Shown one piece after another: positions 1 to 64,000 of a stretch of DNA of 64,000 bases. Each line of letters opens with the position of its first letter. Within the stretch, counting starts at the first letter, position 1. The notes beneath the pieces are model-generated. The model was not told the DNA's origin. It did no database searches and saw nothing but the letters and a program-made list of their open reading frames with translations. Both the position numbers and the translations under genes were made by a program. This DNA is from Limisalsivibrio acetivorans (GTDB lineage Bacteria > Chrysiogenota > Deferribacteres > Deferribacterales > Geovibrionaceae). The DNA lies in assembly GCF_000421105.1 (NCBI RefSeq), contig NZ_ATWF01000001.1, positions 2,243,407-2,307,406 of the forward strand, in the 5' to 3' direction.

Positions 1-278
1 AGCGCCATCTCAAGATGGTCCATAACAGGCAGCAGGCTCTCCATAATCTTGGTGCCGGCGTACTTGGTTCTGTCCTCCATCTCTTTGGCTGTGCGCTTGC
101 GGAAGTTATCAAGCTCCGCATAGGCCCGAAGCTCACTGTTCTTCGTCTCTTTGATATCCGATTCGAGATTTTCAATCTTCTCTTTCAGCTCAGTGAGTTC
201 ATCCTTCTCCCCTTCGGTCTGTTCCTCGGGGGTTTCATAGTTGTCATCGATGGTTTCATCAATCCTTCTGTCGCTCAT
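1..278 (-). CDS. grpE: GrpE nucleotide exchange factor (N-terminal part, runs off the left edge)
   Basis: GrpE releases ADP from DnaK in the cytoplasmic Hsp70 cycle. The 92 visible residues begin with an acidic, Glu/Asp-rich N-terminus, then a long coiled-coil helix, then the family signature AYAELDNFRKRTAKE followed by KIMESLLPVMDHLE. The start ATG at 278 lies 20 bases downstream of the hrcA stop, so it is the second gene of the heat-shock operon controlled by CIRCE. The C-terminal beta domain and, presumably, dnaK/dnaJ lie outside the window to the left. Identity is secure; only the 3' end is missing because of the window edge. Confidence 0.93.
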   Translation of the reverse strand, partial: MSDRRIDETIDDNYETPEEQTEGEKDELTELKEKIENLESDIKETKNSELRAYAELDNFRKRTAKEMEDRTKYAGTKIMESLLPVMDHLEMA

Positions 279-298
279 CCGTACCTCGCAAAAATCTA

Positions 299-1333
299 TT
301 ATTCAGAAAGTTTTTCCAACATTTTAGTTATGAGTACCGAGGTGTAGTCCACCACGGAAACAACCTTCGGGTAGCTCATTCTTTTGGGGCCAATTATTCC
401 GAGGGAGCCGACTATCTGCCCCCCTCTGGTGTATGAGTTGGAGACGAGCCCCATCTCGGCTATCTCCTCTTTGCCTATCTCGGAGCCGACGAAGATCTGC
501 ACACCCTTCTCTCTGGTGCATCTGTCCAGCAGTTCGCCGAAGAAATGCTTCTCCTCAAAGATGCTGTAGAGCTCTTTGAGCTTCTTGACATCCGTAAACT
601 CAGGCATCCCGAGAACGTTTGATGTACCTTCAACGTATATCTCCGTACCGAAATCCTCGTTGCTAAATATACGGTTGCCGATGTCGTAGATGTTGGTGAA
701 GAGGTTATCCATCTTCTCCTTCTTCTCCCGCATGTCATCTAATATGTGCAGGCGAACTTCCTGGAGCGATTTGTTCTGGAAATGCTCGTTAAGGTAGTTG
801 CTTGCACGGACAAGGGCGGAAGGATCCACCGGCTTTTCCATATCCAGCAGAACGTTGTGCACTATCCCGCTTTTGGTTACTATGATTGCAATAACCGTGG
901 TGGGGTTGAAGGGGAGAAACTCTATATGCTTGAGGTGCATGGTGTTTAGCTTGGGGGTAACGACGAAGCCGATGGAGTTTGTGAGCTTGCTCATCTTCTG
1001 GCTCACACCCTTGAAGAAATCGTTTACGCTTGAGGGAGCGTTTCTATCCATAAAGTTTTCGACCAGATCGTCCTCGATGGAGCCGAAGGTTACGAGCTTG
1101 TCGATGTAATATCTGTAGCCGGAATCGGAGGGTACACGCCCTGCGGAGGTGTGTGGCTGTTCGATGAGCCCTTTTTCCTCAAGGTCGCTCATGATGTTTC
1201 GTATAGTGGCCGCACTAAGACGGAGAGGGCCGCTCTTTGATATGTATCTGGAGCCCACAGGTTCGCTTGTTTTAACGTATTCTTCGATAATTGTTTTGAG
1301 TACCGATTCTTCCCTTTCGTTAAGGAAGCTCAT
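299..1333 (-). CDS. hrcA: HrcA heat-inducible transcription repressor
   Basis: HrcA binds CIRCE and represses class I heat-shock genes; its activity is usually maintained by GroEL. The 344-residue protein has the family's usual length. Residues 1-75 form a winged helix (LSAATIRNIMSDLEEKG) and are followed by the hallmark SAGRVPSDSGYRYYID. The C-terminal half holds the GAF-like domain. It is the first gene of a minus-strand operon with grpE and has a perfect-position CIRCE element upstream at 1402-1428, so autoregulation is expected. Confidence 0.96.
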   Translation of the reverse strand: MSFLNEREESVLKTIIEEYVKTSEPVGSRYISKSGPLRLSAATIRNIMSDLEEKGLIEQPHTSAGRVPSDSGYRYYIDKLVTFGSIEDDLVENFMDRNAPSSVNDFFKGVSQKMSKLTNSIGFVVTPKLNTMHLKHIEFLPFNPTTVIAIIVTKSGIVHNVLLDMEKPVDPSALVRASNYLNEHFQNKSLQEVRLHILDDMREKKEKMDNLFTNIYDIGNRIFSNEDFGTEIYVEGTSNVLGMPEFTDVKKLKELYSIFEEKHFFGELLDRCTREKGVQIFVGSEIGKEEIAEMGLVSNSYTRGGQIVGSLGIIGPKRMSYPKVVSVVDYTSVLITKMLEKLSE

Positions 1334-1401
1334 TAAAACCGACCCCTTTTATGTTTTTTCTGCCAAGGTTTATATCGTTTTTCCCTTTGCTCTCTATGCT
1401 G

Positions 1402-1428
1402 TTAGCACTCCTTTATGTCGAGTGCCAA
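1402..1428 (-). promoter_or_regulatory. CIRCE operator for HrcA
   Basis: Inverted repeat TTAGCACTC, nine-base spacer, GAGTGCCAA. It matches the CIRCE consensus TTAGCACTC-N9-GAGTGCTAA at 17 of 18 arm positions. It starts about 70 bases upstream of the hrcA start codon and immediately downstream of the -10 hexamer at 1434-1439, so bound HrcA would cover the transcription start. Confidence 0.95.
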
Positions 1429-1433
1429 TCATA

Positions 1434-1462
1434 ACAATATGACTTGAGCCGGTTCATGTCAA
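1434..1462 (-). promoter_or_regulatory. Sigma-70-type promoter of hrcA-grpE
   Basis: On the minus strand, TTGACA (1457-1462) and TATTGT (1434-1439) are separated by 17 bases and lie directly in front of CIRCE. The perfect -35 and ideal spacing support vegetative transcription under HrcA repression rather than a heat-shock sigma factor. Confidence 0.75.
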
Positions 1463-1536
1463 GCGGTTTTCATAAAATCATTGAAAGATATTTTGTATCA
1501 ATGGGATGGATGTTACGGCGTCTTACAGGGATGCAA

Positions 1537-1561
1537 CAAAAAAGGGGAGCATTAGCTCCCC
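1537..1561 (-). terminator. Rho-independent terminator of fba
   Basis: Minus-strand stem GGGGAGC/GCTCCCC (1544-1561) with a four-base loop, followed by a run of T (1537-1543). It lies 20 bases beyond the aldolase stop codon and separates it from the hrcA promoter. Confidence 0.88.
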
Positions 1562-1580
1562 CGGGTATTTATTTTATCTT

Positions 1581-2555
1581 TCAGGCTCTGCCGGCGGAGC
1601 CGAGAACCTTCTCGCATTTGTGCTTGTAAAGCTCTACCAGTTCGCTTCTCGCGGGGCCGAGGTATTTTCTGGGGTCGAACTCATCCGGTTTGTTCCAGAG
1701 GGTTTCACGAACCTTGGCTGTGAAAGCGAGGCGGCCGTCGGAATCGATGTTGATCTTGCAGACAGCGCTTGCTGCCGCCTTCCTGAGCTGTTCCTCGGGG
1801 ATTCCCACTGCGCCGTCCAGCTTGCCGCCGTACTTGTTAATAGCGTCAACGTATTTCGGCATAACAGAGGATGCGCCGTGGAGAACGATGGGGAAACCGG
1901 GGAGCCTTCTCTCGCACTCCTCTAATATATCGAAACGCAGAGGGGGAATCTCTTCGCCCTCTTTGATCTTGAATTTATATGCACCGTGGGATGTTCCGAT
2001 GGAGATTGCGAGGGAATCAACGCCGGTTTTCTGGACGAATTCCTCAACCTCGTCAGGGTTTGTGTAGTTGGATTTCTCGGCCACAACATCATCCTCTATT
2101 CCCGCAAGGACGCCGAGCTCGCCTTCAACGGTCACATCATATTTGTGGGCATACTCCACAACCTTCTTGGTGAGCTCGATATTCTCTTCGAAGGAGTGGT
2201 GGGAGCCGTCTATCATAACGGAGGAGAAACCTGAATCCACACAGCTTTTGCAGACCTCAAAGGTGTCGCCGTGGTCAAGGTGGAGCGCGATGGGAACCTT
2301 GTAACCAAGCTCTTCGGCAAATTCCACAGCACCCATGGCCATATGGCGGAGGATAGTTGCGTTTGCATACTCCCTGGCACCCTTTGAAACCTGCAGGATA
2401 ACAGGTGACTTTGTTTTAACACAGGCGGTTATAATAGCCTGGATCTGCTCAAGGTTGTTGAAGTTGTAGGCGGGAATGGCGTATTTGCCCTCCATAGCCT
2501 CTTTGAACATCTCTCTGGTGTTTACCAGACCGAGATCCTTGTAGGAATAGCTCAT
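1581..2555 (-). CDS. fba: Class II fructose-1,6-bisphosphate aldolase
   Basis: Cytoplasmic zinc-dependent enzyme that cleaves or forms fructose-1,6-bisphosphate in glycolysis and gluconeogenesis. The protein has 324 residues. The motif ALHLDHGDTF carries the catalytic Asp94 and zinc ligand His95. Further probable zinc ligands are His190 (GTSHGAYKF) and His226 (VLHGASSV). The start has a good Shine-Dalgarno sequence (GGAGG). It is a single-gene unit with its own terminator. Gluconeogenic use is plausible in an organism that oxidises lactate and similar acids, but that is inference. Confidence 0.95.
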   Translation of the reverse strand: MSYSYKDLGLVNTREMFKEAMEGKYAIPAYNFNNLEQIQAIITACVKTKSPVILQVSKGAREYANATILRHMAMGAVEFAEELGYKVPIALHLDHGDTFEVCKSCVDSGFSSVMIDGSHHSFEENIELTKKVVEYAHKYDVTVEGELGVLAGIEDDVVAEKSNYTNPDEVEEFVQKTGVDSLAISIGTSHGAYKFKIKEGEEIPPLRFDILEECERRLPGFPIVLHGASSVMPKYVDAINKYGGKLDGAVGIPEEQLRKAAASAVCKINIDSDGRLAFTAKVRETLWNKPDEFDPRKYLGPARSELVELYKHKCEKVLGSAGRA

Positions 2556-2620
2556 CTCTACCTCCGAATTGTTTAATGGATATATCTATGCCGGATAAGC
2601 AATCAAACCGTGCCGGCGTA

Positions 2621-3163
2621 TTAAGGAAACATGTTTAGCGACATCTTTATGTCGTCCAGCTTAAGCCGGATACCGTCCCTGCTCTGGGAGGCGCATCCGG
2701 GGATAACCATACCGTAGTATTTCAACCCGAACATGGTAAAAAGCCTCTTAGCCCACTCGTTGGCAGGTTCGCCATGGCTCCGGTTGCTCGAGCCCTGGGG
2801 CATTATGAAGAACATCTTCTGTTCGGGGCGAAACTGGGGTATGCCCTTCCTCTTGCGCAGGCATGCCCATCTGTCCAGAAACGTTTTGCCAAGGCCAGTT
2901 ATCTGGGCGTAGTAGTTTGGGGATATGAATACTATCAGATCGCTGTCAAGGATCTCCTGAAATACCGGTTTAAGATCGTCCTCCACCTCGCAGAAGCCGT
3001 CGCCGGTTTTGCAGTTTGTGCAGCCGTGGCAGTTTCCGAAGTTGAGTTCCCTTAGCTGGTAATACTTTAGTTCCTCGGTATTGTATTTTTTGACAAGCTC
3101 ATCTGAGAGCCAGTCGGAGTTCCCCCCGGGGCGGGGGCTTGCATTAAAGATCATGACATTCAT
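2621..3163 (-). CDS. Iron-sulfur flavoprotein / NADPH-dependent FMN reductase family
   Basis: The protein has 180 residues with a flavodoxin-like fold. The N-terminal FMN phosphate loop is FNASPRPGGNS. A compact cysteine cluster follows (CHGCTNCKTGDGFC, C-x2-C-x2-C-x6-C), the arrangement that binds a 4Fe-4S cluster in the Isf family of iron-sulfur flavoproteins. The start at 3163 is preferred over an upstream TTG at 3211 because a GAGGAG ribosome-binding site sits seven bases before it and the flavodoxin fold starts there. The electron donor and acceptor cannot be read from sequence. A role in redox or oxidative-stress metabolism is the family-level expectation. Confidence 0.82.
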   Translation of the reverse strand: MNVMIFNASPRPGGNSDWLSDELVKKYNTEELKYYQLRELNFGNCHGCTNCKTGDGFCEVEDDLKPVFQEILDSDLIVFISPNYYAQITGLGKTFLDRWACLRKRKGIPQFRPEQKMFFIMPQGSSNRSHGEPANEWAKRLFTMFGLKYYGMVIPGCASQSRDGIRLKLDDIKMSLNMFP

Positions 3164-3258
3164 ATAATACTCCTCGTGGGTAATATAACGTTTTGAAAGC
3201 AGGGGTTGCAACTACTTTCATGATCTGATTTTACTAAACGGGTCAGGGAACAATTCTG

Positions 3259-5067
3259 TTGACCAAAACCGCCTTCCTGCCCGATAATGCGCCCATGGAT
3301 ATAATAAAAGAACTCGAATCAGCAGGTATAAAAACTCTGGATACGGCGGACGAAGGCTACGAAACAGAGGTCTTCGGCCAAAAGGTTGTGCTCCCCTCAG
3401 AACCCGAAGGGATAATCGAGGCGGAGACGGTTTATAACGGTAACCCCGGTTTTATGACCCTTAAGATGAGGGGCTTTGAGGCGGTCATACTCAAAGGTGT
3501 GTACAAGGATTTTATCCGGGCGAAGATAAAGTTCCCCCTCAATGAGCGGAACCTTGTTAAGGTTTCCGAAACCGCCGCTAGCGTGGAGCGGAATCTGGGT
3601 AAACAGATGCGCATCGGCATCGCCCAGACAGACGAGACGGTCTTCCGTGTGTTCTTTGCGGAAGAGATCCCCGAACCCCCCAGAAAGCTGGACAGCAGAA
3701 GCAGGGAGCCGATTAACGCACTCTCCGCTGTGGAGTATACGCTCTCGAGGGAGGCTGTTGTGCCGGAGAAGACCCTTTACAGCAGGGGGTCCCTTTCCGC
3801 AATATTCCCCGAGACGTTCTCCGGCTTTGCCGCCTCTGCCGCAAAGAGGGTTCCGAGCCTTTTTAATCCCCTGTTCATGAGTGCAAATATCAAGAACACC
3901 ACACCCTCACTTAAGCTGATATTCAACAAGCCGTACACGAATATGGCAAACGTGGAGAGCGTTACCTCCACCCTCGAGACGACCACGGATTTCTATTTCT
4001 ACAACTACGCTCCATGGGTGTACCTCAAAAAGAACAAGACTAACTTCCACCCTCCGAAGCTCTCCTTCTTCGGCATAAAAGAGGACGAGGTGGCAGAGAC
4101 CATCGATGAACTTAAGAATATGGCGGGAGAAATCTCCCATCAGGACATCTTTGAAGATGAGTTCACCGAACTGCTGGCGCTTACTGCTATGGCCTTTCAG
4201 ATGGTACAGCTCAAGCTCTGGCAGGGGTTCACCCGTATGCTTTCTCACACAGGCTCCATGGAGACCGCCATGCGGTTTGCATATAAGACAAGAAATGCAT
4301 CCGTACTGGAGGAGAGCTTTAAAGCCGCACCATTCATTGACCCTATATTAGAGGAGAATGAGTATCCGGGCATAAGCTTTGAGCGGACTGGTTTTGATGA
4401 GCTCTTCTCCGAATTCTCCATGGCAAAGCGCATGAGGATAAAGAAGAAAAGGATGCAGGTGGAACTGGATGAACTGCAAAGATACCTCGGTTTGCGTGAC
4501 GAGGCCTTTAAGGCAGCATACACCCTGAACCACGCTGTTCGTGAAGCTTTACTCATCTTCGGCGAAGAGCTGACCGAAGGAAGAATACTCAAAAGGCGGG
4601 AGGATGTCTTCCTCTTTGATATCGAGGAGCTGAACAACTTCCGCAAGGATGAATACTACGGCAATATACCCATTACCCTTTCCTTTAAGAAGTGGCAGAA
4701 CGGGAGATGCTCGTCCCAGCTGACCCCCTATGAGATATACGAAAAGGACCTTGAGCGCTCCCCAGAGATTATGGAGGCGTATCTGGCCAAGCAGACAGGC
4801 GAGTTTTCCCCCCTCTCTTTCTTCCACAGGGATATGGAAGCGGATGTGCCCGGCGAGGCCGCCGCAGTGCGAACAGTTCCTCTCCCACTTATGCACACAA
4901 TGACGGATAAGAAATGTATCATAGCCGAGACCGCACCGGTCTTCGGGCACCTGGCGGAATACTGCACGGTTACAGACACGCCGCTTTATACAGGTATCCG
5001 ACCTGCGGAGATACTTCTGAGCGGAAAAAGGATACGGACCGAAGAGGGTAAGATAAGGGTTATCTGA
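3259..5067 (+). CDS. PEP-utilising-enzyme-like protein lacking an ATP-grasp domain
   Basis: The protein has 602 residues and is not a standard named gene. Three stretches resemble PEP synthase/rifampin phosphotransferase proteins. One is a mid-protein block (about 170-235) with the order seen before the helical domain of those enzymes (LYSRGSLSAIFPE, then FNKPYTNMANVES). The second is a helical region ending in LKRREDVFLFDIEELNNF. The third is a C-terminal swivelling domain with FGHLAEYCTVTDTPL in the place of the phospho-histidine motif (GG-x2-SH-x-A-x-VARE). The N-terminal 150 residues show no recognisable ATP-grasp domain. Its stop overlaps the start of the ADP-ribosylglycohydrolase gene by one base, implying translational coupling. 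The start codon is uncertain (TTG 3259 or ATG 3295). Function is unknown. Confidence 0.7.
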   Translation: MTKTAFLPDNAPMDIIKELESAGIKTLDTADEGYETEVFGQKVVLPSEPEGIIEAETVYNGNPGFMTLKMRGFEAVILKGVYKDFIRAKIKFPLNERNLVKVSETAASVERNLGKQMRIGIAQTDETVFRVFFAEEIPEPPRKLDSRSREPINALSAVEYTLSREAVVPEKTLYSRGSLSAIFPETFSGFAASAAKRVPSLFNPLFMSANIKNTTPSLKLIFNKPYTNMANVESVTSTLETTTDFYFYNYAPWVYLKKNKTNFHPPKLSFFGIKEDEVAETIDELKNMAGEISHQDIFEDEFTELLALTAMAFQMVQLKLWQGFTRMLSHTGSMETAMRFAYKTRNASVLEESFKAAPFIDPILEENEYPGISFERTGFDELFSEFSMAKRMRIKKKRMQVELDELQRYLGLRDEAFKAAYTLNHAVREALLIFGEELTEGRILKRREDVFLFDIEELNNFRKDEYYGNIPITLSFKKWQNGRCSSQLTPYEIYEKDLERSPEIMEAYLAKQTGEFSPLSFFHRDMEADVPGEAAAVRTVPLPLMHTMTDKKCIIAETAPVFGHLAEYCTVTDTPLYTGIRPAEILLSGKRIRTEEGKIRVI

Positions 5068-6035
5068 TGGAAGAGAACTTCGAGAACGTCTCGGACTGTC
5101 TGCATTCCCCCGCGAGCCTCGGTAGTATGACCGATCTTGAGGAGGATACCCGTGATAGGGTATCGGGGATGATAGCCGGAAACATAATCGGCGACATGCT
5201 CGGAGTCTCGCTCATGGGGGACGAGGGGAGGATAAGCCCCGTGAGGCCTCTGGTTCTGGAAGGGAACATAATAAACGAAATATCCGGCGGCGGGTTCTTC
5301 GGTCTCGATGCCGGTGACTGGACCGATGATACATCCCTGCTCATAGCCCTCGCAGAGTCCCTCCACGAAACGGGTGGGAATGCGGATCCCGCCAACGAAC
5401 TTAAGCATTACCGAAAATGGCTTATGGAGGGGGCATACACTCCGGCAGGCGATGTTATCGATGCGGGAAGGGTTACGAGAGAGGCTGTTCAGAGTGGAGA
5501 GCCCCGAAAAGACAGGGAATCCAACGGGAACGGAAGCCTCATGCGCTCAAGCGTTCTTACGGCAGCCTATCTGCGCAGAAGCGATGCTTCGCTCATCGAT
5601 GCCTCCGGTCTTTCGTGTTCTGTGACCCATGCCCATCCGGTGGCGAAGTTTACCAATGTTATATATAACCTTATCCTCAAAAGGCTTATCTACGGCTCAA
5701 GTCTCAGAGATGCACTGGGTGAGATGGAGGTTGTCTACCGCCATATGATAGGGGATCTGGAGGATATATTTGTTCCGCCCGAAGCTTATGACAGCTCCGG
5801 TTACTGCGTTAACACTCTCGGGAACGCCCTTTGGATCAACATTGAGTCCTCTTCATTCGAGGAGGCTGTTCTCAAGTCTGTTAATCTCGGGGGTGATTCT
5901 GATACGCTGGGTGCTGTTGCGGGGGCTGTTGCCGGTGCGGTTTACGGAGTAGGGGCTGTACCGGAAAGATGGCTGAGCTTTATTGATGAGAGGATCACAA
6001 GGTACGCCGGAATCGCCAGCTACCTCAAGATATAG
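5067..6035 (+). CDS. ADP-ribosylglycohydrolase (DraG/ARH family)
   Basis: The protein has 322 residues. Metal-binding signatures of the ADP-ribosylglycohydrolase fold are intact: an N-terminal GMIAGNIIGDMLG helix, GDWTDDTSLLIALAESL (two Mg-binding Asp), a central NGSLMRSSVL, an AHPVAKF helix, and C-terminal NLGGDSDTLGAVAGAVAGA. Known members remove ADP-ribose from protein arginine (DraG), other acceptors or small molecules; the substrate here is unknown. The start overlaps the stop of the PEP-enzyme-like gene (TGATG), so the two are probably made together. It ends one base before the convergent S4 gene. Confidence 0.9.
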   Translation: MEENFENVSDCLHSPASLGSMTDLEEDTRDRVSGMIAGNIIGDMLGVSLMGDEGRISPVRPLVLEGNIINEISGGGFFGLDAGDWTDDTSLLIALAESLHETGGNADPANELKHYRKWLMEGAYTPAGDVIDAGRVTREAVQSGEPRKDRESNGNGSLMRSSVLTAAYLRRSDASLIDASGLSCSVTHAHPVAKFTNVIYNLILKRLIYGSSLRDALGEMEVVYRHMIGDLEDIFVPPEAYDSSGYCVNTLGNALWINIESSSFEEAVLKSVNLGGDSDTLGAVAGAVAGAVYGVGAVPERWLSFIDERITRYAGIASYLKI

Positions 6036-6332
6036 CTACTCCTCCTCGTCCAGCTCGATGATGTCCGCAGGGGATTTTGCATTGTATTCAAGCTGTTCGA
6101 TATAAAGAGCCGTATCCTTTTTGGAGACGTTCCTTCGGCCGGGGAGCTGGATAACTCGAACCTTCTTGTAGTAGTTCCACATATCAAGCTCGAGGATATC
6201 ATCCTCCTTCACCGTGGAAGAGGGCTTTGCCTTCCTTCCGTTAATAAGAACAAAGCCCTCGTCCGCCGCCTCGTTGGCGACGGTTCTTCTCTTTATAAGG
6301 TTTACTGATTTAAGGAATTTGTCGAGACGCAT
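6036..6332 (-). CDS. S4-domain RNA-binding protein (RqcP/Hsp15-like)
   Basis: The protein has 98 residues, with an S4 RNA-binding domain at residues 1-60 (MRLDKFLKSVNLIKRRTVAN, EGFVLINGRKAKPSS) and an acidic tail. Proteins of this size and architecture (RqcP/YlmH-like in Firmicutes, Hsp15 in Proteobacteria) bind 50S subunits carrying stalled peptidyl-tRNA. The start ATG follows the stop of the SurA-like gene without a gap, so it sits at the end of a minus-strand chaperone operon. Assignment to RqcP rather than Hsp15 is not certain. Confidence 0.85.
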   Translation of the reverse strand: MRLDKFLKSVNLIKRRTVANEAADEGFVLINGRKAKPSSTVKEDDILELDMWNYYKKVRVIQLPGRRNVSKKDTALYIEQLEYNAKSPADIIELDEEE

Positions 6333-7259
6333 TTACCGGATATACCTTATGAGTATCTTTTCCTTCGATTCAGCCAGCCACTTCTCATAAAGCTTGCCGA
6401 TGCGCTTTCCGGCAATCTTATCAGTTACCTGGTCACGTATCTCATCGGTTCCCTCAAGCTTATCCTTGTAGCCTTGAATGTAGAAAACCCTGTAATCGCC
6501 GGGGCTTTTAACCGTTTCGGTTATATCCCCTTCACGTTTCTCGTTGAGGATATTCTGTAGCGAGGGATCGAGTGCGGAGTATTCGAACCATCCGAGGTAG
6601 CCACCCTCGTCATCGCCGGAGAACTCTTTCACAACACCGGGGAAATCATCAGTTTCCTCGTACTGCGCCATCGCCCTGTTGAGCGCATCTTCACTCTCAA
6701 CACGGAGCATACGGAGCTCGTACTGGTCTGTGAGGTCGAATTCCTCCTGATGTCCAAGGATATACTGGTTAACATCGGTTTTGGTGACAACAACCTTCGG
6801 CCCCAGAACCTTGCTTCTGATACGTGACTTAAGGATGTCCATTTTGATCTGCCATTTATAGCCCTTAAGGGTCTGGTTTTCATTCTTTAGAACCTGTTCC
6901 AGCTCTTCGAGGGTGAGATCGTTATTCTCGAGAACCTCTTCAACGGCACGGTCTACTTCTTCGTCGCTCACACGGATACCCTCGCTTTCAGCAGCGATAA
7001 CCATCGTGTACTGTTCAACGAGGAAATCGAGGGTTTTGGTCTTATACTCCTTGAGAGCCTTGTTGCGTGCCGCTTTGTCCTCAATGGCGTATATCTCCTT
7101 TACCTTCGAGGGGTTGAAGGAGAGTACCTGATAGTCCGTAATTACCTTGTCGCCGACAACGGCGAGGACCTTATTGACTATCTGCGCCTGTGAGTGGCTG
7201 CTCAGGCTGAAGATCAGGAGTGCTAATAACAGTAATGTCTGCTTTCTTATAGATCTCAT
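6333..7259 (-). CDS. SurA-like periplasmic chaperone / peptidyl-prolyl isomerase
   Basis: The protein has 308 residues. It has a clear Sec signal peptide (about residues 1-25, cleavage near SQAQ) followed by the SurA N-terminal motif IVNKVLAVVGDKVITDYQV. A helical chaperone module and one parvulin-like domain (about 180-290, with the GGYLGWFEYSALDP segment typical of PpiC domains) follow. It should act on outer-membrane proteins in the periplasm. Its start lies inside the preceding parvulin gene: the two reading frames overlap by 89 bases. The operon continues to the S4 gene. Confidence 0.88.
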   Translation of the reverse strand: MRSIRKQTLLLLALLIFSLSSHSQAQIVNKVLAVVGDKVITDYQVLSFNPSKVKEIYAIEDKAARNKALKEYKTKTLDFLVEQYTMVIAAESEGIRVSDEEVDRAVEEVLENNDLTLEELEQVLKNENQTLKGYKWQIKMDILKSRIRSKVLGPKVVVTKTDVNQYILGHQEEFDLTDQYELRMLRVESEDALNRAMAQYEETDDFPGVVKEFSGDDEGGYLGWFEYSALDPSLQNILNEKREGDITETVKSPGDYRVFYIQGYKDKLEGTDEIRDQVTDKIAGKRIGKLYEKWLAESKEKILIRYIR

Positions 7260-8163
7260 CGATATAGTTCCTTATGCTTTCTTCCTGTTTTATGGCGTAG
7301 AGCTCAGCGTACAGCTCCGCCTTCATGTCGTCAAACTTAATCTTTCCTGTTTTCATGTATTCAAGAACCTTGAAGATGTGGTAGCCGTATTCAGACTGCA
7401 CAATCCCGCTGGTCTGGCCCTTCTTGAGCTTGAAGGCTTCCTTGAAGACATCGGGGTAATCGTCTGCATCTATGAATCCGAGGTTGCCGCCGTTCACCTT
7501 TTCGTGGGAGACGGAGTGCTTCTCTGCAACCTCTGAAAAAGGGACGCCCTTCTTAAGTTCCCCGACCGCCTGTTCTGCAGTCTCCTCATCGTGGACGAGG
7601 ATGTGCATAACATGGGCGAGGGTCTTCGGCTCAAGGTTCTCCTTCTTCATCTCGAAGTATTCCTTAAGCTCCTGTTCGGTTATGTTTATGGAGGGGTTTG
7701 TTATGGTATCCAGAAGCTTTTGTACAACCAGAGCCTCCTCTGTTACCACAACGAGCTTCTCCTGAATTTCTGCGGCGGTTTCATTATCGTATCCCTGCTC
7801 TATGAGACCGCTACTCATCTTCTCAATATACTCATCGACCTCCGCCTTGCGCTCGGGGTCAAGGATGATACCCAGCCTTCCAGCCTCCTGGAGCAGCAGG
7901 CGGTGCTCTGTGAAGTCACGCAGAAGTTTCTGACTGATCTCCTCATTGTTTACCTTGAGAGGGTCTATCTCCCTGCGGGTGAAGTAGGTGTAGTTGTAGA
8001 ACTGGCGGTCGGTAACCTCTTCACCGTTGATGGTCATTATCGTCTTTGAAGGGGGAGCCTGCACGGCGTCCTCATCCCCATTTTTGTCGGAGCAGGAAGC
8101 AAGGATGAAAACAGCGGCAATCAGCAGTATATGTATGTGTTTAAGCATTTGCGTAAGGTACAT
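7171..8163 (-). CDS. Parvulin-type peptidyl-prolyl isomerase lipoprotein (PpiC/PrsA/SurA family)
   Basis: The protein has 330 residues. The N-terminus ends in a lipobox (FILASC, Cys24), so the mature protein is lipid-anchored. SurA-like N-terminal helices (about 40-175) precede a parvulin domain (about 190-290) with LAHVMHILVHDEETA, GGNLGFIDADDYPDVF and SEYGYHIFKV. The start at 8163 has GGAG five bases upstream. The last 29 codons overlap the next gene in another frame. Together with the SurA-like protein it suggests a two-chaperone outer-membrane biogenesis module. Confidence 0.88.
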   Translation of the reverse strand: MYLTQMLKHIHILLIAAVFILASCSDKNGDEDAVQAPPSKTIMTINGEEVTDRQFYNYTYFTRREIDPLKVNNEEISQKLLRDFTEHRLLLQEAGRLGIILDPERKAEVDEYIEKMSSGLIEQGYDNETAAEIQEKLVVVTEEALVVQKLLDTITNPSINITEQELKEYFEMKKENLEPKTLAHVMHILVHDEETAEQAVGELKKGVPFSEVAEKHSVSHEKVNGGNLGFIDADDYPDVFKEAFKLKKGQTSGIVQSEYGYHIFKVLEYMKTGKIKFDDMKAELYAELYAIKQEESIRNYIDEIYKKADITVISTPDLQPEQPLTGADSQ

Positions 8164-8214
8164 TATTACTCCGTTTCAGGCAACAGATTTAGAAGCCTGC
8201 GCACTCCATTATGT

Positions 8215-11200
8215 TCAGACATCCGAGTTCTCAAGCAGTTCACCAAGAAAGAGGGCTGTTTTCATGAGATAGTCGTTATCCGGCTCGAAGTACAGTAGAA
8301 GACTGAACTCGTTCTCGAACTTATAAACGTGCTTCTGTCTGGAGAGGGTGTTCATTATAACATGCGGTTTAACAGGGGTTTCCTTGTCGAAGTTTATGCG
8401 CACCCGCCCTGTATGGATGGTTATCTTCCCGGCGGAGATCTTTGAGGCAAGGTTCTTGATGAGCATGATCCGCCCCAAGTTGCGTATCTCCTGCTTGAGT
8501 TCGCCGTAGCTCTCCTCAAGCTCTGTTAGGAGCTCGTTCATCTTCTCCTCGGTGTCTATTTTGTCGAAGCGGCGGTAGTAATCGAATCGGAGCTGAACAT
8601 CCTCTATATAGTCTGCGGCGATATAGTAAGGTACGCCGGAGGTTATCTCTGTCTGGTTGACGGCGGTGTGCTCACCCTTGAGCTCGCTGACTGCATTCTC
8701 GATCATCTGTATAAAGAGCTCGTAGCCGACCTTTACAATGAAGCCGGACTGCTCCGCACCGAGGAGATTCCCAGCACCCCTCAGCTGGAGGTCGTAGAAG
8801 GCTATCTTAACGCCGCTTCCGAGGTCGGAGAGCTGTTGAATAATCTTAAGCCTCTTCCTCGCAATGGGGTTCACTGCGTTTAGGTTCGGTACGAACATGT
8901 AGCAGTAGCCCCGCCTTTTTGATCTCCCCACACGCCCCTTGAGCTGGTATATCTGAGCAAGGCCGAAGGCGGAGGCGTTGTTGATGACGATGGTGTTTGC
9001 GTTGGCGATATCGATGCCGTTCTCTATGATGGTTGTGCAGACGAGGATATCCACTTCGCCTGCGTAAAAGCTGTACAAAACCTTTTCCATGGCGGCGGCG
9101 GTCATCTGACCATGGGCCACGGCTATGCGTGCGTGGGGCATCAGGCTCCTTACATTGTCCGCAACCTGCTCGATATTCTCCACCCTGTTGTGGAGGAAAT
9201 ATACCTGTCCACCACGTTCCAGTTCCTTTTTAAGAGCGTTCTGCACCTCGTCATCGGTTTTTATAACCCTTGTGATGACGGGTAGGCGCTCCTCCGGCGG
9301 GGTTTCGATAACGCTTATATCCCTGATGCCGGACATGGAGAGCTGGAGTGTTCTGGGTATGGGGGTTGCGGAGAGGTATATGATATCGATATTGCTTTTC
9401 AGGGCGGCGATCTTCTCCTTGTGGGCAACGCCGAAGCGTTGTTCCTCGTCAATTATAAGAAGCCCCAGATCCTTATATTCAACGTCCTGGGAGAGGAGGC
9501 GGTGGGTTCCGATGATTATATCCACCTCTCCTGTGACGAGTTTCCTCAGGGTTTTCTTTATATCCTGTGTGCTTCTGTACCGGCTTATGTAGTCCACCGT
9601 TACGGGGAAGTCCTTGAACCGCTGGTGGAAGTTTTCGTAGTGCTGTCTTGCGAGCACTGTAGTGGGGACAAGAACCCCCACCTGCTTGCCCGAGGCTATG
9701 GCCTTTGCAGCCGCCCGCATAGCGACCTCTGTCTTGCCGAAGCCCACATCCCCGCAGACGAGGCGTTCCATCGGCTTCGTGTCCTCCATATCCTGATAGA
9801 CATCGTGGATGGAGGAGAGCTGATCATCGGTTTCATCGTATTCAAAGCCCTGTTCGAAACTCTGCATTAATTCGCCGTCATCCCGGAAGGCAAAGCCCTT
9901 CTGGATCTTTCTGTCGGCATAAAGCTTGAGCAGGTCGATGGCGATCTTCTTCGCCTTCGCCTTAGCCTGATTCTTGAGCTTTTTCCATGATGCGCTCTTA
10001 AGGTTATGAATCCTTGGGGGTTTGTCTCCGGTTCCTATATACTTCTGTATCTGGCCTATGGATTCCAGCGGAACGTACAGCAGTTCTCCGCCGTCGTATT
10101 CGATCTGTATGAAATCCCCAGATATGCCGCCGATATCCTTGTTCACAAGCCCGCGGTATATCCCTATACCGTAGTCCACGTGGACTACATAGTCGCCGGC
10201 TTCGAGATCTCCGAGACTTGTGGAGTATACCTCCTTCTTGCGCTTCTTCGGTCTGCGTTTAACCACGCCGAAGATATCCTCATCGGTGACAACTGCCAGG
10301 AGTGTCTCCGGATCCAGAAATCCACCCGAAAGCTTTTCGTTATATAGGAATACGCCGGGTCCTTTCGCCTCATCCGCCGTTTTTATCTCGGTGACCGAAA
10401 TCTCATGGTCACGCATGAATTCTAGGAAGATATTGCGGAGCTTGCGGCTCTCTATGGCGATTATTGGGCGGTAGTCGTCCCTGTCGATCTCCTTGAGGAT
10501 CGCCGCTGCCTCAGTGACAGACTGATAAAGGTTTCTTCGCTCGTGGGAGAAGTATGCCTTGGATGCTTTATAGCCGGAGAAGAGGGCATCGCCGGAATGG
10601 AGCTCCTCCAGTAGATGGGTCTGTTTTCCGCCCACGACTGCCAGAACCTCCCCCGGCTTGAGGAAGTTGTTTTCCATGGGGAGGGCGTAGGGTGTGTCCT
10701 CCAATTTATCTTTGATTATTTCGTCATAGCCGTCCAGGGACTCTTCCAGCTTGTCGTCCAGCAGGCACAGGGTAAAGTCAGGGCCAATGTAGTCAAAGAG
10801 GGTTTCCATACGGGAGTAGACGAAGGGGGCCAGCCAGTGGTATCCGGCGAATTTGCCGAAGTTCTCCGCCTTTTCCGCAGCTGTGGGATCCTGAACCTTC
10901 ATAAGGTCGTTCTCATCGAACAGAGCCTCTCCGGCGGGGAGTATAAAAAGCTCCTTAAAGGAGTGGGTGTGTTTTCTGCTGAAGGGGTCGATGCTCTCGA
11001 TGCGCTCTATCTCGTCATCGAAAAGCTCGATCCTTACCGGTTCCTCCATCTCCGGCGGAAAAACCTCAAGCACATCACCCCTCAGGGTGTATTCACCCTT
11101 ACCCGAAACCAGCTCGGTATGGACATAACCTCCGAACTCAAGGGCGTAGGTGAGCTCCTCCCTTTCGGCGAGGTCGTTCACTCTGAGCTTTATGATCGAT

Positions 11201-11538
11201 TCGGAGAAAAGATCCTTGGGGGGTAAGGCTTTCATCAGTGCCGGCGGGGTTGTCAGGATTATCCCCCTGAATCCGTTCAGGAGCCTCTGCATCCCTTCGG
11301 CACGCTCTGCCAGAAGATCGGGGAGGATCCGTGCCTCCTCGAAGGGCTCCTGTGTGTATTCGGGGAAGGGGAGCACATACTCTGGCCCGAAGAAGAGCAG
11401 AAGCTCATTGAGCATCGTCTCGTAACGGTTCTTATCCGGAGCCGTTACAAGAACCCTTCCTCCGTTGTATATCCTCTGCTTTATCCACCATGCGGAGGCG
11501 GAACCCCAGAGTCCACCTGTGTGTGAGCTGACTTCCAT
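8215..11538 (-). CDS. mfd: Transcription-repair coupling factor Mfd
   Basis: ATP-dependent translocase that removes stalled RNA polymerase from lesions and recruits UvrA. At 1107 residues it is close to the usual length. In order: a UvrB-homology region (1-350), an RNA-polymerase-interacting CarD-like domain (GDYVVHVDYGIGIYRGL, about 450), helicase motor 1 with Walker A GDVGFGKTEVAMRAA (about 595) and DEEQ box (IIDEEQRFGV), motor 2 (LKGRVGRSKRRGYCYMF), and a C-terminal TRCF domain. It is followed at a 51-base distance by the lipoprotein PPIase gene and preceded by gmhA, so one minus-strand transcript is likely. Confidence 0.97.
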   Translation of the reverse strand: MEVSSHTGGLWGSASAWWIKQRIYNGGRVLVTAPDKNRYETMLNELLLFFGPEYVLPFPEYTQEPFEEARILPDLLAERAEGMQRLLNGFRGIILTTPPALMKALPPKDLFSESIIKLRVNDLAEREELTYALEFGGYVHTELVSGKGEYTLRGDVLEVFPPEMEEPVRIELFDDEIERIESIDPFSRKHTHSFKELFILPAGEALFDENDLMKVQDPTAAEKAENFGKFAGYHWLAPFVYSRMETLFDYIGPDFTLCLLDDKLEESLDGYDEIIKDKLEDTPYALPMENNFLKPGEVLAVVGGKQTHLLEELHSGDALFSGYKASKAYFSHERRNLYQSVTEAAAILKEIDRDDYRPIIAIESRKLRNIFLEFMRDHEISVTEIKTADEAKGPGVFLYNEKLSGGFLDPETLLAVVTDEDIFGVVKRRPKKRKKEVYSTSLGDLEAGDYVVHVDYGIGIYRGLVNKDIGGISGDFIQIEYDGGELLYVPLESIGQIQKYIGTGDKPPRIHNLKSASWKKLKNQAKAKAKKIAIDLLKLYADRKIQKGFAFRDDGELMQSFEQGFEYDETDDQLSSIHDVYQDMEDTKPMERLVCGDVGFGKTEVAMRAAAKAIASGKQVGVLVPTTVLARQHYENFHQRFKDFPVTVDYISRYRSTQDIKKTLRKLVTGEVDIIIGTHRLLSQDVEYKDLGLLIIDEEQRFGVAHKEKIAALKSNIDIIYLSATPIPRTLQLSMSGIRDISVIETPPEERLPVITRVIKTDDEVQNALKKELERGGQVYFLHNRVENIEQVADNVRSLMPHARIAVAHGQMTAAAMEKVLYSFYAGEVDILVCTTIIENGIDIANANTIVINNASAFGLAQIYQLKGRVGRSKRRGYCYMFVPNLNAVNPIARKRLKIIQQLSDLGSGVKIAFYDLQLRGAGNLLGAEQSGFIVKVGYELFIQMIENAVSELKGEHTAVNQTEITSGVPYYIAADYIEDVQLRFDYYRRFDKIDTEEKMNELLTELEESYGELKQEIRNLGRIMLIKNLASKISAGKITIHTGRVRINFDKETPVKPHVIMNTLSRQKHVYKFENEFSLLLYFEPDNDYLMKTALFLGELLENSDV

Positions 11539-11551
11539 GATTATGCGCTGA

Positions 11552-12133
11552 CTACCTTGAGAATTTACCGAACATTATCTCATCCACCAGCTGGCAGATG
11601 ATGTGGGCGGCGGCTATGTGCATCTCCTGTATACGGGCAGTGTTCTCACTTGTAACATTAAGGAAATGGTCGCAAAGCCCCCGCATATTTCCGCCGTCCT
11701 TACCGGAGAAGCCAATTGTTGTAACACCCTGCTTCGCCGCAGAACGAAGCCCTTCAAGGACGTTTGCGGAGTTTCCACTGGTGGAAATCCCCCATGCAAT
11801 ATCCCCCTCAACGGCAAGCCCTTTAACCTGTTTCGAGAATATCTCGTTGAAGTCGTAGTCGTTACCGATGGCGGTAATCGCCGATGTATCGGTGGTTAGC
11901 GCCACCGCAGGGAGAGGCGGGCGCTCCATGCGGAAGCGGTTTATGAATTCCGCCGCAATGTGCTGGGAATCCGCCGCAGAACCGCCATTGCCGAATATGT
12001 AAAGCTTTCCACCATTCACAAAACAGTTCGCTATGGAAGTGGATATGCCTACGATAACGGGTAGGGATTCTGCCATGAAACGGGTCTGCACCTCTTTCAT
12101 GTCTTCGAATATATCTCTAATGTATGATTCCAT
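11552..12133 (-). CDS. gmhA: Phosphoheptose isomerase GmhA
   Basis: Converts sedoheptulose 7-phosphate to D-glycero-D-manno-heptose 7-phosphate, the first step of LPS core heptose synthesis, so it implies a Gram-negative envelope. The protein has 193 residues. SIS-domain motifs are present: FGNGGSAADSQHIAAEF (zinc-binding His and Glu), LTTDTSAITAIGNDY, GISTSGNSANV and EMHIAAAHIICQLVD. Two adjacent ATG codons exist (12136, 12133); the second gives the better six-base spacing to GGAG. The gene ends 13 bases before mfd. Confidence 0.95.
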   Translation of the reverse strand: MESYIRDIFEDMKEVQTRFMAESLPVIVGISTSIANCFVNGGKLYIFGNGGSAADSQHIAAEFINRFRMERPPLPAVALTTDTSAITAIGNDYDFNEIFSKQVKGLAVEGDIAWGISTSGNSANVLEGLRSAAKQGVTTIGFSGKDGGNMRGLCDHFLNVTSENTARIQEMHIAAAHIICQLVDEIMFGKFSR

Positions 12134-12324
12134 CATTATCTCCGTTGAATAAACCTGTCCTCCGCTATTTTATGTATTGAGAAGATTATGTGAAGAGTTT
12201 TTTTTGAATTCCTCCTATGTATATTTTATGATGCGCATAGAGAGGAATGTAATACATAACTCTTTAGCCAGTGTGTTTTGTGTGATAATATACGACAAAT
12301 ATTCAAAGGAACGGTTTAATACGT

Positions 12325-13788
12325 ATGAAGCACCTCTCTATTCGTTTCAGGCTCATTTTTTCGCTCAGTGTTATACTGATATTTGCCTTTGTGGCTATCA
12401 ATATCGTTAACTACAGGGTTTCGAGGGACTCGGTTCGTTCCGGCATCATAAACAGCTCCCTCCCTTTGACAAGGGACAACATATACTCTGAGATCCAGCG
12501 GGATCTCATGCGCCCCATCTTCGTGTCCTCCCTTATGGCCAATGACACCTTTTTGAAGGACTGGGCCATAGCCGGTGAGGCTGATCTGGACAGCATTAAG
12601 CGTTATCTGAGGGAGATCAAGGAACGCTACGGCTTCTTCTCCTCTTTCTTTGTGTCAGATATATCCAATAACTACTATTACTACGACGGCATCCTCAAGC
12701 AGATAAGCCCCGATGATGAACACGATGACTGGTACTACTCTTTCAGGGATATGGATGTTAAATATGATCTTGATGTGGACACGGATCAGGCCTCTGGCAA
12801 TACCCTCACTATCTTCATAAACCACCGCCTTAACGATTACCTCGGCAATCTCCTCGGTGTTACCGGTGTCGGACTCAAGATGGATGAGGTGGCGCAGATA
12901 CTGGAGAAATACAGAAACAAGTACAACCGGAAGATATTCCTTGTGGACGAGGACGGGCTCATACAGGTCCATGTGAAAAAGGACTACATCCTCTCAAAGA
13001 ATATCCGCAATATGGCCGGGATAGGCACCATTGCCGACAAACTTCTTGAAACGGGTGAGAAGCCCTCTGTACAGGAATTCGACGGCAATAATGGCGACCA
13101 TGTTCTAGTCACTTCCCGATATATCCCCGAGTTTAAATGGTACCTCATTGTGGAGCAGAGCCAGGATGCCGCTCTGGCAGAGATTTGGAGCACATTTGTA
13201 CGCAACATGATCTTTGCCGCTCTTGTGATAGCTGTGGTTATCACAATCAACATATTTATGGTTAACTACTATCAGGGGAAGCTTGAGCTTCTCGCTGTAA
13301 CAGATAAACTGACAGGGGTCTATAACAGGCGGGAGCTTGATTCGAGCTTCGCAAAAACCGTACGTATCGCAAAGAAGCAAGGGACGCCTCTCTCCGTTGT
13401 TCTTATCGATATCGACAACTTCAAGAAGATAAACGATCAATACGGTCATCTTTTCGGCGATACGGTGATTAAGAAGATCGTCCATGTCATCAAAGACTGC
13501 ATGAGGGATGATGATCTCCTTGTCCGCTGGGGCGGGGATGAGTTCATGGCACTGTCGAGATGCGAGCTTCATACGGCTGTTAACGTTGCCGAGAGGATCC
13601 GCACCGCCATCATCGATATTAAGTTTGTCCACGGCGAGGAGCAGGTCCGCACAACGGCCAGCTTCGGTGTTGCACATCTCAAGGACTATGACGATGTCGA
13701 TTCTCTCACCAAGCGGGCTGATGATGCCCTTTATGCCGCAAAGGAGAAGGGACGAAACTGCGTTGTCAGCGAGGAAGGGCTTGGCTGA
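12325..13788 (+). CDS. Membrane diguanylate cyclase with Cache sensor domain
   Basis: The protein has 487 residues. A transmembrane helix (8-28) precedes a periplasmic double-Cache-like sensor (about 35-290), then a second membrane helix (about 292-312) and a GGDEF domain. The active-site signature is intact (LLVRWGGDEFMAL, near residue 403) and the metal/phosphate-binding segment VVLIDIDNFKKINDQYGH is present, so cyclic-di-GMP synthesis is expected. There is no obvious RxxD inhibitory site upstream of GGDEF. The ligand is unknown. It diverges from gmhA and is followed by an unrelated exporter pair. Confidence 0.92.
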   Translation: MKHLSIRFRLIFSLSVILIFAFVAINIVNYRVSRDSVRSGIINSSLPLTRDNIYSEIQRDLMRPIFVSSLMANDTFLKDWAIAGEADLDSIKRYLREIKERYGFFSSFFVSDISNNYYYYDGILKQISPDDEHDDWYYSFRDMDVKYDLDVDTDQASGNTLTIFINHRLNDYLGNLLGVTGVGLKMDEVAQILEKYRNKYNRKIFLVDEDGLIQVHVKKDYILSKNIRNMAGIGTIADKLLETGEKPSVQEFDGNNGDHVLVTSRYIPEFKWYLIVEQSQDAALAEIWSTFVRNMIFAALVIAVVITINIFMVNYYQGKLELLAVTDKLTGVYNRRELDSSFAKTVRIAKKQGTPLSVVLIDIDNFKKINDQYGHLFGDTVIKKIVHVIKDCMRDDDLLVRWGGDEFMALSRCELHTAVNVAERIRTAIIDIKFVHGEEQVRTTASFGVAHLKDYDDVDSLTKRADDALYAAKEKGRNCVVSEEGLG

Positions 13789-13849
13789 GCAACTGTTATG
13801 CTGTGAACTGTATATTTACATATAGGCGTCTGTGTGTAATTCTCTTTCC

Positions 13850-14554
13850 ATGAACGATAAACCGATACTCACCGGCGTCCGCTCCGCTTTTCCCATCGCC
13901 GCCGGATACTTCCCCATCGCCGTCTCATTCGGGCTTACTGCGGTTTCCGCAGGTCTTGAGCCATGGCTTGCCGTGCTTATGTCGCTCATCGTCTTCGCCG
14001 GGGCGAGCCAGTTTGTGGCGGCTAACCTCTTTGCCGTCGGCATAGGAGGATGGGAGATTGTACTCACCACCTTCGTTCTTAACTTTCGCCATTTCCTGAT
14101 GTCATCCTCCCTCTCCAGAAGGCTTTCTAAGGATATAACTAGGCCCCGCAGTGCCGTGGCCGCCTTTGGTATAACCGATGAAACATTTGCCATGGCCTCC
14201 ATGCGTAAGGAAAAGGTTCTGCCAGAGGGCTTCCTATACGGTCTCAACTTCACAGCATATGCCGCATGGTGTTCCGGAACCGTTGCGGGGGTTCTGGCGG
14301 GCTCTTTACTGGCGGATTCCGTAAAGTCTGCACTCACATTCGGGCTTTATGCACTCTTTATTGGTTTACTGGTTCCGGAGATGAAGCGGACACGCCCCGC
14401 TGTTACGGCTGGTGTATCCGCCATGGCAGTGAATGGAGGGATGGAGATAATCGGTGTTACCTTTCTATCCGCAGGCTGGAAGATCATGATAGCAACCGTG
14501 GCTGGTGCTATGCTTGCGGCGTTTATCCACAGGGAGGAAGAGGATGAAGCTTGA
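13850..14554 (+). CDS. azlC: AzlC-family branched-chain amino acid exporter, large subunit
   Basis: Integral membrane protein of about 234 residues. Family motifs are ILTGVRSAFPIAAGYFPIAVSFG at the N-terminus, FAGASQFVAANLFAVG, and NFRHFLMSSSLS. AzlC and AzlD together export branched-chain amino acids and analogues. ATG 13850 is preferred over GTG 13832 because the family N-terminus starts there, although neither has a strong Shine-Dalgarno sequence. The stop overlaps the azlD start by 11 bases. Confidence 0.9.
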   Translation: MNDKPILTGVRSAFPIAAGYFPIAVSFGLTAVSAGLEPWLAVLMSLIVFAGASQFVAANLFAVGIGGWEIVLTTFVLNFRHFLMSSSLSRRLSKDITRPRSAVAAFGITDETFAMASMRKEKVLPEGFLYGLNFTAYAAWCSGTVAGVLAGSLLADSVKSALTFGLYALFIGLLVPEMKRTRPAVTAGVSAMAVNGGMEIIGVTFLSAGWKIMIATVAGAMLAAFIHREEEDEA

Positions 14555-14849
14555 ACCGGTTTTCGTAATCATCCTCATGGCAGCGGTCACATACGTTCCC
14601 CGTATGCTCCCGGTGGTATTTCTGAAGGATCTGCGTCTTGCGCCATGGCTTAACCGTTTTCTCAGGTTCATACCCTATGCGTCGTTGGGCGCATTGATAA
14701 TACCGGGTGCGCTAACAGCCGGGGGAACACCCGCCGCATCCGCCGCCGGAATAGCAGTATCCGCAGTCCTGGCATGGCGGGGAATCAGCCTTACTGCCGT
14801 TTTCGCCTCAGGTGTTGCCGCCGTTTATCTGTTTTCGTACCTTATGTAG
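14544..14849 (+). CDS. azlD: AzlD-family exporter small subunit
   Basis: The protein has 101 residues and three to four hydrophobic helices, with the AzlD hallmark TYVPRMLPVVFL near the N-terminus. The ATG at 14544 is preceded by GGAGGAAGAGG inside the end of azlC, so the two subunits are translated as an overlapping pair. Size and partner gene match the AzlCD exporters. Confidence 0.9.
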   Translation: MKLEPVFVIILMAAVTYVPRMLPVVFLKDLRLAPWLNRFLRFIPYASLGALIIPGALTAGGTPAASAAGIAVSAVLAWRGISLTAVFASGVAAVYLFSYLM

Positions 14850-14861
14850 TCGGGAGAGTAC

Positions 14862-14887
14862 AAAAAAAGCCCCGCTTGGGACGGGGC
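14862..14887 (-). terminator. Rho-independent terminator of the lutC-lutBA operon
   Basis: Minus-strand stem GCCCCG/CGGGGC (14869-14887) with a seven-base loop, followed by seven T residues (14862-14868). It lies 27 bases beyond the lutBA stop codon and in the convergent gap with azlD. Confidence 0.85.
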
Positions 14888-14914
14888 AATGTATAGGTTG
14901 TGTCGCGTTACTGC

Positions 14915-17029
14915 TCACTCTGTTGATTTCTTGAAAAACTCCGAAAGGTGCATAACCTCCTGCTTCATGCCGTTCTTCTGCGCTCCTCCGTTTATCTGGA
15001 TAACGCATCCGGGGCAATCCGCAAGGACTATGTCCGCACCTGTTTTTTCGATGTTGTCCAGCTTCTTGCCTAGAACACCGGAGGATATCTCCGCATAGTC
15101 GAAGGACCATGAACCACCGAAGCCGCAGCAAACATCTGAATCCTGCATAGGAACGAAAGCATCACCGAGGAGATCTGCGAGGATACCCTCTGCGGAAACA
15201 CCAAGACCCCTTCCCTGATGGCAGGGGGTGTGGTAGGTAACCTTCTTGTCTTTCGGGAGATTCAGTTTTATACCCTTCTCAGCCATGAACATGCCGAGGG
15301 ATTTAACCTTGGGGGATATCCTTTCTGACAGTTCCCTGTTCTCACCTTCGGTGTACTCGGGGAAGTCCTCCACGATAGCCATGCCGCAGCTGGGGCAGAG
15401 AACAAGGTATGCCTCGTAGTCGTCGGGGTTCTTCATATATTTAAGGTTGTTCTGTATAGTCTTCTTGCCGCTTTCACCGTCTCCGGCATGGATTGCAGGG
15501 AGACCGCAGCAGGCGGCCTTTTCGGGTGTATCCACCTCGTAGCCTGCATCCTCTAGGATCTTCACAAGGGCATGCCCCATCTGGGGATAGAAATATTCCA
15601 CAGCGCAACCGGGATAGAAGAACACCCTGCCCTTGGGGGCAGGCGGGGTGTTCTTGCTATGGCTGTCCGTGAAAGTATCTCCTTTGATGGAGGGAAGCAT
15701 CCTGAAGTTTATTTCACGGCCCGCCAGGGGTATTGTTTTTATGTACTCCCCATCCTTTGATGTAAGGGGTGAGGAGAACGCAGAAGCCGCCTTCATTGCT
15801 TTGCGGAATGCGGCATCGTTCGCCATTATATTCTTATAGAAAAACTTGCGGGGGAGTCCGAGACCGTATTTATCGCCCATCATCACATTGAGCTCGGCGA
15901 TGATCCTCTGAAGATCGATCCCTGCGGGGCAGTTTGCACTGCACGCCTTGCAGCCGATGCAGAGCTTGAGGATGTCTTTGGCGTTGTCGTCGCCGTGGAA
16001 CATGGCGGTCATTATTAGGCCGATGGCTCCTATATATACGTGTCCGAAAACGTGTCCGCCCACCATCTCATAGGCGGGGCATATGTTTGCGCAGCTTCCG
16101 CAGCGGATGCACTTGAGAGCCTCTTTGAGAAGAGGGTGATCAAGATAATCGAGCCGGCCGCTGTCGAGAAATACGTAGTGTACTTCCTTATTTCCGGTTT
16201 CGTTCTTGATGGAGGGGTTCTGCCCCTTAATCCATGTTGTATACGTTGTTATGATCTGACCCGTTGCGCTCTTCGGGAGCATACGAACAACCTTGAGCCC
16301 TTCCCGGAAGGTGGGCACAAGCTTTTCATATCCCACAAGCACAACGTGTACTGGGGGTATTGTTGAGGATAGCCTTGCGTTACCTTCGTTGGTTACGATG
16401 CCTATGGTTCCTGTTTCGGCTACGGCAACGTTTGCCCCGGTTATACCTACCCCTGCCTTGAAGTAGAATTCACGCAGGTTGTTACGGGCTACCTTGACCA
16501 TCTCGCCGATATCCTCACGGCTGACGGTCTCTCCCGTATGGTTCTCGAAAAGTTCCGAGACCTGTCCCCGTGTTTTGTGGATGGCGGGCATAACCATATG
16601 GGAAGGGTGTTCGCCGGCGAGCTGTAGTATCCATTCGCCGAGATCCGTTTCTATGGGTTTGAGGTTCTCCGACTCGAGGTAGTCATTGAGCTTGATCTCC
16701 TCGGAGGTCATTGATTTTGATTTTACGAGATATTCGGAATCCTTCTGCTTAGCAAGATCTGCGATGTATTTACAGGCATCTGCAGCATCCTTAGCCTGAT
16801 AAACCTTGGCGCCTGCGGATTCTGCATTGTCCTTAAACTGTGAAAACAGCTCGTTCACCTTCTCCTTGCTGAGCTCCTTAACGCTGTTCATCTCGCTCTG
16901 TAGCTCTTTGAAGTCGAATCCTGTATATGCCTTGTCTCTGGACTGCTTATATGCGGAGGAGAAGTTCTTAAGGGCCGTGTATAGGTCCTTATCGCTGATC
17001 TTCTCCTTTATTTTGCTCTTCATGCTCAT
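14915..17029 (-). CDS. Fused LutB-LutA type lactate oxidation Fe-S protein
   Basis: The protein has 704 residues. Residues 1-300 are a LUD/LutB domain (HPSHMVMPAIHKTRGQVSELF). Two 4Fe-4S motifs follow (CIRCGSCANICPAYE near 309, CIGCKACSANCPAG near 358). The C-terminal half is a LutA-like protein with two CCG domains (FYPGCAVEYFY with ACCGLPAIHAGD; CHQGRG with VCCGFGGSWSF and DCPGC). In Bacillus, LutA, LutB and LutC are separate subunits of an L-lactate oxidase; an A-B fusion beside a LutC-like protein is known from Desulfovibrio (LldG/LldH). ATG 17029 is chosen over GTG 17038 because AAGGGTG lies seven bases before it. L-lactate is the inferred substrate. Confidence 0.9.
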   Translation of the reverse strand: MSMKSKIKEKISDKDLYTALKNFSSAYKQSRDKAYTGFDFKELQSEMNSVKELSKEKVNELFSQFKDNAESAGAKVYQAKDAADACKYIADLAKQKDSEYLVKSKSMTSEEIKLNDYLESENLKPIETDLGEWILQLAGEHPSHMVMPAIHKTRGQVSELFENHTGETVSREDIGEMVKVARNNLREFYFKAGVGITGANVAVAETGTIGIVTNEGNARLSSTIPPVHVVLVGYEKLVPTFREGLKVVRMLPKSATGQIITTYTTWIKGQNPSIKNETGNKEVHYVFLDSGRLDYLDHPLLKEALKCIRCGSCANICPAYEMVGGHVFGHVYIGAIGLIMTAMFHGDDNAKDILKLCIGCKACSANCPAGIDLQRIIAELNVMMGDKYGLGLPRKFFYKNIMANDAAFRKAMKAASAFSSPLTSKDGEYIKTIPLAGREINFRMLPSIKGDTFTDSHSKNTPPAPKGRVFFYPGCAVEYFYPQMGHALVKILEDAGYEVDTPEKAACCGLPAIHAGDGESGKKTIQNNLKYMKNPDDYEAYLVLCPSCGMAIVEDFPEYTEGENRELSERISPKVKSLGMFMAEKGIKLNLPKDKKVTYHTPCHQGRGLGVSAEGILADLLGDAFVPMQDSDVCCGFGGSWSFDYAEISSGVLGKKLDNIEKTGADIVLADCPGCVIQINGGAQKNGMKQEVMHLSEFFKKSTE

Positions 17030-17030
17030 C

Positions 17031-17516
17031 TTATACACCCTTAACTATGAATACTGTCATTTTTACAGGACCGTGTACGCCTATGGTGAGAACCCTTTCG
17101 ATATCCGCTGTTCTGCTGGCGCCTGTTATGAATGCTATGTATGAATAGGGGTTTTTGTTCTTTTCGGTCATGTATTCTTCTATTTCGTCCAGTGTCATAA
17201 CTATTCTGGATTCCGGCACGACAGCGTAAAGATGTTCTGCCAGACAGGTTGCCATGCGGAGCTTCTCATCCCAGCTGTTGACGACAACGGAGCCGGTTTC
17301 GCCGATGGCATAGTCCGCCTCAACAACTGCAGCCTCAATACCCGCTTCGGTTATCTCGGTGTTTGTTTCTGTGATACCTATTAAGGGGATGTTTGCATAG
17401 GAGGGCTTGAGCTCCTCAATTTTTTGTTTCAGCTCCTCGCTGGTAACAAGCACATTCTCATTGCTCACCATCTCGGAGAAATGAATAAATCTTTCCAGAA
17501 CACTTGTATCGTTCAT
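17031..17516 (-). CDS. LutC/LldG-like LUD-domain protein
   Basis: The protein has 161 residues and one LUD domain. Typical elements are AAVVEADYAIGETGSVVVNS and a C-terminal FITGASRTADIERVLTIGVHGPVKMTVFIV, which matches the conserved SRTADIE...GVHGP motif of LutC. It is the first gene of the operon and ends one base before the fused lutBA start. The promoter and a GGTAATACC operator lie within 75 bases upstream. Confidence 0.9.
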   Translation of the reverse strand: MNDTSVLERFIHFSEMVSNENVLVTSEELKQKIEELKPSYANIPLIGITETNTEITEAGIEAAVVEADYAIGETGSVVVNSWDEKLRMATCLAEHLYAVVPESRIVMTLDEIEEYMTEKNKNPYSYIAFITGASRTADIERVLTIGVHGPVKMTVFIVKGV

Positions 17517-17545
17517 TATACAGCCTCTGTGGTTTAAATAGTAAT

Positions 17546-17556
17546 TGGTAATACCA
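17546..17556. promoter_or_regulatory. Palindromic operator TGGTAATACCA, lut side
   Basis: Perfect palindrome of the TGGT-N3-ACCA class bound by FCD-type GntR regulators such as PdhR and LldR. It lies just downstream of the -10 hexamer of the lut promoter (17559-17564), where a repressor would block initiation. The nine-base core GGTAATACC is repeated exactly at 17750-17758 on the transporter promoter, and a GntR/FCD regulator is encoded in the same cluster (23449-24198). Confidence 0.75.
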
Positions 17557-17558
17557 GT

Positions 17559-17587
17559 AAGCTAAAGCAATACACCACCCCAGTCAA
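17559..17587 (-). promoter_or_regulatory. Promoter of lutC-lutBA
   Basis: Minus-strand TTGACT (17582-17587), 17-base spacer, TAGCTT (17559-17564). The palindromic operator follows directly downstream. The promoter is read from sequence only. Confidence 0.6.
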
Positions 17588-17722
17588 CAGTTTTTTATTT
17601 CAACGAACGATTGCTTATTAGTTAAAAAAATAAACCCCAAAAGCTTTGAAAAGACGACCAAATAGGGCTTTTGTGTATATCGTTTCTTTCAAACGTTTTT
17701 ATAAACGGATCGATATTTACTG

Positions 17723-17751
17723 TTGACATTATCACGAAGCTGGAATAAAGG
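17723..17751 (+). promoter_or_regulatory. Promoter of the dctP cluster
   Basis: TTGACA (17723-17728), 17-base spacer, TAAAGG (17746-17751). The -35 is perfect and the -10 weak. The second operator copy overlaps the -10 and start region, which fits repression by the GntR protein of this cluster. Confidence 0.6.
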
Positions 17752-17758
17752 TAATACC
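17750..17758. promoter_or_regulatory. Operator core GGTAATACC, dctP side
   Basis: Nine bases identical to the core of the lut-side operator, about 200 bases away on the divergent promoter. The flanks are less symmetric (AAGGTAATACCAT). It overlaps the dctP promoter. Confidence 0.68.
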
Positions 17759-17798
17759 ATCTGAACATATTCATATTTCAGTCAGGAGGTAATTGTTT

Positions 17799-18881
17799 AT
17801 GAAACGCAGAATCTTTTCATTGGTAATGGTTCTTATGTTTGCCTTCAGCCTTTCAGCTGTTGCAGCAGACAAGAAGTACCGCTGGAAAATGATCGAGACC
17901 TGGACAACCGGAATTCCCTTCCACAATGTAGCTCAGCACTTCTGTGATACAGTTGACGAGATCACAGACGGACAGCTCACTATCAAGCTCTTCCCCGCTG
18001 GTGCTATCGTTCCTGCTTTCGAGGTTTTCGATGCAGTACGTAACGGTGTTGCAGAGATGGGCCACGACTGGTCCGGATACTGGAAAGGTAAGGATCAGGC
18101 ATTCGTAGCCTTCGCATCCGTTCCCTTCGGTTTCGACGCAATGGACTACACTATGTGGTTCTACGGCGCTGACGGTATGGAGCTTGCAAACGAGCTTTAT
18201 GCTGAATACGGTCTTATTCCCTTCCCCACAGGAAACACTGGTCAGGAACTCGGTTTCTTCACGAAGAAGCCCGTTAATGAGATCAGCGATATGGAAGGTA
18301 TGAAAGTACGTACAGTGGGTTGGGCTGCTGATATTCTTACTCAGCTCGGCGTATCTGTTTCCCCCATGCCCGGCGGCGAGGTTTACCTTGCACTTGAGAG
18401 AGGGGTTATCGACTCTGCAGAGTTCTCCTCACCCTCAATCACACTCCCCATGGGATTCCACGAAGTTGCTAAGAACGTTGTTGAGCCCGGCTGGCACCAG
18501 CCCTCTGTTCAGCTTATGAGCATGGTAAACAAGAAGGCTTACGACAAGCTTCCCAAGCACCTTCAGAAAGCTATTGAAGTTGCAGCTAAAGAAACTCAGG
18601 TTTGGTCCATGGGTTACTTCGAAGCTAAAAACGCTGAGGCTATAAGAGAATACAAGAAGGCTGGCGTTAACTTCACAAAACTCAGCGAAGACTCACTCAA
18701 CGAGCTTGCTAAGACTTCCAAGGCTTACCTTGACGGCCTTCGTAAGAAGCACCCCTACCTCGACAAGGTTCTTGCTTCTCAGGAGAACTTCAAGGCAGAC
18801 TTCGCTAACTGGCGTGACCTTCGCAGCGGTCTTGCTGCATGGCCCTACGACCAGTACATCGACGGCAAGCATTTTCAGTAA
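17799..18881 (+). CDS. dctP: TRAP transporter periplasmic substrate-binding protein (DctP family)
   Basis: The protein has 360 residues with a Sec signal peptide (about 1-24, cleavage near SAVAA). It is a DctP-fold solute-binding protein for a TRAP transporter, probably of the 2-oxo or 2-hydroxy monocarboxylate (TakP/lactate) subgroup given GGEVYLALERGVIDSAEF and the aromatic WSGYWKGK segment. The ATG at 17799 has a full AGGAGG nine bases upstream. The gene is separated from dctQ by a GC-rich hairpin (18916-18940), a common way to make the binding protein in excess. Neighbouring lactate oxidase genes suggest lactate as ligand; this is inference. Confidence 0.9.
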   Translation: MKRRIFSLVMVLMFAFSLSAVAADKKYRWKMIETWTTGIPFHNVAQHFCDTVDEITDGQLTIKLFPAGAIVPAFEVFDAVRNGVAEMGHDWSGYWKGKDQAFVAFASVPFGFDAMDYTMWFYGADGMELANELYAEYGLIPFPTGNTGQELGFFTKKPVNEISDMEGMKVRTVGWAADILTQLGVSVSPMPGGEVYLALERGVIDSAEFSSPSITLPMGFHEVAKNVVEPGWHQPSVQLMSMVNKKAYDKLPKHLQKAIEVAAKETQVWSMGYFEAKNAEAIREYKKAGVNFTKLSEDSLNELAKTSKAYLDGLRKKHPYLDKVLASQENFKADFANWRDLRSGLAAWPYDQYIDGKHFQ

Positions 18882-18915
18882 TCACCGAATTGTAATTGTT
18901 TAATAACTAAACCGT

Positions 18916-18940
18916 AAAGGGGGCTTTAACGGCCCCCTTT
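18916..18940 (+). terminator. Hairpin between dctP and dctQ (attenuator or 3' stabiliser)
   Basis: Nine-base-pair stem AAAGGGGGC/GCCCCCTTT with a seven-base loop and a weak, interrupted T tract after it. It is located 35 bases after the dctP stop and 31 bases before dctQ. Partial termination or mRNA 3'-end protection would raise DctP over the membrane subunits. Confidence 0.7.
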
Positions 18941-18970
18941 CGTTTCATTTTTAAACTTTCGGAGACAGGC

Positions 18971-19471
18971 ATGAACAAACTAATTAATTTTCTCGAAGCC
19001 ATAAACGAATACGTCGGCAGAGCCGTTAGTGTTATCGGCTTCGTTCTGCTGTTTGTGGTCATGTACGAGGTAATAGCCCGTAAGATATTCTCATCCCCTA
19101 CAATCTGGGGCTTTGAGCTCAGCTACATGCTTTACGGCGCTCTTTTTATCCTCGGTGCAGGCTATACACTTAAGCACAAGATGCACATATCCATCGATGT
19201 TATATACGGCGCCCTTCCTAAAAAGGTTCAGGGTATCATGGACATCGTAGGATATATCATATTCTTCTTTCCCTTTATGGGCGTTGCAATATATGCAACC
19301 GGAAAATTTACATTGCAGTCATGGCAGGGACTAGAACACGGCCAATCGGCGTGGGCACCTGCTATATATCCATATAAAACCCTGATTCCGATCGGCTTCA
19401 TTCTGCTTACTATCCAAGGTATTGCAGAGTTCTTGAAGGCGTTCAGGAAGTTCAAAAGTGAGGAAAGCTAA
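18971..19471 (+). CDS. dctQ: TRAP transporter small membrane subunit DctQ
   Basis: The protein has 166 residues and four predicted membrane helices. The segment YEVIARKIFSSPTIWGFELSYM matches the DctQ-family pattern (R-x-F...W-x-E-E/L). It ends at the base before the dctM start. It forms the membrane complex with DctM and receives substrate from DctP. Confidence 0.92.
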   Translation: MNKLINFLEAINEYVGRAVSVIGFVLLFVVMYEVIARKIFSSPTIWGFELSYMLYGALFILGAGYTLKHKMHISIDVIYGALPKKVQGIMDIVGYIIFFFPFMGVAIYATGKFTLQSWQGLEHGQSAWAPAIYPYKTLIPIGFILLTIQGIAEFLKAFRKFKSEES

Positions 19472-20794
19472 ATGGGCGCTGATATACTATCGGTAGCGAT
19501 GTTTTTAATCCTCCTTATTGCGGTGTTCCTGGGCCACCCCCTCGGCTTCACCCTTGGAGGACTCGGGATCATTTTCGGACTGGTGGGGTACGGCCCTGGA
19601 GCATTCTTTATCCTCGCCAATAAAACTTACGGTCTGATGACAAACTATGTTCTCGTTGCCATCCCTCTGTTCATTCTGATGGCGCAGTTCCTTGATAAAT
19701 CGGGAGTTGCAGAGGAATTGTACGAAACGATGTACATTGTACTGGGGCCAATTAGAGGCGGTCTCGCCCTTGCCACCATCGTGGTTAGTACGGTTTTTGC
19801 CGCAACCACAGGTATCATCGGAGCTTCCGTTGTGGCTATGGGTCTTCTCGCCGCACCTTCAATGGTTAAAAAAGGATACAGCTATTCGCTGACAGCGGGG
19901 GTTATTACCGCGGGTGGAACGCTTGGAATTTTGATACCCCCATCGATCATGCTGGTTGTTTACGGTGGTCTGGTGGGTATCTCGGTGGGTAAACTCTTCC
20001 TCGCCGCTTTCGTTCCCGGGCTTATGCTTGCGACCCTGTATCTTGTTTATACATTCATCTACTGTTTCTTTAATCCCGATGCTGGTCCTCCCCTTCCCAA
20101 GGCGGACAGGCACCACTCCGCAGGTAGAAAGTTCATCATGGCTACAAAGTCCATGATGCCCCCGATATTCCTTATTCTGGCAGTTCTTGGAAGTATCGGT
20201 GCTGGAATCGCAACTCCCACAGAGGCCGCAGGTCTTGGTTGTGTTGGTGCGCTTCTTCTTGCAGCAGGTAACAAGAGACTCGACCTTAAACTTATGAAGG
20301 ATGCACTTATTGCAACGCTGAAGATCACCTGTATGGTTATGATCATCTTCGTTGGTGCAAACTTCTATACATCTGTGTTCATGGGCCTTGGCGGTGGTGA
20401 TGTTTTCACTGATCTCCTTTTCTCCATCAGTGACAACAAGTATGTGATCCTTACCATCATGATGTTCATCGTGTTCCTTCTTGGAATGTTCGTGGACTGG
20501 CTTGGTATCCTGCTTCTCTGTGTGCCGATATTTACGCCCATCGCAGTGGATCAGCTCGGCTTCAACCCCCTTTGGTTCGCCCTGCTCGTATCCATAAACC
20601 TTCAGATGTCATTCCTTACGCCCCCCTTCGGGTATGCACTGTTCTATCTTAAGGGAGTTGCGCCAGAGGGTATGACACTTGGGCACATTTATAAGGGTAT
20701 TATCCCCTTTGTACTCCTGCAGCTTGTGGGACTTGCGCTCTGCGTATCCTTCCCTCAGATCGTTACATGGCTGCCGGATCTTATATTTAAGTAA
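19472..20794 (+). CDS. dctM: TRAP transporter large permease subunit DctM
   Basis: The protein has 440 residues and about 12 hydrophobic segments, the usual DctM length. Signatures include VAIPLFILMAQFLDKSGVAE, FAATTGIIGASVVAMG, GTLGILIPPSIMLVVYG and FLTPPFGYALFYLKGVAP. It is the Na+- or H+-coupled permease of the system. The Shine-Dalgarno sequence GAGGAAAG lies in the end of dctQ, so the two are translationally linked. Confidence 0.93.
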   Translation: MGADILSVAMFLILLIAVFLGHPLGFTLGGLGIIFGLVGYGPGAFFILANKTYGLMTNYVLVAIPLFILMAQFLDKSGVAEELYETMYIVLGPIRGGLALATIVVSTVFAATTGIIGASVVAMGLLAAPSMVKKGYSYSLTAGVITAGGTLGILIPPSIMLVVYGGLVGISVGKLFLAAFVPGLMLATLYLVYTFIYCFFNPDAGPPLPKADRHHSAGRKFIMATKSMMPPIFLILAVLGSIGAGIATPTEAAGLGCVGALLLAAGNKRLDLKLMKDALIATLKITCMVMIIFVGANFYTSVFMGLGGGDVFTDLLFSISDNKYVILTIMMFIVFLLGMFVDWLGILLLCVPIFTPIAVDQLGFNPLWFALLVSINLQMSFLTPPFGYALFYLKGVAPEGMTLGHIYKGIIPFVLLQLVGLALCVSFPQIVTWLPDLIFK

Positions 20795-20820
20795 ACAGCA
20801 GATTTGTGAGGTTAGTATAA

Positions 20821-22194
20821 ATGTCAGCCGCAATTAATGGAAAATTCAAAGAAATAGTGGGTTCGGACAACTTTTGGGATGAACCCGCTGATCTGATGTG
20901 CTACAGCTACGATTCTGCATTTGAGAAGCCCGTTCCACCGGATATGGTGGTTAAACCTTCGGACTATGATCAGGTGCAGAAGGTCATCCAGCTGTGCCGT
21001 GATGCGGATATTCCGTTAATTACAAGAGGAGCGGGGACGAATCTCTCCGGAGGTACAGTTCCCGTCTCCGGCGGCTGCGTTATGCTCACCACCGGCTTAA
21101 ATAAGATCCTCGAAGTTAATACAGAGGATCTCTATGCCGTTACCCAGTCCGGAGTTGTTACGGCGAAGTTTGCCGAGCACATATCCGATCACGGACTCCT
21201 ATATCCTCCGGATCCGGGTAGTATGAAGATGTCCACCATGGGGGGCAACGTTGCTGAGAACGCCGGAGGGCTTAGGGCTCTCAAATACGGTGTTACCAGT
21301 GACTATCTCATGGGTGTAAAGTTTTTTGACATGGATGGTAACCTTGTCATAGGTGGAGGGCGTACGGTTAAGCTTGTTACCGGATATAACCTCCCCGGCC
21401 TTATGGTCTCTTCCGAGGGGATGCTGGGGGTTATGGTCGAGCTCATTATGAAGATCGTTCCCGTACCAGAGGCGAAGAAATCCATGCTTGTGAGCTTCGG
21501 TGATGTTATAAAGGCTAGCGAGACTGTATCCAAGATTATACAGGCAAAGATCCTCCCCGCCACCCTTGAGCTCATGGACAATTTCACCATAAAAACCGTT
21601 GAAGAGGCCACAAATATAGGCCTCCCCGTCGATGCGGATGCGCTTCTGCTCATCGAGGTGGATGGACACCCCGAAGCCGTTGAGGATGAGTACAGGAAGG
21701 TTATCGATATATGCGAATCCCTCGGCGGAAGCGTTAAGGTGGCAGAGAACGAGCAGGAGCGAGATGCGCTCTGGGAAGCGAGAAGAAAGTCGCTCAGTTC
21801 CCTTGCAAGGCTACGCCCCACTCTCATTCTTGAGGATGCCACAGTACCCCGCAGCCGTATCCCGGAAATGATGCAGGCTGTGCAGAACATAAGAAAGAAA
21901 TACGACCTTACCATCGGAACATTCGGCCATGCCGGAGATGGAAACCTTCACCCCACAATCCTTACGGATAAGCGGGATGAGCAGGAGATGGCCAGGGTCG
22001 AGAAAGCGATAGATGAAATATTTGAAACCGCCCTCAAGCTGGACGGAACTATTAGCGGAGAGCACGGTATAGGTTCTGCGAAGGCAAAGTATCTGGAAAG
22101 CGAACTGGGTAAGGGCTCCCTTATCTTTATGGATAAGCTTAAGAAGGGGCTTGACCCCAAGGGACTGCTTAACCCGCATAAAATGGGGCTGTAA
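20821..22194 (+). CDS. FAD-linked D-lactate/glycolate dehydrogenase (GlcD family)
   Basis: The protein has 457 residues. The N-terminal PCMH-type FAD-binding domain carries LITRGAGTNLSGGTVPVSGG and GNVAENAGGLRALKYG; the C-terminal cap carries the family motif GTFGHAGDGNLHPTI and ISGEHGIG near the end. Members oxidise D-lactate, glycolate or 2-hydroxyglutarate. Linkage to the adjacent GlcF-type Fe-S protein indicates a membrane-associated two-subunit dehydrogenase feeding quinones. D-lactate is the likely substrate from context. Confidence 0.9.
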   Translation: MSAAINGKFKEIVGSDNFWDEPADLMCYSYDSAFEKPVPPDMVVKPSDYDQVQKVIQLCRDADIPLITRGAGTNLSGGTVPVSGGCVMLTTGLNKILEVNTEDLYAVTQSGVVTAKFAEHISDHGLLYPPDPGSMKMSTMGGNVAENAGGLRALKYGVTSDYLMGVKFFDMDGNLVIGGGRTVKLVTGYNLPGLMVSSEGMLGVMVELIMKIVPVPEAKKSMLVSFGDVIKASETVSKIIQAKILPATLELMDNFTIKTVEEATNIGLPVDADALLLIEVDGHPEAVEDEYRKVIDICESLGGSVKVAENEQERDALWEARRKSLSSLARLRPTLILEDATVPRSRIPEMMQAVQNIRKKYDLTIGTFGHAGDGNLHPTILTDKRDEQEMARVEKAIDEIFETALKLDGTISGEHGIGSAKAKYLESELGKGSLIFMDKLKKGLDPKGLLNPHKMGL

Positions 22195-23433
22195 ATGTAC
22201 GATGATGTTGTAAAAGAGCTGAAAGAACTCGAGGAACTCGTCCTCAAATGCATGAAGTGCGGAACCTGCCATGCGGACTGCCCCCTCTATAATCAGGATG
22301 GTAAGGAACAGTCCGTTGCCAGAGGCAAGATTGCACTGATCCAGTCCGTATATGAAGGACGCCTTGAGGATGCAGGTAAGATCCTCAAGCACATAGATTA
22401 CTGCGTGCTCTGCGGAAGATGTAAGCAGAGCTGCCCCAGCGGCGTTAAGACCGATGAGATATTCCTCAAAGCAAAATCGGTTCTGCGCAAGATAGAGAAG
22501 ATGAAGGGGTGGCAGAAGTTTGTGCTTTCCATAGCCATGGAGAAGCCGGAGTTATTAGCTAAGATGGCTCCCCTTATGCATATGGGACTCAAGTTCGGCA
22601 GTAAAAAGATAAAGGATGATGTATTTAAGCCTATCATCCCCATAGCCGGCGGGCGTAACGTTGTATCAGTGAAGAGCAAAACCTTTGCGGACACTTACGG
22701 CGGCCTGAACAAAGCGAAGGGTGAAGAGAAGATGACTGTTATCTTCTATCCCGGTTGCGCCGCAAACATGATATACACCAGCTGGGGCGAGGCTATCGTT
22801 GAAACGCTTAACTATTTCGGTGTCTCTGTGTATGTTCCCGAGGTGAACCACTGCTGCGGAATACCTGCGGCAACCATGGGTGAACTCGATCTTTTTAAGA
22901 AAATGGTCAATAAAAATATTGATTATTTCGATTCCCTTGATGCGAAATATATTGTAACATGCTGTCCTACTTGTCAGTATGGACTGAACGAGATGGGGCC
23001 CAAGCAGACCGGAAGATCTCCCGAACAGGAGATGATGGACGTTGTTGTCTTTCTGGAAGAGGTTCTTCATGCTGATATTAAGCTTGAGACCGGCGAGAAA
23101 ACTACGATCCATTTCCCCTGCCATTACGACCGGAGCAAAGACTCTCTTCTTGAATCCTTCGTTAAGGATAATCTCGGAACGGATTATACAAAACTCAAGA
23201 ACCAGAGCTGTTGCGGGTTTGGCGGTACATTCAGCCTTAAGCACTACGGAAAATCCAGCGATATTTCCACATCAAAGGCAGAGGAGATCTCTACAAAGGG
23301 ATTCCAGCGGGTTTACACACCATGCCCCGGGTGCGCTATGCAGCTCACCGATGCCCTCGCTAAGGAGGGCTCTGAGGCGGATGTGTCCCATCCTGTACAG
23401 TTGTTTTACGAGAGTGTAGTCAAGAAATCGTAA
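22195..23433 (+). CDS. GlcF-type Fe-S subunit with two CCG domains
   Basis: The protein has 412 residues. Two ferredoxin motifs (CMKCGTCHADCPLY, CVLCGRCKQSCPSG) are followed by two cysteine-rich CCG domains (FYPGCAANM with HCCGIPAATMG; PCHYDRSKD with SCCGFGGTFSL and PCPGCAMQL). This is the electron-transfer partner of the GlcD-like flavoprotein immediately upstream, with no gap between the genes. It is a second, independent set of the same module type found fused in lutBA. Confidence 0.92.
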   Translation: MYDDVVKELKELEELVLKCMKCGTCHADCPLYNQDGKEQSVARGKIALIQSVYEGRLEDAGKILKHIDYCVLCGRCKQSCPSGVKTDEIFLKAKSVLRKIEKMKGWQKFVLSIAMEKPELLAKMAPLMHMGLKFGSKKIKDDVFKPIIPIAGGRNVVSVKSKTFADTYGGLNKAKGEEKMTVIFYPGCAANMIYTSWGEAIVETLNYFGVSVYVPEVNHCCGIPAATMGELDLFKKMVNKNIDYFDSLDAKYIVTCCPTCQYGLNEMGPKQTGRSPEQEMMDVVVFLEEVLHADIKLETGEKTTIHFPCHYDRSKDSLLESFVKDNLGTDYTKLKNQSCCGFGGTFSLKHYGKSSDISTSKAEEISTKGFQRVYTPCPGCAMQLTDALAKEGSEADVSHPVQLFYESVVKKS

Positions 23434-23448
23434 CAACAAGGCAGAATT

Positions 23449-24198
23449 ATGAAGTTTCAAAAGATTAAGCCGAAAAGAGTCAGCGACGAGATCTACCGCC
23501 AGCTTAAGGAGATGATCCTTACGGGCGAGCTGAATCCTGACGAAAAGCTTCCCTCAGAGAGGGAGCTAGCCGTGCAGATGGGCGTAAGCAGGCCTTCATT
23601 GCGTGAGGCTCTCCAAAAGCTTGAAGCTCAGGGATTCCTTGAGCAGATCCAAGGGGATGGTACCTACGTTAAATCGGTCACCGCACCGCTTATTGCTCCC
23701 GCATTCACAGAACTTATCAAGCGTGATGATGCCATCTTTGATCTCATGGAGATCCGAAAGCATCTTGAGACGTGGTCAGCCAGAGCAGCGGCAGAGCGTG
23801 CCACTGAAGAAGAGATAGCCCAAATGCATGAGTATCTTGAAGAGATGCGTATGGCAAAGGAACACGGCGAGGTCGGGCACATCTCCGATGCGAATTTCCA
23901 CAGCGTTATATCCTATGCAACCCACAACGTCTTCCTTGTGCATGTGATGAACAACATCTATGAATGGATCGAGAAGGTGAGTTACGAGGTTCGCTCAAGG
24001 CTCTATACCAGCCCGGAAGACCATAACGAACTTTTCAGACAGCACAGCTGTATATTTGAATCCATCAGCAGGAAGGATCCCGATGCGGCCTACGACTGCA
24101 TGGTGGAGCATATGAACTATATTTTCACCAAGCTGGAGAAGATCTTCGGCCCCAGAAAGATGCCAAAACCCCTTGTTAAAAAGGACAGCATCATCTGA
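23449..24198 (+). CDS. GntR-family transcription regulator, FadR/FCD subgroup
   Basis: The protein has 249 residues. The N-terminal winged helix has KLPSERELAVQMGVSRPSLREALQKLEAQGFLEQIQGDGTYV, classical GntR. The C-terminal all-helical FCD ligand domain (about 85-235) has metal/ligand-binding residues in IRKHLETWSARAAAERA and DANFHSVISYATHNVF. LldR, PdhR and GlcC belong to this group and respond to lactate, pyruvate or glycolate. It probably binds the two GGTAATACC operators at 17546 and 17750 and derepresses the locus with its substrate; this is inference from subgroup and site type. Confidence 0.9.
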   Translation: MKFQKIKPKRVSDEIYRQLKEMILTGELNPDEKLPSERELAVQMGVSRPSLREALQKLEAQGFLEQIQGDGTYVKSVTAPLIAPAFTELIKRDDAIFDLMEIRKHLETWSARAAAERATEEEIAQMHEYLEEMRMAKEHGEVGHISDANFHSVISYATHNVFLVHVMNNIYEWIEKVSYEVRSRLYTSPEDHNELFRQHSCIFESISRKDPDAAYDCMVEHMNYIFTKLEKIFGPRKMPKPLVKKDSII

Positions 24199-24230
24199 TA
24201 ATCTCCGGCTCGGTCTGAATGGCTTTTACT

Positions 24231-24263
24231 TATTGGTAAAATAGATTAATTTCAGTCAGGAGG
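24231..24263 (+). promoter_or_regulatory. Leader of the SDR gene sharing a 15-base block with the dctP leader
   Basis: ATTTCAGTCAGGAGG at 24249-24263 is identical to 17775-17789 in front of dctP and includes the ribosome-binding site. A half-operator TTGGTAAAA lies just upstream (24233-24241). The common leader suggests a duplicated or shared control region, and that the SDR gene has its own start of transcription. Confidence 0.5.
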
Positions 24264-24269
24264 AACAAT

Positions 24270-25028
24270 ATGAGCCGGAAAACAGCTCTTGTAACAGGAG
24301 CGGCGAGCGGAATCGGTCTTGCCGTTGCAGAAAGCCTTGCAGGTGCGGGCTACAACGTAATGTGTGCAGACATCAACGAGGAAAAGGGGAAGGAAGAAGC
24401 GGCAAGGATAGGCGCATCCTTCTTCAAATGCGACCTCAGCAAGCGTGAGGAATGCAAAGCCCTCGTGGAGGCTTGTGCAGCGGAGTTCGGCAGTGTAGAT
24501 ATACTCATCAACAACGCCGGGATCCAGCATGTATCACCCGTTGAAGACTTCCCCGAAGATAAGTGGGATTTCATGATTTCTCTCATGCTCACCGCAACAT
24601 TTCTTCTTACAAAATATTCATGGAACTATATGAAAAAGAACGGTTGGGGCAGGGTTATCAACGTAAACTCAGTCCACGGTCTTCGTGCATCCGCATTCAA
24701 AACGGCTTATATATCTGCCAAGCACGGCGTTACCGGCTTTACCAAAACCACTGCCCTTGAAGGTGGTCCCCACGGTATAACAGTGAATTCCATCTGCCCC
24801 GCCTATGTGCGCACACCCCTTGTGGACGGTCAGATTGCTGATCAGGCGAAGGCTCACGGCATAAGCGAAAACGAGGTTATCGAAGAGGTTATGCTCAAGA
24901 AGGCGGCGGTTAAAAAGCTTATCGAGCCTAGCGAGATAGGTGATATTGTGTTGTATCTCTGCTCCGATTCGGCAAAATGCGTAACGGGTACGAGTTTTAC
25001 GATCGATTGCGGCTGGACGGCGCAATAA
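24270..25028 (+). CDS. 3-hydroxybutyrate dehydrogenase (short-chain dehydrogenase)
   Basis: The protein has 252 residues. It is a Rossmann-fold SDR with TGAASGIG (NAD binding), NNAGIQHVSPVEDFP, the active-site Ser in NVNSVHGL, and the Tyr-x3-Lys pair in AYISAKHG. The set INNAGIQHV plus SVHGLRAS plus AKHGVTGFTKTTALE is typical of D-3-hydroxybutyrate dehydrogenases (acetoacetate + NADH <-> 3-hydroxybutyrate). It closes the organic-acid cluster and has its own leader and terminator hairpin. Substrate assignment is by family resemblance. Confidence 0.85.
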   Translation: MSRKTALVTGAASGIGLAVAESLAGAGYNVMCADINEEKGKEEAARIGASFFKCDLSKREECKALVEACAAEFGSVDILINNAGIQHVSPVEDFPEDKWDFMISLMLTATFLLTKYSWNYMKKNGWGRVINVNSVHGLRASAFKTAYISAKHGVTGFTKTTALEGGPHGITVNSICPAYVRTPLVDGQIADQAKAHGISENEVIEEVMLKKAAVKKLIEPSEIGDIVLYLCSDSAKCVTGTSFTIDCGWTAQ

Positions 25029-25048
25029 GTATTTAGATAATTGGATAA

Positions 25049-25070
25049 AAGGCTCACTGAGGTGAGCCTT
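25049..25070 (+). terminator. Terminator hairpin after the SDR gene
   Basis: Nine-base-pair perfect stem AAGGCTCAC/GTGAGCCTT with a four-base loop, 20 bases after the stop codon. The T tract after it is weak (AGTCTTATAAT). It marks the end of the organic-acid cluster and the left border of the repeat block. Confidence 0.7.
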
Positions 25071-25082
25071 AGTCTTATAATC

Positions 25083-25264
25083 TATGGAATTTGCCATCCA
25101 TGGAAATTCCATCGTTGTTCGGGCAGGGAAACCCTGCCCTCTCGCACTTCCGGCTTCGTGAATTGAGCAAAGCCCAATTCAGCTACGCCTGCAGAGCCAA
25201 CATCCATGTTGGCTTATTATGTATCAACCTTTAACGTATGATTAGCATAAGCTTTCATGGATGA
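25083..25264 (+). repeat. Hairpin repeat unit 1
   Basis: About 93% identical and gap-free with 25822-26003. It contains palindromes at 25085-25111, GGGCAGGG-AAA-CCCTGCCC (25121-25139), GAATTG...CAATTC (25159-25180) and GCCAACAT-CC-ATGTTGGC (25196-25213). Confidence 0.88.
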
Positions 25265-25299
25265 AAGCTCGCTTGCGTAAGTGAGAAGGAGCAACATTA

Positions 25300-25337
25300 T
25301 TAATCTGGAAAATTCATCATCCTGAGAATTTCCCTGC
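25300..25337 (+). repeat. Hairpin module C, copy 1
   Basis: AATTC...GAATTT palindrome with loop ATCATCCTGA. It is repeated at 25771-25808 with one or two changes. Here it starts a unit that continues with CTACGCTCGGC and CTTCGCTTCGCTTACTTCCG blocks and the stem GAATATG/CATATTC (25381-25405). Confidence 0.8.
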
Positions 25338-25433
25338 CGCTACGCTCGGCTAAGCCTTCGCTTCGCTTACTTCCGTTATAGAATATGAAGCATAGCTCCA
25401 TATTCTTCACTTCAGGGCTGTCTTTTTTTTATC

Positions 25434-25653
25434 TATGGAATTTACCATCCATGGAAATTCCATTGCCGCTACACTCGGCAAAGCCTTCGCTCCGCTTACT
25501 TCCGGCTACGTGAATTGAGCAGAGCCCAATTCAGCTACGCCTTCAGGGCTTCCATCCATGGAAGCCTGTTGCGTATCAACCTTAATAATTATCTTTCAAA
25601 TGGGTTTTTAAGGGGATCCTAAGGGGAAAGTTTTCCCTAAAAATTTCCCCTTA
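25434..25653 (+). repeat. Hairpin repeat unit 3 with exchanged inner stems
   Basis: The first module (25436-25462) and the GAATTG hairpin match unit 1. The GGGCA stem is replaced by a CGCTACACTCGGC/CTTCGCTCCGC block, and the second hairpin reads CTTCCATCCATGGAAG instead of CAACATCCATGTTGG. The loop CATCCATG is kept while both stem arms change together. The unit ends in the TAAGGGG...CCCCTTA hairpin at 25620-25653. Confidence 0.85.
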
Positions 25654-25770
25654 GTCTTATTCTTTACATAATCACATTCGAAATTAGTCACTAATTTATT
25701 TGTATTGCGCTTATGCGCCACATACTATTTAGAAAAGTATGCAAAACTATTCCCTCAGGGTTTTCCAGCC

Positions 25771-25808
25771 ATTAATCTGGGAAATTCATCATCCTGAGAA
25801 TTTCCCTG
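25771..25808 (+). repeat. Hairpin module C, copy 2
   Basis: Near-identical to 25300-25337: GGGAAATTC, loop ATCATCCTGA, GAATTTCCC. The extra G that completes the stem here (CTGGGAAATTC versus CTGGAAAATTC) makes this copy's stem perfect. It lies just left of unit 5. Confidence 0.8.
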
Positions 25809-25821
25809 GTCTGATTTTATG

Positions 25822-26077
25822 TATGGAATTTACCATTCATGGAAATTCCATTGTTGTTCGGGCAAGGAGACCTTGCCCTCTCGTACTTCCGGCTTCGTGA
25901 ATTGAGCAAAGCCCAATTCAGCTACGCCTACAGAGCCAACATCCATGTTGGCTTATTATGTATCAACCTTAAACGTATGATTAGCACAAGCTTCCATGGA
26001 TGGAAAATTATTCAGACAGATAAAGGAGTTTTTGAGGGGTTGTTAAGGGGTGGTTTGTTCCTAAAAAGCACCCCTTA
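25822..26077 (+). repeat. Hairpin repeat unit 5
   Basis: Gap-free copy of unit 1 (25822-26003) followed by the terminal TAAGGGG...CCCCTTA hairpin at 26044-26077. That hairpin has the same 34-base length as 25620-25653 but different, mutually complementary stem bases. It ends 42 bases from the stop of the next gene on the minus strand. Confidence 0.88.
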
Positions 26078-26118
26078 AAATTATTCATTTCATATTTGAT
26101 AAGATAGTATTGGCTGAA

Positions 26119-29016
26119 TTACCTCCCTGACATGTATGAGTCGTAAGGGTTTTTCATTATATACTCTCTGTTTGGGTCCATTTGCCAGCCGTGTGAGCCT
26201 CCAGTGGGTCTCCATGGTGAGTTATATGCATTGAAGTTGCGTTTATTATTCACGTATTCGTTACAGAATCGCTGGCTTGCCTCGGGTGTTGCGGGGCCGA
26301 CAGCGATTGCCCATGTTTTATAGACGTTATTGAACGTTTTGTTATGGATCTTTGTCATCATGCCTGTTCTGGGCTTTCCTTTTACCACTCTGCAACGGCG
26401 TATGGCCTGGAATTTCTCGGTTTCGATGTATGCGTAGTGGTATCTTGGCATCCTTGACTTTAGCCTCCCCTCAATACTGTGTCTTTCGCCGGAACTGAGG
26501 TATCCGTTTCGCTCAAGAAGATCGAGCCATTGGCCCATACATTTATCGTAGTGGAGTTTGCTGAATCCTTTCTTAATGGTACGAAAGGTCTGCACTACCA
26601 TCTTTGACTGCTCCACAGAGAAGGTTGCCTCGCTCATGTATCCCAGTTCCTTGTAGATCTGCTGATTTCCGGAGTTCTGGATATTCCGCACCATGCTGGA
26701 GCGGTTGGGGACGCATGGTGGGATCATCTCATTTGCGATTCGGTCTGTTATGTGCCTGTAACGGCGCTGACCGAGCCTTATTGCATCGTAGCTCGACATC
26801 TGGGGCTTGGCGGGCTGGCTCTTTTTAGGTGTGTAAGATGGCTTGGTTGGTACAGGCACAGGTACAGGTTCTGGCGGTGTTATGGGGATCTCTTCTCTGA
26901 GCTTCGGAAAGGGTTTTGAAGGTGTTGAGGCAACCTTTGTTTCACCTTCCAGTTGAAGATTAAAGCTTCCTTTACCTATCCTCCCTTCGGAGTCCTTAAC
27001 AGTATATTTTACAAAGGCGTTTTCGAACTCCAGTACCGGATTTGCTGTCATATCCATCCGGCCGCTGTCGCTAATGTTCATGGAGAGGCTACTGCTGTGG
27101 TTTGCATTAATTCTATACGGCGGCTTGAATCTGGAGGGGATGTTCAGCTGAGCCGTTGAGCGTTGGCTGTGTTTCATGTAAGTGGGGTGTTTTGCTCCGA
27201 CAGTGTAGAAGTCCTTGCTAAATTCCCTGGTTTTAGTCATTTTACGGCCGTCGGGTGCTGTGATAGTTACTTCTGCCACTGCCTTGCTTCCAGCTGGCAC
27301 AGTGCTTGGTCTCAATACGATTCCTGTTCTATGCTCAGATGAACTGCCGGATATATCTTTATCGTGGGAGAGGTTTGTGTAAACCTTTCCGGTTTCCTTG
27401 TCCTTAACTATAAAGTCCGCCTTAATTGAGCCTTCGTTTGAGGTGAAATAGGCGTAGATATACACTTCTTCATCGTTGTAAAGCGTATCTGTATCGGGGC
27501 TTCCGCTTGAATGACTGGAGATGTCGATACGATCAATGGCAACGCTCTGGGCTATGGTGAAGGGGGTGTCTGAGGATACACAGCTTTCCGGCATACCATC
27601 TATGCAGTGGCGCAGGCTGACGGTGTAGCGTCCGTCCGGCAGGCTGTCCAGCCGGAAGCGGAAGCGGTAGTTCTTTGTCTCACCGGAGGCGATCCCTGTA
27701 TCCTGCTTAACAAGCCCTGGAAGTGGACTGCCGGTGGCATCGTTAACCTGCCATGTGAGTATGGATAGAGGTGCTGGCTCAACCTTTGTATGGGAAACAT
27801 TAGCCTGAAAGGCGAGGATCTCACCGTTCTGCACAGCTCTGTTTATGGGTTCACCGTCGTAAGTGCTGAGGCTCGCTTTGATGGTGAACGGGTTCAGATT
27901 GTCACCTTTTACTGCAAACTGATCCCCCTCGCTCTGGCCGTAGGGGTCGGTTATTATCGCATGAAGTTTATCTCCCCCCTTCGGCGTACTGTCGAGTTCC
28001 AGTTCCTCGGAGAACACGCCCGAGACGGGGAGGGTGATACGTTTGTTGTAAACCTTTCTTTCGGTATCCCCCGATTCAAGGTATACGCTCAAGGTGTATT
28101 CGTATCCTGGTGCACCTTTGAAGGCGAGTGAGGCAGGGGGGCTGAACCTGACTTCGTGGGGTCTGGACAGGGCATCAAGCGATTTTTTCAGAGCGATGCG
28201 GGCAGATTCAAAGGCTTGTTTTTTTACCTCAAGGGCGGCCTCCTTGGCTGCCTGTTCGGTGACACGGTTGAAGGTGGTCTGGATATAACCGCGCTGGTTA
28301 TAAACTATCTGGACAAGGAAATGGTTGAACACCTCTCTCATATCCTCGAAGTCGTGCCCGAGGATCTGGCGTATTCTTGCGGGGTTCCCCCCTGTCTGTA
28401 TCTCAATGTCCGGGCTTTTGCTCATCCATACCGAATACATCCTGTCCTCGTAATCCACCATGCGCTGGCGAAGTGGTGTTCCGGGATCGAGGGAGTAAGA
28501 GGGGATATAGGGCTCCCTGTTCTTTGCTGCGGCGAGGACCTGATCGTTCAGGATATCGAGCAGATCCTTATAAGCACGGGTCTCGTATAGTTCATCCGAC
28601 CAGTTGGCTATTACAGATTCTATGGCGATGCGGGCGGTTTTGTGCAGGCCCATATATTGACCAACAAGGGGATAGAAGTATCCTATGGCCGTTTCTGCAC
28701 TCTGCTCCCTTGCGACCTTCCAGTCGCCGTTATAGGCGGCCTCTGCGATCCTAATGAAATCTAGGAACTCTGCACCGCCGAATTTGAAGCTTTTCGTCCT
28801 GCCGTTCACAGTAACGCCGATATGGTTTCCCTTGAATCCTCGCTTCTCAAGAAAATCGACATACTCATTAGCCGAGAAGTTGTTAAGGGTCGTGGTGAGA
28901 TGGTCCCATGCGGCATCGGAGTATCCCCCCTTAGAGGGGTCGTAAAGCTTGAACTTTTCTTCCGCAAAGCATACGGAAGCCGTAAGTATTATCAGAACGA
29001 TAATAACCTTCTTCAT
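26119..29016 (-). CDS. Large exported protein of unknown function
   Basis: I do not recognise a named family. The protein has 965 residues. A signal peptide (about 1-18, VCFAEE) precedes a helical N-terminal region (about 20-300). A beta-rich central part (about 300-690) follows, with repeated Ig-like strand patterns (PPASLAFKGAPGYEYTLSVY, DSLPDGRYTVSLRH, STVPAGSKAVAEVTITAPDG). A Pro-rich linker (about 715-745, EPVPVPVPTKP) leads to a basic C-terminal region with scattered cysteines. It is preceded after seven bases by the lipoprotein gene, so the two form an operon and may form a periplasmic or cell-surface assembly. The function is open. Confidence 0.8.
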   Translation of the reverse strand: MKKVIIVLIILTASVCFAEEKFKLYDPSKGGYSDAAWDHLTTTLNNFSANEYVDFLEKRGFKGNHIGVTVNGRTKSFKFGGAEFLDFIRIAEAAYNGDWKVAREQSAETAIGYFYPLVGQYMGLHKTARIAIESVIANWSDELYETRAYKDLLDILNDQVLAAAKNREPYIPSYSLDPGTPLRQRMVDYEDRMYSVWMSKSPDIEIQTGGNPARIRQILGHDFEDMREVFNHFLVQIVYNQRGYIQTTFNRVTEQAAKEAALEVKKQAFESARIALKKSLDALSRPHEVRFSPPASLAFKGAPGYEYTLSVYLESGDTERKVYNKRITLPVSGVFSEELELDSTPKGGDKLHAIITDPYGQSEGDQFAVKGDNLNPFTIKASLSTYDGEPINRAVQNGEILAFQANVSHTKVEPAPLSILTWQVNDATGSPLPGLVKQDTGIASGETKNYRFRFRLDSLPDGRYTVSLRHCIDGMPESCVSSDTPFTIAQSVAIDRIDISSHSSGSPDTDTLYNDEEVYIYAYFTSNEGSIKADFIVKDKETGKVYTNLSHDKDISGSSSEHRTGIVLRPSTVPAGSKAVAEVTITAPDGRKMTKTREFSKDFYTVGAKHPTYMKHSQRSTAQLNIPSRFKPPYRINANHSSSLSMNISDSGRMDMTANPVLEFENAFVKYTVKDSEGRIGKGSFNLQLEGETKVASTPSKPFPKLREEIPITPPEPVPVPVPTKPSYTPKKSQPAKPQMSSYDAIRLGQRRYRHITDRIANEMIPPCVPNRSSMVRNIQNSGNQQIYKELGYMSEATFSVEQSKMVVQTFRTIKKGFSKLHYDKCMGQWLDLLERNGYLSSGERHSIEGRLKSRMPRYHYAYIETEKFQAIRRCRVVKGKPRTGMMTKIHNKTFNNVYKTWAIAVGPATPEASQRFCNEYVNNKRNFNAYNSPWRPTGGSHGWQMDPNREYIMKNPYDSYMSGR

Positions 29017-29023
29017 ATATCAC

Positions 29024-31000
29024 CTATTCAAGGATGGTCGCACCGGAAGGCTTGGGAGCCGGTTTGGGCTTTGTGCCCGTATTTCCAGAGGGCGCAGGTT
29101 TTACAGCCTCGGGTGCGGGAACGCCTATGTTGGTTCCTGTCTCGGGATTCTGGATCGGTTTCATATCGGCTTTGCCGTAGCTTCCGTAGAAGTAGTTTTT
29201 GGGGAGTCCCATAACGGTTGCCAGTTTGTTCATATCCTTCTTAAGGGCATCGCCAAAGGTGTTTATGTAGCGTACGAGTAGGTAGTCATCATGGGGTGCG
29301 GCCATGAGAAGTATTGAGTATGCGCCCTGAAAGTTGCCTGCATGGGCCTCTGCGAGGGCATCGAATATGGTTGCCGCCCTTTCCGCTGCCTTAATCTTTT
29401 CCTGTGACTGAAGGTTCGGTATGCGTTCCTTGATCCTTATGGAGGCCAGTTTGAGCATACCGGGCTGTGCGGCGAAGTTTGCATAGTGGCCGTAGTCTAT
29501 CCAGAATTTTATTCTGTTGCCGTATTGGTCGTAGTTCGCTGTGAAAACCTCGCTGATATAGTGATAGTCCATTCTGACACTGAACATACGGTACCACGCC
29601 TGATGCTCGAACATTGCTGAGGGGTTCATCATAAGTGCTTTTTGGAATAGGGCAGCCCCTTCCTTCCTGAGACCTGCCTTTGTGGCGGTTAACGCCTTCT
29701 CGAATATATCCTCCTGAGCTTTCGGCAGGGGCTTCTTTTCGTAATGGAATATTGCGGAGAAACTCAGATCCCCGGGGCGGACTGCGTATAGACCTCTTGT
29801 ATAACCATTCGAATCAAGGTCCTCTATCCTCGCTCTCCGGAAGTCGTATTGCTTGACGGGGTCCTTTATGAAAAGATCGTCCACATAATTCATACACTCC
29901 ATCTGCTTGGGGAGGTAGTAGGTTCTGTTTCTCGGGTCAGTGCATTTTTTGGCGATATTCTTGTTATCATCCATTTTTAGGCTTTTATACATCCATGGAT
30001 CAGGGTAGTTCCAGTCTGTCATTCCGCCGTAGTTCATGTCGTTAAGATGTCTCAGCCATCTGTCCGCCTCTGCACGGTTCATTCCCCCCTTTGTAGTTGT
30101 ACTGGGGAGGGTGTCGTGGAGTATGGAGAGCAGGGGTCTTTTGGTCCAGACAAGGTTTGTTCGTACATCAAAAAAAGTATAGGGGGAGCAATTGATAAAA
30201 CCGAGGGTGTCTGCTTTGCCTTTGCATAGCTCAACGGACTTGTAATTGGGGTAGTTGGGAGCTGTTTTCGGTTTCTCCGTGTCCGGAACACCGGTGACCT
30301 TAAGGTAGTTGAATTTCAGTATATTTGGGCCGTATGCGATGAGCCCCACTCCGTTGCCGGGGAGGGGCAGGGCCCATTCCTTGTGCACTTCGGTTCCGTT
30401 TATGTAGAAGTAAGTCCTGCTGCCGAGCTTGGCCACCTTGAGTTTGTTGGTTTTGAACCGCCCTTTTATTATTGCTGGTGACGGCGTCCAGTCTTTAAGG
30501 GTTTCTGCAGTTTTGGAGTTCACCGCTTTACCGATCCAGAAGGAGCCGTCGCTGGAGATGTGGAAGCTGTAATAGTCTTTATATGCCCCTTTATATTTTA
30601 TGCCGAACTTCATTCCGAAGGCTTTGCTGTCTTCACCGAAAAACCTTTTCACCTGGGTTTCGATGGTGTAGTCGTATTTTTCATTTATATAGACAGGGTA
30701 GTACTGCTCGAACCTCCCGACATTGCCTGCCATCTGGAAGTTGTAGGCTCCACCGGCGATCTTTGCCAGATAGTTATGCGATTTCTCCTCCTCCCAGCCG
30801 TTATGGGAGTCGAAGGTTTCATTGTAGAGAACCTGCTGTGGGGGAGCCTTTTCCTCTTCATGGGATTTACTCAGCGATTCGGGGAGTGATGATTTTACAC
30901 TTGCGGCCATGCTGTTTGCTTTTTTGGCAACATCTGCGCATCCCGTTGAGAGGATGAATGAGGTTATTAATATAATTGGAAATATGAAAAGACGAGACAT
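29024..31000 (-). CDS. Lipoprotein with lectin-like and DUF1566-like domains and a helical repeat tail
   Basis: The protein has 658 residues. Its lipobox is LSTGC (Cys21), so it is lipid-anchored. Residues about 58-230 look like a jelly-roll (concanavalin/LamG-type) domain: FDSHNGWEEE, YSFHISSDGSFWIGK, LPGNGVGLIAYGP. Residues about 255-420 resemble a DUF1566/Lcl-type domain (FFDVRTNLVWTKRP, AEADRWLRHLNDMNYGG, GLYAVRPGD). The remainder holds TPR-like helices (EKALTATKAGLRKEGAALFQ) and a Pro-rich tail. It is the first gene of an operon with the 965-residue protein. It probably acts at the envelope; no substrate can be named. Confidence 0.78.
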   Translation of the reverse strand: MSRLFIFPIILITSFILSTGCADVAKKANSMAASVKSSLPESLSKSHEEEKAPPQQVLYNETFDSHNGWEEEKSHNYLAKIAGGAYNFQMAGNVGRFEQYYPVYINEKYDYTIETQVKRFFGEDSKAFGMKFGIKYKGAYKDYYSFHISSDGSFWIGKAVNSKTAETLKDWTPSPAIIKGRFKTNKLKVAKLGSRTYFYINGTEVHKEWALPLPGNGVGLIAYGPNILKFNYLKVTGVPDTEKPKTAPNYPNYKSVELCKGKADTLGFINCSPYTFFDVRTNLVWTKRPLLSILHDTLPSTTTKGGMNRAEADRWLRHLNDMNYGGMTDWNYPDPWMYKSLKMDDNKNIAKKCTDPRNRTYYLPKQMECMNYVDDLFIKDPVKQYDFRRARIEDLDSNGYTRGLYAVRPGDLSFSAIFHYEKKPLPKAQEDIFEKALTATKAGLRKEGAALFQKALMMNPSAMFEHQAWYRMFSVRMDYHYISEVFTANYDQYGNRIKFWIDYGHYANFAAQPGMLKLASIRIKERIPNLQSQEKIKAAERAATIFDALAEAHAGNFQGAYSILLMAAPHDDYLLVRYINTFGDALKKDMNKLATVMGLPKNYFYGSYGKADMKPIQNPETGTNIGVPAPEAVKPAPSGNTGTKPKPAPKPSGATILE

Positions 31001-31190
31001 GCAGCTACCCTCCGGCTTATTGAAATTTTTTGCCGAAGAGGTATGGGAAAGCCCATAGCCGGACCCTCAGATTTTCTCCGACACAAATTATAATATCATT
31101 ATGATACAGATATTTCACGGTAAAAGTAACCCCGATGGAGCACAAAACCGAAGAGGTTATTGATAGCAATAATCTATAAATGGGGAGCGT

Positions 31191-31793
31191 TTATTTCCTG
31201 CCGGTGTCTCTTTGGCGTTTGAACCAGATGAGAGCGAAGAGTAGACCCGGTGTTTTGGGTTTTGTTTCATCGAACATGAAGTTCTCGATCTCGGAGAAAG
31301 GAAGGCGGATAACCTCTATCTTCTCATTACCTATTCCGCCACCTTCACCCTGAAGGAGGTTGTCGTTTACCTCGGCATAAAAGAGTGTCTGGCGGCTTCC
31401 GGCGAAGCTTACTGCGGTGTAGAAGGAGTTTATCTTGTGGATATCCTCGGTTTCTACATTGTAGCCCGTTTCTTCAAGGATCTCCTCACGTGCTATCTCC
31501 TCCAGAGGGAGCTCCTTGTCGGTTATTCCGGCGCAAAGTTCATATGTTATGCCTGTACCTTCACGCATATACACAGGCGGACGGAACTGGCGGACAAGGA
31601 TGAGCTCCTCCCGCTCCTTATCCGCAAGGAGTACGGCAACGGAGTCATGAACCTTTATGAAGTCCCACGATTTGCGCCTGCCGTCCTGTTCATAGCTGAC
31701 CCTGTGGAGCTTGATATAGTTGGAATCGGGGCATGGTTCGAACTCCATATTAAACGGTTTAAGGTTTATGGAGTTCTCCGGCTTCTTTATCAT
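31191..31793 (-). CDS. NUDIX hydrolase, nucleoside-diphosphate-sugar pyrophosphatase type
   Basis: The protein has 200 residues. The Nudix box is AGITDKELPLEEIAREEILEETGY, shown here in parts: REEILEETGY carries the Mg-binding glutamates. The surrounding ELCAG and VSYEQDGRRKSWDFIKVHDSVAVLL resemble NUDT14/ADP-ribose-pyrophosphatase enzymes that hydrolyse UDP-sugars or ADP-ribose. Its start overlaps the stop of the EAL gene by four bases (ATGA) and has no Shine-Dalgarno sequence of its own, so it depends on translational coupling. Confidence 0.86.
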   Translation of the reverse strand: MIKKPENSINLKPFNMEFEPCPDSNYIKLHRVSYEQDGRRKSWDFIKVHDSVAVLLADKEREELILVRQFRPPVYMREGTGITYELCAGITDKELPLEEIAREEILEETGYNVETEDIHKINSFYTAVSFAGSRQTLFYAEVNDNLLQGEGGGIGNEKIEVIRLPFSEIENFMFDETKPKTPGLLFALIWFKRQRDTGRK

Positions 31794-32845
31794 ATTTCTA
31801 TGCTATCCCTTGGCTTTGGTGCAGGTTTTGCGAGATAGTACCCCTGGGCGAGGTCGACCCCTCTTTCCCTGACATAGTTAAACTCATCCACTGTTTCGAT
31901 ACCTTCGGCGAGGAGCTGTATGTCGTTCTTTGCGGATACATCAAGAAGCGCATCGAAGATGCTTCTTTTGAGGTCTGATTTATGGATGTTCTGAATAATC
32001 TGAGCATCGATCTTAACGATGTCGGGCTCCAGTTCGGCCAGGGCGTTGAGGGATGAGTAACCGCTTCCTATGTCGTCTAGGGCTGTGCGAAAGCCTTTTC
32101 TCTTGTAGTAGTCCACGATGTTGCGCAGGTGCTTGAAGTCCTGCACACGCTCGGTTTCCACAACCTCAAAGACGATCCTTCTAAAATCTATGCCCAGCTC
32201 CTCGGCCATGGCACATGTTGTGTTCAGGCATGTTTCGGGATTGTATATGGAGGTGGGGATGAAGTTTATGAAGATACTCCCCTTAACACTGGCAGAAGCC
32301 GAGCATTCAAGGGCCGTTTCCCGTGCCAGTCTGTCGAGGCGGAAGATCAGGTCGTTGGAGTTTGCCTTGGGGAAAATGTCACCCGGATAAACAGTTTCTC
32401 CGCACCGGTTTATGCCTCTTAGAAGGCATTCATGGCCGAAGATCTCCATCGTTTCAAGCTCAACAATAGGTTGGAAGTGGCTCACAAATGCACGGCGCTC
32501 TATAAGATCGATCACGTCCGCGGAGTTACGGAGTGTGCAGTACTTCTGCACAGGCTGGATGGTGGCGAAGATGGATATATCGATGGGGGCGCCTTCATCA
32601 ATGGCAACGAACTTAATCTCCTCTTTTTCCATATCGGTTATGGCTTCGTCCTCACAGATCATTCCAAGCACCTTTTCTCCGCCGGGTGCATGAACCTGCA
32701 GTACGTTTGACTGCTCTGTGAAGGGGATACGGCTATCGTCCGCCTTGGCTTTAACATAGTCCAAAAGGGCATGGACGGAGGATGTAAAAACGATGGATTT
32801 ATCCGAGTAGTCGGTTTCAGGAACCTTGATACATTTACAGGGCAT
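31790..32845 (-). CDS. EAL-domain cyclic-di-GMP phosphodiesterase
   Basis: The protein has 351 residues. A 110-residue N-terminal region of unknown type precedes an EAL domain (about 115-345). Catalytic elements are present: HECLLRG (ECL in place of EAL, with Glu kept), FINFIPTSI, FEVVETE, LDDIGSGYSSLNAL, VKIDAQII, LLAEGIET and AQGYYLAKP. The metal ligands and general-base Lys appear intact, so hydrolysis of c-di-GMP is plausible. It is not predicted to be membrane-bound. It is co-transcribed with the NUDIX gene from a promoter at 32868-32896. Confidence 0.88.
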   Translation of the reverse strand: MPCKCIKVPETDYSDKSIVFTSSVHALLDYVKAKADDSRIPFTEQSNVLQVHAPGGEKVLGMICEDEAITDMEKEEIKFVAIDEGAPIDISIFATIQPVQKYCTLRNSADVIDLIERRAFVSHFQPIVELETMEIFGHECLLRGINRCGETVYPGDIFPKANSNDLIFRLDRLARETALECSASASVKGSIFINFIPTSIYNPETCLNTTCAMAEELGIDFRRIVFEVVETERVQDFKHLRNIVDYYKRKGFRTALDDIGSGYSSLNALAELEPDIVKIDAQIIQNIHKSDLKRSIFDALLDVSAKNDIQLLAEGIETVDEFNYVRERGVDLAQGYYLAKPAPKPRDSIEI

Positions 32846-32867
32846 TAATCAGACCTCATAATTAAAT

Positions 32868-32896
32868 ATTATATCAGATTAAGATTAGTGTTATGA
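32868..32896 (-). promoter_or_regulatory. Promoter of the EAL-NUDIX pair
   Basis: Minus-strand TTCATA (32891-32896), 17-base spacer, perfect TATAAT (32868-32873), ending about 23 bases before the EAL start codon. It lies in the 62-base gap after the response regulator gene. Confidence 0.55.
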
Positions 32897-32907
32897 ACAA
32901 AAAAATG

Positions 32908-33279
32908 TCAAGGAAGGTGTTGGAGTTCTTCTGCTGCTTTGTTGTAAAGTTCTCTTGTGCTTATGGGTTTATGCAGTATTGTTACATTGTAATCGTTGAG
33001 GGCACTCGTTTCGTCCCTGTAGGCCGTTGTTATTATTATCGGCACATCTGGAGATTCCCTGCGGATAGCTTTAATCATCTCAAACCCGTCCAGCACTGGC
33101 ATTGCGAGATCGGTTATCACGACATCCGCACCTTCGCTTAAGAATAATGCGAGGCCGTCCTGTCCGTTTCTTGCTTTAAGAACGGTCTCAAACTTTTTCT
33201 CCAGAAACTTTCCCATAATACCCATTATCGTGGGATCGTCCTCTACGTAAAGAATTTTGCTGTTGAGTTTGTCGTTCAC
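32908..33279 (-). CDS. Single-domain response regulator
   Basis: The protein has 123 residues and a receiver domain only. Acidic pocket DD14-15 (YVEDDPTIMG), phospho-acceptor Asp57 (VVITDLAMPVLDG), Thr84/85 and Lys104 (LHKPIS) are all present. The GTG start overlaps the kinase stop (GTGA) and has AGGAG six bases upstream inside the kinase gene, so it is translated with the kinase and is its presumed phosphotransfer partner. It lacks an output domain, so signalling must go through protein contacts. Confidence 0.92.
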   Translation of the reverse strand: MNDKLNSKILYVEDDPTIMGIMGKFLEKKFETVLKARNGQDGLALFLSEGADVVITDLAMPVLDGFEMIKAIRRESPDVPIIITTAYRDETSALNDYNVTILHKPISTRELYNKAAEELQHLP

Positions 33280-35498
33280 AAAATACTCCTGCTGAATGTC
33301 ATTATGATACTTGCCCCGCCGTTTTTGTTGTTCTTTGCTGTGATGGTTCCTTTCATGTGCTTTTCCACCATCATACGGGTCATATAAAGGCCTATGCCTG
33401 TGCCGCTTCCCTCCTCTTTTGTGGTGAAGTAGGGGTCGAAGATCTTGTTTATAATACTTTCGCCTATTCCTGTTCCGTTATCCGTAACGGTTACTTTCGC
33501 TGTTTCATCGGAGCCTTCCACAAGGAACTCTATCAGGCCGCTGTTGATTCTGCCCAGCTTCCTGTTCTTTTCGATGGAGTCGAGGGCGTTGTAAATAATG
33601 TTCAGCAGGGAGTGCTTAAACTCTCCCGGATAGCCGTTCAGGCGGGTCTTGCTGCATCGGCATTCGGGAAATTCTGCCCTGTCACGAACCTCGAATTCAT
33701 TATCTGTGCATTTGCAAACTATCTGGTACTGAACACCTCTGGCATTCATCTGTGCACTCATAAGATTAACGAGGTTTACCACCTCGGTGATTATATCAAA
33801 GGGGGCACTGTCTCTGGCGGGGGCGAAGAACATCCGGAAATCGTCGATGGTCTGGCTCATCTTTTTGATAAGCTCCATACTCTGCCCTTCAAACTCCTCC
33901 ATTATCTCTGTTGTCATGAGCTCACTGTCGTAGTCGTCGGCGGCGTTTTGTATATATATCGCAAGGGCATTGAGGGGCTGGCGCCACTGGTGTGCTATGG
34001 CACTTATCATCTGCCCCATGTCGGCAAACTTCTTCTGCTCCTCAAGGAGCTGTTCAGTTCTTCTCCGCTTATCGACCTCGGACTGCACCTTGGCGGTGAG
34101 CTCATTATTAAGCCTTTCCAGTTCGGAGTTGAGCTCCTCAAGTTTTCGTTTGCTTTCCTCTACCTCGGTGGTGTCTACACAGATCCCCATAAAGGTGTCT
34201 TCGTCAATGGCGGCGGCTGTTACGCGCATGCTGAAGTTTCTACCTGTCTTGCTAATAAACCTCAGATCGCCGGAGGTGCTACCTGTATCCACCAGTCGAT
34301 TAACGACTTCGAAGCCCTTTTCCTCATGCCCCGGGAGCCATAGATCCACAACCCGCATGGTGTAAAGCTCCTCTGCGGAGTATTCGGTTAACCTCTCTGC
34401 GGCGGCGTTAACCTCTAAATATTCGCCGTAGCGGTTTATAATAAAAATGGGTGTTGGGGCGGTATCCATATATCTTTTGTATTTCTTTTCCTTGATACTG
34501 AGTTCTTCGAACATCTCCTCATGCTTCTTCTCCAGACTCCCCACAGTTTCATTGAAGCCTTTGCGGATGAGTACAAGTATGATTAATACAAGGATAATAG
34601 AAGCGGCAACGCTTTTTGTTAGGAACGACTTATACTTATCTGAAATATTTGTTATATCGGTTATGAAAACAAACTGACCGATATTGTCGCCGCTGAAGTC
34701 TGTTAGCTGCAAGTCACTTATGATACGGTATATCTTCCCTGTAACCTCCGCCTGCATAGGGAAGGAATCGGGTGATTTTACCTTGAGGAAGAGTGACGAG
34801 AAAATTGAGGGGTGGGTATTAAAAAGCTCGTAGTATCCGGGAAAAACCTCTCTTTTGTCGGAGAGTTCGTATATGTCGCTGTTTTCAGTTTTCAGCAGGA
34901 GTGTTGATTCGAAACCGGCGGCCATGTTGAGTCTTTGAGCCATAACAGAAATGCCTATGCCCACCTCAATCATTCCGCTTACACTGTCGCCGTCCATTAC
35001 GGGCACAACATAACGCTGAGCGGCGGCGAATCGTCCTATCTCGATGCCGCTAACGGGTTTTCTATGCTCTCTGGCAACCCTCAGCATGTTTCTTCTGGCT
35101 CTTATCTCGTCGCTGTGGAAATCGGGGGCGTGGGCACGGTAAAGTGATGTGCCGTCTGCATTGTGGAACTGCAGAACAGTGCGCACGCCGGGGAATTCGG
35201 CACTGAATTGTTTATAAAAGGGATCTGCATATCTTGCCAGCCGCTCTCTGTCTCTGTTCAGAAATGCGGTCATAATCTGGTTGTTCGAGAGTACATGATT
35301 GATGTGAGACTGGAGAACAACGTTAAGACGCTTCGGTATCTGGCTTACCATGCGGTTTACAATTTGTTTGTCGTTCTGTCTGAAAAGCTCGAGATCCCTT
35401 CTGTGCTCAGCGTGAATCGATATTATGAAAAAGAGTGTCAAAAATAAAAGAGCAGCTGACACCAAAAGGGTCGTCTTGTTTTTTACTGACATCGCCAT
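33276..35498 (-). CDS. Membrane sensor histidine kinase (Cache-PAS-HisKA-HATPase)
   Basis: The protein has 740 residues. TM1 (about 10-28), a periplasmic Cache-type domain (about 40-280, with FRTVLQFHNADGTSLYRAHAP-like ligand-pocket pattern), TM2 (about 283-305), a PAS domain (about 335-440), a coiled coil, and an H-box AIAHQWRQPLNALAIYIQ (His near 503) occur in that order. A HATPase domain (DNGTGIGESIINKIFDPYFTT, GTGIGLYMTRMMVEKHMKG) ends the protein. It overlaps the response regulator gene by four bases. The signal is unknown. ATG 35492 is an alternative start. Confidence 0.92.
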   Translation of the reverse strand: MAMSVKNKTTLLVSAALLFLTLFFIISIHAEHRRDLELFRQNDKQIVNRMVSQIPKRLNVVLQSHINHVLSNNQIMTAFLNRDRERLARYADPFYKQFSAEFPGVRTVLQFHNADGTSLYRAHAPDFHSDEIRARRNMLRVAREHRKPVSGIEIGRFAAAQRYVVPVMDGDSVSGMIEVGIGISVMAQRLNMAAGFESTLLLKTENSDIYELSDKREVFPGYYELFNTHPSIFSSLFLKVKSPDSFPMQAEVTGKIYRIISDLQLTDFSGDNIGQFVFITDITNISDKYKSFLTKSVAASIILVLIILVLIRKGFNETVGSLEKKHEEMFEELSIKEKKYKRYMDTAPTPIFIINRYGEYLEVNAAAERLTEYSAEELYTMRVVDLWLPGHEEKGFEVVNRLVDTGSTSGDLRFISKTGRNFSMRVTAAAIDEDTFMGICVDTTEVEESKRKLEELNSELERLNNELTAKVQSEVDKRRRTEQLLEEQKKFADMGQMISAIAHQWRQPLNALAIYIQNAADDYDSELMTTEIMEEFEGQSMELIKKMSQTIDDFRMFFAPARDSAPFDIITEVVNLVNLMSAQMNARGVQYQIVCKCTDNEFEVRDRAEFPECRCSKTRLNGYPGEFKHSLLNIIYNALDSIEKNRKLGRINSGLIEFLVEGSDETAKVTVTDNGTGIGESIINKIFDPYFTTKEEGSGTGIGLYMTRMMVEKHMKGTITAKNNKNGGASIIMTFSRSIL

Positions 35499-35620
35499 CC
35501 AATCTATGGAATTTGTAATTCTATAAAAATATTAAACTGCTATTTAACCATTGTAAAGTTAATGAACATTCATAATGACAATAATGTGACAAAACTATGG
35601 GAAGAGGCAAACAATACCTC

Positions 35621-35657
35621 TTGACTAGGTGATGATAAATAGTTAGGCTCATCTAAC
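35621..35657 (+). promoter_or_regulatory. Promoter and palindromic operator of the DUF2023 gene
   Basis: TTGACT (35621-35626), 17-base spacer, TAGGCT (35644-35649). The -10 lies inside the palindrome GTTAG-GCTCAT-CTAAC (35642-35657). The half-site TTAGGCT resembles those of DtxR/MntR-type metal regulators, but the identity of the regulator is a guess. Confidence 0.5.
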
Positions 35658-35700
35658 AATCGTAAACTAATAAAACATTCATTGTTGAGAGGGTTATCAG

Positions 35701-36033
35701 ATGCAGGTATTTTGTCATCATCTATACGAGTATAAGAAGGGTCTTCGCAGTCTTATATTGCATACGGCACAGTCTGTGCACAAAAAAGCAATGGTATCAA
35801 AGCTGGAGAAGAACGGTATAGATTATTTGATTCAGGACATCGACACGAAGCGTTTTAATATCTTCTTTGGAGAGCCGAACTGCGTTGAGGTTGTGCGCCG
35901 CTTTGATGCGACTCTTGATAAGCTGACGAACGAGCAGGACTTCATTCTGGGTATCATGCTCGGCTACGACCGAATCCTCCAATGCCGCCGCTACCTCCAG
36001 CGCACGGAAAGCAGTGAGCAGATGGCGGGATGA
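35701..36033 (+). CDS. DUF2023 family protein
   Basis: The protein has 110 residues. The pattern FCHHLYEYKKGLRSLILHT followed by GIDYLIQDIDTKRFNIFFG and DFILGIMLGYDRILQCRRY fits DUF2023, a small cytoplasmic family often found beside a flavodoxin gene; no flavodoxin follows here. GAGAGGG precedes the ATG. The palindrome over its promoter suggests repressor control, perhaps by metal. The biochemical role is unknown. Confidence 0.8.
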   Translation: MQVFCHHLYEYKKGLRSLILHTAQSVHKKAMVSKLEKNGIDYLIQDIDTKRFNIFFGEPNCVEVVRRFDATLDKLTNEQDFILGIMLGYDRILQCRRYLQRTESSEQMAG

Positions 36034-36528
36034 GGAGAATATGAAAAAATCCTAGACAAAATGTAAACTTGCCTTGATTGTTCCGTGTAATCGTTAGTAT
36101 AATATCCGAAATGCAAACAATATGTTTGTAAATAAAATAACGATAACTAGGAATTATGAACGATAGTAATTTAAAGAAGTTGACAGCCTGTCTTAACTCT
36201 GAATCTGGTGCGGTACAATTTACCTCGTTTATAAATCCCAGCACGACCATCTTGTTAATCGTTTACAATATTAATTGAATAACACATCGTTGATAATGAA
36301 TTATAATCTTTGCTAATGAGCAAATGCATATATTGTTCATTATAAGAAGGAGTTACTTTGTATTTTGGCAGTTTTCAACCGAATTGGACGAGATTCAATT
36401 TAGAACGAAAAATGGTCTGAACTATAAATCTATTCAACTTAGCTTTCGAGTGCAGAGTTGAAAATATTGAATAATACGATTTTTTCTAGCATATATTGAC
36501 TGTAAGAAAGCAAGTGAGGTCAGAAATT
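36034..36528. other. AT-rich intergenic stretch, about 500 bases
   Basis: Much richer in A+T than the rest of the window and without a convincing gene apart from one or two very small candidate frames (36156-36278 and a 20-codon TTG frame at 36358-36420 with AAGGAG before it). Together with 36529-37140 it looks like acquired DNA or a decayed insertion next to the 3' side of tRNA-Phe. No integrase or direct repeat of the tRNA end was seen. Confidence 0.6.
36156..36278 (+). CDS. Candidate small protein, 40 residues
   Basis: ATG with AGGA three bases upstream opens a 40-codon frame that starts MNDSNLKKLTACLNSESGAV and ends in a hydrophobic segment (TTILLIVYNIN). It has no recognised relative. 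Base composition is like the surrounding AT-rich patch, so it could be chance or the remnant of a longer gene. Confidence 0.2.
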   Translation: MNDSNLKKLTACLNSESGAVQFTSFINPSTTILLIVYNIN

Positions 36529-37020
36529 ATGTCGTTAGATACTGTTGTTGAATTGATTAATTTACTAATACTTTTGTTTATAGCTTTTAACTTTAGTTAT
36601 ATGAAAGAGAAGGGCAAGAATAAAGCCACTAAAGAAGATATTGCTTACATAACGAATAAAGTAGAGCAGGTTAAGCAAGAAAGTATAGATGAATATGATC
36701 GTATTAAAAAAAAACGTCAAGTTTACCAAAATTTATTAATTTCAATGGGTGTTTTTCTTTCTGGCAGGAGTTCATCTGAAGATACAAAAAGTGAATTTCT
36801 CAATAATTATGCTAATTCTTGGTTATGGGCATCTGACAGTGTATTAACTGCTTTGAATGATTTTGTAGTTTGTAGTGTTAATAAATATCATGGATCAGCA
36901 ACAGAAGACGAACAAGAGCAGGCATATCGTTCGGTCGTGATTGAGATGAGAAAGGATGCTGGGTTTCAGTACACTGAAATTAATAGAGATGCTTTTGAGT
37001 TTGTTTCTTTTGCATCTTAG
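36529..37020 (+). CDS. Small membrane-anchored protein of unknown function in an AT-rich patch
   Basis: The protein has 163 residues and no recognised family. A single N-terminal transmembrane helix (about 6-25, LINLLILLFIAFNF) precedes a charged coiled-coil stretch (ATKEDIAYITNKVEQVKQES, KKKRQ) and a soluble helical region ending FVSFAS. ATG 36529 is chosen because AGG lies nine bases upstream and the membrane helix follows directly. The strong A+T bias in third positions contrasts with all neighbours and indicates recent transfer. Membrane-anchored coiled-coil proteins of this layout are frequent in islands; no role is assigned. Confidence 0.7.
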   Translation: MSLDTVVELINLLILLFIAFNFSYMKEKGKNKATKEDIAYITNKVEQVKQESIDEYDRIKKKRQVYQNLLISMGVFLSGRSSSEDTKSEFLNNYANSWLWASDSVLTALNDFVVCSVNKYHGSATEDEQEQAYRSVVIEMRKDAGFQYTEINRDAFEFVSFAS

Positions 37021-37141
37021 ACTATTATTAGTCCTAAACTATATGTTAGGGACTAAGTTTTTACAATAAACTATTTTTGCTTAACTCTTAACCGATTCTA
37101 CCCACTAATTCTCAATCAAAAATCTACCAAGAGTGTGCCAC

Positions 37142-37168
37142 AAAAAAAGCCAGTGCTTTCACACTGGC
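37142..37168 (-). terminator. Rho-independent terminator of tRNA-Phe
   Basis: Minus-strand stem GCCAGTG/CACTGGC (37149-37168) with a six-base loop, then seven T residues (37142-37148). It is about 30 bases past the tRNA 3' end. Confidence 0.88.
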
Positions 37169-37198
37169 CTTGGAATATCGTTAGTCGGTAAATTTAAA

Positions 37199-37274
<76 letters not shown>

Positions 37275-37443
37275 AACTTTGGAAGGCATACGTTACAAAA
37301 AGCTTACCCTATTGTCAATGAAAAATTTTATAAAAATTTACCCCGATCATCCAGGCTCCAATCCCCCTGCGGGTTGTTTGCCTTTAATCTTTGGGATATA
37401 GTATTAGTGCATAAAGGATTGAGTTCATCAAAGGGGGTGAATA

Positions 37444-39267
37444 ATGGCTGTTGAGCGACTAAATGCTCCGGCGAACGTTTCTGCCAATGCGGACAAGCTT
37501 TTCAAAGGTACTTCATACGATATACGGGCCTATGTGGGTGAACCGGGCAGGTTCTTCGGCGATGATGCCGTGCTTACGCCGGAAGCGGTGCGTATTGCAG
37601 GCAGGCTCATGGGCGGAATGACCTTCAAGCTCAAGAACGGTTCAGAACTGACCCTGCGCGAAGGTGACACAGTTGTTATCGGATACGACAACGGACCCAC
37701 ATCCGAACCGCTGGCGAACGCCTTCGCCGAAGGTTTGAGTGAATCCGGCGTAAATGTCTATCTCATAGGAATATCCGGCTCCGGACAGGTCTATCAGAAC
37801 CAGACACAGCTCGGCGCACAGGGGCATGTGCAGATAACACGCTCCCACGTTGAGGTAACAACAAACGGCGCAAAATTCGGCATAGGCTCCCAGGGGATCC
37901 ATACCTACCTGTTGAAACAGATGAACGAAGCACTCAAAAACGACATAGAACTCCCCGTTCCCTCCCAAAAGGGGGAGATAACAGATCTTACGGACAAAGG
38001 GCTGGATGAATACGCCGATAAGATGACCTCCAGATACAGCGGATACTTCAAAAATAAAGACAACTCAAAGATCGCCGTAAACCTCTTCGGCGGAACGGGA
38101 AGCAAATACCCCGAGCTTTTCCGAAGCGTCTTCGGTGATGATGTAACCATCCTCGGTGAGGGGCTCGATGTGAACAGCGGCGGTCTCCTTGCCGACCCCA
38201 CCCGCAAGGAGATGGTGGCAAAGGTCCCCGGCTTTCAGGATGCACTCGATGCCGGTAAGCGGATACATTCCTTCGACCTCGATGCGGACAGAGGCTCCGT
38301 AACCCAGGGGGCAGATGCCCTTGAAACCGGTAAAACAGGACACTACCTCGGCGATGCCCTTGCCTATATACTGGCAGAATACAAACTCCGCAGAGCTGTT
38401 CCCCTTTTGGTGAACAATCTTAAATGCGCAGGCGTTGCAGAGGAAAAGCTGAATGAGATTGAGAGAATTGCAAAAACGGTGTACATTGATGCCCGCTACA
38501 CCAGCGGAGTTAAGCGTTTCGTTGAGGAGCTCGGAGGCTCTACTGTCTTCCATGCCAAGGGGCATTCCCTCTGGAAGGAGACAATAACGGCGAACATGGC
38601 AAAGATGGCCGAGCTTGCCGGATACGACAGCATAGGAGCCTTCGCCGAAGGAACGGGTTATCGTGACCTGCAGATCGAAGCATCGCTCCATCTCTTTGCT
38701 ACGGATTCTGAGGACGGCTTCCCCAGAGATGATGCTGTGGAGAATATCTTTATCCTCGAGCAGATCTTCGCAGAGATGGGGCATGACGACCTCGCAAGGT
38801 TCTTCGAGGCGGTTCCCTCCCGTTTCACCACCAAGGAGATAAGAACGCCCTCCAACTCCAACGAGGCGAAGGAGGGAGTTACGGCGGATGTTGTGAACGT
38901 AATCCGTGAAACCTTCGGCGGGATGGACGGCGTTGATATGGTGGAGTTCGAAGGGCAGATACGCATAGACTGGCCGGCCGGCTTCCTTATGTACGGCATG
39001 AGCAACACCTCCCCGAAGCTTACCTTTATGGTGGAGGGCTCAACGGAGACACTTAGAAACTCTGCACTGCATTTTATGCTCGGGCTTCACAACCTCTACA
39101 AGGCGAAGCACGGCGACGATGCGCCCATGGACTTAAGTGAGAACGACTTTTTTATCAAAGAATCCGGCTATCAGACACCCGAACCGGACAAGGTGACGCT
39201 AAATGACGGCATGGCGGGGGATTTCCTCGCAGAGTTCGGGCTGGATGTTGAAGAGCTTCCCCTTTGA
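37444..39267 (+). CDS. Alpha-D-phosphohexomutase family protein (phosphoglucomutase/phosphomannomutase type)
   Basis: The protein has 607 residues, longer than the 450-550 typical for the family. The phosphoserine loop is atypical: ITRSHVEVTTNGAKFG where TASHNP-x3-NG-K is usual, but the Ser is kept. The metal loop FDLDADRGSV keeps DxDxDR. The sugar-binding loop is altered (FAEGTGYRDLQ). The phosphate-binding loop YGMSNTSPKLTFMVEG is recognisable. A phosphate transfer between C1 and C6 of a hexose is the family reaction; substrate cannot be chosen. AAGGGGG precedes the ATG. hisF follows after 14 bases. Confidence 0.82.
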   Translation: MAVERLNAPANVSANADKLFKGTSYDIRAYVGEPGRFFGDDAVLTPEAVRIAGRLMGGMTFKLKNGSELTLREGDTVVIGYDNGPTSEPLANAFAEGLSESGVNVYLIGISGSGQVYQNQTQLGAQGHVQITRSHVEVTTNGAKFGIGSQGIHTYLLKQMNEALKNDIELPVPSQKGEITDLTDKGLDEYADKMTSRYSGYFKNKDNSKIAVNLFGGTGSKYPELFRSVFGDDVTILGEGLDVNSGGLLADPTRKEMVAKVPGFQDALDAGKRIHSFDLDADRGSVTQGADALETGKTGHYLGDALAYILAEYKLRRAVPLLVNNLKCAGVAEEKLNEIERIAKTVYIDARYTSGVKRFVEELGGSTVFHAKGHSLWKETITANMAKMAELAGYDSIGAFAEGTGYRDLQIEASLHLFATDSEDGFPRDDAVENIFILEQIFAEMGHDDLARFFEAVPSRFTTKEIRTPSNSNEAKEGVTADVVNVIRETFGGMDGVDMVEFEGQIRIDWPAGFLMYGMSNTSPKLTFMVEGSTETLRNSALHFMLGLHNLYKAKHGDDAPMDLSENDFFIKESGYQTPEPDKVTLNDGMAGDFLAEFGLDVEELPL

Positions 39268-39281
39268 TACGAGGAGAATAG

Positions 39282-40046
39282 ATGCTTGCTAAAAGGATTA
39301 TCCCCTGTCTGGATGTTAAGGACGGCAGGGTTGTTAAGGGTACTAATTTCGTTAACCTCCGTGATGCCGGCGATCCGGTGGAGGTTGCGAAGATATACGA
39401 TGAACAGGGTGCGGACGAACTCACCTTTCTGGACATAACCGCAAGCTCGGACAATCGGGGAATCATCCTCGATGTTGTTGCCAAAACGGCGGAATGTGTC
39501 TTTATGCCCCTCACGGTCGGCGGTGGTGTGCGTGTGCAGGAGGATATACGAAACCTGCTTAACAGTGGTGCGGACAAGGTCTCCATCAACTCCGCCGCAG
39601 TAAAGAATCCAGACTTTGTTCGTGCATCGGCGGAGCGTTTCGGTTCACAATGCATCGTTGTGGCCATAGATGCCAAGCGCAAGGCGGACGGAAGCGGGTG
39701 GGAGGTATACACCCATGGCGGAAGGAACCCTGCGGGGCTTGACGCCGTTGAGTGGGCTGTGAAGATGGAGAACTACGGATGCGGAGAGATCCTGCTTACC
39801 AGCATGGATTGTGACGGTACGAAAGACGGTTTCGATATCGAGCTGACCAGAGCCGTCTCCGAGGCTGTTTCCATCCCCGTGATCGCCTCTGGCGGTGTGG
39901 GGAATCCGGAGCATATCTACGACGGGCTCACAGAAGGGAAGGCGGATGCGGCGCTCGCCGCAAGTATATTTCACTATAAGGAATACTCCATAGGCGAGGT
40001 TAAGGATTATCTGGCCGAAAGGGGTGTTGAGATAAGGAAGGTTTAA
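39282..40046 (+). CDS. hisF: Imidazole glycerol phosphate synthase cyclase subunit HisF
   Basis: The protein has 254 residues and a (beta-alpha)8 barrel. [15 protein letters not shown] carries the first catalytic Asp (Asp11) and [19 protein letters not shown] the second, with LTVGGGVR and [13 protein letters not shown] as phosphate-binding loops. It makes imidazole-glycerol phosphate and AICAR with HisH in histidine synthesis. HisH is not in the window; hisE follows after four bases. Confidence 0.97.
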
Positions 40047-40050
40047 TCGG

Positions 40051-40353
40051 ATGAATACAGATGTTATCGGCAGACTTGTTGAGATAGTGCGTGAGAGAAA
40101 GAGCAATCCCAAGGATGATTCATATACATGCAAGCTCCTCGAAGCGGGGGAGAATAAGCTGGTTAAGAAGCTGGGAGAAGAGAATGCGGAGTTCATCCGC
40201 TCGCTTATCAAAGAGAGCGACGGAGCCGTTGCCGGCGAGGCGGCGGATATAATTTACCACATGATCGTTGCTCTGGAGTACAGAGGCGTTCCCTTTGAGG
40301 ATGTTGTTGGTGTTCTGGAGGAGCGTTTCGGCAAGCCCGGCATCAGAAAATGA
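40051..40353 (+). CDS. hisE: Phosphoribosyl-ATP pyrophosphatase HisE
   Basis: The protein has 100 residues. It is an all-alpha MazG-type fold with Mg-binding motif KKLGEENAEFI and GEAADIIYHMIVALEYRGV. It hydrolyses phosphoribosyl-ATP in step two of histidine synthesis and is here encoded separately from HisI. The stop overlaps the DUF364 start by four bases. Confidence 0.94.
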   Translation: MNTDVIGRLVEIVRERKSNPKDDSYTCKLLEAGENKLVKKLGEENAEFIRSLIKESDGAVAGEAADIIYHMIVALEYRGVPFEDVVGVLEERFGKPGIRK

Positions 40354-41051
40354 ACTACGAAGGGATCCTGAACGAGGTCCTCCCAAAGCTGGAGGGGCTT
40401 AGCGTTCTTGATTACGTAGTGGGGCTGAACTATGTCTGCGTGAGGACGGAGGCAGGTTGCGGTCTGGGTTATGTTCTGCGTGATTTTGAGCCTGAGAGCT
40501 GTACCCTCCTGAGTGACGAGATAGAGGGTATGCCGGCGGCGGATGCGGCCCGCATTTATATGTCCGAAAACCTGCTTGATGCCGCCGTGGGCATGGCCGT
40601 TATAAACAGCACAGTGAGCGGCGGCAGGGATATTGACCCTCTAAAGGATACGGATTTCAGCGGGAAAACTGTGGGCATGGTGGGGCATCTGCGCCCCGTT
40701 CAGGCTATGATCGAAAGGCAGGGGGGCAGAGTGCATGTCTTCGAGTTAAAGGACAGAGAGGGGACGCTCAACCCCGAGGATGCGCCCGATTACATGCCAG
40801 ACTGCGATACCTTTATAATCACAGGTGTTACGCTCATAAATAAGACTCTGCACACCTATGAACCCTACATGAACGATAATGCGCAGAAGATAATCATAGG
40901 TCCGTCAACCCCCGTTGTGCAGGTTCTTGCAGACAGAGGTTACCTGCTGGGTGGCACAAAGGTTGTGGACTGTGAAAGGGTTATGAAGCTTGTGAGCCGT
41001 GGACAGGGTACAAGGCGCTTCGGCGATTCTGTCGCAAAGGTCTGGCTCTAG
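40350..41051 (+). CDS. DUF364 family protein (putative chelatase-fold/heavy-metal-binding)
   Basis: The protein has 233 residues. An N-terminal DUF4213-like part (VGLNYVCVRTEAGCGLGYVL) precedes a C-terminal Rossmann-like DUF364 part (KTVGMVGHLRPVQAMIERQGG, DTFIITGVTLINKTLHTY, IGPSTPVVQVLADRGYLLGG). The family is linked to metal or cofactor metabolism in some genomes but is not characterised well enough for a reaction. The ATGA overlap with hisE implies co-translation. It converges with the DUF547 gene with a four-base overlap. Confidence 0.85.
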   Translation: MNYEGILNEVLPKLEGLSVLDYVVGLNYVCVRTEAGCGLGYVLRDFEPESCTLLSDEIEGMPAADAARIYMSENLLDAAVGMAVINSTVSGGRDIDPLKDTDFSGKTVGMVGHLRPVQAMIERQGGRVHVFELKDREGTLNPEDAPDYMPDCDTFIITGVTLINKTLHTYEPYMNDNAQKIIIGPSTPVVQVLADRGYLLGGTKVVDCERVMKLVSRGQGTRRFGDSVAKVWL

Positions 41052-41755
41052 TCCGCCTTGTTAAGTGACCAGTCGTAATCGGCATTTTTTACCTTATCAA
41101 CCATGGAAAGCCCCTGCATATCAGGGTAGTATCTCCGGAAGAAGGCTAGGGTTCCGTTTGGAAAATCCTCATCGTACCAGTCGAATATCCTGCTTGCGTA
41201 GAGCCTGCTCCCTTCGATATAGTTTTTCTCACCGTTTCGCAGGAAACGTTTCGTCACCATGTCCAGCTGTACGTCGATAGTTTCCCCGCGGTAAGGCTCA
41301 TCCAGAAGCTTAGGGCACCCCATGGAGGCGCAGTTCACTGCGAAATGAATGCGGTTGTCCTTGAAGGTCGGGCGTATAATCTCATGCTCAATCTCATCCA
41401 GCGTCATCGGTGCGCATCCCACACGGCAGAACTCGATATCCCAAGGCGACTTGAACAGCCCACCGATATCCTTGATGGATTTGACCGGATAGTGTTTCAG
41501 AATCAGCTTCATAGTGCATGCGTTGTATGCATTTATGTATAGGGCGAGCTGATCGTTTCGGGGGAGATCATCCGGAACGGTGGTTTTTACACTGTCGAGG
41601 TAATCATCGAGTAGCGACTCGTTTCGCTTGAGGCCGTCATAGTCCACCAGACCGTTTTTAACGTATCTGTCCAGCAGCTCGGTGTAGATCGTAAGGTTAT
41701 CGGCATATGCCGTAACTGAGAGTAAAAATATCGTAATTGTAATAATATATCTCAT
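41048..41755 (-). CDS. Exported DUF547 protein
   Basis: The protein has 235 residues with a signal peptide (about 1-18, SVTAYADN). The DUF547 signature is present: LALYINAYNACTMKLILKHYPVKSI, WDIEFCRVGCAPMTLDEIEHEIIRP, RIHFAVNCASMGCPKLLDEPYRG. The conserved Cys/His pattern suggests a catalytic or metal site, but the family has no established activity. The second ATG (41755) gives the better spacing to GGGGGCG. It is a single gene, convergent with DUF364. Confidence 0.87.
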   Translation of the reverse strand: MRYIITITIFLLSVTAYADNLTIYTELLDRYVKNGLVDYDGLKRNESLLDDYLDSVKTTVPDDLPRNDQLALYINAYNACTMKLILKHYPVKSIKDIGGLFKSPWDIEFCRVGCAPMTLDEIEHEIIRPTFKDNRIHFAVNCASMGCPKLLDEPYRGETIDVQLDMVTKRFLRNGEKNYIEGSRLYASRIFDWYDEDFPNGTLAFFRRYYPDMQGLSMVDKVKNADYDWSLNKAD

Positions 41756-41817
41756 CATCGCCCCCGTATAACTAATAACACCCTGATGTCAGGAATTAAT
41801 CAAGCTAAATTAAATGC

Positions 41818-41847
41818 TTGACACTTTATTACCATGCGTGCTTTATT
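41818..41847 (+). promoter_or_regulatory. Promoter of the aroF attenuator transcript
   Basis: Perfect TTGACA (41818-41823), 18-base spacer, TTTATT (41842-41847). Transcription would start near 41854, so the leader-peptide ATG is at or very close to the 5' end of the RNA. Confidence 0.6.
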
Positions 41848-41853
41848 GTGCGT

Positions 41854-41937
41854 ATGGAAATGAAAAACTATTTTAACTACTTTTTTAGCAGCTACTTTTT
41901 TTACTTCTTCTTTAGGGAGAGGCTGTCTGAGGTGTAG
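41854..41937 (+). CDS. Phe/Tyr-rich leader peptide of the DAHP synthase gene
   Basis: The 27-codon frame encodes eight Phe and four Tyr. Residues 6-20 read YFNYFFSSYFFYFFF, so 12 of 15 are aromatic. This is the structure of pheL/tyrosine leader peptides that sense charged tRNA-Phe or tRNA-Tyr by ribosome stalling. It lies between a good promoter and a strong terminator (41965-42003), 112 bases before the DAHP synthase ATG. A second ATG at 41860 is an alternative start. No strong Shine-Dalgarno sequence is seen, so leaderless translation is possible. Confidence 0.9.
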   Translation: MEMKNYFNYFFSSYFFYFFFRERLSEV

Positions 41938-41964
41938 TTAAAATACCAAAAGTATATTAACAAA

Positions 41965-42003
41965 GGCCGCGGTCAGCTTCGATAAGCTCCGCGGCCTTTT
42001 TTT
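41965..42003 (+). terminator. Attenuator terminator upstream of aroF
   Basis: Long stem GGCCGC/GCGGCC (41965-41996), with an inner AGCTT/AAGCT helix around a CGAT loop, followed by seven T residues. It sits between the aromatic leader peptide and the DAHP synthase gene. It can only be a conditional terminator for that gene. The competing antiterminator helix was not resolved by eye. Confidence 0.9.
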
Positions 42004-42049
42004 ATGCCTGCGGACTGTATGAATCTGTACCCCGGTAACGGAGGAAAAG

Positions 42050-43066
42050 ATGATCGTAGTAATGAGGATGGACGCAGGAAAGGATGCACTTGAAGAGGTT
42101 GTGGAAAAGGCTGAGGAGCTCGGTTTCTCCCCCCACGTAATCTTCGGCAAAGAACGTAACGTAATCGGCCTTGTGGGGGTTAACGGTAAGCGTGAAAACG
42201 TTGGTGTTATCGAAGAGATGCCGGGTGTTGACCGCATTGTCCCCATATCTAAGCCGTACAAACTTGCCAGTAAGGAGGTCAAACAGGAGACCTCCATTGT
42301 CGATGTTGCGGGTGTTAAGTTCGGCGGTGACGAGGTTGTCGCCATTGCAGGTCCCTGCGCCGTTGAGAGTGAGGAGCAGATAGTCCGCTCCGCCCAGCAT
42401 GTTAAGGCAGCGGGTGCAAAGATGCTCCGTGGGGGCGCATTCAAGCCCAGAACCAGCCCGTATTCCTTCCAGGGCTTGCAGGAAGAGGGACTCAAACACC
42501 TTGCCACAGCCAGAGAAGAAACGGGTCTGCCCTTCTGCACCGAGGTTGTAAACCCCAGAAACGTGGACGTTGTTTATAAGTACACCGATATGTTTCAGGT
42601 GGGCGCCAGAAATATCCAGAACTTCGCCCTTCTCAGCCTCCTCGGTCAGACGGATAAACCCGTTCTGCTCAAGAGGGGAATGGCAACTACAATAGAAGAA
42701 TTCCTTATGGCCGCTGAATACATCCTCTGCGAGGGGAACAAGAACGTTATCCTCTGCGAGAGGGGTATAAGAACCTTCGAAACCGCCACAAGGAACACCC
42801 TTGATATAAGCTGTGTGCCTGTGGTTAAGGAGAAGTCCCACCTCCCCATCATCATAGACCCCAGCCACTCCGGTGGACACAGGCCTTATGTGACAGCCCT
42901 TTCAAGGGCGGCGGTTGCCGTGGGTGCGGACGGAGTTATTGTTGAGGTGCACCCCGAGCCGGATAACGCTATGAGCGATGCCGCCCAGACCATAAGTCCC
43001 GAGCACTTCGTGAAGCTCATGGGCGAGCTCAAAGCGGTTGCCCTCTCCATAGGCCGCTACATGTAA
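42050..43066 (+). CDS. aroF: 3-deoxy-7-phosphoheptulonate (DAHP) synthase, type I-beta with N-terminal regulatory domain
   Basis: The first enzyme of the shikimate pathway (PEP + erythrose 4-phosphate). The protein has 338 residues. A ferredoxin-like (ACT-type) domain at residues 1-70, as in the Thermotoga enzyme, is known to mediate Tyr/Phe feedback inhibition. It precedes the barrel with IAGPCAVESEEQI, KMLRGGAFKPRTSPYSFQG, VGARNIQNFALL, LLKRGMATTIEEFL, IIDPSHSGGHRP and IVEVHPEPDNAMSDAAQT. GGAGG precedes the ATG. The upstream aromatic attenuator adds transcriptional control to the expected enzyme-level control. Confidence 0.96.
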   Translation: MIVVMRMDAGKDALEEVVEKAEELGFSPHVIFGKERNVIGLVGVNGKRENVGVIEEMPGVDRIVPISKPYKLASKEVKQETSIVDVAGVKFGGDEVVAIAGPCAVESEEQIVRSAQHVKAAGAKMLRGGAFKPRTSPYSFQGLQEEGLKHLATAREETGLPFCTEVVNPRNVDVVYKYTDMFQVGARNIQNFALLSLLGQTDKPVLLKRGMATTIEEFLMAAEYILCEGNKNVILCERGIRTFETATRNTLDISCVPVVKEKSHLPIIIDPSHSGGHRPYVTALSRAAVAVGADGVIVEVHPEPDNAMSDAAQTISPEHFVKLMGELKAVALSIGRYM

Positions 43067-43079
43067 TAATCATTCCAGG

Positions 43080-43101
43080 GCCCCCGAAAGGGGGCTTTTT
43101 T
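43080..43101 (+). terminator. Rho-independent terminator of aroF
   Basis: GCCCCC-GAAA-GGGGGC stem-loop (43080-43095) followed by six T residues, 13 bases after the aroF stop codon. Confidence 0.95.
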
Positions 43102-43169
43102 ATCCTATTAATCAACTTCCCCTTGATCTCTTCATAAAAAGCTATAATCTGTTTCTTCACTGAAAATGT

Positions 43170-43186
43170 ACGCAGTCGAACTGCGT
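43170..43186 (+). other. Short perfect hairpin in the gltX leader
   Basis: ACGCAGT-CGA-ACTGCGT, a seven-base-pair stem, ends 17 bases before the gltX ribosome-binding site. TATAAT lies upstream at 43143-43148. It could be an mRNA stabiliser or an operator; nothing else supports a specific role. Confidence 0.4.
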
Positions 43187-43213
43187 CCAGATATATTTAC
43201 AATGGAGGATTGC

Positions 43214-44662
43214 ATGTCCGTTAGAGTCAGATTCGCACCAAGCCCCACAGGGCATCTGCATGTCGGGAACGCAAGAACAGCGCTTTTTAACTATCTTTTT
43301 GCACGGAATCAGGGTGGAGCGTTCATCCTGCGTGTGGAGGATACCGACATTGAGCGTTCCAGCCTTGAGAGTGAGGAGCTTATCTACGAGGATATGCGCT
43401 GGCTCATGATGGACTGGGACGAAGGTCCCCGCAAAGGGGGGGATTACGGCCCATACCGCCAGACCGAGCGGCTTGAGCTCTATAACGAGTACGCACAGAA
43501 GCTTATCGATAAGGGGCAGGCATACCGCTGCTTCTGCTCGAAGGATGAGCTTGAGAAGGATCGCGAGAAGGCCCGCATCGAAGGCAGAGCCTATAAATAT
43601 AACGGAAAATGCAGAAACCTCAGCGATGATGAGATAAATCAAAACCTCAATGATGGCAGAGAGTTCTCCGTCCGATTCCGTGTGGATGTGGATGAGGTTC
43701 CCGTGGCGGATGCCGTTAAGGGTGATATCGAATTCAGCACCGACCCCATCGGCGACTTTATCATTGTCCGCCCCGGAGGGGTTCCCGTTTACAACTTCGT
43801 TGTTGTTATTGACGATGCGCTCATGAAGATAAGCCACGTTATCAGGGGTGATGACCACCTGAGCAATACCCCCAAGCAGGCACTCATCTTCGATGCCCTC
43901 GGCTTTAAAAGACCCGTATTTGCCCATATACCGATGATCCTCGGCCCCGATAAATCGAAGCTGAGCAAGCGTCATGGCAACACAAGCGTGGAGCAGTTCC
44001 GCAAACAGGGTTACCTCCCCGAGGCCATATTCAACTTCCTTGCCCTGCTCAGCTGGTCCGATGAGGAGGAGCGTGAGATGCTCGATGCAGAGGAGCTGAT
44101 AAAGGTCTTTACCCTGAACCGTGTCTCCACCTCGGCAGCGGTTTTCGATTTTGACAAGCTGCGCTGGATGAACGGGAACTATATCCGCTCCAAGAGTAGT
44201 GAGGAGCTGGCGGAGATAGTGAAGCCCTTCGTGCAGGATGTCCTCCCCGAAGGTTTTGCGGAGAAGAATCCCGAACGCTATGAGAGGATGGTCTACTCCA
44301 TACACGACAAGTTCGATATCCTCAGCGAAGCCGCAGATCAGCTGAAGGTATATTTCGAATTTCAGGAACCGGACGAAGCGGCGAAGGAGATCCTCGAGCT
44401 TGAAACAACCCCGGCGGTTCTTGAGGCATTCAAAACAAAGTCGCTTGAGTTGGGTGAATACATACCTGTGGATATGTTCAAGCCGATCCCCAAGGCCATC
44501 CAGAAGGAGACCGGCGCTAAGGGCAAGGCACTATTCATGGCGATACGTGTGGGGCTCTCCGGTTCCAGCAAGGGGCCTGAGCTTGATAAACTTGCAACAC
44601 TTCTCCCCGTGGAGGAGCTTGTTCGAAGAATAGATAAAACACTGGAAATGATAACTAAATGA
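43214..44662 (+). CDS. gltX: Glutamyl-tRNA synthetase
   Basis: Charges tRNA-Glu (and possibly tRNA-Gln if gatCAB is used). The protein has 482 residues. The HIGH-type motif is [20 protein letters not shown] and the KMSKS-type motif is [14 protein letters not shown]. The C-terminal anticodon-binding helical region ends [12 protein letters not shown] 43214 is preferred over an upstream in-frame codon at 43166 because GGAGG lies five bases before it and the family N-terminus ([13 protein letters not shown]) starts there. It overlaps der by four bases. Confidence 0.96.
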
Positions 44663-45984
44663 AAACTATTGGAATCATCGGACGCCCCAATGTGGGCAAG
44701 TCCACCCTTTTTAACAGGCTCGCCGGAAGGCGCATAGCCATTGTAGACGACATGCCCGGAGTAACCAGAGACCGGATAGAATTCACCGTTGAGTGGATGG
44801 GCAGACACTTCCGCCTTGTGGACACAGCCGGTTTCGACCTGAAAGAGGAGATCGTCAAGAAGGAGATGCAGAGACAGTTCCGCAACTCCCTTGAAGAGGC
44901 GGACCTTCTCATACTGATGGTGGATGCCCGTGACGGCCTTCACCCCCTCGATGAGATCGTATGCGACATGCTACGCGAGGAGGGGAAAAACTTCTTCGTC
45001 GTGGCGAACAAGGTGGACAGCGACAGCCTTGAAAACGCCGCATATGAGTTCTTCTCCCTCGGTGTTGAACATGTATATAACATCAGCGCCACCCACGGCC
45101 GGAATATCGACCAGCTTCTCGATGTAATAATCGAGTACCTCCCCGAGGATGACGGCGTTGAACCGGACTACAAGGACCGCATCAAGATTCTCGTAACCGG
45201 AAGGCCGAACGTGGGTAAATCGAGCATGGTGAACTGCTGGCTCGGTGAGGAGCGTGTTATTGTAACAAACATACCCGGAACAACCCGGGATGCCATAGAT
45301 ACCGTGTTCGATTACGAAGGTGGGCGCTATGTCCTCATAGATACCGCCGGAATCCGACGCAAATCCGTAATGTTCAAGGATAAGATCGAGAAATACGGCT
45401 ACTTCCGCTGGGAGGATGCCGTTGAGCGTTCGGACATTGCTGTATGCATAATGGATGCAGTTGAGGGTATAACCGAGCGTGATGTGAAGGTTATCGCCGA
45501 TGCATGGGAGGCGGGCAGGCCCGTTGTTCTCGTGCTTAATAAGTGGGATGCGGTACAGAACAGGGATGAGGCTGCGAAGAAGATCCGTAGTGATCTCGAC
45601 TTCAAGCTCCAGTTCCTCAGCGATTCCCCTGTGATATACGCTTCGGCCGTTTCCGGGAAGAACTCTTTTAAGATCTTCGAGGCTGTGCAGGGGCTCTATG
45701 CGGACTACACGAAGCGGATCAAGACGTCGGAGCTTAACGAACTCCTCCAGGAGGCGCAGGAGAGGCATCAGCCGCCGGTTATCAGGAACCGAAGGCTCAA
45801 GTTTTTCTATATGACACAGGTTGCCTCCGCACCCCCTCAGTTCGTTATATTTGTGAACTACCCCGAGGCGGTACACTTTTCCTACCAGAGGTTTATCATA
45901 AACCTCATAAAGGAGCGCTACGGCTTTAAGGGAATCCCCATAAGGCTTTACCTGAGAAAAAGAGGGGATAAGAAGGAAGATTAG
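44659..45984 (+). CDS. der: GTPase Der (EngA), ribosome assembly
   Basis: Double-GTPase required for 50S subunit maturation. The protein has 441 residues. Two G domains each carry a P-loop ([14 protein letters not shown] at the start, [12 protein letters not shown] near 180), DTAG motifs ([16 protein letters not shown]), and NKVD/NKWD guanine-specificity motifs. A C-terminal KH-like domain follows. The ATGA overlap with gltX implies co-translation of a tRNA synthetase and a ribosome-assembly factor. Confidence 0.96.
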
Positions 45985-46072
45985 GTTTTTTGCCCCTCTG
46001 CGGGCTTGAAATCTTTATTAATCTGTTATATAAACCGTGAATTTACTTTAAAACGGTGTTTAAGAGGGTGCT

Positions 46073-47380
46073 ATGAGATACGATCTTGCTAAAAGCGGAA
46101 ACGGGCTTACCTATGAAATCAGAAATATTGTCGGAGTTGCAAACAAGCTCATGGAAGCGGGCGTGGATGTTTACTTCGAGAATATCGGGGATCCCGTTGT
46201 TAAGGGTGAAGAGCTTCCTTTATGGATGCGTGAAGAGATAGCGAAGATCGTAATGGATAATGATGCCTATGCATACTCCCCCACAAAAGGTGTTGTGGAA
46301 ACGAGGGAATTCCTCGCCGAACAGGTTAACAGCAGGGGTGGCGCACAGATCGATAAGGAGGATATAATATTCTTCAACGGTCTTGGTGACGCCATTGCAA
46401 GGTCCTACAGCTCCATACGGGTTGATGCTCGTATCATCATGCCCGAACCGACCTATTCCACACATCTGCTTGCTGAGGTTCTGCACGCCTCCTTCCCGCC
46501 GAACACCTACCAGATGAATCCTTACAACGGCTGGGCTCCCGATCTCAACGAGCTTGAGAGCAAGGTTAGAAGCTATAACTCCATCGTGGGTATTCTCGTA
46601 ATCAATCCGGATAACCCCACAGGCTATGTCCACTCCGAGGAGAGCCTGCGTGAGATAGTTCGCATCGCAAAGGAGTATGACCTCATGCTCATTTTCGATG
46701 AGATATACAACAACATGACCTATAACGGAAAAGAGACCGCCCAGCTTTGCGATGTTATCGGCGATGTGCCGGGGATAAGCATGAAGGGGATAAGCAAGGA
46801 ATACCCATGGCCCGGTGCTAGATGCGGCTGGATTGAGGTATACAATCAGGATAAGGACGAGACCTTTAAACGCTACATCGATGCAATATTGACCCAGAAG
46901 ATGGCCGAGGTCTGTTCCACAACACTCCCCCAGATGTCAATACCCAGAATCATGGCGCATGAGGAGTATAAGCCTTACCTCAAAAGTAAGCTTAAGCATT
47001 ATGAGAAGCTCAGTAACATCGCATATAACATCCTCAAGGATGTTCCCTACGTTGTGGTAAACCGTACCAACGGTGCTTTCTATATGTCCGTTGTCTTCAA
47101 TGAGGCTGTACTGAACGGTCATCAGTCTCTGCATATCGAACAGCCCGAGGTTCGTGACTATGTGGAGGGGATCACCGAAGGGAGGATAGAGCCGGACAAG
47201 CGTTTCGTTTACTATCTCCTCGGCGCAACGGGTATCTGCACAGTTCCCCTTACCTCATTCTTCACAAACAAGCCCGGTTTCCGTATGACCCTCCTTGAAA
47301 AGGATGCGGACAGGTTTGAGCATATGGTTAAGGTGCTTGCGGATAAGATCGTTGAGTATGTGGAATCGAGTAGAAAATAG
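46073..47380 (+). CDS. PLP-dependent class I/II aminotransferase
   Basis: The protein has 435 residues, fold type I. PLP-binding and substrate elements are YSPTKGVVETREFLAEQ, MPEPTYSTHL, VINPDNPTGYVHSEESL (Asn), LIFDEIYNNM (Asp/Tyr), and Lys near 242 in GISKEYPWPGARCGW that forms the Schiff base. C-terminal PGFRMTLLE carries the carboxylate-binding Arg. Alanine, aspartate and aromatic aminotransferases share this pattern; the amino donor cannot be fixed. GAGGGTG precedes the ATG. It is a single gene with its own terminator. Confidence 0.88.
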   Translation: MRYDLAKSGNGLTYEIRNIVGVANKLMEAGVDVYFENIGDPVVKGEELPLWMREEIAKIVMDNDAYAYSPTKGVVETREFLAEQVNSRGGAQIDKEDIIFFNGLGDAIARSYSSIRVDARIIMPEPTYSTHLLAEVLHASFPPNTYQMNPYNGWAPDLNELESKVRSYNSIVGILVINPDNPTGYVHSEESLREIVRIAKEYDLMLIFDEIYNNMTYNGKETAQLCDVIGDVPGISMKGISKEYPWPGARCGWIEVYNQDKDETFKRYIDAILTQKMAEVCSTTLPQMSIPRIMAHEEYKPYLKSKLKHYEKLSNIAYNILKDVPYVVVNRTNGAFYMSVVFNEAVLNGHQSLHIEQPEVRDYVEGITEGRIEPDKRFVYYLLGATGICTVPLTSFFTNKPGFRMTLLEKDADRFEHMVKVLADKIVEYVESSRK

Positions 47381-47429
47381 CGTTGAGGGTGATTGAGAAC
47401 AGAAGAGTTAATCAAAATATAAATTATAA

Positions 47430-47455
47430 GGCTGTCCGAAAGGGCGGTCTTTTTT
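47430..47455 (+). terminator. Rho-independent terminator of the aminotransferase gene
   Basis: GGCTGTCC-GAAA-GGGCGGTC, an eight-pair stem containing G-U pairs, followed by six T residues, about 50 bases after the stop codon and before the convergent kinase gene. Confidence 0.85.
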
Positions 47456-47509
47456 ATTTGAAGTTATTGAACTCTATGGGGTTTTAGATGCGGGGATTTG
47501 GATGTCCCT

Positions 47510-49642
47510 TTACTCCTCGAACCTGATCTCGAATCCCGCTCCCTGCCCCTTAAGGATCTTAAGCCTGCCGTAGAGCTGTTCTGTGAGGTTCTGCACAAGC
47601 TGCAAGCCGAGGCTTTCACATTCATCGATATTGAAATCCCTAGGAAGCCCTTTTCCGTTATCCTTGATACGAAGAACAACGTCGTTATCCTCCCTGAAGA
47701 TGCTTACATGAACTATCTTGTCCATCTCTTTTTCAGTGAAGGCATATTTGAGCGTGTTTGTGAGAAGCTCATTTACGATGAGACCGCAGGGTATCGCCTT
47801 GTCGATGCTGAGGAAGACTCTTTCCATCCTCCCCCTGAGCTGAACGCCAGTGGTGTGATACGTTTCTTTCAGGTAGTTGAACAGACTCGTAACGTACTCG
47901 GACATCTCCACATGCCCCAGATCGTCGGATTCATAGAGCATCTTGTGGATGAGCGCCATGGTCATTATACGGTCCTGACTTGCTCTGAGGTATACGGCAT
48001 CCTCCTCATTTATGCTGAGGGACTGGAGACTGAGGAGGCTTGAAACGATCTGCAGGTTGTTTTTAACCCTGTGGTGTATCTCCTTGAGGAGTGTCTCCTT
48101 GTCCTTGAGTGACTTCTGGAGTTCTCTCCTGTTCGCTGTCTGTTCTGTGATATCCCGGAAACTGATAACGGCTCCGATTATTGTATCATCCCTTTTTATC
48201 GGTGTGCTGGAGCTGTCTACTGTTATACTTCTGCCGCTTTTCCTCCAGAAGATATCCTCTTGAGTACGGCATTGTTCCCCGGAAAGATATGCCTTCGATA
48301 CACAGCATTCGTTTTCAGGGTAGGGAGTTCCATCGGACTTTGTATGATGAACAAGGGCGTGATGGTTTCTGCCTATCATTTCCTCCTGCTCGTATTCAAG
48401 CATAGTTGCTGCGGAGTTGTTTACGTATACGATGTGTCCGGTATCGTCAACCTTGATAACCCCGTCCACAACCGTGTTGAGGATTGTTTCAAGCTCGTTG
48501 TAAAGCCCTTGTATCTTTTTGGTATATCCCTCCTTCTCTTTCTCGGCCTCACGTATCTCGGTGATGTCTCTGGCGAGGCCCAGAACGGAGAGGATATGGC
48601 CGTCCTTATCCTTAACGACTTCTCCCTTTTCTAGGATATGCTTGATGTTGCCGTAGGGGGTTTTGATCCTGTACTCGAATTCGAAGGTGTCCAACTTTTC
48701 GAGGCTATTCATGAAATCCTCAACAATGTAGGCATCTTCAGGGATGATACGGTGGTAGAGATCATCCATTGTTTCGGTTGTTTCCTCTGTGTCCAGGGTG
48801 AGCAGATTAAGCATCTGGGGGGAACGCCAGACCTTGCCCTCATCGGGTTTATATTCCCAGTGACCGGTATTGCCGATCCTGTTTGCCTTTTCGAGTGTTG
48901 CCTGTGTGCTCAGCAGGCGCATCTTTTCAGCCTGCAGCCTTTTCTCGGCTGCCAGCCTGCTCATGAGCTCCTTCTTTGTGTTGTCGATAAGCTTGTTTAT
49001 TGAAGATGCTAGTATATCAAGCTCGTCGTCGGCGGAGTGTTTGTTTAGGCTGAGCGGTCTTATACTGTTTACATCATCAATGCTCACCTGATCGGCATAG
49101 TTGGAAGCCTTAATGATGTGCCGTACTATGAACAGGTAGAACAGTATAGTAATCATACTGGCAACAAGGAGAACCTTGATCCCTGTGGAGAAAAGGATAT
49201 AGGGGAGGTTCTCCTTTATAACCATGCCGATGGGTTCGAGTGTCGCCTGCAGGGTTATCTTTCCTAGCAGATATTGTTCGCTACCCCTTTCTCTTATGAT
49301 CTCTCTGGTTATACTAATCTCCGGGGAGGGCATTCTCTCGCCTTCCTCGATCTTAATAACGCCGGAGTTGTCTTCTATATATATGAAGTTGATATTTTTA
49401 TCGAATACGGCTGCCTTAGCCTGAGCCTCCAGAATCTCTCTATCAAAGACCCAAAGCCCTTCTGCTATGGAGTTTATCTGCGCTTCGAAGAAGTGGTTGA
49501 CGTATCGGTTTAGCCTGCTGCGCTCACTTTCACGTTCACGATACAGTTCGACTGCGGTGAAAAGAGCTGTAATGAAGAGGAAAAATAAAAAAGTCCATAT
49601 GAACAGGCGGTAAACCAATGTGCTTTTGTGTTTTTTCATCAA
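47510..49642 (-). CDS. Membrane sensor histidine kinase with PAS domains (HisKA_2 type)
   Basis: The protein has 710 residues. TM1 (about 14-34), a periplasmic domain of about 110 residues, TM2 (about 148-170), a HAMP-like linker, PAS/PAC regions (about 240-360 and 380-500, WEYKPDEGKVWRSPQM, VDDTGHIVYVNNSAATMLEY) and a HisKA_2 H-box LLKEIHHRVKNNLQIVSSLL (His near 520) occur in order. A HATPase end (IKDNGKGLPRDFN, GLQLVQNLTEQLYG) follows. The solute-binding protein gene ends four bases upstream, suggesting that the kinase is informed by that protein. No response regulator gene is adjacent. Confidence 0.9.
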   Translation of the reverse strand: MMKKHKSTLVYRLFIWTFLFFLFITALFTAVELYRERESERSRLNRYVNHFFEAQINSIAEGLWVFDREILEAQAKAAVFDKNINFIYIEDNSGVIKIEEGERMPSPEISITREIIRERGSEQYLLGKITLQATLEPIGMVIKENLPYILFSTGIKVLLVASMITILFYLFIVRHIIKASNYADQVSIDDVNSIRPLSLNKHSADDELDILASSINKLIDNTKKELMSRLAAEKRLQAEKMRLLSTQATLEKANRIGNTGHWEYKPDEGKVWRSPQMLNLLTLDTEETTETMDDLYHRIIPEDAYIVEDFMNSLEKLDTFEFEYRIKTPYGNIKHILEKGEVVKDKDGHILSVLGLARDITEIREAEKEKEGYTKKIQGLYNELETILNTVVDGVIKVDDTGHIVYVNNSAATMLEYEQEEMIGRNHHALVHHTKSDGTPYPENECCVSKAYLSGEQCRTQEDIFWRKSGRSITVDSSSTPIKRDDTIIGAVISFRDITEQTANRRELQKSLKDKETLLKEIHHRVKNNLQIVSSLLSLQSLSINEEDAVYLRASQDRIMTMALIHKMLYESDDLGHVEMSEYVTSLFNYLKETYHTTGVQLRGRMERVFLSIDKAIPCGLIVNELLTNTLKYAFTEKEMDKIVHVSIFREDNDVVLRIKDNGKGLPRDFNIDECESLGLQLVQNLTEQLYGRLKILKGQGAGFEIRFEE

Positions 49643-49645
49643 AAC

Positions 49646-50344
49646 CTAGGGTAGTCTTCTTTTCTTTATAGCCTCAATTTCGCCCGAATCCTCCATTAAT
49701 TCAAGTGTATTCTTGAGTTTAACAGCCAAGGGGGCGTGCTTCTTATTCAGATAAAGAAACATCTCCCTTGTATCAAGGGGCTCGCCGACCTGGGAGATTC
49801 CACCGAAGCTGTTCTCTTTAAGGTAAAGATTCCCCCTGTGTTCCTCATATAGGACAACCTCGGCTCGCCTTTTGTTAAGTATATTGAAGAGTGCCGCATG
49901 ATCACGAACCTTTGTTACTGACTTTGCTTTAACGTGCGCATCGTAGATTTTCCAGCCGTTGATATAGGCCACATGGTAATCCTTAAGGCTGTTCCAGTCT
50001 TTGATATCGATATACTTGTTGCTGAAAGCGACAAAGTTGAAATGCGCCAGAGGGTGGTCAACGATTATCAGGTTATCATACTTTGAGCTCAGATCCTTTA
50101 TCCTCGCATACTCACCATCGTCTATCCCGTTGTTGGCGTTCTCTAAGGAGCGTGCGGAGGGGAGTTTTTGGATCTTAATACTGTGTCCAAGCTTGCCGAA
50201 GGCGTTCTTGAGAAGAACATCGTAGTATCCCGTTCCCTCTTCGTTGGAGTATGGGGGGCTGTCCGCACTGTTAAGGACGTAGGTTTCAGCATGGGCGGCA
50301 AAAGTGCCGAATAACATGATCATAGCTGTGATCAGAATACGCAT
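49646..50344 (-). CDS. Periplasmic solute-binding protein (family 3-like), probable sensory partner of the kinase
   Basis: The protein has 232 residues with a signal peptide (about 1-19, FAAHAE). The fold is SBP_bac_3-like: YVLNSADSPPYSNEEGTGYYDVLL, FSNKYIDIKDWNSLKDYHVAYING and GEPLDTREMFLYLNKKHAPL. ATG 50344 is used because GGAG lies six bases upstream and the signal peptide starts there. There is no transporter gene beside it. Its tight linkage to the histidine kinase suggests ligand detection, but transport with distant partners cannot be excluded. Confidence 0.82.
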   Translation of the reverse strand: MRILITAMIMLFGTFAAHAETYVLNSADSPPYSNEEGTGYYDVLLKNAFGKLGHSIKIQKLPSARSLENANNGIDDGEYARIKDLSSKYDNLIIVDHPLAHFNFVAFSNKYIDIKDWNSLKDYHVAYINGWKIYDAHVKAKSVTKVRDHAALFNILNKRRAEVVLYEEHRGNLYLKENSFGGISQVGEPLDTREMFLYLNKKHAPLAVKLKNTLELMEDSGEIEAIKKRRLP

Positions 50345-50439
50345 GGGATACTCCTTAATTAGTGGAAATATCACTCTATTTATGTAGTATACCCCAATAA
50401 TTACCTAACAAAAAGATATGATTAAAAAAACCGGATATT

Positions 50440-50448
50440 TTATCCATG
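50440..50448 (+). other. Partial DnaA-box match upstream of dnaA
   Basis: TTATCCATG matches the consensus TTATCCACA at seven of nine positions. It lies in a 190-base AT-rich gap before dnaA with several A tracts. Too little to call an origin. Confidence 0.3.
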
Positions 50449-50562
50449 AATGTAAAAAAAGGTACAATAAATCAACATTTGATCTACTTTTTACCCCTCA
50501 GGAAAAAGCTGTATACAACAACAGGCTATTTTGATAGTATTCTGATCCTTCATTCAAAAGGT

Positions 50563-50571
50563 TGTGGATAA
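50563..50571 (-). promoter_or_regulatory. Perfect DnaA box at the dnaA start
   Basis: TGTGGATAA on the plus strand is the exact reverse complement of the DnaA box TTATCCACA. It ends one base before the probable dnaA ATG at 50573. DnaA binding here would hinder translation-start-proximal transcription and fits autoregulation. Confidence 0.65.
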
Positions 50572-50572
50572 A

Positions 50573-51913
50573 ATGGAAGACGCCAAGATTTGGGAAGAAG
50601 TTCTCAAGGAAGCAAAAAAACACTGTTCAGATGAGGTGGTTTCCACCTGGATAAAGCCGCTGAAGATCGTGGAGGTTCGTGGTGATCTTATCACTCTTCA
50701 AGCCCCTAACCGTTTCTATAAGGGGTGGGTTGAAGAGAAGTATATGGACACCATGCGCAAGATTTTCAATGAAGGCCTTTCCATCGATGCCGACGTGCGC
50801 ATCGTTGTGGCGGAGGGGAAGAAAAGGACCCCCGCAGCCGTGGAGGAAGTTCAGCCGAACGGAGTCACAGAGCAGCCCTATTATTCCAATAATACCGGGC
50901 TTAACCGTGAGAATACCTTCGAAAACTTCGTAGCCGGAAGCTCAAACCAGTTTAGCCACGCCGCCTGCCTTGCAGTATCCGAGGGGCATTTCCAGATGTA
51001 TAACCCGCTCTTTATCTATGGAGGAGTAGGGCTTGGCAAAACTCACCTGATGCAGGCCGCCGGAAACCGTATCCTTGAACGTTTTCCTAAGATGAAGGTT
51101 CTCTACATCACCAGCGAAACCTTTACAAACGAGATGATCAACTCACTGCGCTCCAAAAAAATGGACGAATTCCGTAATAAATACAGGAATATCGACATGC
51201 TGCTCTTCGATGATGTCCAGTTTCTGGCGGGGAAACAGCGCAGTACCGAAGAGTTTTTCCATACCTTTAACACCCTCTACGACATGCACAAGCAGATTAT
51301 CCTCACCAGTGACAAGACACCTGGAGAGATCCCCGAGATGGAGGAGAGGCTTATAAGCCGGTTTGCGTGGGGACTCATCGCTGATATTCAAACACCCACC
51401 GCCGAGGAAAAAACAGCGATTATGATGAAAAGAGCGGATATGATGAACCTTAGACTACCCGAAGAGGTGGCACTTTTCATCGCAGAAAATATAAAAACCG
51501 AAAATATTCGAGAATTAATCGGAGCTCTCGTCCGCTTGAGCGCATACGCCTCATTCCACAACGAACCCCTCAGTATCGACCTTGCTAGAAAATCGCTGGA
51601 TCGCTTTCTGGTAAAGAAAGACAGGATGGTAACCCAGGACGATATCATCAAGGCTGTCACCGAATATTTCAATGTTAAGCTCGCCGATCTCAAGTCTAAA
51701 AAGAGAACGAGAAGTGTTTCTGTACCAAGGCAATTATCGATGTATCTGCTAAGGGATAAACTCTCTATGTCATTGCAGGAGGTGGGAGATCTCTTCGGCG
51801 GCCGCGACCACTCCACCGTGCTCCACGCCGTTCAGACCATCGAAAAGAAGGTTCGGGATGACAAAGAGATACAGTCTATAGTAGAATCTATAGAGAAGAC
51901 GCTTTATTCATAG
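50573..51913 (+). CDS. dnaA: Chromosomal replication initiator DnaA
   Basis: The protein has 446 residues. Domain I starts EDAKIWEEVLKEAKKHCSDE. The AAA+ domain has Walker A YGGVGLGKTHLMQAAGN, Walker B MLLFDDVQFL and sensor elements. Domain IV has the DNA-binding signature FGGRDHSTVLHAVQTIE. GTG 50564 is an alternative start only two bases after the Shine-Dalgarno AAAAGG; ATG 50573 has 11-base spacing, so neither is ideal. dnaN and recF do not follow; the next gene is an ArsR regulator. Confidence 0.96.
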   Translation: MEDAKIWEEVLKEAKKHCSDEVVSTWIKPLKIVEVRGDLITLQAPNRFYKGWVEEKYMDTMRKIFNEGLSIDADVRIVVAEGKKRTPAAVEEVQPNGVTEQPYYSNNTGLNRENTFENFVAGSSNQFSHAACLAVSEGHFQMYNPLFIYGGVGLGKTHLMQAAGNRILERFPKMKVLYITSETFTNEMINSLRSKKMDEFRNKYRNIDMLLFDDVQFLAGKQRSTEEFFHTFNTLYDMHKQIILTSDKTPGEIPEMEERLISRFAWGLIADIQTPTAEEKTAIMMKRADMMNLRLPEEVALFIAENIKTENIRELIGALVRLSAYASFHNEPLSIDLARKSLDRFLVKKDRMVTQDDIIKAVTEYFNVKLADLKSKKRTRSVSVPRQLSMYLLRDKLSMSLQEVGDLFGGRDHSTVLHAVQTIEKKVRDDKEIQSIVESIEKTLYS

Positions 51914-51968
51914 AAACAAATTTGCGTTGGATTATTTTGACACATTAGTTCAGAGACGGAGGTTCGAT

Positions 51969-52319
51969 ATGGCAGAGGAGTTTGTTCAACTTAACGAACC
52001 GGACAGCAGCGACCTTAGCTATCTTAAAGAGAAGATGGCGGAGAATGACGATCTTGAGAGGCTATCTGAGATATATAAGCTCATGGGCGACCCCACGAGG
52101 ATGAAGATCCTCTATGCGCTTACCCTTTCTGAGCTTTGTGTTAGCGATATCTCCGAGCTTCTTGATATGACGCAGTCCGCGGTTTCTCATCAGCTCAGGC
52201 TTCTGCGTGCATCAAGGCTGGTTAAGTACAGAAAGGCCGGTAAGAATGTTTACTACAGCCTCGGCGGCAACGATCTCGATTCCGTTATAAAGGCAGGGAT
52301 CGAAGAGATAAGCGGTTAG
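51969..52319 (+). CDS. ArsR/SmtB-family transcription regulator
   Basis: The protein has 116 residues. The winged helix carries LMGDPTRMKILYALTLSELCVSDISELLDMTQSAVSHQLRLLRAS. The helix-3 metal motif ELCVSD keeps only one cysteine (Cys57) of the usual ELCVCD, so metal sensing by this site is doubtful or altered. ATG 51969 has GGAGG six bases upstream. The stop is eight bases before the selenoprotein start, so the two are co-transcribed and the regulator may control the selenoprotein. Confidence 0.9.
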   Translation: MAEEFVQLNEPDSSDLSYLKEKMAENDDLERLSEIYKLMGDPTRMKILYALTLSELCVSDISELLDMTQSAVSHQLRLLRASRLVKYRKAGKNVYYSLGGNDLDSVIKAGIEEISG

Positions 52320-52327
52320 GGGGAGCT

Positions 52328-52552
52328 ATGACTGTTAAGATAACCTACTGCGCTGTCTGAAACTACTATGCTAGAGCCGCCGGTCTGGCGGAGAGGATAG
52401 AGGAAGAGACGGGCACTAAGCCGGAGCTTGTGATGGGGAAGAACGGTGTTTTCGACATCACAGCTGACGGTGAAGAGATATACGCCAAAAGCAAAACGGG
52501 GCGATTTCCCGAAGATATTGAAATAATACGCAGAATTAAATCCCTCCCTTAG
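52328..52552 (+). CDS. SelW/Rdx-family selenoprotein with in-frame UGA (Sec11)
   Basis: The protein has 74 residues if TGA at 52358-52360 is read as selenocysteine. It starts MTVKITYCAV-Sec-NYYARAAGLAER, giving the Rdx redox motif Cys8-x-x-Sec11, and continues NGVFDITADGEEIYAKSKTG with RFPEDIEIIRR, which are the conserved C-terminal SelW elements. GGGGAG precedes the ATG. A hairpin with apical GGTCT lies 16 bases after the UGA, as in bacterial SECIS elements. SelW-like proteins are small thioredoxin-fold oxidoreductases. A gene finder that treats TGA as stop would miss it completely. Confidence 0.93.
52358..52391 (+). promoter_or_regulatory. Bacterial SECIS element of the SelW-like gene
   Basis: From the UGA (52358-52360), 16 bases lead to the stem CCGCC (52377-52381), apical loop GGTCT (52382-52386) and GGCGG (52387-52391). 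The GGUCU loop equals that of the E. coli fdhF SECIS, which binds SelB, and the UGA-to-loop distance of 21 bases is in the working range. Confidence 0.85.
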
Positions 52553-53223
52553 CCGTAAGCCTTCTTTGCAAGCTGAAACCACCGCACAGCCTCTTTGTTA
52601 TTCTGCTCCACGCCAAGTCCACCCTCATACATACAGCCAAGGTTGTAGAACGCCTCTGGGTAGGCCTGGGAAGCTGCTGCCCTGTACCATTTAACCGCCT
52701 CGTTGTAGTCCTTAAGTATTCCTCTGCCGGAGGCATACATAAGCCCCATTCTGTTCTGTGCGGGAGCGTAACCCTTCTCCGCCGATTTAAGAATTAGCTC
52801 AAAAGCTCTTTCGTCATCTCTTTCGACGTATTTTCCATGAAGGTAGAGCATGCCTACCCTGTACATGGACTCGGTATGCCCCTTCTCCGCCGCAGATAAG
52901 AGCCACTTAAGCCCGTGCATGGGGCGTTTGTCCACCCCTCTTCCACGCATGAGTATCTCCCCCGCCCTGTACTGCGCCTCGGGCAGGTTAAGTTTTGAGG
53001 CCATAAGGTACATCTTAAGTGCCTTGACCGGGGATTTAGGCAAACCCATACCGTTTTCGTGCATCATGCCTATGGCCATGAGTGCCTCTGCGGAACCCCT
53101 TTCGGCCAGCTCCACAAATATACGGTAAGCGAGACTGAAATTCTCCGCAGCCAGGGCATCTGCCCCTTTCTCTAGATTTGGTCCTTTGCCGAAGAGCCGG
53201 CTGAGCTTTTTCTTTATGTTCAT
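52549..53223 (-). CDS. Sel1-like repeat (TPR-type) protein
   Basis: The protein has 224 residues, apparently cytoplasmic. About five Sel1 repeats of 36 residues cover residues 25-220; each has the pattern A-x2-LG-x-MY-x2-G-x-GV-x-KD (GLMYASGRGILKDYNEAVKWY, NLGCMYEGGLGVEQN). Such proteins act as protein-interaction scaffolds. Its stop codon overlaps the stop of the convergent selenoprotein gene by four bases. Confidence 0.9.
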   Translation of the reverse strand: MNIKKKLSRLFGKGPNLEKGADALAAENFSLAYRIFVELAERGSAEALMAIGMMHENGMGLPKSPVKALKMYLMASKLNLPEAQYRAGEILMRGRGVDKRPMHGLKWLLSAAEKGHTESMYRVGMLYLHGKYVERDDERAFELILKSAEKGYAPAQNRMGLMYASGRGILKDYNEAVKWYRAAASQAYPEAFYNLGCMYEGGLGVEQNNKEAVRWFQLAKKAYG

Positions 53224-53357
53224 AATCCTCTGGTGTTATATAACACCGCAGTGTGTTACGGTACAAAAAATCTTTATTTTTTATGACATTTGATATACTA
53301 TCATACCTTTCTCTGTGCCTCGGGTGCACAGTTTTTTAATTGGCTAGGAGAGTTGAT

Positions 53358-53522
53358 ATGTCAGAGAAGGACGATCAGAAGATTCAGGCCGTAGAGATCA
53401 AATGTGTTAATTGTGACTACACTCAAATTATCTACCTCCCGAAGGAACAGCCCGGAAGATGCCCGGAATGCGGCGGAGGAATGATCATTTCAGAAATTCT
53501 TGAAGAAGGGAAATCTTACTAG
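53358..53522 (+). CDS. Small zinc-ribbon protein
   Basis: The protein has 54 residues. Two knuckles, CVNCDY and CPECGG (C-x2-C ... C-x2-C, 21 residues apart), form a zinc ribbon (rubredoxin-like). ATG 53358 has GGAG seven bases upstream. It is followed after 13 bases by the amino-acid ABC transporter genes and may share their transcript. The role is unknown; nucleic-acid binding or a regulatory function is possible. Confidence 0.82.
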   Translation: MSEKDDQKIQAVEIKCVNCDYTQIIYLPKEQPGRCPECGGGMIISEILEEGKSY

Positions 53523-53535
53523 GAGGAAATAGACT

Positions 53536-54345
53536 ATGAAAAAGCTGCTTACAATCATAGCGGTAATGGCTTTCTGTGTTTCCGCTGCGTTCGCCAACAG
53601 CAACGATCTTTGGGAGGAGTCAACCCTCAACCAGATCATGAAAAGGGGTGAGCTCAGGGTAGGTCTCGAGGCTGGCTATATGCCCTTCGAGCTTAAGAAC
53701 AAAAAAGGCGAGATCGTCGGTTTCGACGTAGATATCGCCAAGCGCATGGCAAAGGATATGGGTGTTAAGCTCAACCTTGTGAACACCGCATGGGACGGTA
53801 TCATACCCTCACTTCTCACAAAGAAGTTCGACATTATTATGTCTGGTATGACTATTACCCCCCAGCGTAACCTTCAGGTTAACTTCTGCGATCCCTATAT
53901 CGTAGTTGGTCAGACAATCCTTATCCGTGAGGATCTTAAGGACGAGATTAAGAGCTACAGAGACCTAAACGACCCCAAGTACACCGTATCGACAAAGCTT
54001 GGTGTTACAGCGGAGAAGGCCACTAAGAGATACATATCCAAGGCTAAGCTCAGACTCTTTGAGACAGAGCAGGAAGCAGTTATGGAAGTTGTTAACGGCA
54101 AGGCGGATGCCTTCGTATACGACCTTCCCTATTCAGCCTCCTACTACTCCGAGAATCCCAAGAACCTTGTTTTCCTCGATGAGCCCTTCACCTACGAGCC
54201 CCTCGCATGGGCAATTAGAAAAGGTGATCCGGACTTTATGAACTGGCTGAACAACTTCCTTGCACAGATCAAGGGTGACGGCTTCTACGATAAAGTCTAC
54301 AAGAAATGGTTCCTCAGCAACAGCTGGCTGAAGGACATCCAGTAA
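53536..54345 (+). CDS. Polar amino-acid ABC transporter, periplasmic binding protein
   Basis: The protein has 269 residues with a signal peptide (about 1-20, SAAFAN). SBP_bac_3 elements are GELRVGLEAGYMPFELKNKKGEIVGFDVDIAKRMA (quoted in part: GFDVDIAKRMA), NTAWDGIIPSLLTKKFDIIMSGM and VVNGKADAFVYDLPYS. Ligand residues Arg (TPQRN) and Asp (YDLP) fit an amino-acid ligand. AGGAGG precedes the ATG. It is first of a binding protein-permease-ATPase set, separated from the permease by a hairpin at 54357-54378. Confidence 0.92.
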   Translation: MKKLLTIIAVMAFCVSAAFANSNDLWEESTLNQIMKRGELRVGLEAGYMPFELKNKKGEIVGFDVDIAKRMAKDMGVKLNLVNTAWDGIIPSLLTKKFDIIMSGMTITPQRNLQVNFCDPYIVVGQTILIREDLKDEIKSYRDLNDPKYTVSTKLGVTAEKATKRYISKAKLRLFETEQEAVMEVVNGKADAFVYDLPYSASYYSENPKNLVFLDEPFTYEPLAWAIRKGDPDFMNWLNNFLAQIKGDGFYDKVYKKWFLSNSWLKDIQ

Positions 54346-54356
54346 AAGATTAATAA

Positions 54357-54378
54357 AGGGGGCTCGAAAGGGCCCCCT
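54357..54378 (+). terminator. Hairpin between binding protein and permease genes
   Basis: AGGGGGC/GCCCCCT stem, eight-base loop containing CGAAA, no T tract. It is located 12 bases after the binding-protein stop. It probably blocks 3' exonucleases or causes partial termination, giving more binding protein than membrane subunits, as at 18916-18940. Confidence 0.65.
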
Positions 54379-54435
54379 CAGTAATTTAGAGCCCTTGTTG
54401 CAGGGCTGAATTCCATAGACAAAGGAGCTGATAAT

Positions 54436-55380
54436 TTGTCTGCCAAACAGAAAAATCTAATCTGGAACCTGGTACTTGCGGCCTTTCTTCTTGGGCTTTG
54501 TGTAAGCGTTTACACAGCCTCCAAGAATATCGACTACATATGGCGCTGGCACAGAGTTCCCAAGTATATCCTCTACATGGCCAATGAAGAGGTCCGGGCC
54601 CCCTTCGACGGAACAGCCGTAATAGAGAAGGGGAGGATCATCGTTGAACCCGACATGGGGGGGGACCCTTTTGTTGTTGAGGAGCCGGGTAAAACAAACC
54701 TGAGCGACGGTGATCTCGTTTTCGAGGGGGATGTTGTCTCCTCCACAAAGAGTCTCAAGATGGGGCCTTTGCTTACGGGGCTTCTTGTAACCCTGTGGAT
54801 ATCGATCGTCTCGATATTCTTTGCGATTATAATAGGTGTGTTCACCGGTCTTGCCAGGGTATCCAGAAACCCTGCATTTAAAAAGCTGTCGATTCTGTAC
54901 GTGGAGCTCATCAGGGGTACACCTCTCCTTGTACAGATTTTCATATTCTATTTCTTTATCGGAACCGTACTCCAGCTTGAACGTATGACTGCGGGTATTG
55001 CGGCACTGGCGGTGTTTGCCGGTGCTTATATTGCGGAGATCGTCCGGGCGGGTATCCAGTCTATCCCCAAGGGGCAGATGGAGGCGGCGAGAAGTCTCGG
55101 CATGAGCTATCCGAAGGCGATGATGTATGTTGTTCTTCCCCAGGCGATTAAACGTACGCTGCCACCCATGGCGGGTCAGTTTATCTCCCTGATTAAGGAC
55201 TCATCCCTTGTGTCTGTTATCTCTATTACAGACCTTACGAAATCTGGAAGGGAGGCCGTCGCCTCGACATTCAGTCCATTCGAGATATGGTTCACAGTAG
55301 CGCTGATGTATCTGGTGCTCACATCGGGTCTTTCGGTGCTTGTGCAGAAACTTGAAAGAAATATGGCACGGAGCGACTGA
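54436..55380 (+). CDS. Polar amino-acid ABC transporter permease with an unusual N-terminal insertion
   Basis: The protein has 314 residues. The core (about 110-310) is a HisM/GlnP-type permease with [18 protein letters not shown], the ATPase-contact EAA loop [23 protein letters not shown], and SVISITDL. Between the first membrane helix (about 10-28) and the core lies an extra, probably periplasmic, soluble segment of about 75 residues ([20 protein letters not shown]) absent from ordinary members of about 220 residues. The start is TTG with GGAG eight bases upstream. The ATPase gene follows after one base. Confidence 0.9.
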
Positions 55381-55381
55381 T

Positions 55382-56116
55382 ATGGATTTGATGATAGAAG
55401 CAAGAGACGTTGTAAAAACCTTCCCCAATGGTGTGCAGGCGCTTAAGGGCGTGGATCTGGACGTAGGCAGGGGAGAGGTGGTGGTTATCATCGGACCCTC
55501 CGGTTCGGGGAAGTCCACGATGCTTAGAACGCTGAACCTGCTGGAAGAGGTTACCTCCGGCGAGGTTAAGGTGGACGGGATGGACCTTACCCATCCTAAA
55601 ACCAATATAAACAAGATGCGTGAGAACGTGGGGATGGTGTTCCAGCAGTTCAACCTGTTCCCCCATAAAACGGTTCTCGGCAATATAACCATGTCCCCCA
55701 TGAAGGTGAAGAAGGTTGCCAAAAACGAGGCTGTGGAGATAGCGGAACAGCTCCTCGAGAAGGTGGGGCTTTCGGATAAGCGTGACAGCTACCCCTCCCA
55801 GCTATCCGGCGGACAGCAGCAGAGGGTTGCCATCGCCAGAGCACTGGCCATGCGCCCCCATGTTATGCTTTTTGACGAGCCCACCAGCGCCCTCGACCCC
55901 GAGATGATCGGCGAGGTGCTTGATGTTATGAAAACCCTCGCAAAGGAGGGGATGACCATGGTTGTTGTTACCCACGAAATGGGGTTCGCCCGTGAGGTTG
56001 CGGACAGGATCGTTTTTATGGATGAAGGGCTTAAGCTCGAGGAGAATACACCCTCGGAGATATACAACAATCCCCAGAACGAGCGCCTGCAGAAGTTCCT
56101 CAGCCAGATCCTCTAA
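55382..56116 (+). CDS. Polar amino-acid ABC transporter ATP-binding protein (GlnQ type)
   Basis: The protein has 244 residues. Walker A is [18 protein letters not shown], the Q-loop is [14 protein letters not shown], the signature is [17 protein letters not shown], Walker B is [15 protein letters not shown], and the switch His is in [15 protein letters not shown]. All match polar amino-acid importers. ATG 55382 follows the permease stop by one base. Confidence 0.95.
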
Positions 56117-56141
56117 AAGGGGACTGACTGGGACGGTTCAG

Positions 56142-56222
56142 ATGGGAGCAAGATGTGCCCGATGCCCGAGTAACTGTAGTCATGATGAAAACTTCGGTTT
56201 GTGTATAACCCTGAATGGTTAA
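56142..56222 (+). CDS. Candidate 26-residue Cys-rich peptide
   Basis: ATG with GGGACGG five bases upstream opens a short frame beginning MGARCARCPSNCSHDENFG, with C-x2-C-x3-C-x8-C spacing, ending 43 bases before the transporter operon terminator. Cysteine density is far above chance and could bind a metal, but the frame is too short to be confident. It would be the last cistron of the ABC transporter mRNA. Confidence 0.3.
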   Translation: MGARCARCPSNCSHDENFGLCITLNG

Positions 56223-56265
56223 ACATTGTAACCGAGCTAACAGAATTAATATATAACCAACCATA

Positions 56266-56296
56266 GGGCACAGCTTAACGGCTGTGCCCTTTTTTA
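56266..56296 (+). terminator. Rho-independent terminator of the amino-acid ABC transporter operon
   Basis: Nine-pair stem GGGCACAGC/GCTGTGCCC (56266-56289) with a six-base loop and seven T residues. The T tract touches the stop codon of the convergent mltB gene. Confidence 0.93.
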
Positions 56297-57274
56297 TCTC
56301 CTGCCGTATTCGATGTGCTTGCTTAGTATGGTTACGGCCATGGCGTAGTTAATGCTGTGGTTGTAGCGGGTTATGGCATAGAAGTTCTGGAATACAATCC
56401 AGTATTCACTCCCCCGTTTCTTCTCAAGTGTTATCAAAGCACCCTTGAGACTGGGGTCTACCCAGAGGGATGGGCGGATTCCGTTTCGTTCCATATCACG
56501 GACGCTGTATTTCGGTTTTATGCCTTTTCCGAGGAATTTCTTGTAGCCGTTACCTCTGACGTATGCCTTTACAGCGATAGGCTTATTCCGCTCCCATCCA
56601 TGGTTCTTGAGGTATTTTGCGATGCTTCCGATGGCATCGGGCTTACTTCCGATTAGGTCCATATTACCGTTTCCGCCGAAATCCACGCCATACTTTGAGA
56701 CGTTGCTGGGCATAAACTGGGGTATGCCCACTGCGCCGGCGTAAGAGCTCAATACATCTGCTGGGTCGATGCCGTTTTTCCTCGAGAATACAAACAGATG
56801 CTCCAGTTCACCTTTGAAGTATGCCGCTCTTCTGGGGTAATGGAAGGAGAGGGTGGCAAGGGCATCCAGAGCGCTGTGCTTGAGAACGTAGTCGCCGTAG
56901 TTCGTTTCGATACCGAGGATGGCGGCAATAACCTCTGATGTTACCCCGTATTTTACCTCCGCCCTGCGCAGGGTGTTCGGGTATTCCCTGTAAAACTTAA
57001 CTCCCCGCTCTTTTCGTTTGTCGGTTATCATTCGCTTTTTATATACATGCCACGGCGTCTTCTTAAGCTGGCGATCCATCAGTTCGATGGTTCGTTCCTT
57101 AAGCTCCGCCTCCTTCAGCTTTTCTATGATGTATGCGCTCTTAAAGCCGTGCTTCTGCTCCATATCGGAAGCAAATGTGCGCATTTCATCATTTATGGCA
57201 ACTGCATATGCGGTGGATGTCAGTGTTATTGCAAGGGCTGAGGCTGTGATAAGCCTTATAAGTGTTTGTCTCAT
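56294..57274 (-). CDS. mltB: Lytic murein transglycosylase, MltB family
   Basis: The protein has 326 residues. After a signal peptide (about 1-24, TSTAYA, no lipobox cysteine) an SLT_2/MltB domain follows with catalytic Glu123 in [42 protein letters not shown] (active-site Gln) and [23 protein letters not shown]. It cleaves peptidoglycan between MurNAc and GlcNAc with 1,6-anhydro product. ATG 57274 is chosen because the signal peptide begins there; an upstream in-frame codon at 57313 would add a charged stretch. There is no clear Shine-Dalgarno sequence. Confidence 0.92.
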
Positions 57275-57395
57275 AGATGAACTATCGGTCTTAAAGAGAT
57301 GCGAATCAAGCAAAAAAAATGTGAAGATTGTTCCTTATGTTGCAGGGGGCAAAGATAGCTTGCACTTTTCCTCCCGCTTCATTATTATACGCTCC

Positions 57396-58037
57396 ATGAT
57401 AGTTGCTCCTTCCGTATTAAGTGCGGATTTTTCAATACTTGGCGAAGAGATACGGGCCATCGACGAAGCTGGTGCGGACTGGATCCATCTCGATGTGATG
57501 GACGGTCAGTTCGTTCCGAATATAACCTTCGGCCCCCCTGTGATCAAGAAACTACGCAAGTGCACAGAGAAGCCCTTTGATGTGCATCTTATGATTACCG
57601 ATCCGGACAGGTATATTCAGGATTTCGCCGATGCCGGCTCAGACTGGATCACAGTCCATTACGAAGCCGCAACCCATCTGCACAGGACGGTTTCCCTCAT
57701 CCATGACCTCGGCAAGAAGGCGGGTGTCTCCCTTAACCCCCATACCCCTGCCTCGGTCCTTGAGGAGATTCTCCCCTTTGTGGACCTTGTCCTCGTTATG
57801 TCCGTTAACCCGGGCTTCGGCGGCCAGAAATTTATTGAGAGCAGCTTAAAAAAAGTGTCAAAGATTTGTGATATGGCTAAAACACTTCGCCCGGATCTTA
57901 TCATAGAAGTGGACGGCGGCGTGACCGACTCAAATGTGCAAATGCTTGCTGATGCAGGATGTAATGCGGTTGTGGCTGGAAGCTATGTCTTCAACTCCCC
58001 CTCCTACAGCGATGCTGTAGCCTCCCTCAAGGTTTGA
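57396..58037 (+). CDS. rpe: Ribulose-phosphate 3-epimerase
   Basis: The protein has 213 residues and a TIM barrel. [26 protein letters not shown] (metal-binding His/Asp), [20 protein letters not shown] and EVDGGV (second catalytic Asp) are complete. It interconverts ribulose 5-phosphate and xylulose 5-phosphate in the pentose phosphate/Calvin pathways. The true start is ATG 57396; a much longer in-frame extension to 57018 runs antisense through mltB and is not credible. It diverges from mltB. Confidence 0.95.
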
Positions 58038-58057
58038 ATGCTCTTTTTCCGGTATTC

Positions 58058-58087
58058 TTGATAGCTCTTCTTCCACTATGTTATAAT
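58058..58087 (+). promoter_or_regulatory. Sigma-70-type promoter after rpe
   Basis: TTGATA (58058-58063), 18-base spacer, perfect TATAAT (58082-58087). Transcription would start near 58094, giving a leader of about 220 bases before the response regulator gene. Confidence 0.65.
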
Positions 58088-58093
58088 AATTTA

Positions 58094-58314
58094 CTCTGGC
58101 AAATGCTGGATGAATATTTATTGTGGTTAGGGCGTTTGTGAGCATGTGTGCACAGTCTTCCGGTCCTGGGAGGGGCGGTTAATCTGTGCTTTGTCTGCTT
58201 TACGGCGGTGCTGTAAAGCTTTTAATGTAGTGCGCCGGGCTTGGGCTCCTTCGGATATTCCCGGAAAAGAAAGCCCCCTGAAAGTGTTCTACCAATGATT
58301 TATGGAGGCGTAAT
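58094..58314 (+). ncRNA. Structured leader or small RNA candidate
   Basis: About 220 bases of non-coding sequence between a strong promoter and the response regulator ATG. Visible helices: GCACAG/CTGTGC closing a GC-rich arm (TTCC/GGGAG inside), GCTTTAC/GTAAAGC (58196-58220 region) followed by TTTTAATG, and GGGCTT/AAGCCC around the CCTTCGG loop (58237-58275 region). No known riboswitch, 6S or SRP signature was recognised. It may be a cis-regulatory leader of the downstream genes or a stand-alone RNA. Confidence 0.35.
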
Positions 58315-58680
58315 ATGGCTCATTCGATTCTTGTAGTGGATGATGAATCTGACATCCGACTTCTTTACAAAACAGAGCTTGAGGATCAGGGTTTTAAGGT
58401 TTTCGAGGCCGCGGGGAGTGAGGAGTGCTTCCCTATACTCGAAAAAGAGAATATTGATGTAATCCTGCTTGATATCAAGCTTAAGGGTGAGAGCGGAATC
58501 GATATACTCCAGGAGATAACAAAGAAGCACAAGGGTCTTAAGACGATCCTTGCGACAGCTTACAGTGCGTATCAGGATGATTTCTCCACATGGCTTGCCG
58601 ATGGATACTGGGTTAAATCCCCATCGGATCTGGACAGCCTTGTGGGTGAGATAAACAAGGTTCTCCAGAAGAGCAAATAA
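58315..58680 (+). CDS. Single-domain response regulator
   Basis: The protein has 121 residues and a receiver domain only: ILVVDDESDIRLLY (acidic pocket), phospho-acceptor Asp53 (VILLDIKLKGESGID), Thr81 (ILATAY) and Lys101 (YWVKSPSD). It resembles Spo0F/DivK-type phosphorelay intermediates. GGAGGCG precedes the ATG. The sugar-nucleotide gene follows after 25 bases, so regulation of glucan or sugar-nucleotide metabolism may be involved; no kinase is adjacent. Confidence 0.92.
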   Translation: MAHSILVVDDESDIRLLYKTELEDQGFKVFEAAGSEECFPILEKENIDVILLDIKLKGESGIDILQEITKKHKGLKTILATAYSAYQDDFSTWLADGYWVKSPSDLDSLVGEINKVLQKSK

Positions 58681-58705
58681 GACGATTTAGAGAGGATATT
58701 TTATT

Positions 58706-61204
58706 ATGAAGGCAGTGGTTATGGCCGGCGGATTCGGTACACGGATTCAGCCCCTTACTTCCAGCGTACCGAAACCGATGATACCGGTTATGAACAAACC
58801 TATGATGGAGTATATTATCGAGTCCCTCAAAGAGGCAGGAATTGTGGACATCGTTATACTCCTTTATTTCAAGCCTGAGATTATTAAGGAATACTTCGGC
58901 GACGGGAGCGACAGAGGGGTTAATATAACCTATGTTCTCCCCGATGACGACTACGGAACTGCAGGTGCTGTAAAGCAGGCGGAGGAGTTCCTGGACGAGA
59001 AGTTCATCATCGTCAGCGGCGATCTTATTACTGATTTCAGCATACAGGAGATAATCGGCTATCACGATGTAAAGAACTCCAAAGCGACAATTACGCTTAC
59101 CTCCGTACCGGATCCCCTCCAGTTCGGAGTGGTTATCACAGACAAGGATGGACAGATCGTCCGCTTCCTTGAGAAACCGGGCTGGGGTGAGGTTTTCAGC
59201 GATACCATCAATACAGGTATATACGTTTTCGAGCCTGAAGTGCTTAAGTATATACCAGACAACGCTAATTTCGACTTTTCCAAGGATCTTTTTCCCAAGC
59301 TCATGTCTGCGGGTATCAACATATACGGCTACAACGCCAAAGGATACTGGCGGGATGTGGGCAACCCCGATTCATACCGTGCTGCGCTCCATGAGATCAT
59401 TAACGGAGAGGTGGAGCTCAATTATGACGGTGAGCTCGCCGAAAAGGATGGGGCAAGGGTGTTCCTTGGTAAAGACGTCCAGATAGACGATACGGCAAGC
59501 TTCGAAGGGCTTGTTATCCTTGGTGACGGCTGTCGAGTGGGCAAGGATGCAAAGCTTTCCAATATGGTGGCAGGTAAAAACTGTGTTATCGGTGCAGAAA
59601 CCTCTATTGAGGATTCCATCCTCTGGGATGAGGTGAAGACGGGGGAGAAATGCTCCCTCAAGAATGTGGTCCTGTGCAACCATGTCCTTCTCGGCAAGAA
59701 GGTTATGGGCGAGAGTGGCTGTATTATCGCCCAGGACACCGAGGTGGGGAACTACGTAATATTCGAAAAGGATGTAATGGTTTGGCCCAACAAACAGATA
59801 GAGGAGAGCTCCATCGTGAGCAGCAACCTTATCTGGGGCGATAAATGGAAGAAGTCCATCTTCGAAGGTGGGAAGGTAAGCGCCAGAACGAATGTGGAGA
59901 TGTCGCCGGAGCTTGCCGCAAAGCTCGGTTCAGCCCTTGGAAGCCAGCTCCCCGCAGGTTCCCGTGTTCTCTTGAGCCGTGACTACCACAGAGGCTCCCG
60001 AATGCTTAAGCGGTGCTTTCTCGGAGGCCTTCTCTCCACGGGGGTTAATGTTACGGATATCCGTATGAGCCCCCTTCCGGTAATGTGCCACAAGCTGAGC
60101 ATGTTCGGCGAGGTTGCGGGTGTCTATTTCCGCCAGTCACAGAGTGATTCCACCCATACGGAGGTACTCTTCTTCGATGAGCATGGAACACCCATCGACT
60201 CCGGTATGGAGAAGAGTGTTGAGCGTATCTTCTTCCGGGAGAACTTCCGCAGGGCGGCCCATGAGGAGATAGGTGAGATATACGAACAGCACATGGTTAA
60301 GGACTTCTACCGTGAAAGCTTCCTTAAAACCCTTGATGTTAATCATATCCGTGCAAGGCGTTTCCAGCTCGTTGTGGACCTCATGAACGGTACAACGGAG
60401 AACATATACCCCGATCTCCTCAACCGGATGGGTGCGGAGTCGGTTATCCTGAACTCCTATCAGGATGAGATGAAGCTCTCCAAAACCATCCATCAGCACG
60501 AAAGCTCCCTTAAGGAGGTTTCGGACATTGTAAAGGTTAAGGAGGCTGATCTCGGCCTTATAATATACCCCCACGGCGAGAAAATAAGCATAATTACGGA
60601 CAAGGGCAGGGCCCTGCGGGGTGATTTTGCTCTGATGATGTTTATAAAACTGATAGATTTAACCATAAAGGAGAAGGTGAAGGTTTACCTCCCCGCATAT
60701 TCTCCCACCGTGCTCGACAGCGAGCTTAAGAACGTTGAGATAGTGCGCGGCAAAGTGACCGGCCTTAAGGTCGGCTACATGAGGAACTTCTACTTCTTCG
60801 GCAACCTCCAGCACAACTATATCTTCCTTGATAACGGCATACATGCCGATGCGATGTACTGTTCCGTTAAACTCCTTGAGATGCTGGCCAGGCTTAATCT
60901 CGGTATAAGCGAGGTGCTTAAGCTTGTTCCCGATTACTACTTTGTCCACAACGTGATCAACTGCCCCCTTGAGCTCAAGGGCTTTCTCATGCGCAAGATG
61001 AGCGAAGAGGCGATGGACAGGGATGCAAGCTTTCTGGACGGCATAAAGATTATTTTTGAGGACAGGGGTTGGGTCCATATGGTTCCCGATCAATACTCCC
61101 CCAACGTTCATGTTTACGTTGAAGCTATGGATGAAGAGACAGGAAAGGCGCTCCAGGAGGAGTACAAGGAGAAGATTCACAGCTGGCTGGAGAACCAGGA
61201 ATAG
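58706..61204 (+). CDS. Nucleotidyltransferase-phosphohexomutase fusion (mannose-1-phosphate guanylyltransferase type)
   Basis: The protein has 832 residues. Residues 1-245 are a sugar-1-phosphate nucleotidyltransferase with VVMAGGFGTRIQPLTSSVPKPMIPV, the catalytic Asp in VSGDLITDF, and FLEKPGWGEVFSDTINTGIY. Residues about 250-375 form a left-handed beta-helix (hexapeptide-like repeats). Residues 380-832 are a phosphohexomutase-like region in which the phosphoserine loop reads YFRQSQSDSTHTEVLFFD and the DGDGDR metal loop is replaced by LGLIIYPHGEK, so mutase activity is probably lost. Homologues of this architecture are annotated as GDP-mannose pyrophosphorylase/phosphomannomutase. GH57 genes follow, two bases apart. 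Confidence 0.88.
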   Translation: MKAVVMAGGFGTRIQPLTSSVPKPMIPVMNKPMMEYIIESLKEAGIVDIVILLYFKPEIIKEYFGDGSDRGVNITYVLPDDDYGTAGAVKQAEEFLDEKFIIVSGDLITDFSIQEIIGYHDVKNSKATITLTSVPDPLQFGVVITDKDGQIVRFLEKPGWGEVFSDTINTGIYVFEPEVLKYIPDNANFDFSKDLFPKLMSAGINIYGYNAKGYWRDVGNPDSYRAALHEIINGEVELNYDGELAEKDGARVFLGKDVQIDDTASFEGLVILGDGCRVGKDAKLSNMVAGKNCVIGAETSIEDSILWDEVKTGEKCSLKNVVLCNHVLLGKKVMGESGCIIAQDTEVGNYVIFEKDVMVWPNKQIEESSIVSSNLIWGDKWKKSIFEGGKVSARTNVEMSPELAAKLGSALGSQLPAGSRVLLSRDYHRGSRMLKRCFLGGLLSTGVNVTDIRMSPLPVMCHKLSMFGEVAGVYFRQSQSDSTHTEVLFFDEHGTPIDSGMEKSVERIFFRENFRRAAHEEIGEIYEQHMVKDFYRESFLKTLDVNHIRARRFQLVVDLMNGTTENIYPDLLNRMGAESVILNSYQDEMKLSKTIHQHESSLKEVSDIVKVKEADLGLIIYPHGEKISIITDKGRALRGDFALMMFIKLIDLTIKEKVKVYLPAYSPTVLDSELKNVEIVRGKVTGLKVGYMRNFYFFGNLQHNYIFLDNGIHADAMYCSVKLLEMLARLNLGISEVLKLVPDYYFVHNVINCPLELKGFLMRKMSEEAMDRDASFLDGIKIIFEDRGWVHMVPDQYSPNVHVYVEAMDEETGKALQEEYKEKIHSWLENQE

Positions 61205-61206
61205 TT

Positions 61207-63309
61207 ATGAAGAAACTCCATCTTGTCTTTCTGTGGCATATGCACCAGCCCTATTACAGGGATGATGCCGACGGTGTTTTCCATATGCCGTGGGTGTTCC
61301 TCCATGCCGTGAAGGACTACTACGAGATCCCTGCGTATCTTAAAGAGTATAAGGGGATTAAGCAGACCTTTAATGTTGTTCCATCCCTTCTGGAACAGCT
61401 GGATGACTACCGTGACCCTTCGGTGGAGGACACATTTATAAAACTCCTCAGCAGGGAACCCTCCGAGTTGTCTTCCGAGGAGAAATCCACGCTGATCCCC
61501 CAGCTGTTCATGGCGAACTACAGCAATATGATAGCCCCTTTTCGTCGATTTGCAGAGCTGTACAGCCGCAAAAGCAGAGGGAGCATGTTCGATTCACCGG
61601 ACAAGCTTTTTAATGCAGAGGAGATACTGGATCTTGAGGTACTTTACCTTCTCAGCTGGACGGGGAACTTCTTCCGCAGGGAATACCCCGTGGTGGCAGA
61701 GTTAATCGAGAAGGGGAGGGGCTACTCCCAGGATGACAAAACAAAGCTTATCGAAGCGTTGTGCGACAGTGTGGGGCGTATCGTTCCCCTGTACAAGGAG
61801 CTCATGGAAAAGGGGGTCATTGAGGTGTCGGTGACTCCGTACTACCATCCGATCCTGCCCCTGCTTATAGATCTGGAATCCGCCAAAGAGGCACTGCCAG
61901 AGATAAGCATGCCCGCCGCATCCAACGCCTTTGAGGATGACTACAAATGGCACGTGGTCGAAGCTCTTAAGTATTATGAGAACATCTTCGGCCGAAGGGC
62001 AGAGGGTATGTGGCCTGCGGAGGGGAGCATAAGCGAAGCGGCAGCGGAAACCTTTGCCGCTAACGGAGTCGAATGGATCGCCAGCGACGAGGATGTTTTG
62101 GCAGGTTCCATGGAGACCAACCTCACCCTTTCGGAAAACCGTAAGCTTTTATACAGAAGGCATTACTACGAAAGGAACGGCAGGCGGATCAATATCTACT
62201 TCCGTGACAAGATCCTCAGCGATCTCATCGGTTTTACCTACAGCGGATGGGAACCGGAGCGTGCGGCGGATGATTTTATTCAAAAGCTCAGGGTGATATA
62301 CGATTCTATGGATGATTCACCTCTCGTGCCCGTTATCCTCGACGGGGAAAACGCATGGGAGTACTACAAGGAGAACGGAGAACCCTTCTTCCGTGCCCTT
62401 TATAAGAGGCTTGAGGAGACGGAGTGGCTCGATACTGTTACCATGTCCGAAGGAGTGCGCCTCAGCGATGTGCCGGAGAACCGGTTGGATAAGATCAGAG
62501 CCGGCTCATGGATATACGGTGATTTTACCACATGGCTCGGTCACTCGGAGAAGAACGAGGCGTGGCGTCTTCTAAGCGAAGCGAGGAAGGCGGTTAACTA
62601 TACAGATGACAAGGAGCGTATCGAGAAAGCGATGCGTGAGATACATATAGCCGAAGGTAGCGACTGGTTCTGGTGGTTCGGGGATGACCACTTCAGCCTA
62701 CAGTCCGACCTTTTTGACAAGCTCTTCAGAAACCATCTGAAGAACGTATACGATGCAGTGGGTGTAAAGCCCCCTGCGGATCTATTTATCCCCATAAAGA
62801 AGAGCCACAAGAGTGGTATAGTCCGCAAGCCGAACTACTTCCTCTCCCCGGTGGTGGATGGTCAAGTGACCAGTTTCTTCGAGTGGCTCAGTGCGGGAGA
62901 GTTTGACCTTAAATTTGACGCAGGCGCAATGCACGCCTCCTCCAGCAGCCTCAAAAAGCTGTATTACGGCTGGGATGAGAACTGCCTCTATCTCAGGGTT
63001 GAGGGTGAACTTGCCTCAATCATGGAGCGGGGGCGTGAGCTTGAGATCGAGATAACTATTGATGATGTTAAGATATTCCGAATCCCCCTGGCAGGAGGTA
63101 GCGGACAGACCGAGGAGGGTGTGTTCTACCATTTCGGCAGGATAGCAGAGGTTGGAGTCCCCTTCACAAGCATCTTTAAGGATAGCTGGAAGAGGCTATA
63201 TCTTGTTCTCAGGGTAAAGGATGGCGAAGATATCGTCGAGCGTGCACCCCTTTACAACATGGTCGAGATAGACGTGACCGAAGATTTTGAGGATGACTGG
63301 ATAGTCTGA
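61207..63309 (+). CDS. Glycoside hydrolase family 57 protein (amylase/amylopullulanase-like)
   Basis: The protein has 700 residues and no signal peptide, so it is cytoplasmic. The GH57 conserved regions are present: HLVFLWHMHQPYYR (region 1), VSVTPYYHPILPLL (region 2), GMWPAEGSISEAA with the catalytic nucleophile Glu near 271 (region 3), VILDGENAWEYY with the acid/base Asp near 378 (region 4) and HIAEGSDWFWWFGDDH (region 5). A C-terminal beta-sandwich (about 560-700) follows. It probably acts on alpha-1,4/1,6-glucan such as glycogen. It is tightly spaced with the genes on both sides. Confidence 0.92.
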   Translation: MKKLHLVFLWHMHQPYYRDDADGVFHMPWVFLHAVKDYYEIPAYLKEYKGIKQTFNVVPSLLEQLDDYRDPSVEDTFIKLLSREPSELSSEEKSTLIPQLFMANYSNMIAPFRRFAELYSRKSRGSMFDSPDKLFNAEEILDLEVLYLLSWTGNFFRREYPVVAELIEKGRGYSQDDKTKLIEALCDSVGRIVPLYKELMEKGVIEVSVTPYYHPILPLLIDLESAKEALPEISMPAASNAFEDDYKWHVVEALKYYENIFGRRAEGMWPAEGSISEAAAETFAANGVEWIASDEDVLAGSMETNLTLSENRKLLYRRHYYERNGRRINIYFRDKILSDLIGFTYSGWEPERAADDFIQKLRVIYDSMDDSPLVPVILDGENAWEYYKENGEPFFRALYKRLEETEWLDTVTMSEGVRLSDVPENRLDKIRAGSWIYGDFTTWLGHSEKNEAWRLLSEARKAVNYTDDKERIEKAMREIHIAEGSDWFWWFGDDHFSLQSDLFDKLFRNHLKNVYDAVGVKPPADLFIPIKKSHKSGIVRKPNYFLSPVVDGQVTSFFEWLSAGEFDLKFDAGAMHASSSSLKKLYYGWDENCLYLRVEGELASIMERGRELEIEITIDDVKIFRIPLAGGSGQTEEGVFYHFGRIAEVGVPFTSIFKDSWKRLYLVLRVKDGEDIVERAPLYNMVEIDVTEDFEDDWIV

Positions 63310-63319
63310 TGGAGGAGAG

Positions 63320-64000
63320 ATGAAACTGCCCCTTTTGATGGGAATACACTGCCACCAGCCCGTAGGTAACTTTACCCATGTGGTTGATGAAGCGGTGGAA
63401 AACTGCTACGCACCTTTTATGGAAACTGCGCTTAAGTACAAGCGATTCAAGTTCTCTGTGCATTACTCCGGCTGGCTCCTTGAGTTCATAAGGGAGCGCC
63501 ACGGCAAGACCTTTGAGATAATGCAGGAACTCGCCGGAAGGGGGCAGGCGGAGTTTTTCACAGGTGGATACTATGAGCCAGTCCTCGCTTCCATACCCTC
63601 CCGTGACAGGCGGGGGCAGATAGAGATGTTGAGCGAATATATTGAGAAGTATTTTAATCAGAAACCGACCGGACTCTGGCTCACCGAGCGTGTGTGGGAT
63701 TCATCTATAATACCCGATGCAGCAGAACTCGGCATTGAGAATGTTATCGTAGATGATTACCACTTCCTCTCCGCCGGCTACTACAAAGAGATGCTTAACG
63801 GCTACTACGTGACCGAACAGGATGGCTACAGGGTAAACCTTTTTCCCATAGACAAAAACCTGCGATACTACATCCCCTTCTACGATGAGACGAAGGTGGT
63901 GGACTATTTAGAGGATGTCCAAGGCTCTGGGGGTAAGTGTTCCGTAATATTCGATGACGGCGAAAAGTTCGGCGTCTGGCCCGATACCTATGAATGGGTG
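63320..64000 (+). CDS. GH57 4-alpha-glucanotransferase/alpha-amylase (N-terminal part, runs off the right edge)
   Basis: 227 residues are visible. GIHCHQPVGNF is GH57 region 1. Glu123 in GLWLTERVWDSS occupies the nucleophile position of the Thermococcus litoralis 4-alpha-glucanotransferase (also Glu123), and FDDGEKFGVWPDTYEWV carries the acid/base Asp at about 212-213. GGAGGAG precedes the ATG, 10 bases after the previous stop. It is cytoplasmic. Together with the neighbouring GH57 enzyme it indicates intracellular alpha-glucan turnover. Confidence 0.92.
   Translation, partial: MKLPLLMGIHCHQPVGNFTHVVDEAVENCYAPFMETALKYKRFKFSVHYSGWLLEFIRERHGKTFEIMQELAGRGQAEFFTGGYYEPVLASIPSRDRRGQIEMLSEYIEKYFNQKPTGLWLTERVWDSSIIPDAAELGIENVIVDDYHFLSAGYYKEMLNGYYVTEQDGYRVNLFPIDKNLRYYIPFYDETKVVDYLEDVQGSGGKCSVIFDDGEKFGVWPDTYEWV

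Follow-up and report, generated by a model that had tools for sequence, protein, structure and literature searches.

Organisation of the DAHP synthase locus

We analysed a 64,000-nucleotide stretch of the genome of Limisalsivibrio acetivorans (NZ_ATWF01000001.1, positions 2,243,407 to 2,307,406; hereafter, the window), and in particular the region ahead of a gene for DAHP synthase, for which a first-pass annotation made from the sequence had proposed control by an aromatic leader peptide. The features of the locus are given in Table 1. The gene had been assigned to the type I-beta DAHP synthases, and this is confirmed for both the catalytic and the FL domain by NCBIfam NF006421 (490.5 bits, residues 1-334) and by the structure of the Thermotoga maritima enzyme. 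TIGR01361 scores 401.6 bits, and the T. maritima structures 1rzm and 3pg9 are matched at full length (1rzm_A over residues 1-335). The coding sequence starts 50 nt beyond the leader hairpin, and it appears to be monocistronic because it has its own terminator directly 3'. The upstream gene, for which the NCBIfam search gave no match, lies on the opposite strand. Hence, the leader terminator can act only on transcripts begun in the leader.

Table 1. Features of the leader and DAHP synthase region, in window coordinates.
Feature	Position	Strand	Basis or remark
Divergent 236-aa ORF, signal-peptide-like start	41048-41758	-	
-35 box TTGACA of the leader promoter	41818..41823	+	direct reading
-10 box TTTATT, weak, TGC just before	41842..41847	+	direct reading
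Leader ORF MEMKNYFNYFFSSYFFYFFFRERLSEV, 27 aa, stop TAG (41935-41937)	41854..41937	+	direct reading; F/Y-rich ORF in 23/23 genomes
Control codons, 15 codons, 12 Phe/Tyr	41869..41913	+	direct reading
Segment 1, pairs with 41914-41945 (hairpin 1:2)	41869..41900	+	fold; duplex -24.3 kcal/mol, 0/200 shuffles
Segment 2; antiterminator 5' arm is 41919-41933	41914..41945	+	fold
Segment 3, antiterminator 3' arm, within terminator 5' arm and stem	41966..41980	+	fold; compensatory changes
Intrinsic terminator 3:4, seven T	41962..42003	+	-24.5 kcal/mol; fold z -5.4; 23/23 genomes
DAHP synthase Shine-Dalgarno sequence GGAGG	42040-42044	+	direct reading
Type I-beta DAHP synthase, N-terminal ferredoxin-like (FL) regulatory domain	42050..43066	+	NCBIfam, structure matches
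Terminator after DAHP synthase	43077..43098	+	

The leader of 27 residues with 12 aromatics in 15 was described exactly by the first-pass annotation, coordinates included: residues 6-20 contain eight Phe and four Tyr. When the region upstream of the DAHP synthase in the window was shuffled, this density was never reached (maximum 7 in 200 shuffles). Taken alone, six F/Y codons are no rarity at the DNA level in this AT-rich context, and the reversed control pattern has eight matches in the genome. Since composition makes such patterns common, the argument rests on conservation. One other genome match to the six-codon pattern (L115) precedes an unrelated GGDEF-like gene and was rejected as a leader.

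A second DAHPS is part of the aromatic operon pheA-hisC-aroF-tyrA-aroA (L121:6990-15515), where no leader-like ORF or terminator was found ahead of pheA. In the genomes compared, the upstream regions of the second paralogue served as a control and contained no aromatic ORF, with at most 3 aromatics per 15. The aroA gene of this operon is followed by a 1077-aa ORF, in a single reading frame, that matches the cmk, ispH and rpsA domains.

Conservation of the leader in Deferribacterales

An orthologue that could be examined is present in 23 Deferribacterales genomes of families f1, f2, f3, f7 and f8 (69-100% protein identity). Families f4, f5 and f6 lack it and contain only the other paralogue or fragments. 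The conserved leaders that the first-pass annotation had suggested looking for are present in all 23 genomes, each of which has an F/Y-rich ORF starting with ATG and a terminator whose 5' arm can alternatively pair with the last part of the leader ORF. The aromatic run and the terminator always occur together; in none of these genomes was the run lost and the terminator kept. The aromatic ORF was not equalled by any of 200 shuffles in 22 genomes and had a p of 0.01 in the other.

The leaders themselves vary widely in sequence (e.g., MNNVKGYFNYFFSGFYFYFFFEGAA, MSRKYTYILLQTLKRFSFSCYSYYFFFFFNKSVRCTA, MKNLTFGLFKKSADSFFFNFFFFYFYKLRYTA, MLNRLFYGFFFGFFFYCFFSNRSVAV) and in length (23-41 aa), and what is kept is their aromatic content, their position, and the pairing of their 3' end with the terminator. 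This pattern bears on whether the ORF could encode a functional small hydrophobic protein, the terminator merely separating its transcript from that of DAHP synthase. Such a role would suit a hydrophobic peptide with a conserved ORF, and we nevertheless regard it as very improbable, given that neither the sequence nor the length of the peptide is maintained. Furthermore, the distance between terminator and DAHPS gene, 18-67 nt in all relatives but one, is only 18-27 nt in several of them, too little for another promoter.

Two local irregularities were observed. In the window, the end of the leader (41914-41937) is read in another frame than in the closest relatives. The homologous GTCTGA falls outside the reading frame, which ends 9 nt later at a TAG, the pairing of this stretch with the terminator arm being kept. 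In one genome (G009, L025), the DAHPS frame contains an in-frame TAG and is separated from the leader terminator by 168 nt; this is possibly a decaying or misassembled copy.

A fixed distance between promoter and leader start codon

The promoter that had been placed ahead of the leader was read there as a TTGACA and a weak TTTATT separated by a spacer of 18 nt, and the predicted transcription start is near 41854. A consensus promoter and terminator scanner reported neither this promoter nor the leader terminator, the former because its -10 box has no A at position 2, the latter because its stem is bulged. The distance from TTGAC[AT] to the leader ATG is 35-36 nt in 18 of the 23 Deferribacterales genomes (among them two f2 genomes in which automatic picking had chosen a wrong promoter). 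With a spacer of 17-18 nt, this leaves only 6-7 nt between the -10 box and the ATG in most of the 18, which would place the transcription start at the ATG itself. The other five genomes, all of genus g3 (Seleniivibrio-type), have 50-63 nt from -35 to ATG and a GGAG-like, or Shine-Dalgarno, sequence.

The fixed spacing suggests that the leader mRNA probably lacks a 5' UTR, and hence that the window leader probably has a leaderless start. The first-pass annotation had raised this as a possibility, and the idea is now strengthened. Alternatively, translation might depend on an ordinary ribosome-binding site or use the ATG at 41860, the second one, attenuation being otherwise the same. The GGAG ahead of the leader ATG in Seleniivibrio-type relatives lends this some weight. 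We consider it rather unlikely, because a Shine-Dalgarno sequence does not fit into the 6-7 nt between -10 box and ATG that most of the 18 genomes have, and because the distance from -35 to ATG is 35-36 nt in every genome that is not of the Seleniivibrio type. Leaderless attenuators have precedents: the rnTrpL RNA of Sinorhizobium meliloti begins at the trpL ATG (PMC7298713), and the leader peptide of ilvBNC in Corynebacterium glutamicum is cited in PMC4046766 as being made without a ribosome-binding site. Judging from the spacing, the leaderless arrangement of Deferribacterales would be unusually well conserved.

Mutually exclusive predicted structures in the leader RNA

The strong terminator with a T tract that had been claimed after the leader is well supported (Table 1). 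Its hairpin spans 38 nt (41962-41999), 24 nt 3' of the leader stop, and its T tract covers 41997-42003. The fold of the leader region contains both hairpins, at -50.5 kcal/mol (z -5.4), and none of 200 shuffles was as stable. The first-pass annotation had called for a fold of alternative structures, and this revealed an antiterminator: 41919-41933 pairs alternatively with 41966-41980, which blocks the terminator. The antiterminator fold (41905-41981) has -25.3 kcal/mol and a z of -3.6 against shuffles (0/200). In the relatives, the 5' arm of the antiterminator consists of the last codons and the stop of the leader, e.g., GGTGTACCGC with GCGGTACACC. Since the antiterminator is no more stable than the terminator at equilibrium, the switch depends on the order in which the RNA segments are made. 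Support for the 1:2 hairpin differs between lineages: it is strong for the window and for the relatives g2 and g3 and mixed for g4, and several further families do not exceed their shuffles. This unevenness suggests that an untranslated leader would terminate transcription in some lineages and be read through in others.

We modelled the ribosome by truncating the RNA where the terminator loop ends and hiding its 5' part either to the middle of the aromatic run (stalled) or to the stop codon. In each of the 23 genomes, the terminator 5' arm was bound upstream with a probability of 0.61-0.94 in the stalled state and was sequestered at 0-0.11 with the ribosome at the stop codon, in silico. With the same script, Escherichia coli pheL gave 0.84 stalled and 0.00 at the stop. 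Shuffling the intervening sequence also gave some switching (mean 0.46 vs 0.76 observed) because GC-rich arms pair readily; against shuffled spacers, single species ranged from 0 to 37 shuffles as good in 100, with 7/100 for the window, and taken singly a species often falls short of significance.

Covariation adds to these folds. The six core 2:3 antiterminator pairs are paired in 126 of 138 cells, vs 114.4 expected on permutation (0/10000), a signal that is only marginal with one representative per lineage (1320/40320 permutations as good). Compensatory changes occur in the relatives at three antiterminator positions: A-U/U-A, G-C/A-U, and C-G/U-A. A MAFFT alignment of the leaders puts the antiterminator arm wrongly between lineages.

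A further explanation would be that the leader binds a protein or a ligand (a T-box, a riboswitch, or a repressor) to terminate, the ORF being incidental. T-boxes control aromatic genes of Firmicutes, and TyrR or TrpR control DAHPS genes elsewhere. What is conserved here consists of codons and an alternative pairing, not an aptamer, and no Rfam family reached its gathering score in the leader, so that we see hardly any chance for this explanation. Sub-threshold Rfam matches (E up to 10) included Thr_leader (23.5 bits) and Phe_leader (RF01859; 22.9 bits, below its gathering score of 55, E 0.12), and the T-box covariance model gave no match in the leader even at E up to 10.

A model of attenuation and the amino acid probably sensed

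Together, the conservation, the antiterminator, and the stall and stop folds lend good support to the pheA/pheL logic proposed at first, and we consider it very probable that the element is a classical ribosome-mediated transcription attenuator placed before DAHP synthase, an enzyme that supplies precursors for the amino acids to which the leader would respond. In this model, the transcript would start with the A of the leader ATG or close to it, and the nascent RNA would be translated into the 27-aa peptide, probably from a leaderless start. As long as tRNA-Phe (in this species also tRNA-Tyr) is amply charged, the ribosome would reach the stop codon and cover segment 2; segments 3 and 4 would then pair, and transcription would stop at the terminator, short of DAHP synthase. 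Under shortage of Phe (or Tyr), it would stall on codons 6-20 and mask segment 1, so that segments 2 and 3 would pair, no terminator would form, and DAHP synthase would be transcribed. If the leader were not translated, the 1:2 hairpin would restore termination in the window species and in some other lineages.

The leader had been described as a Phe/Tyr sensor, and the two halves of this description fared differently. Phe codons are present in all 23 leaders (5-11 each), so Phe stands as the constant signal; Tyr codons vary from 0 to 5, with none in one leader, and Trp occurs once. This makes Phe likelier to be the main signal. The codon counts would also fit a leader that senses Phe only, the Tyr codons adding little or being spacers, as reported for aroR of C. 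glutamicum: in tests, the aroF operon of that species answered Phe, not Tyr, limitation despite the Phe-Tyr-Phe motif of its leader AroR (PMC11802643). We give sensing of Phe alone an even chance. Against it, four Tyr codons are interspersed in the run of the window, some of them early, where a stall would also work, and the sister genus keeps 12 F/Y residues out of 15, with exchanges between F and Y. Hence, a contribution of Tyr to sensing in the window is plausible.

Relation to known attenuators

The closest parallel in logic is E. coli pheL-pheA (RF01859), which has a Phe-rich leader, the same 1:2/2:3/3:4 arrangement, and the same modelled switch between stall and stop, but its target is pheA and not DAHPS. 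E. coli pheL is translated from a Shine-Dalgarno site. Control of DAHP synthase itself also has precedent. In C. glutamicum, an aromatic leader peptide attenuates the aroF operon in response to Phe (PMC11802643, PMC4046766); aroR differs in having only the Phe-Tyr-Phe motif and in belonging to an actinobacterium. In Acholeplasma, the uORFC-13-1 motif upstream of aroF combines a uORF with Phe codons and a terminator ahead of DAHP synthase; it is predicted only, in one genus and environmental sequences, and unlike the window leader with its 12-residue run it has an RBS and at least 1 Phe codon (PMC8632094). The S. meliloti trpL attenuator resembles the window in the RNA beginning at the leader ATG (PMC7298713), but is a Trp sensor of trpE(G) in an alphaproteobacterium. 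An old hypothesis of DAHP synthase attenuation concerns E. coli aroF-tyrA.

A 2010 survey described leader-peptide systems as known only from Proteobacteria and Actinobacteria, besides its own Firmicutes cases (PMC2965389). We found no such attenuator for Deferribacterota, Brocadiales or Desulfobacterota in the open-access literature; reports in subscription journals may exist. The claim of classical attenuation of the first shikimate step outside the usual groups thus stands as far as the lineage goes, a separate phylum for which we found none described, and not for the control of DAHPS, which has the above precedents. Mechanism and target are already known; lineage and breadth are new. This places leader-peptide attenuation, mostly documented in Proteobacteria and Actinobacteria, at the entry of the shikimate pathway in a separate phylum. 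The leaders also offer a natural series for the design rules of attenuators (leaderless or Shine-Dalgarno starts, with or without the 1:2 hairpin, and Phe, Phe/Tyr or Trp-containing sensors), and annotators gain a concrete small gene and a regulatory RNA for these genomes.

Similar leaders beyond the order

Of 119 DAHPS upstream regions, some duplicate records included, 47 contain an aromatic ORF followed by a terminator at a suitable distance, vs 0 of 575 shuffled regions. Family f10, which belongs to the same GTDB phylum and which we take to be Chrysiogenota-like, has a leader and terminator before DAHPS (L116-L118), with a Trp-containing YFWQYYFF. In Brocadiales, 8 of 30 DAHPS upstream regions have a leader (VFYYFRYY) and a terminator, and an antiterminator pairing is available with UUAGGG at the leader stop codon. 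A leader (FGRFFFSFRSVRPVA) and a terminator are also present in 10 of 28 such regions in one order of Desulfobacterota, where GUCCGUCCGG can pair with CCGGAUGGAC as antiterminator. A few Bacillota/Clostridia have similar DAHPS leaders and terminators. The evidence is evenly balanced on whether these form a broad and largely undescribed class of DAHPS leader attenuators, spanning Deferribacterota and Chrysiogenota-like bacteria, Brocadiales, Desulfobacterota and some Clostridia, with sensors tuned per isozyme (Phe- and Trp-type paralogues in one genome) and leaderless starts of fixed spacing in Deferribacterales.

In the Desulfobacterota order, DAHPS paralogues have different leaders (L170 and L177 of genome G106, also L176 and L165), one of Phe type (RRFFFSFRSVHPVV) and one of Trp/aromatic type (MIRSKTRGFFWRWWWISENAG..). 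Their sequences suggest that the isozymes are each attenuated in response to a different aromatic amino acid. In Desulfobacterales (L083-L108), tandem terminators lie behind the leader ORF, CCCCGGATGGACC..GGTCTGTCCGGGG followed by AAAGCCCCGGGA..TCTCGGGGCTTT; only the first overlaps the antiterminator, with which it has a 10-bp pairing.

Follow-up and report, generated by a model that had tools for sequence, protein, structure and literature searches.

In bacteria, SelB carrying Sec-tRNA binds an RNA hairpin and delivers selenocysteine (Sec) at a UGA codon. Bacterial SelW-like selenoproteins, which were described by 2005 at the latest (PMC1088965; 2006, PMC1794560), formed the most abundant selenoprotein family in the Sargasso Sea set, with 48 genes (PMC1088965). 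A redox role for this family was inferred from its CxxU motif (PMC1088965), and few or no cysteine homologues were found in Sec-using bacteria (PMC1088965, PMC1794560). The SECIS element of the bacterial SelW-like genes lies in the coding region, whereas that of eukaryotes lies in the 3' UTR (PMC1088965). The published model of the bacterial SECIS specifies an apical loop of 3-9 nt with G at the first two positions, an upper stem of 4-16 bp, 16-37 nt from the UGA to the loop, an energy of -7.5 kcal/mol or lower and conservation of the structure in homologues (PMC13188914). In Epsilonproteobacteria, SelW genes have already been noted as absent from annotation (PMC4607533).

The window analyzed here is a stretch of 64,000 nucleotides from the genome of Limisalsivibrio acetivorans (contig NZ_ATWF01000001.1), and it holds a member of this well-known family (Table 1). 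The locus is read as a SelW-like selenoprotein gene whose UGA is almost certainly decoded as Sec in a manner that depends on SelB and the hairpin, with a rough probability of 0.96. It differs in kind in no way from the described bacterial SelW-like genes (PMC1088965, PMC1794560), with which it shares the CxxU motif, the SelW family and a SECIS inside the coding region; its own particulars are an identity of 30-45% to the nearest aligned copies and a position adjoining arsR. The original prediction had placed the gene at 52328-52552 and its TGA at 52358-52360, and these coordinates proved exact when checked against the sequence, with the start codon ATG at 52328 and the stop codon TAG at 52550-52552; the ribosome-binding site that it had claimed upstream was located as GGGGGAG at 52319-52325. 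With the TGA taken as Sec, the product is MTVKITYCAVUNYYARAAGLAERIEEETGTKPELVMGKNGVFDITADGEEIYAKSKTGRFPEDIEIIRRIKSLP, in which the redox motif Cys8-A-V-Sec11 stands near the N-terminus with the UGA at U.

Table 1. Features of the selW-like locus and its neighbors, in window coordinates
Feature	Position	Strand	Basis
ArsR/SmtB-type regulator, 116 aa, ELCVSDIS without the second metal-site Cys	51969..52319	+	HTH_5 E 1.7e-17, NF033788
Ribosome-binding site GGGGGAG, ending 2 bases upstream of the ATG and in contact with the stop codon of arsR	52319..52325	+	sequence
selW-like gene, 74 aa with predicted Sec11 (CxxU), Rdx family	52328..52552	+	sequence, Pfam, profile searches
In-frame UGA, predicted to be read as selenocysteine	52358..52360	+	TGA in homologue alignment; Cys in Cys forms
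Bacterial SECIS apical hairpin CCGCC-GGUCU-GGCGG, 21 nt from UGA to loop	52377..52391	+	fold, covariation, codon-19 restriction
Sel1-repeat protein, convergent, overlapping the SelW stop codon; outside the Sec mechanism	52549..53223	-	Sel1 E 2.2e-45

The claim of a complete 74-residue Rdx/SelW protein with a Cys-x-x-Sec motif is borne out by profile searches. Pfam reports a match to Rdx (PF10262) over nearly the whole length at E 4.2e-18 (65.8 bits against a curated cut-off of 22.6), and TIGR02174 (CXXU_selWTH) is passed with 49.4 bits against a cut-off of 34.2. The best NCBIfam match is NF041051 (SelTWH_Campy, E 4.3e-21), the SelW of Campylobacterota, whose genes were likewise missed by annotation (PMC4607533); at 75 bits the window's frame stays below the curated cut-off of 88 and is thus not assigned to that sub-family. 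Structures of cysteine-type Rdx proteins, namely 2FA8 (Atu0228), 2OKA and 2P0G, share the core and the C-terminus, with CxxC in place of CxxU, and the match to 2FA8 (E 1.8e-7) suggests a thioredoxin-like fold for the window's protein. Mammalian selenoprotein W (2NPB) shares the family name and the CxxU motif, but its similarity is marginal (E 0.45).

The possibility of a chance match was evaluated with a profile built only from residues downstream of the TGA, taken from loci of other organisms. Among the 1,339 frames that the window yields when TGA is read through, the frame at 52328-52552 is the sole significant match (E 4.8e-24), the next best reaching 0.085. When the peptide was shuffled 2,000 times, no version scored higher than 9.4 bits, compared with 82.7 for the real one. 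The match of the read-through frame to SelW is not due to chance.

The host genome (2.97 Mb, 3 contigs, 99.99% complete) was then searched for selA, selB, selC (tRNA-Sec) and selD, as had been suggested, and all four were found, so that the machinery is present rather than absent. The tRNA-Sec scores 63.6 bits with RF01852, for which the gathering score is 47, and ARAGORN likewise reports a tRNA-SeC with anticodon tca. The selA gene lies at C1:1049079-1050395 (549 bits), the adjacent selB (275 bits) starts about 20 bases after it, and selD is located at C1:2107322-2108242 (330 bits). The selD gene itself carries an in-frame TGA near its N-terminus (AAGU-AAKLGP), presumably at the active-site Sec/Cys position of SelD, followed by a hairpin, which marks a Sec-containing SelD. 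Together with SelW, the genome therefore has at least two selenoprotein genes; FdhA was checked as a further candidate, and no internal stop was reported for it.

Homologues were next compared across the UGA. A search of 100 genomes, comprising relatives and others, returned 8 SelW matches (7 beyond that of the window), each with exactly one TGA and all with that codon aligned at the CxxU position. A DNA pattern with the TGA fixed (TAYTGY-N6-TGA-AAYTAY-NNN-SCN-MRN-GCN-GC) was then used to scan more widely, and it yielded at least 118 stretches with TGA at the same codon from many phyla and groups, including Gemmatimonadota, Acidobacteriota, Planctomycetota, Poribacteria, Desulfobacteraceae and Marinimicrobia among those listed. 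Within this listed set, the SelW C-terminus follows the TGA in all 116 stretches that have enough downstream sequence, the 116 foreign post-TGA peptides all match the SelW profile with E no worse than 3.4e-10, and the downstream frame is intact and of SelW length (median 75 aa) in nearly all loci. In a further phylum, 50 of 50 Rdx matches contain one TGA. Homologues were looked at for translation that always ends at this UGA, and they show read-through instead of termination. Cysteine forms, in which TGC or TGT takes the place of the Sec codon, occur in Alphaproteobacteria, Enterobacteriaceae and Nocardia. In the proposed alignment with Cys-type SelW proteins, Cys does stand at the Sec position in 10 homologues (9 from plasmids and 1 genomic). 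Within the host family, selA is present in 9 of 12 genomes, and SelW occurs in 4 of the 9 with selA and in none of the 3 without.

Under the standard code the SelW frame stops at the TGA, which would also be the case if translation really terminated there and the locus were a SelW pseudogene, or a former Cys gene in which TGT or TGC had mutated to TGA. This explanation is extremely improbable and has in effect been refuted by the comparative data, given the identical codon in at least 118 loci of many phyla with a nearly always intact downstream frame, the complete Sec machinery of the host and the covarying SECIS hairpin described below. Two of the compared loci have features of their own. 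A 690-kb Cytobacillus plasmid (NZ_CP089998.1, 370647-370871) carries an unannotated Sec-type SelW beside selD, with compensated SECIS pairs. At locus L151 (TGA at 1678, reverse strand), the SelW frame meets no stop codon and extends into a 6-phosphofructokinase-like sequence that lacks its N-terminus, for a total of 388 aa, which may represent a fusion, a deletion or an assembly error.

The original prediction had also proposed a stem with a GGUCU loop as the bacterial SECIS, and this element is upheld by wobble covariation and by a restriction on codon 19 in 87 homologues. The local minimum free energy fold around the hairpin has -15.1 kcal/mol over 48 nt, and with its GGUCU loop, 5-bp stem and 21-nt spacing it satisfies the SECIS model of PMC13188914. 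An Rfam search gave nothing credible at the SelW locus. The single-sequence z-score of the hairpin is a modest -1.5, and 15 of 200 shuffled sequences fold just as well; one sequence therefore does not prove the hairpin, and it is the comparative evidence that does so.

The covariation set consists of 87 non-redundant SelW homologues, most of them retrieved with the TGA-containing DNA pattern. That pattern stops short of codon 19 and leaves the wobble bases unconstrained, but it is selective for a single branch of the family. Two stem pairs join wobble positions, those of codons 17-21 and of codons 18-20. Since both bases are third codon positions, these pairs are largely free of protein constraint. 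They are Watson-Crick in 76/87 and 84/87 homologues, against 43.5 and 66.1 expected from shuffles that ignore relatedness, occur as C-G, G-C, A-T and T-A versions, and covary more strongly than any other wobble pair scanned in the stretch. Codon 19, in the apical loop, has G as its middle base in 87/87 homologues and reads NGU in 74 and NGG in 13, with NGC or NGA in none; all 43 serines at this codon are AGT, although serine has six codons. The requirement for NGU or NGG confines residue 19 to Gly, Ser or Arg in almost all cases, and in this way the SECIS tightly constrains the SelW protein. Across the 87 homologues the RNA limits this loop residue to Gly, Ser, Arg or Trp, and the Cys homologues have Trp only. 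The latter differ from the Sec forms in having TGG at codon 19 in 10/10 cases, with NGU absent, and in keeping the two wobble stem pairs inconsistently (5/10 and 6/10).

What computation established is the gene itself, sequence conservation on both sides of the UGA, the hairpin in the RNA and the presence of the machinery for decoding. In the proposed mechanism, the hairpin just downstream of the UGA would recruit SelB carrying Sec-tRNA(Sec), and the codon would then be decoded as Sec to give the Rdx protein with its C8-A-V-U11 motif. By analogy with its family, the window's SelW may act as a small thiol/selenol oxidoreductase that cycles a Cys8-Sec11 selenenylsulfide. In genome G002 (L028 1501-3032), SelW directly follows a same-strand gene for a thioredoxin reductase-like protein, with a small DsrE-like ORF preceding; the reductase-like neighbor offers a hint that TrxB may serve as electron donor to SelW.

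Standard annotation would miss the SelW gene, since the selenocysteine codon within it is nominally a stop codon. An antisense ORF of 88 aa (52316-52582, minus strand) spans the locus; it has no match in Pfam and could act as a lure for gene callers. The present reading corrects the annotation gap with a conserved selenoprotein gene that would ordinarily be cut to 10 codons or replaced by the antisense ORF.

The linkage to an ArsR-type regulator with an altered metal motif had been regarded as unusual and as a sign of regulation by selenium or redox state. The first part stands, as the adjacency is uncommon and was seen only here, but the second is not supported, as the ArsR proteins of relatives are encoded elsewhere with the same altered motif. 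The regulator matches NF033788 (HTH_metalloreg) at E 7.4e-26. Its gene precedes selW by 8-9 bases on the same strand, a spacing found only in the window among the loci compared, and the two genes are probably co-transcribed. In eight genomes of the family, the closest ArsR homologues adjoin recR/YbaB, a DegT-type aminotransferase or EF-Tu (genes named by inspecting their translations rather than by searching for families), and none has SelW beside it. These relatives carry ELCVQD or ELCVAD where the window has ELCVSD, with Q, A or S replacing the second Cys; since their ArsR is altered alike away from SelW, the motif characterizes the subfamily rather than this locus. A similar ArsR is adjacent to SelW in none of the 118 other loci listed, with one found on the same fragment more than 1 kb away.

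It is therefore unlikely that arsR and selW form a dedicated operon in which an altered-sensor ArsR controls SelW in response to selenium or redox state, even though the shared strand, the 8-9-base gap and the ribosome-binding site touching the arsR stop codon are as such an operon would have them. A sigma-70-like site also lies upstream at 51858-51887, but the number of such sites (one) is not above chance expectation. Still less probable is the more specific form, in which an ArsR without the second metal-site Cys would sense oxidants or reactive selenium or sulfur species and control the selenoprotein as a selenium- or redox-responsive unit.

The origin of the locus was considered from its other flank. 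In two sister-genus genomes that lack selA, Sel1 comes immediately after dnaA. This arrangement suggests that the arsR-selW pair was either acquired as one block in the window's genome or lost as one in those of the sister genus. A tree of 75 columns places this SelW together with Desulfobacteraceae-type sequences (94/79), apart from the other copies of the family. The tree is a weak hint of horizontal gain, and it is tentatively possible, at somewhat less than even odds, that an insertion placed arsR and selW between dnaA and Sel1 and that selW came from a Desulfobacteraceae-like donor instead of being inherited within the family. The short tree is weakly supported, however, and the Sel1-repeat gene is also convergent to SelW in two relatives (G006 and G009), which suggests an old neighborhood. 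The Sel1-repeat gene lies beside dnaA in the window's genome and in most of the sister genus; in two other genera it lies beside a 3-methyladenine-glycosylase-like gene, and an MsbA-type ABC transporter gene most often flanks it on the far side (L168-L179). Further along the window, positions 53359-53522 encode a small, zinc-ribbon-like protein with two CxxC pairs (CVNCDYTQ...CPECGG) that adjoins an amino-acid ABC transporter operon.
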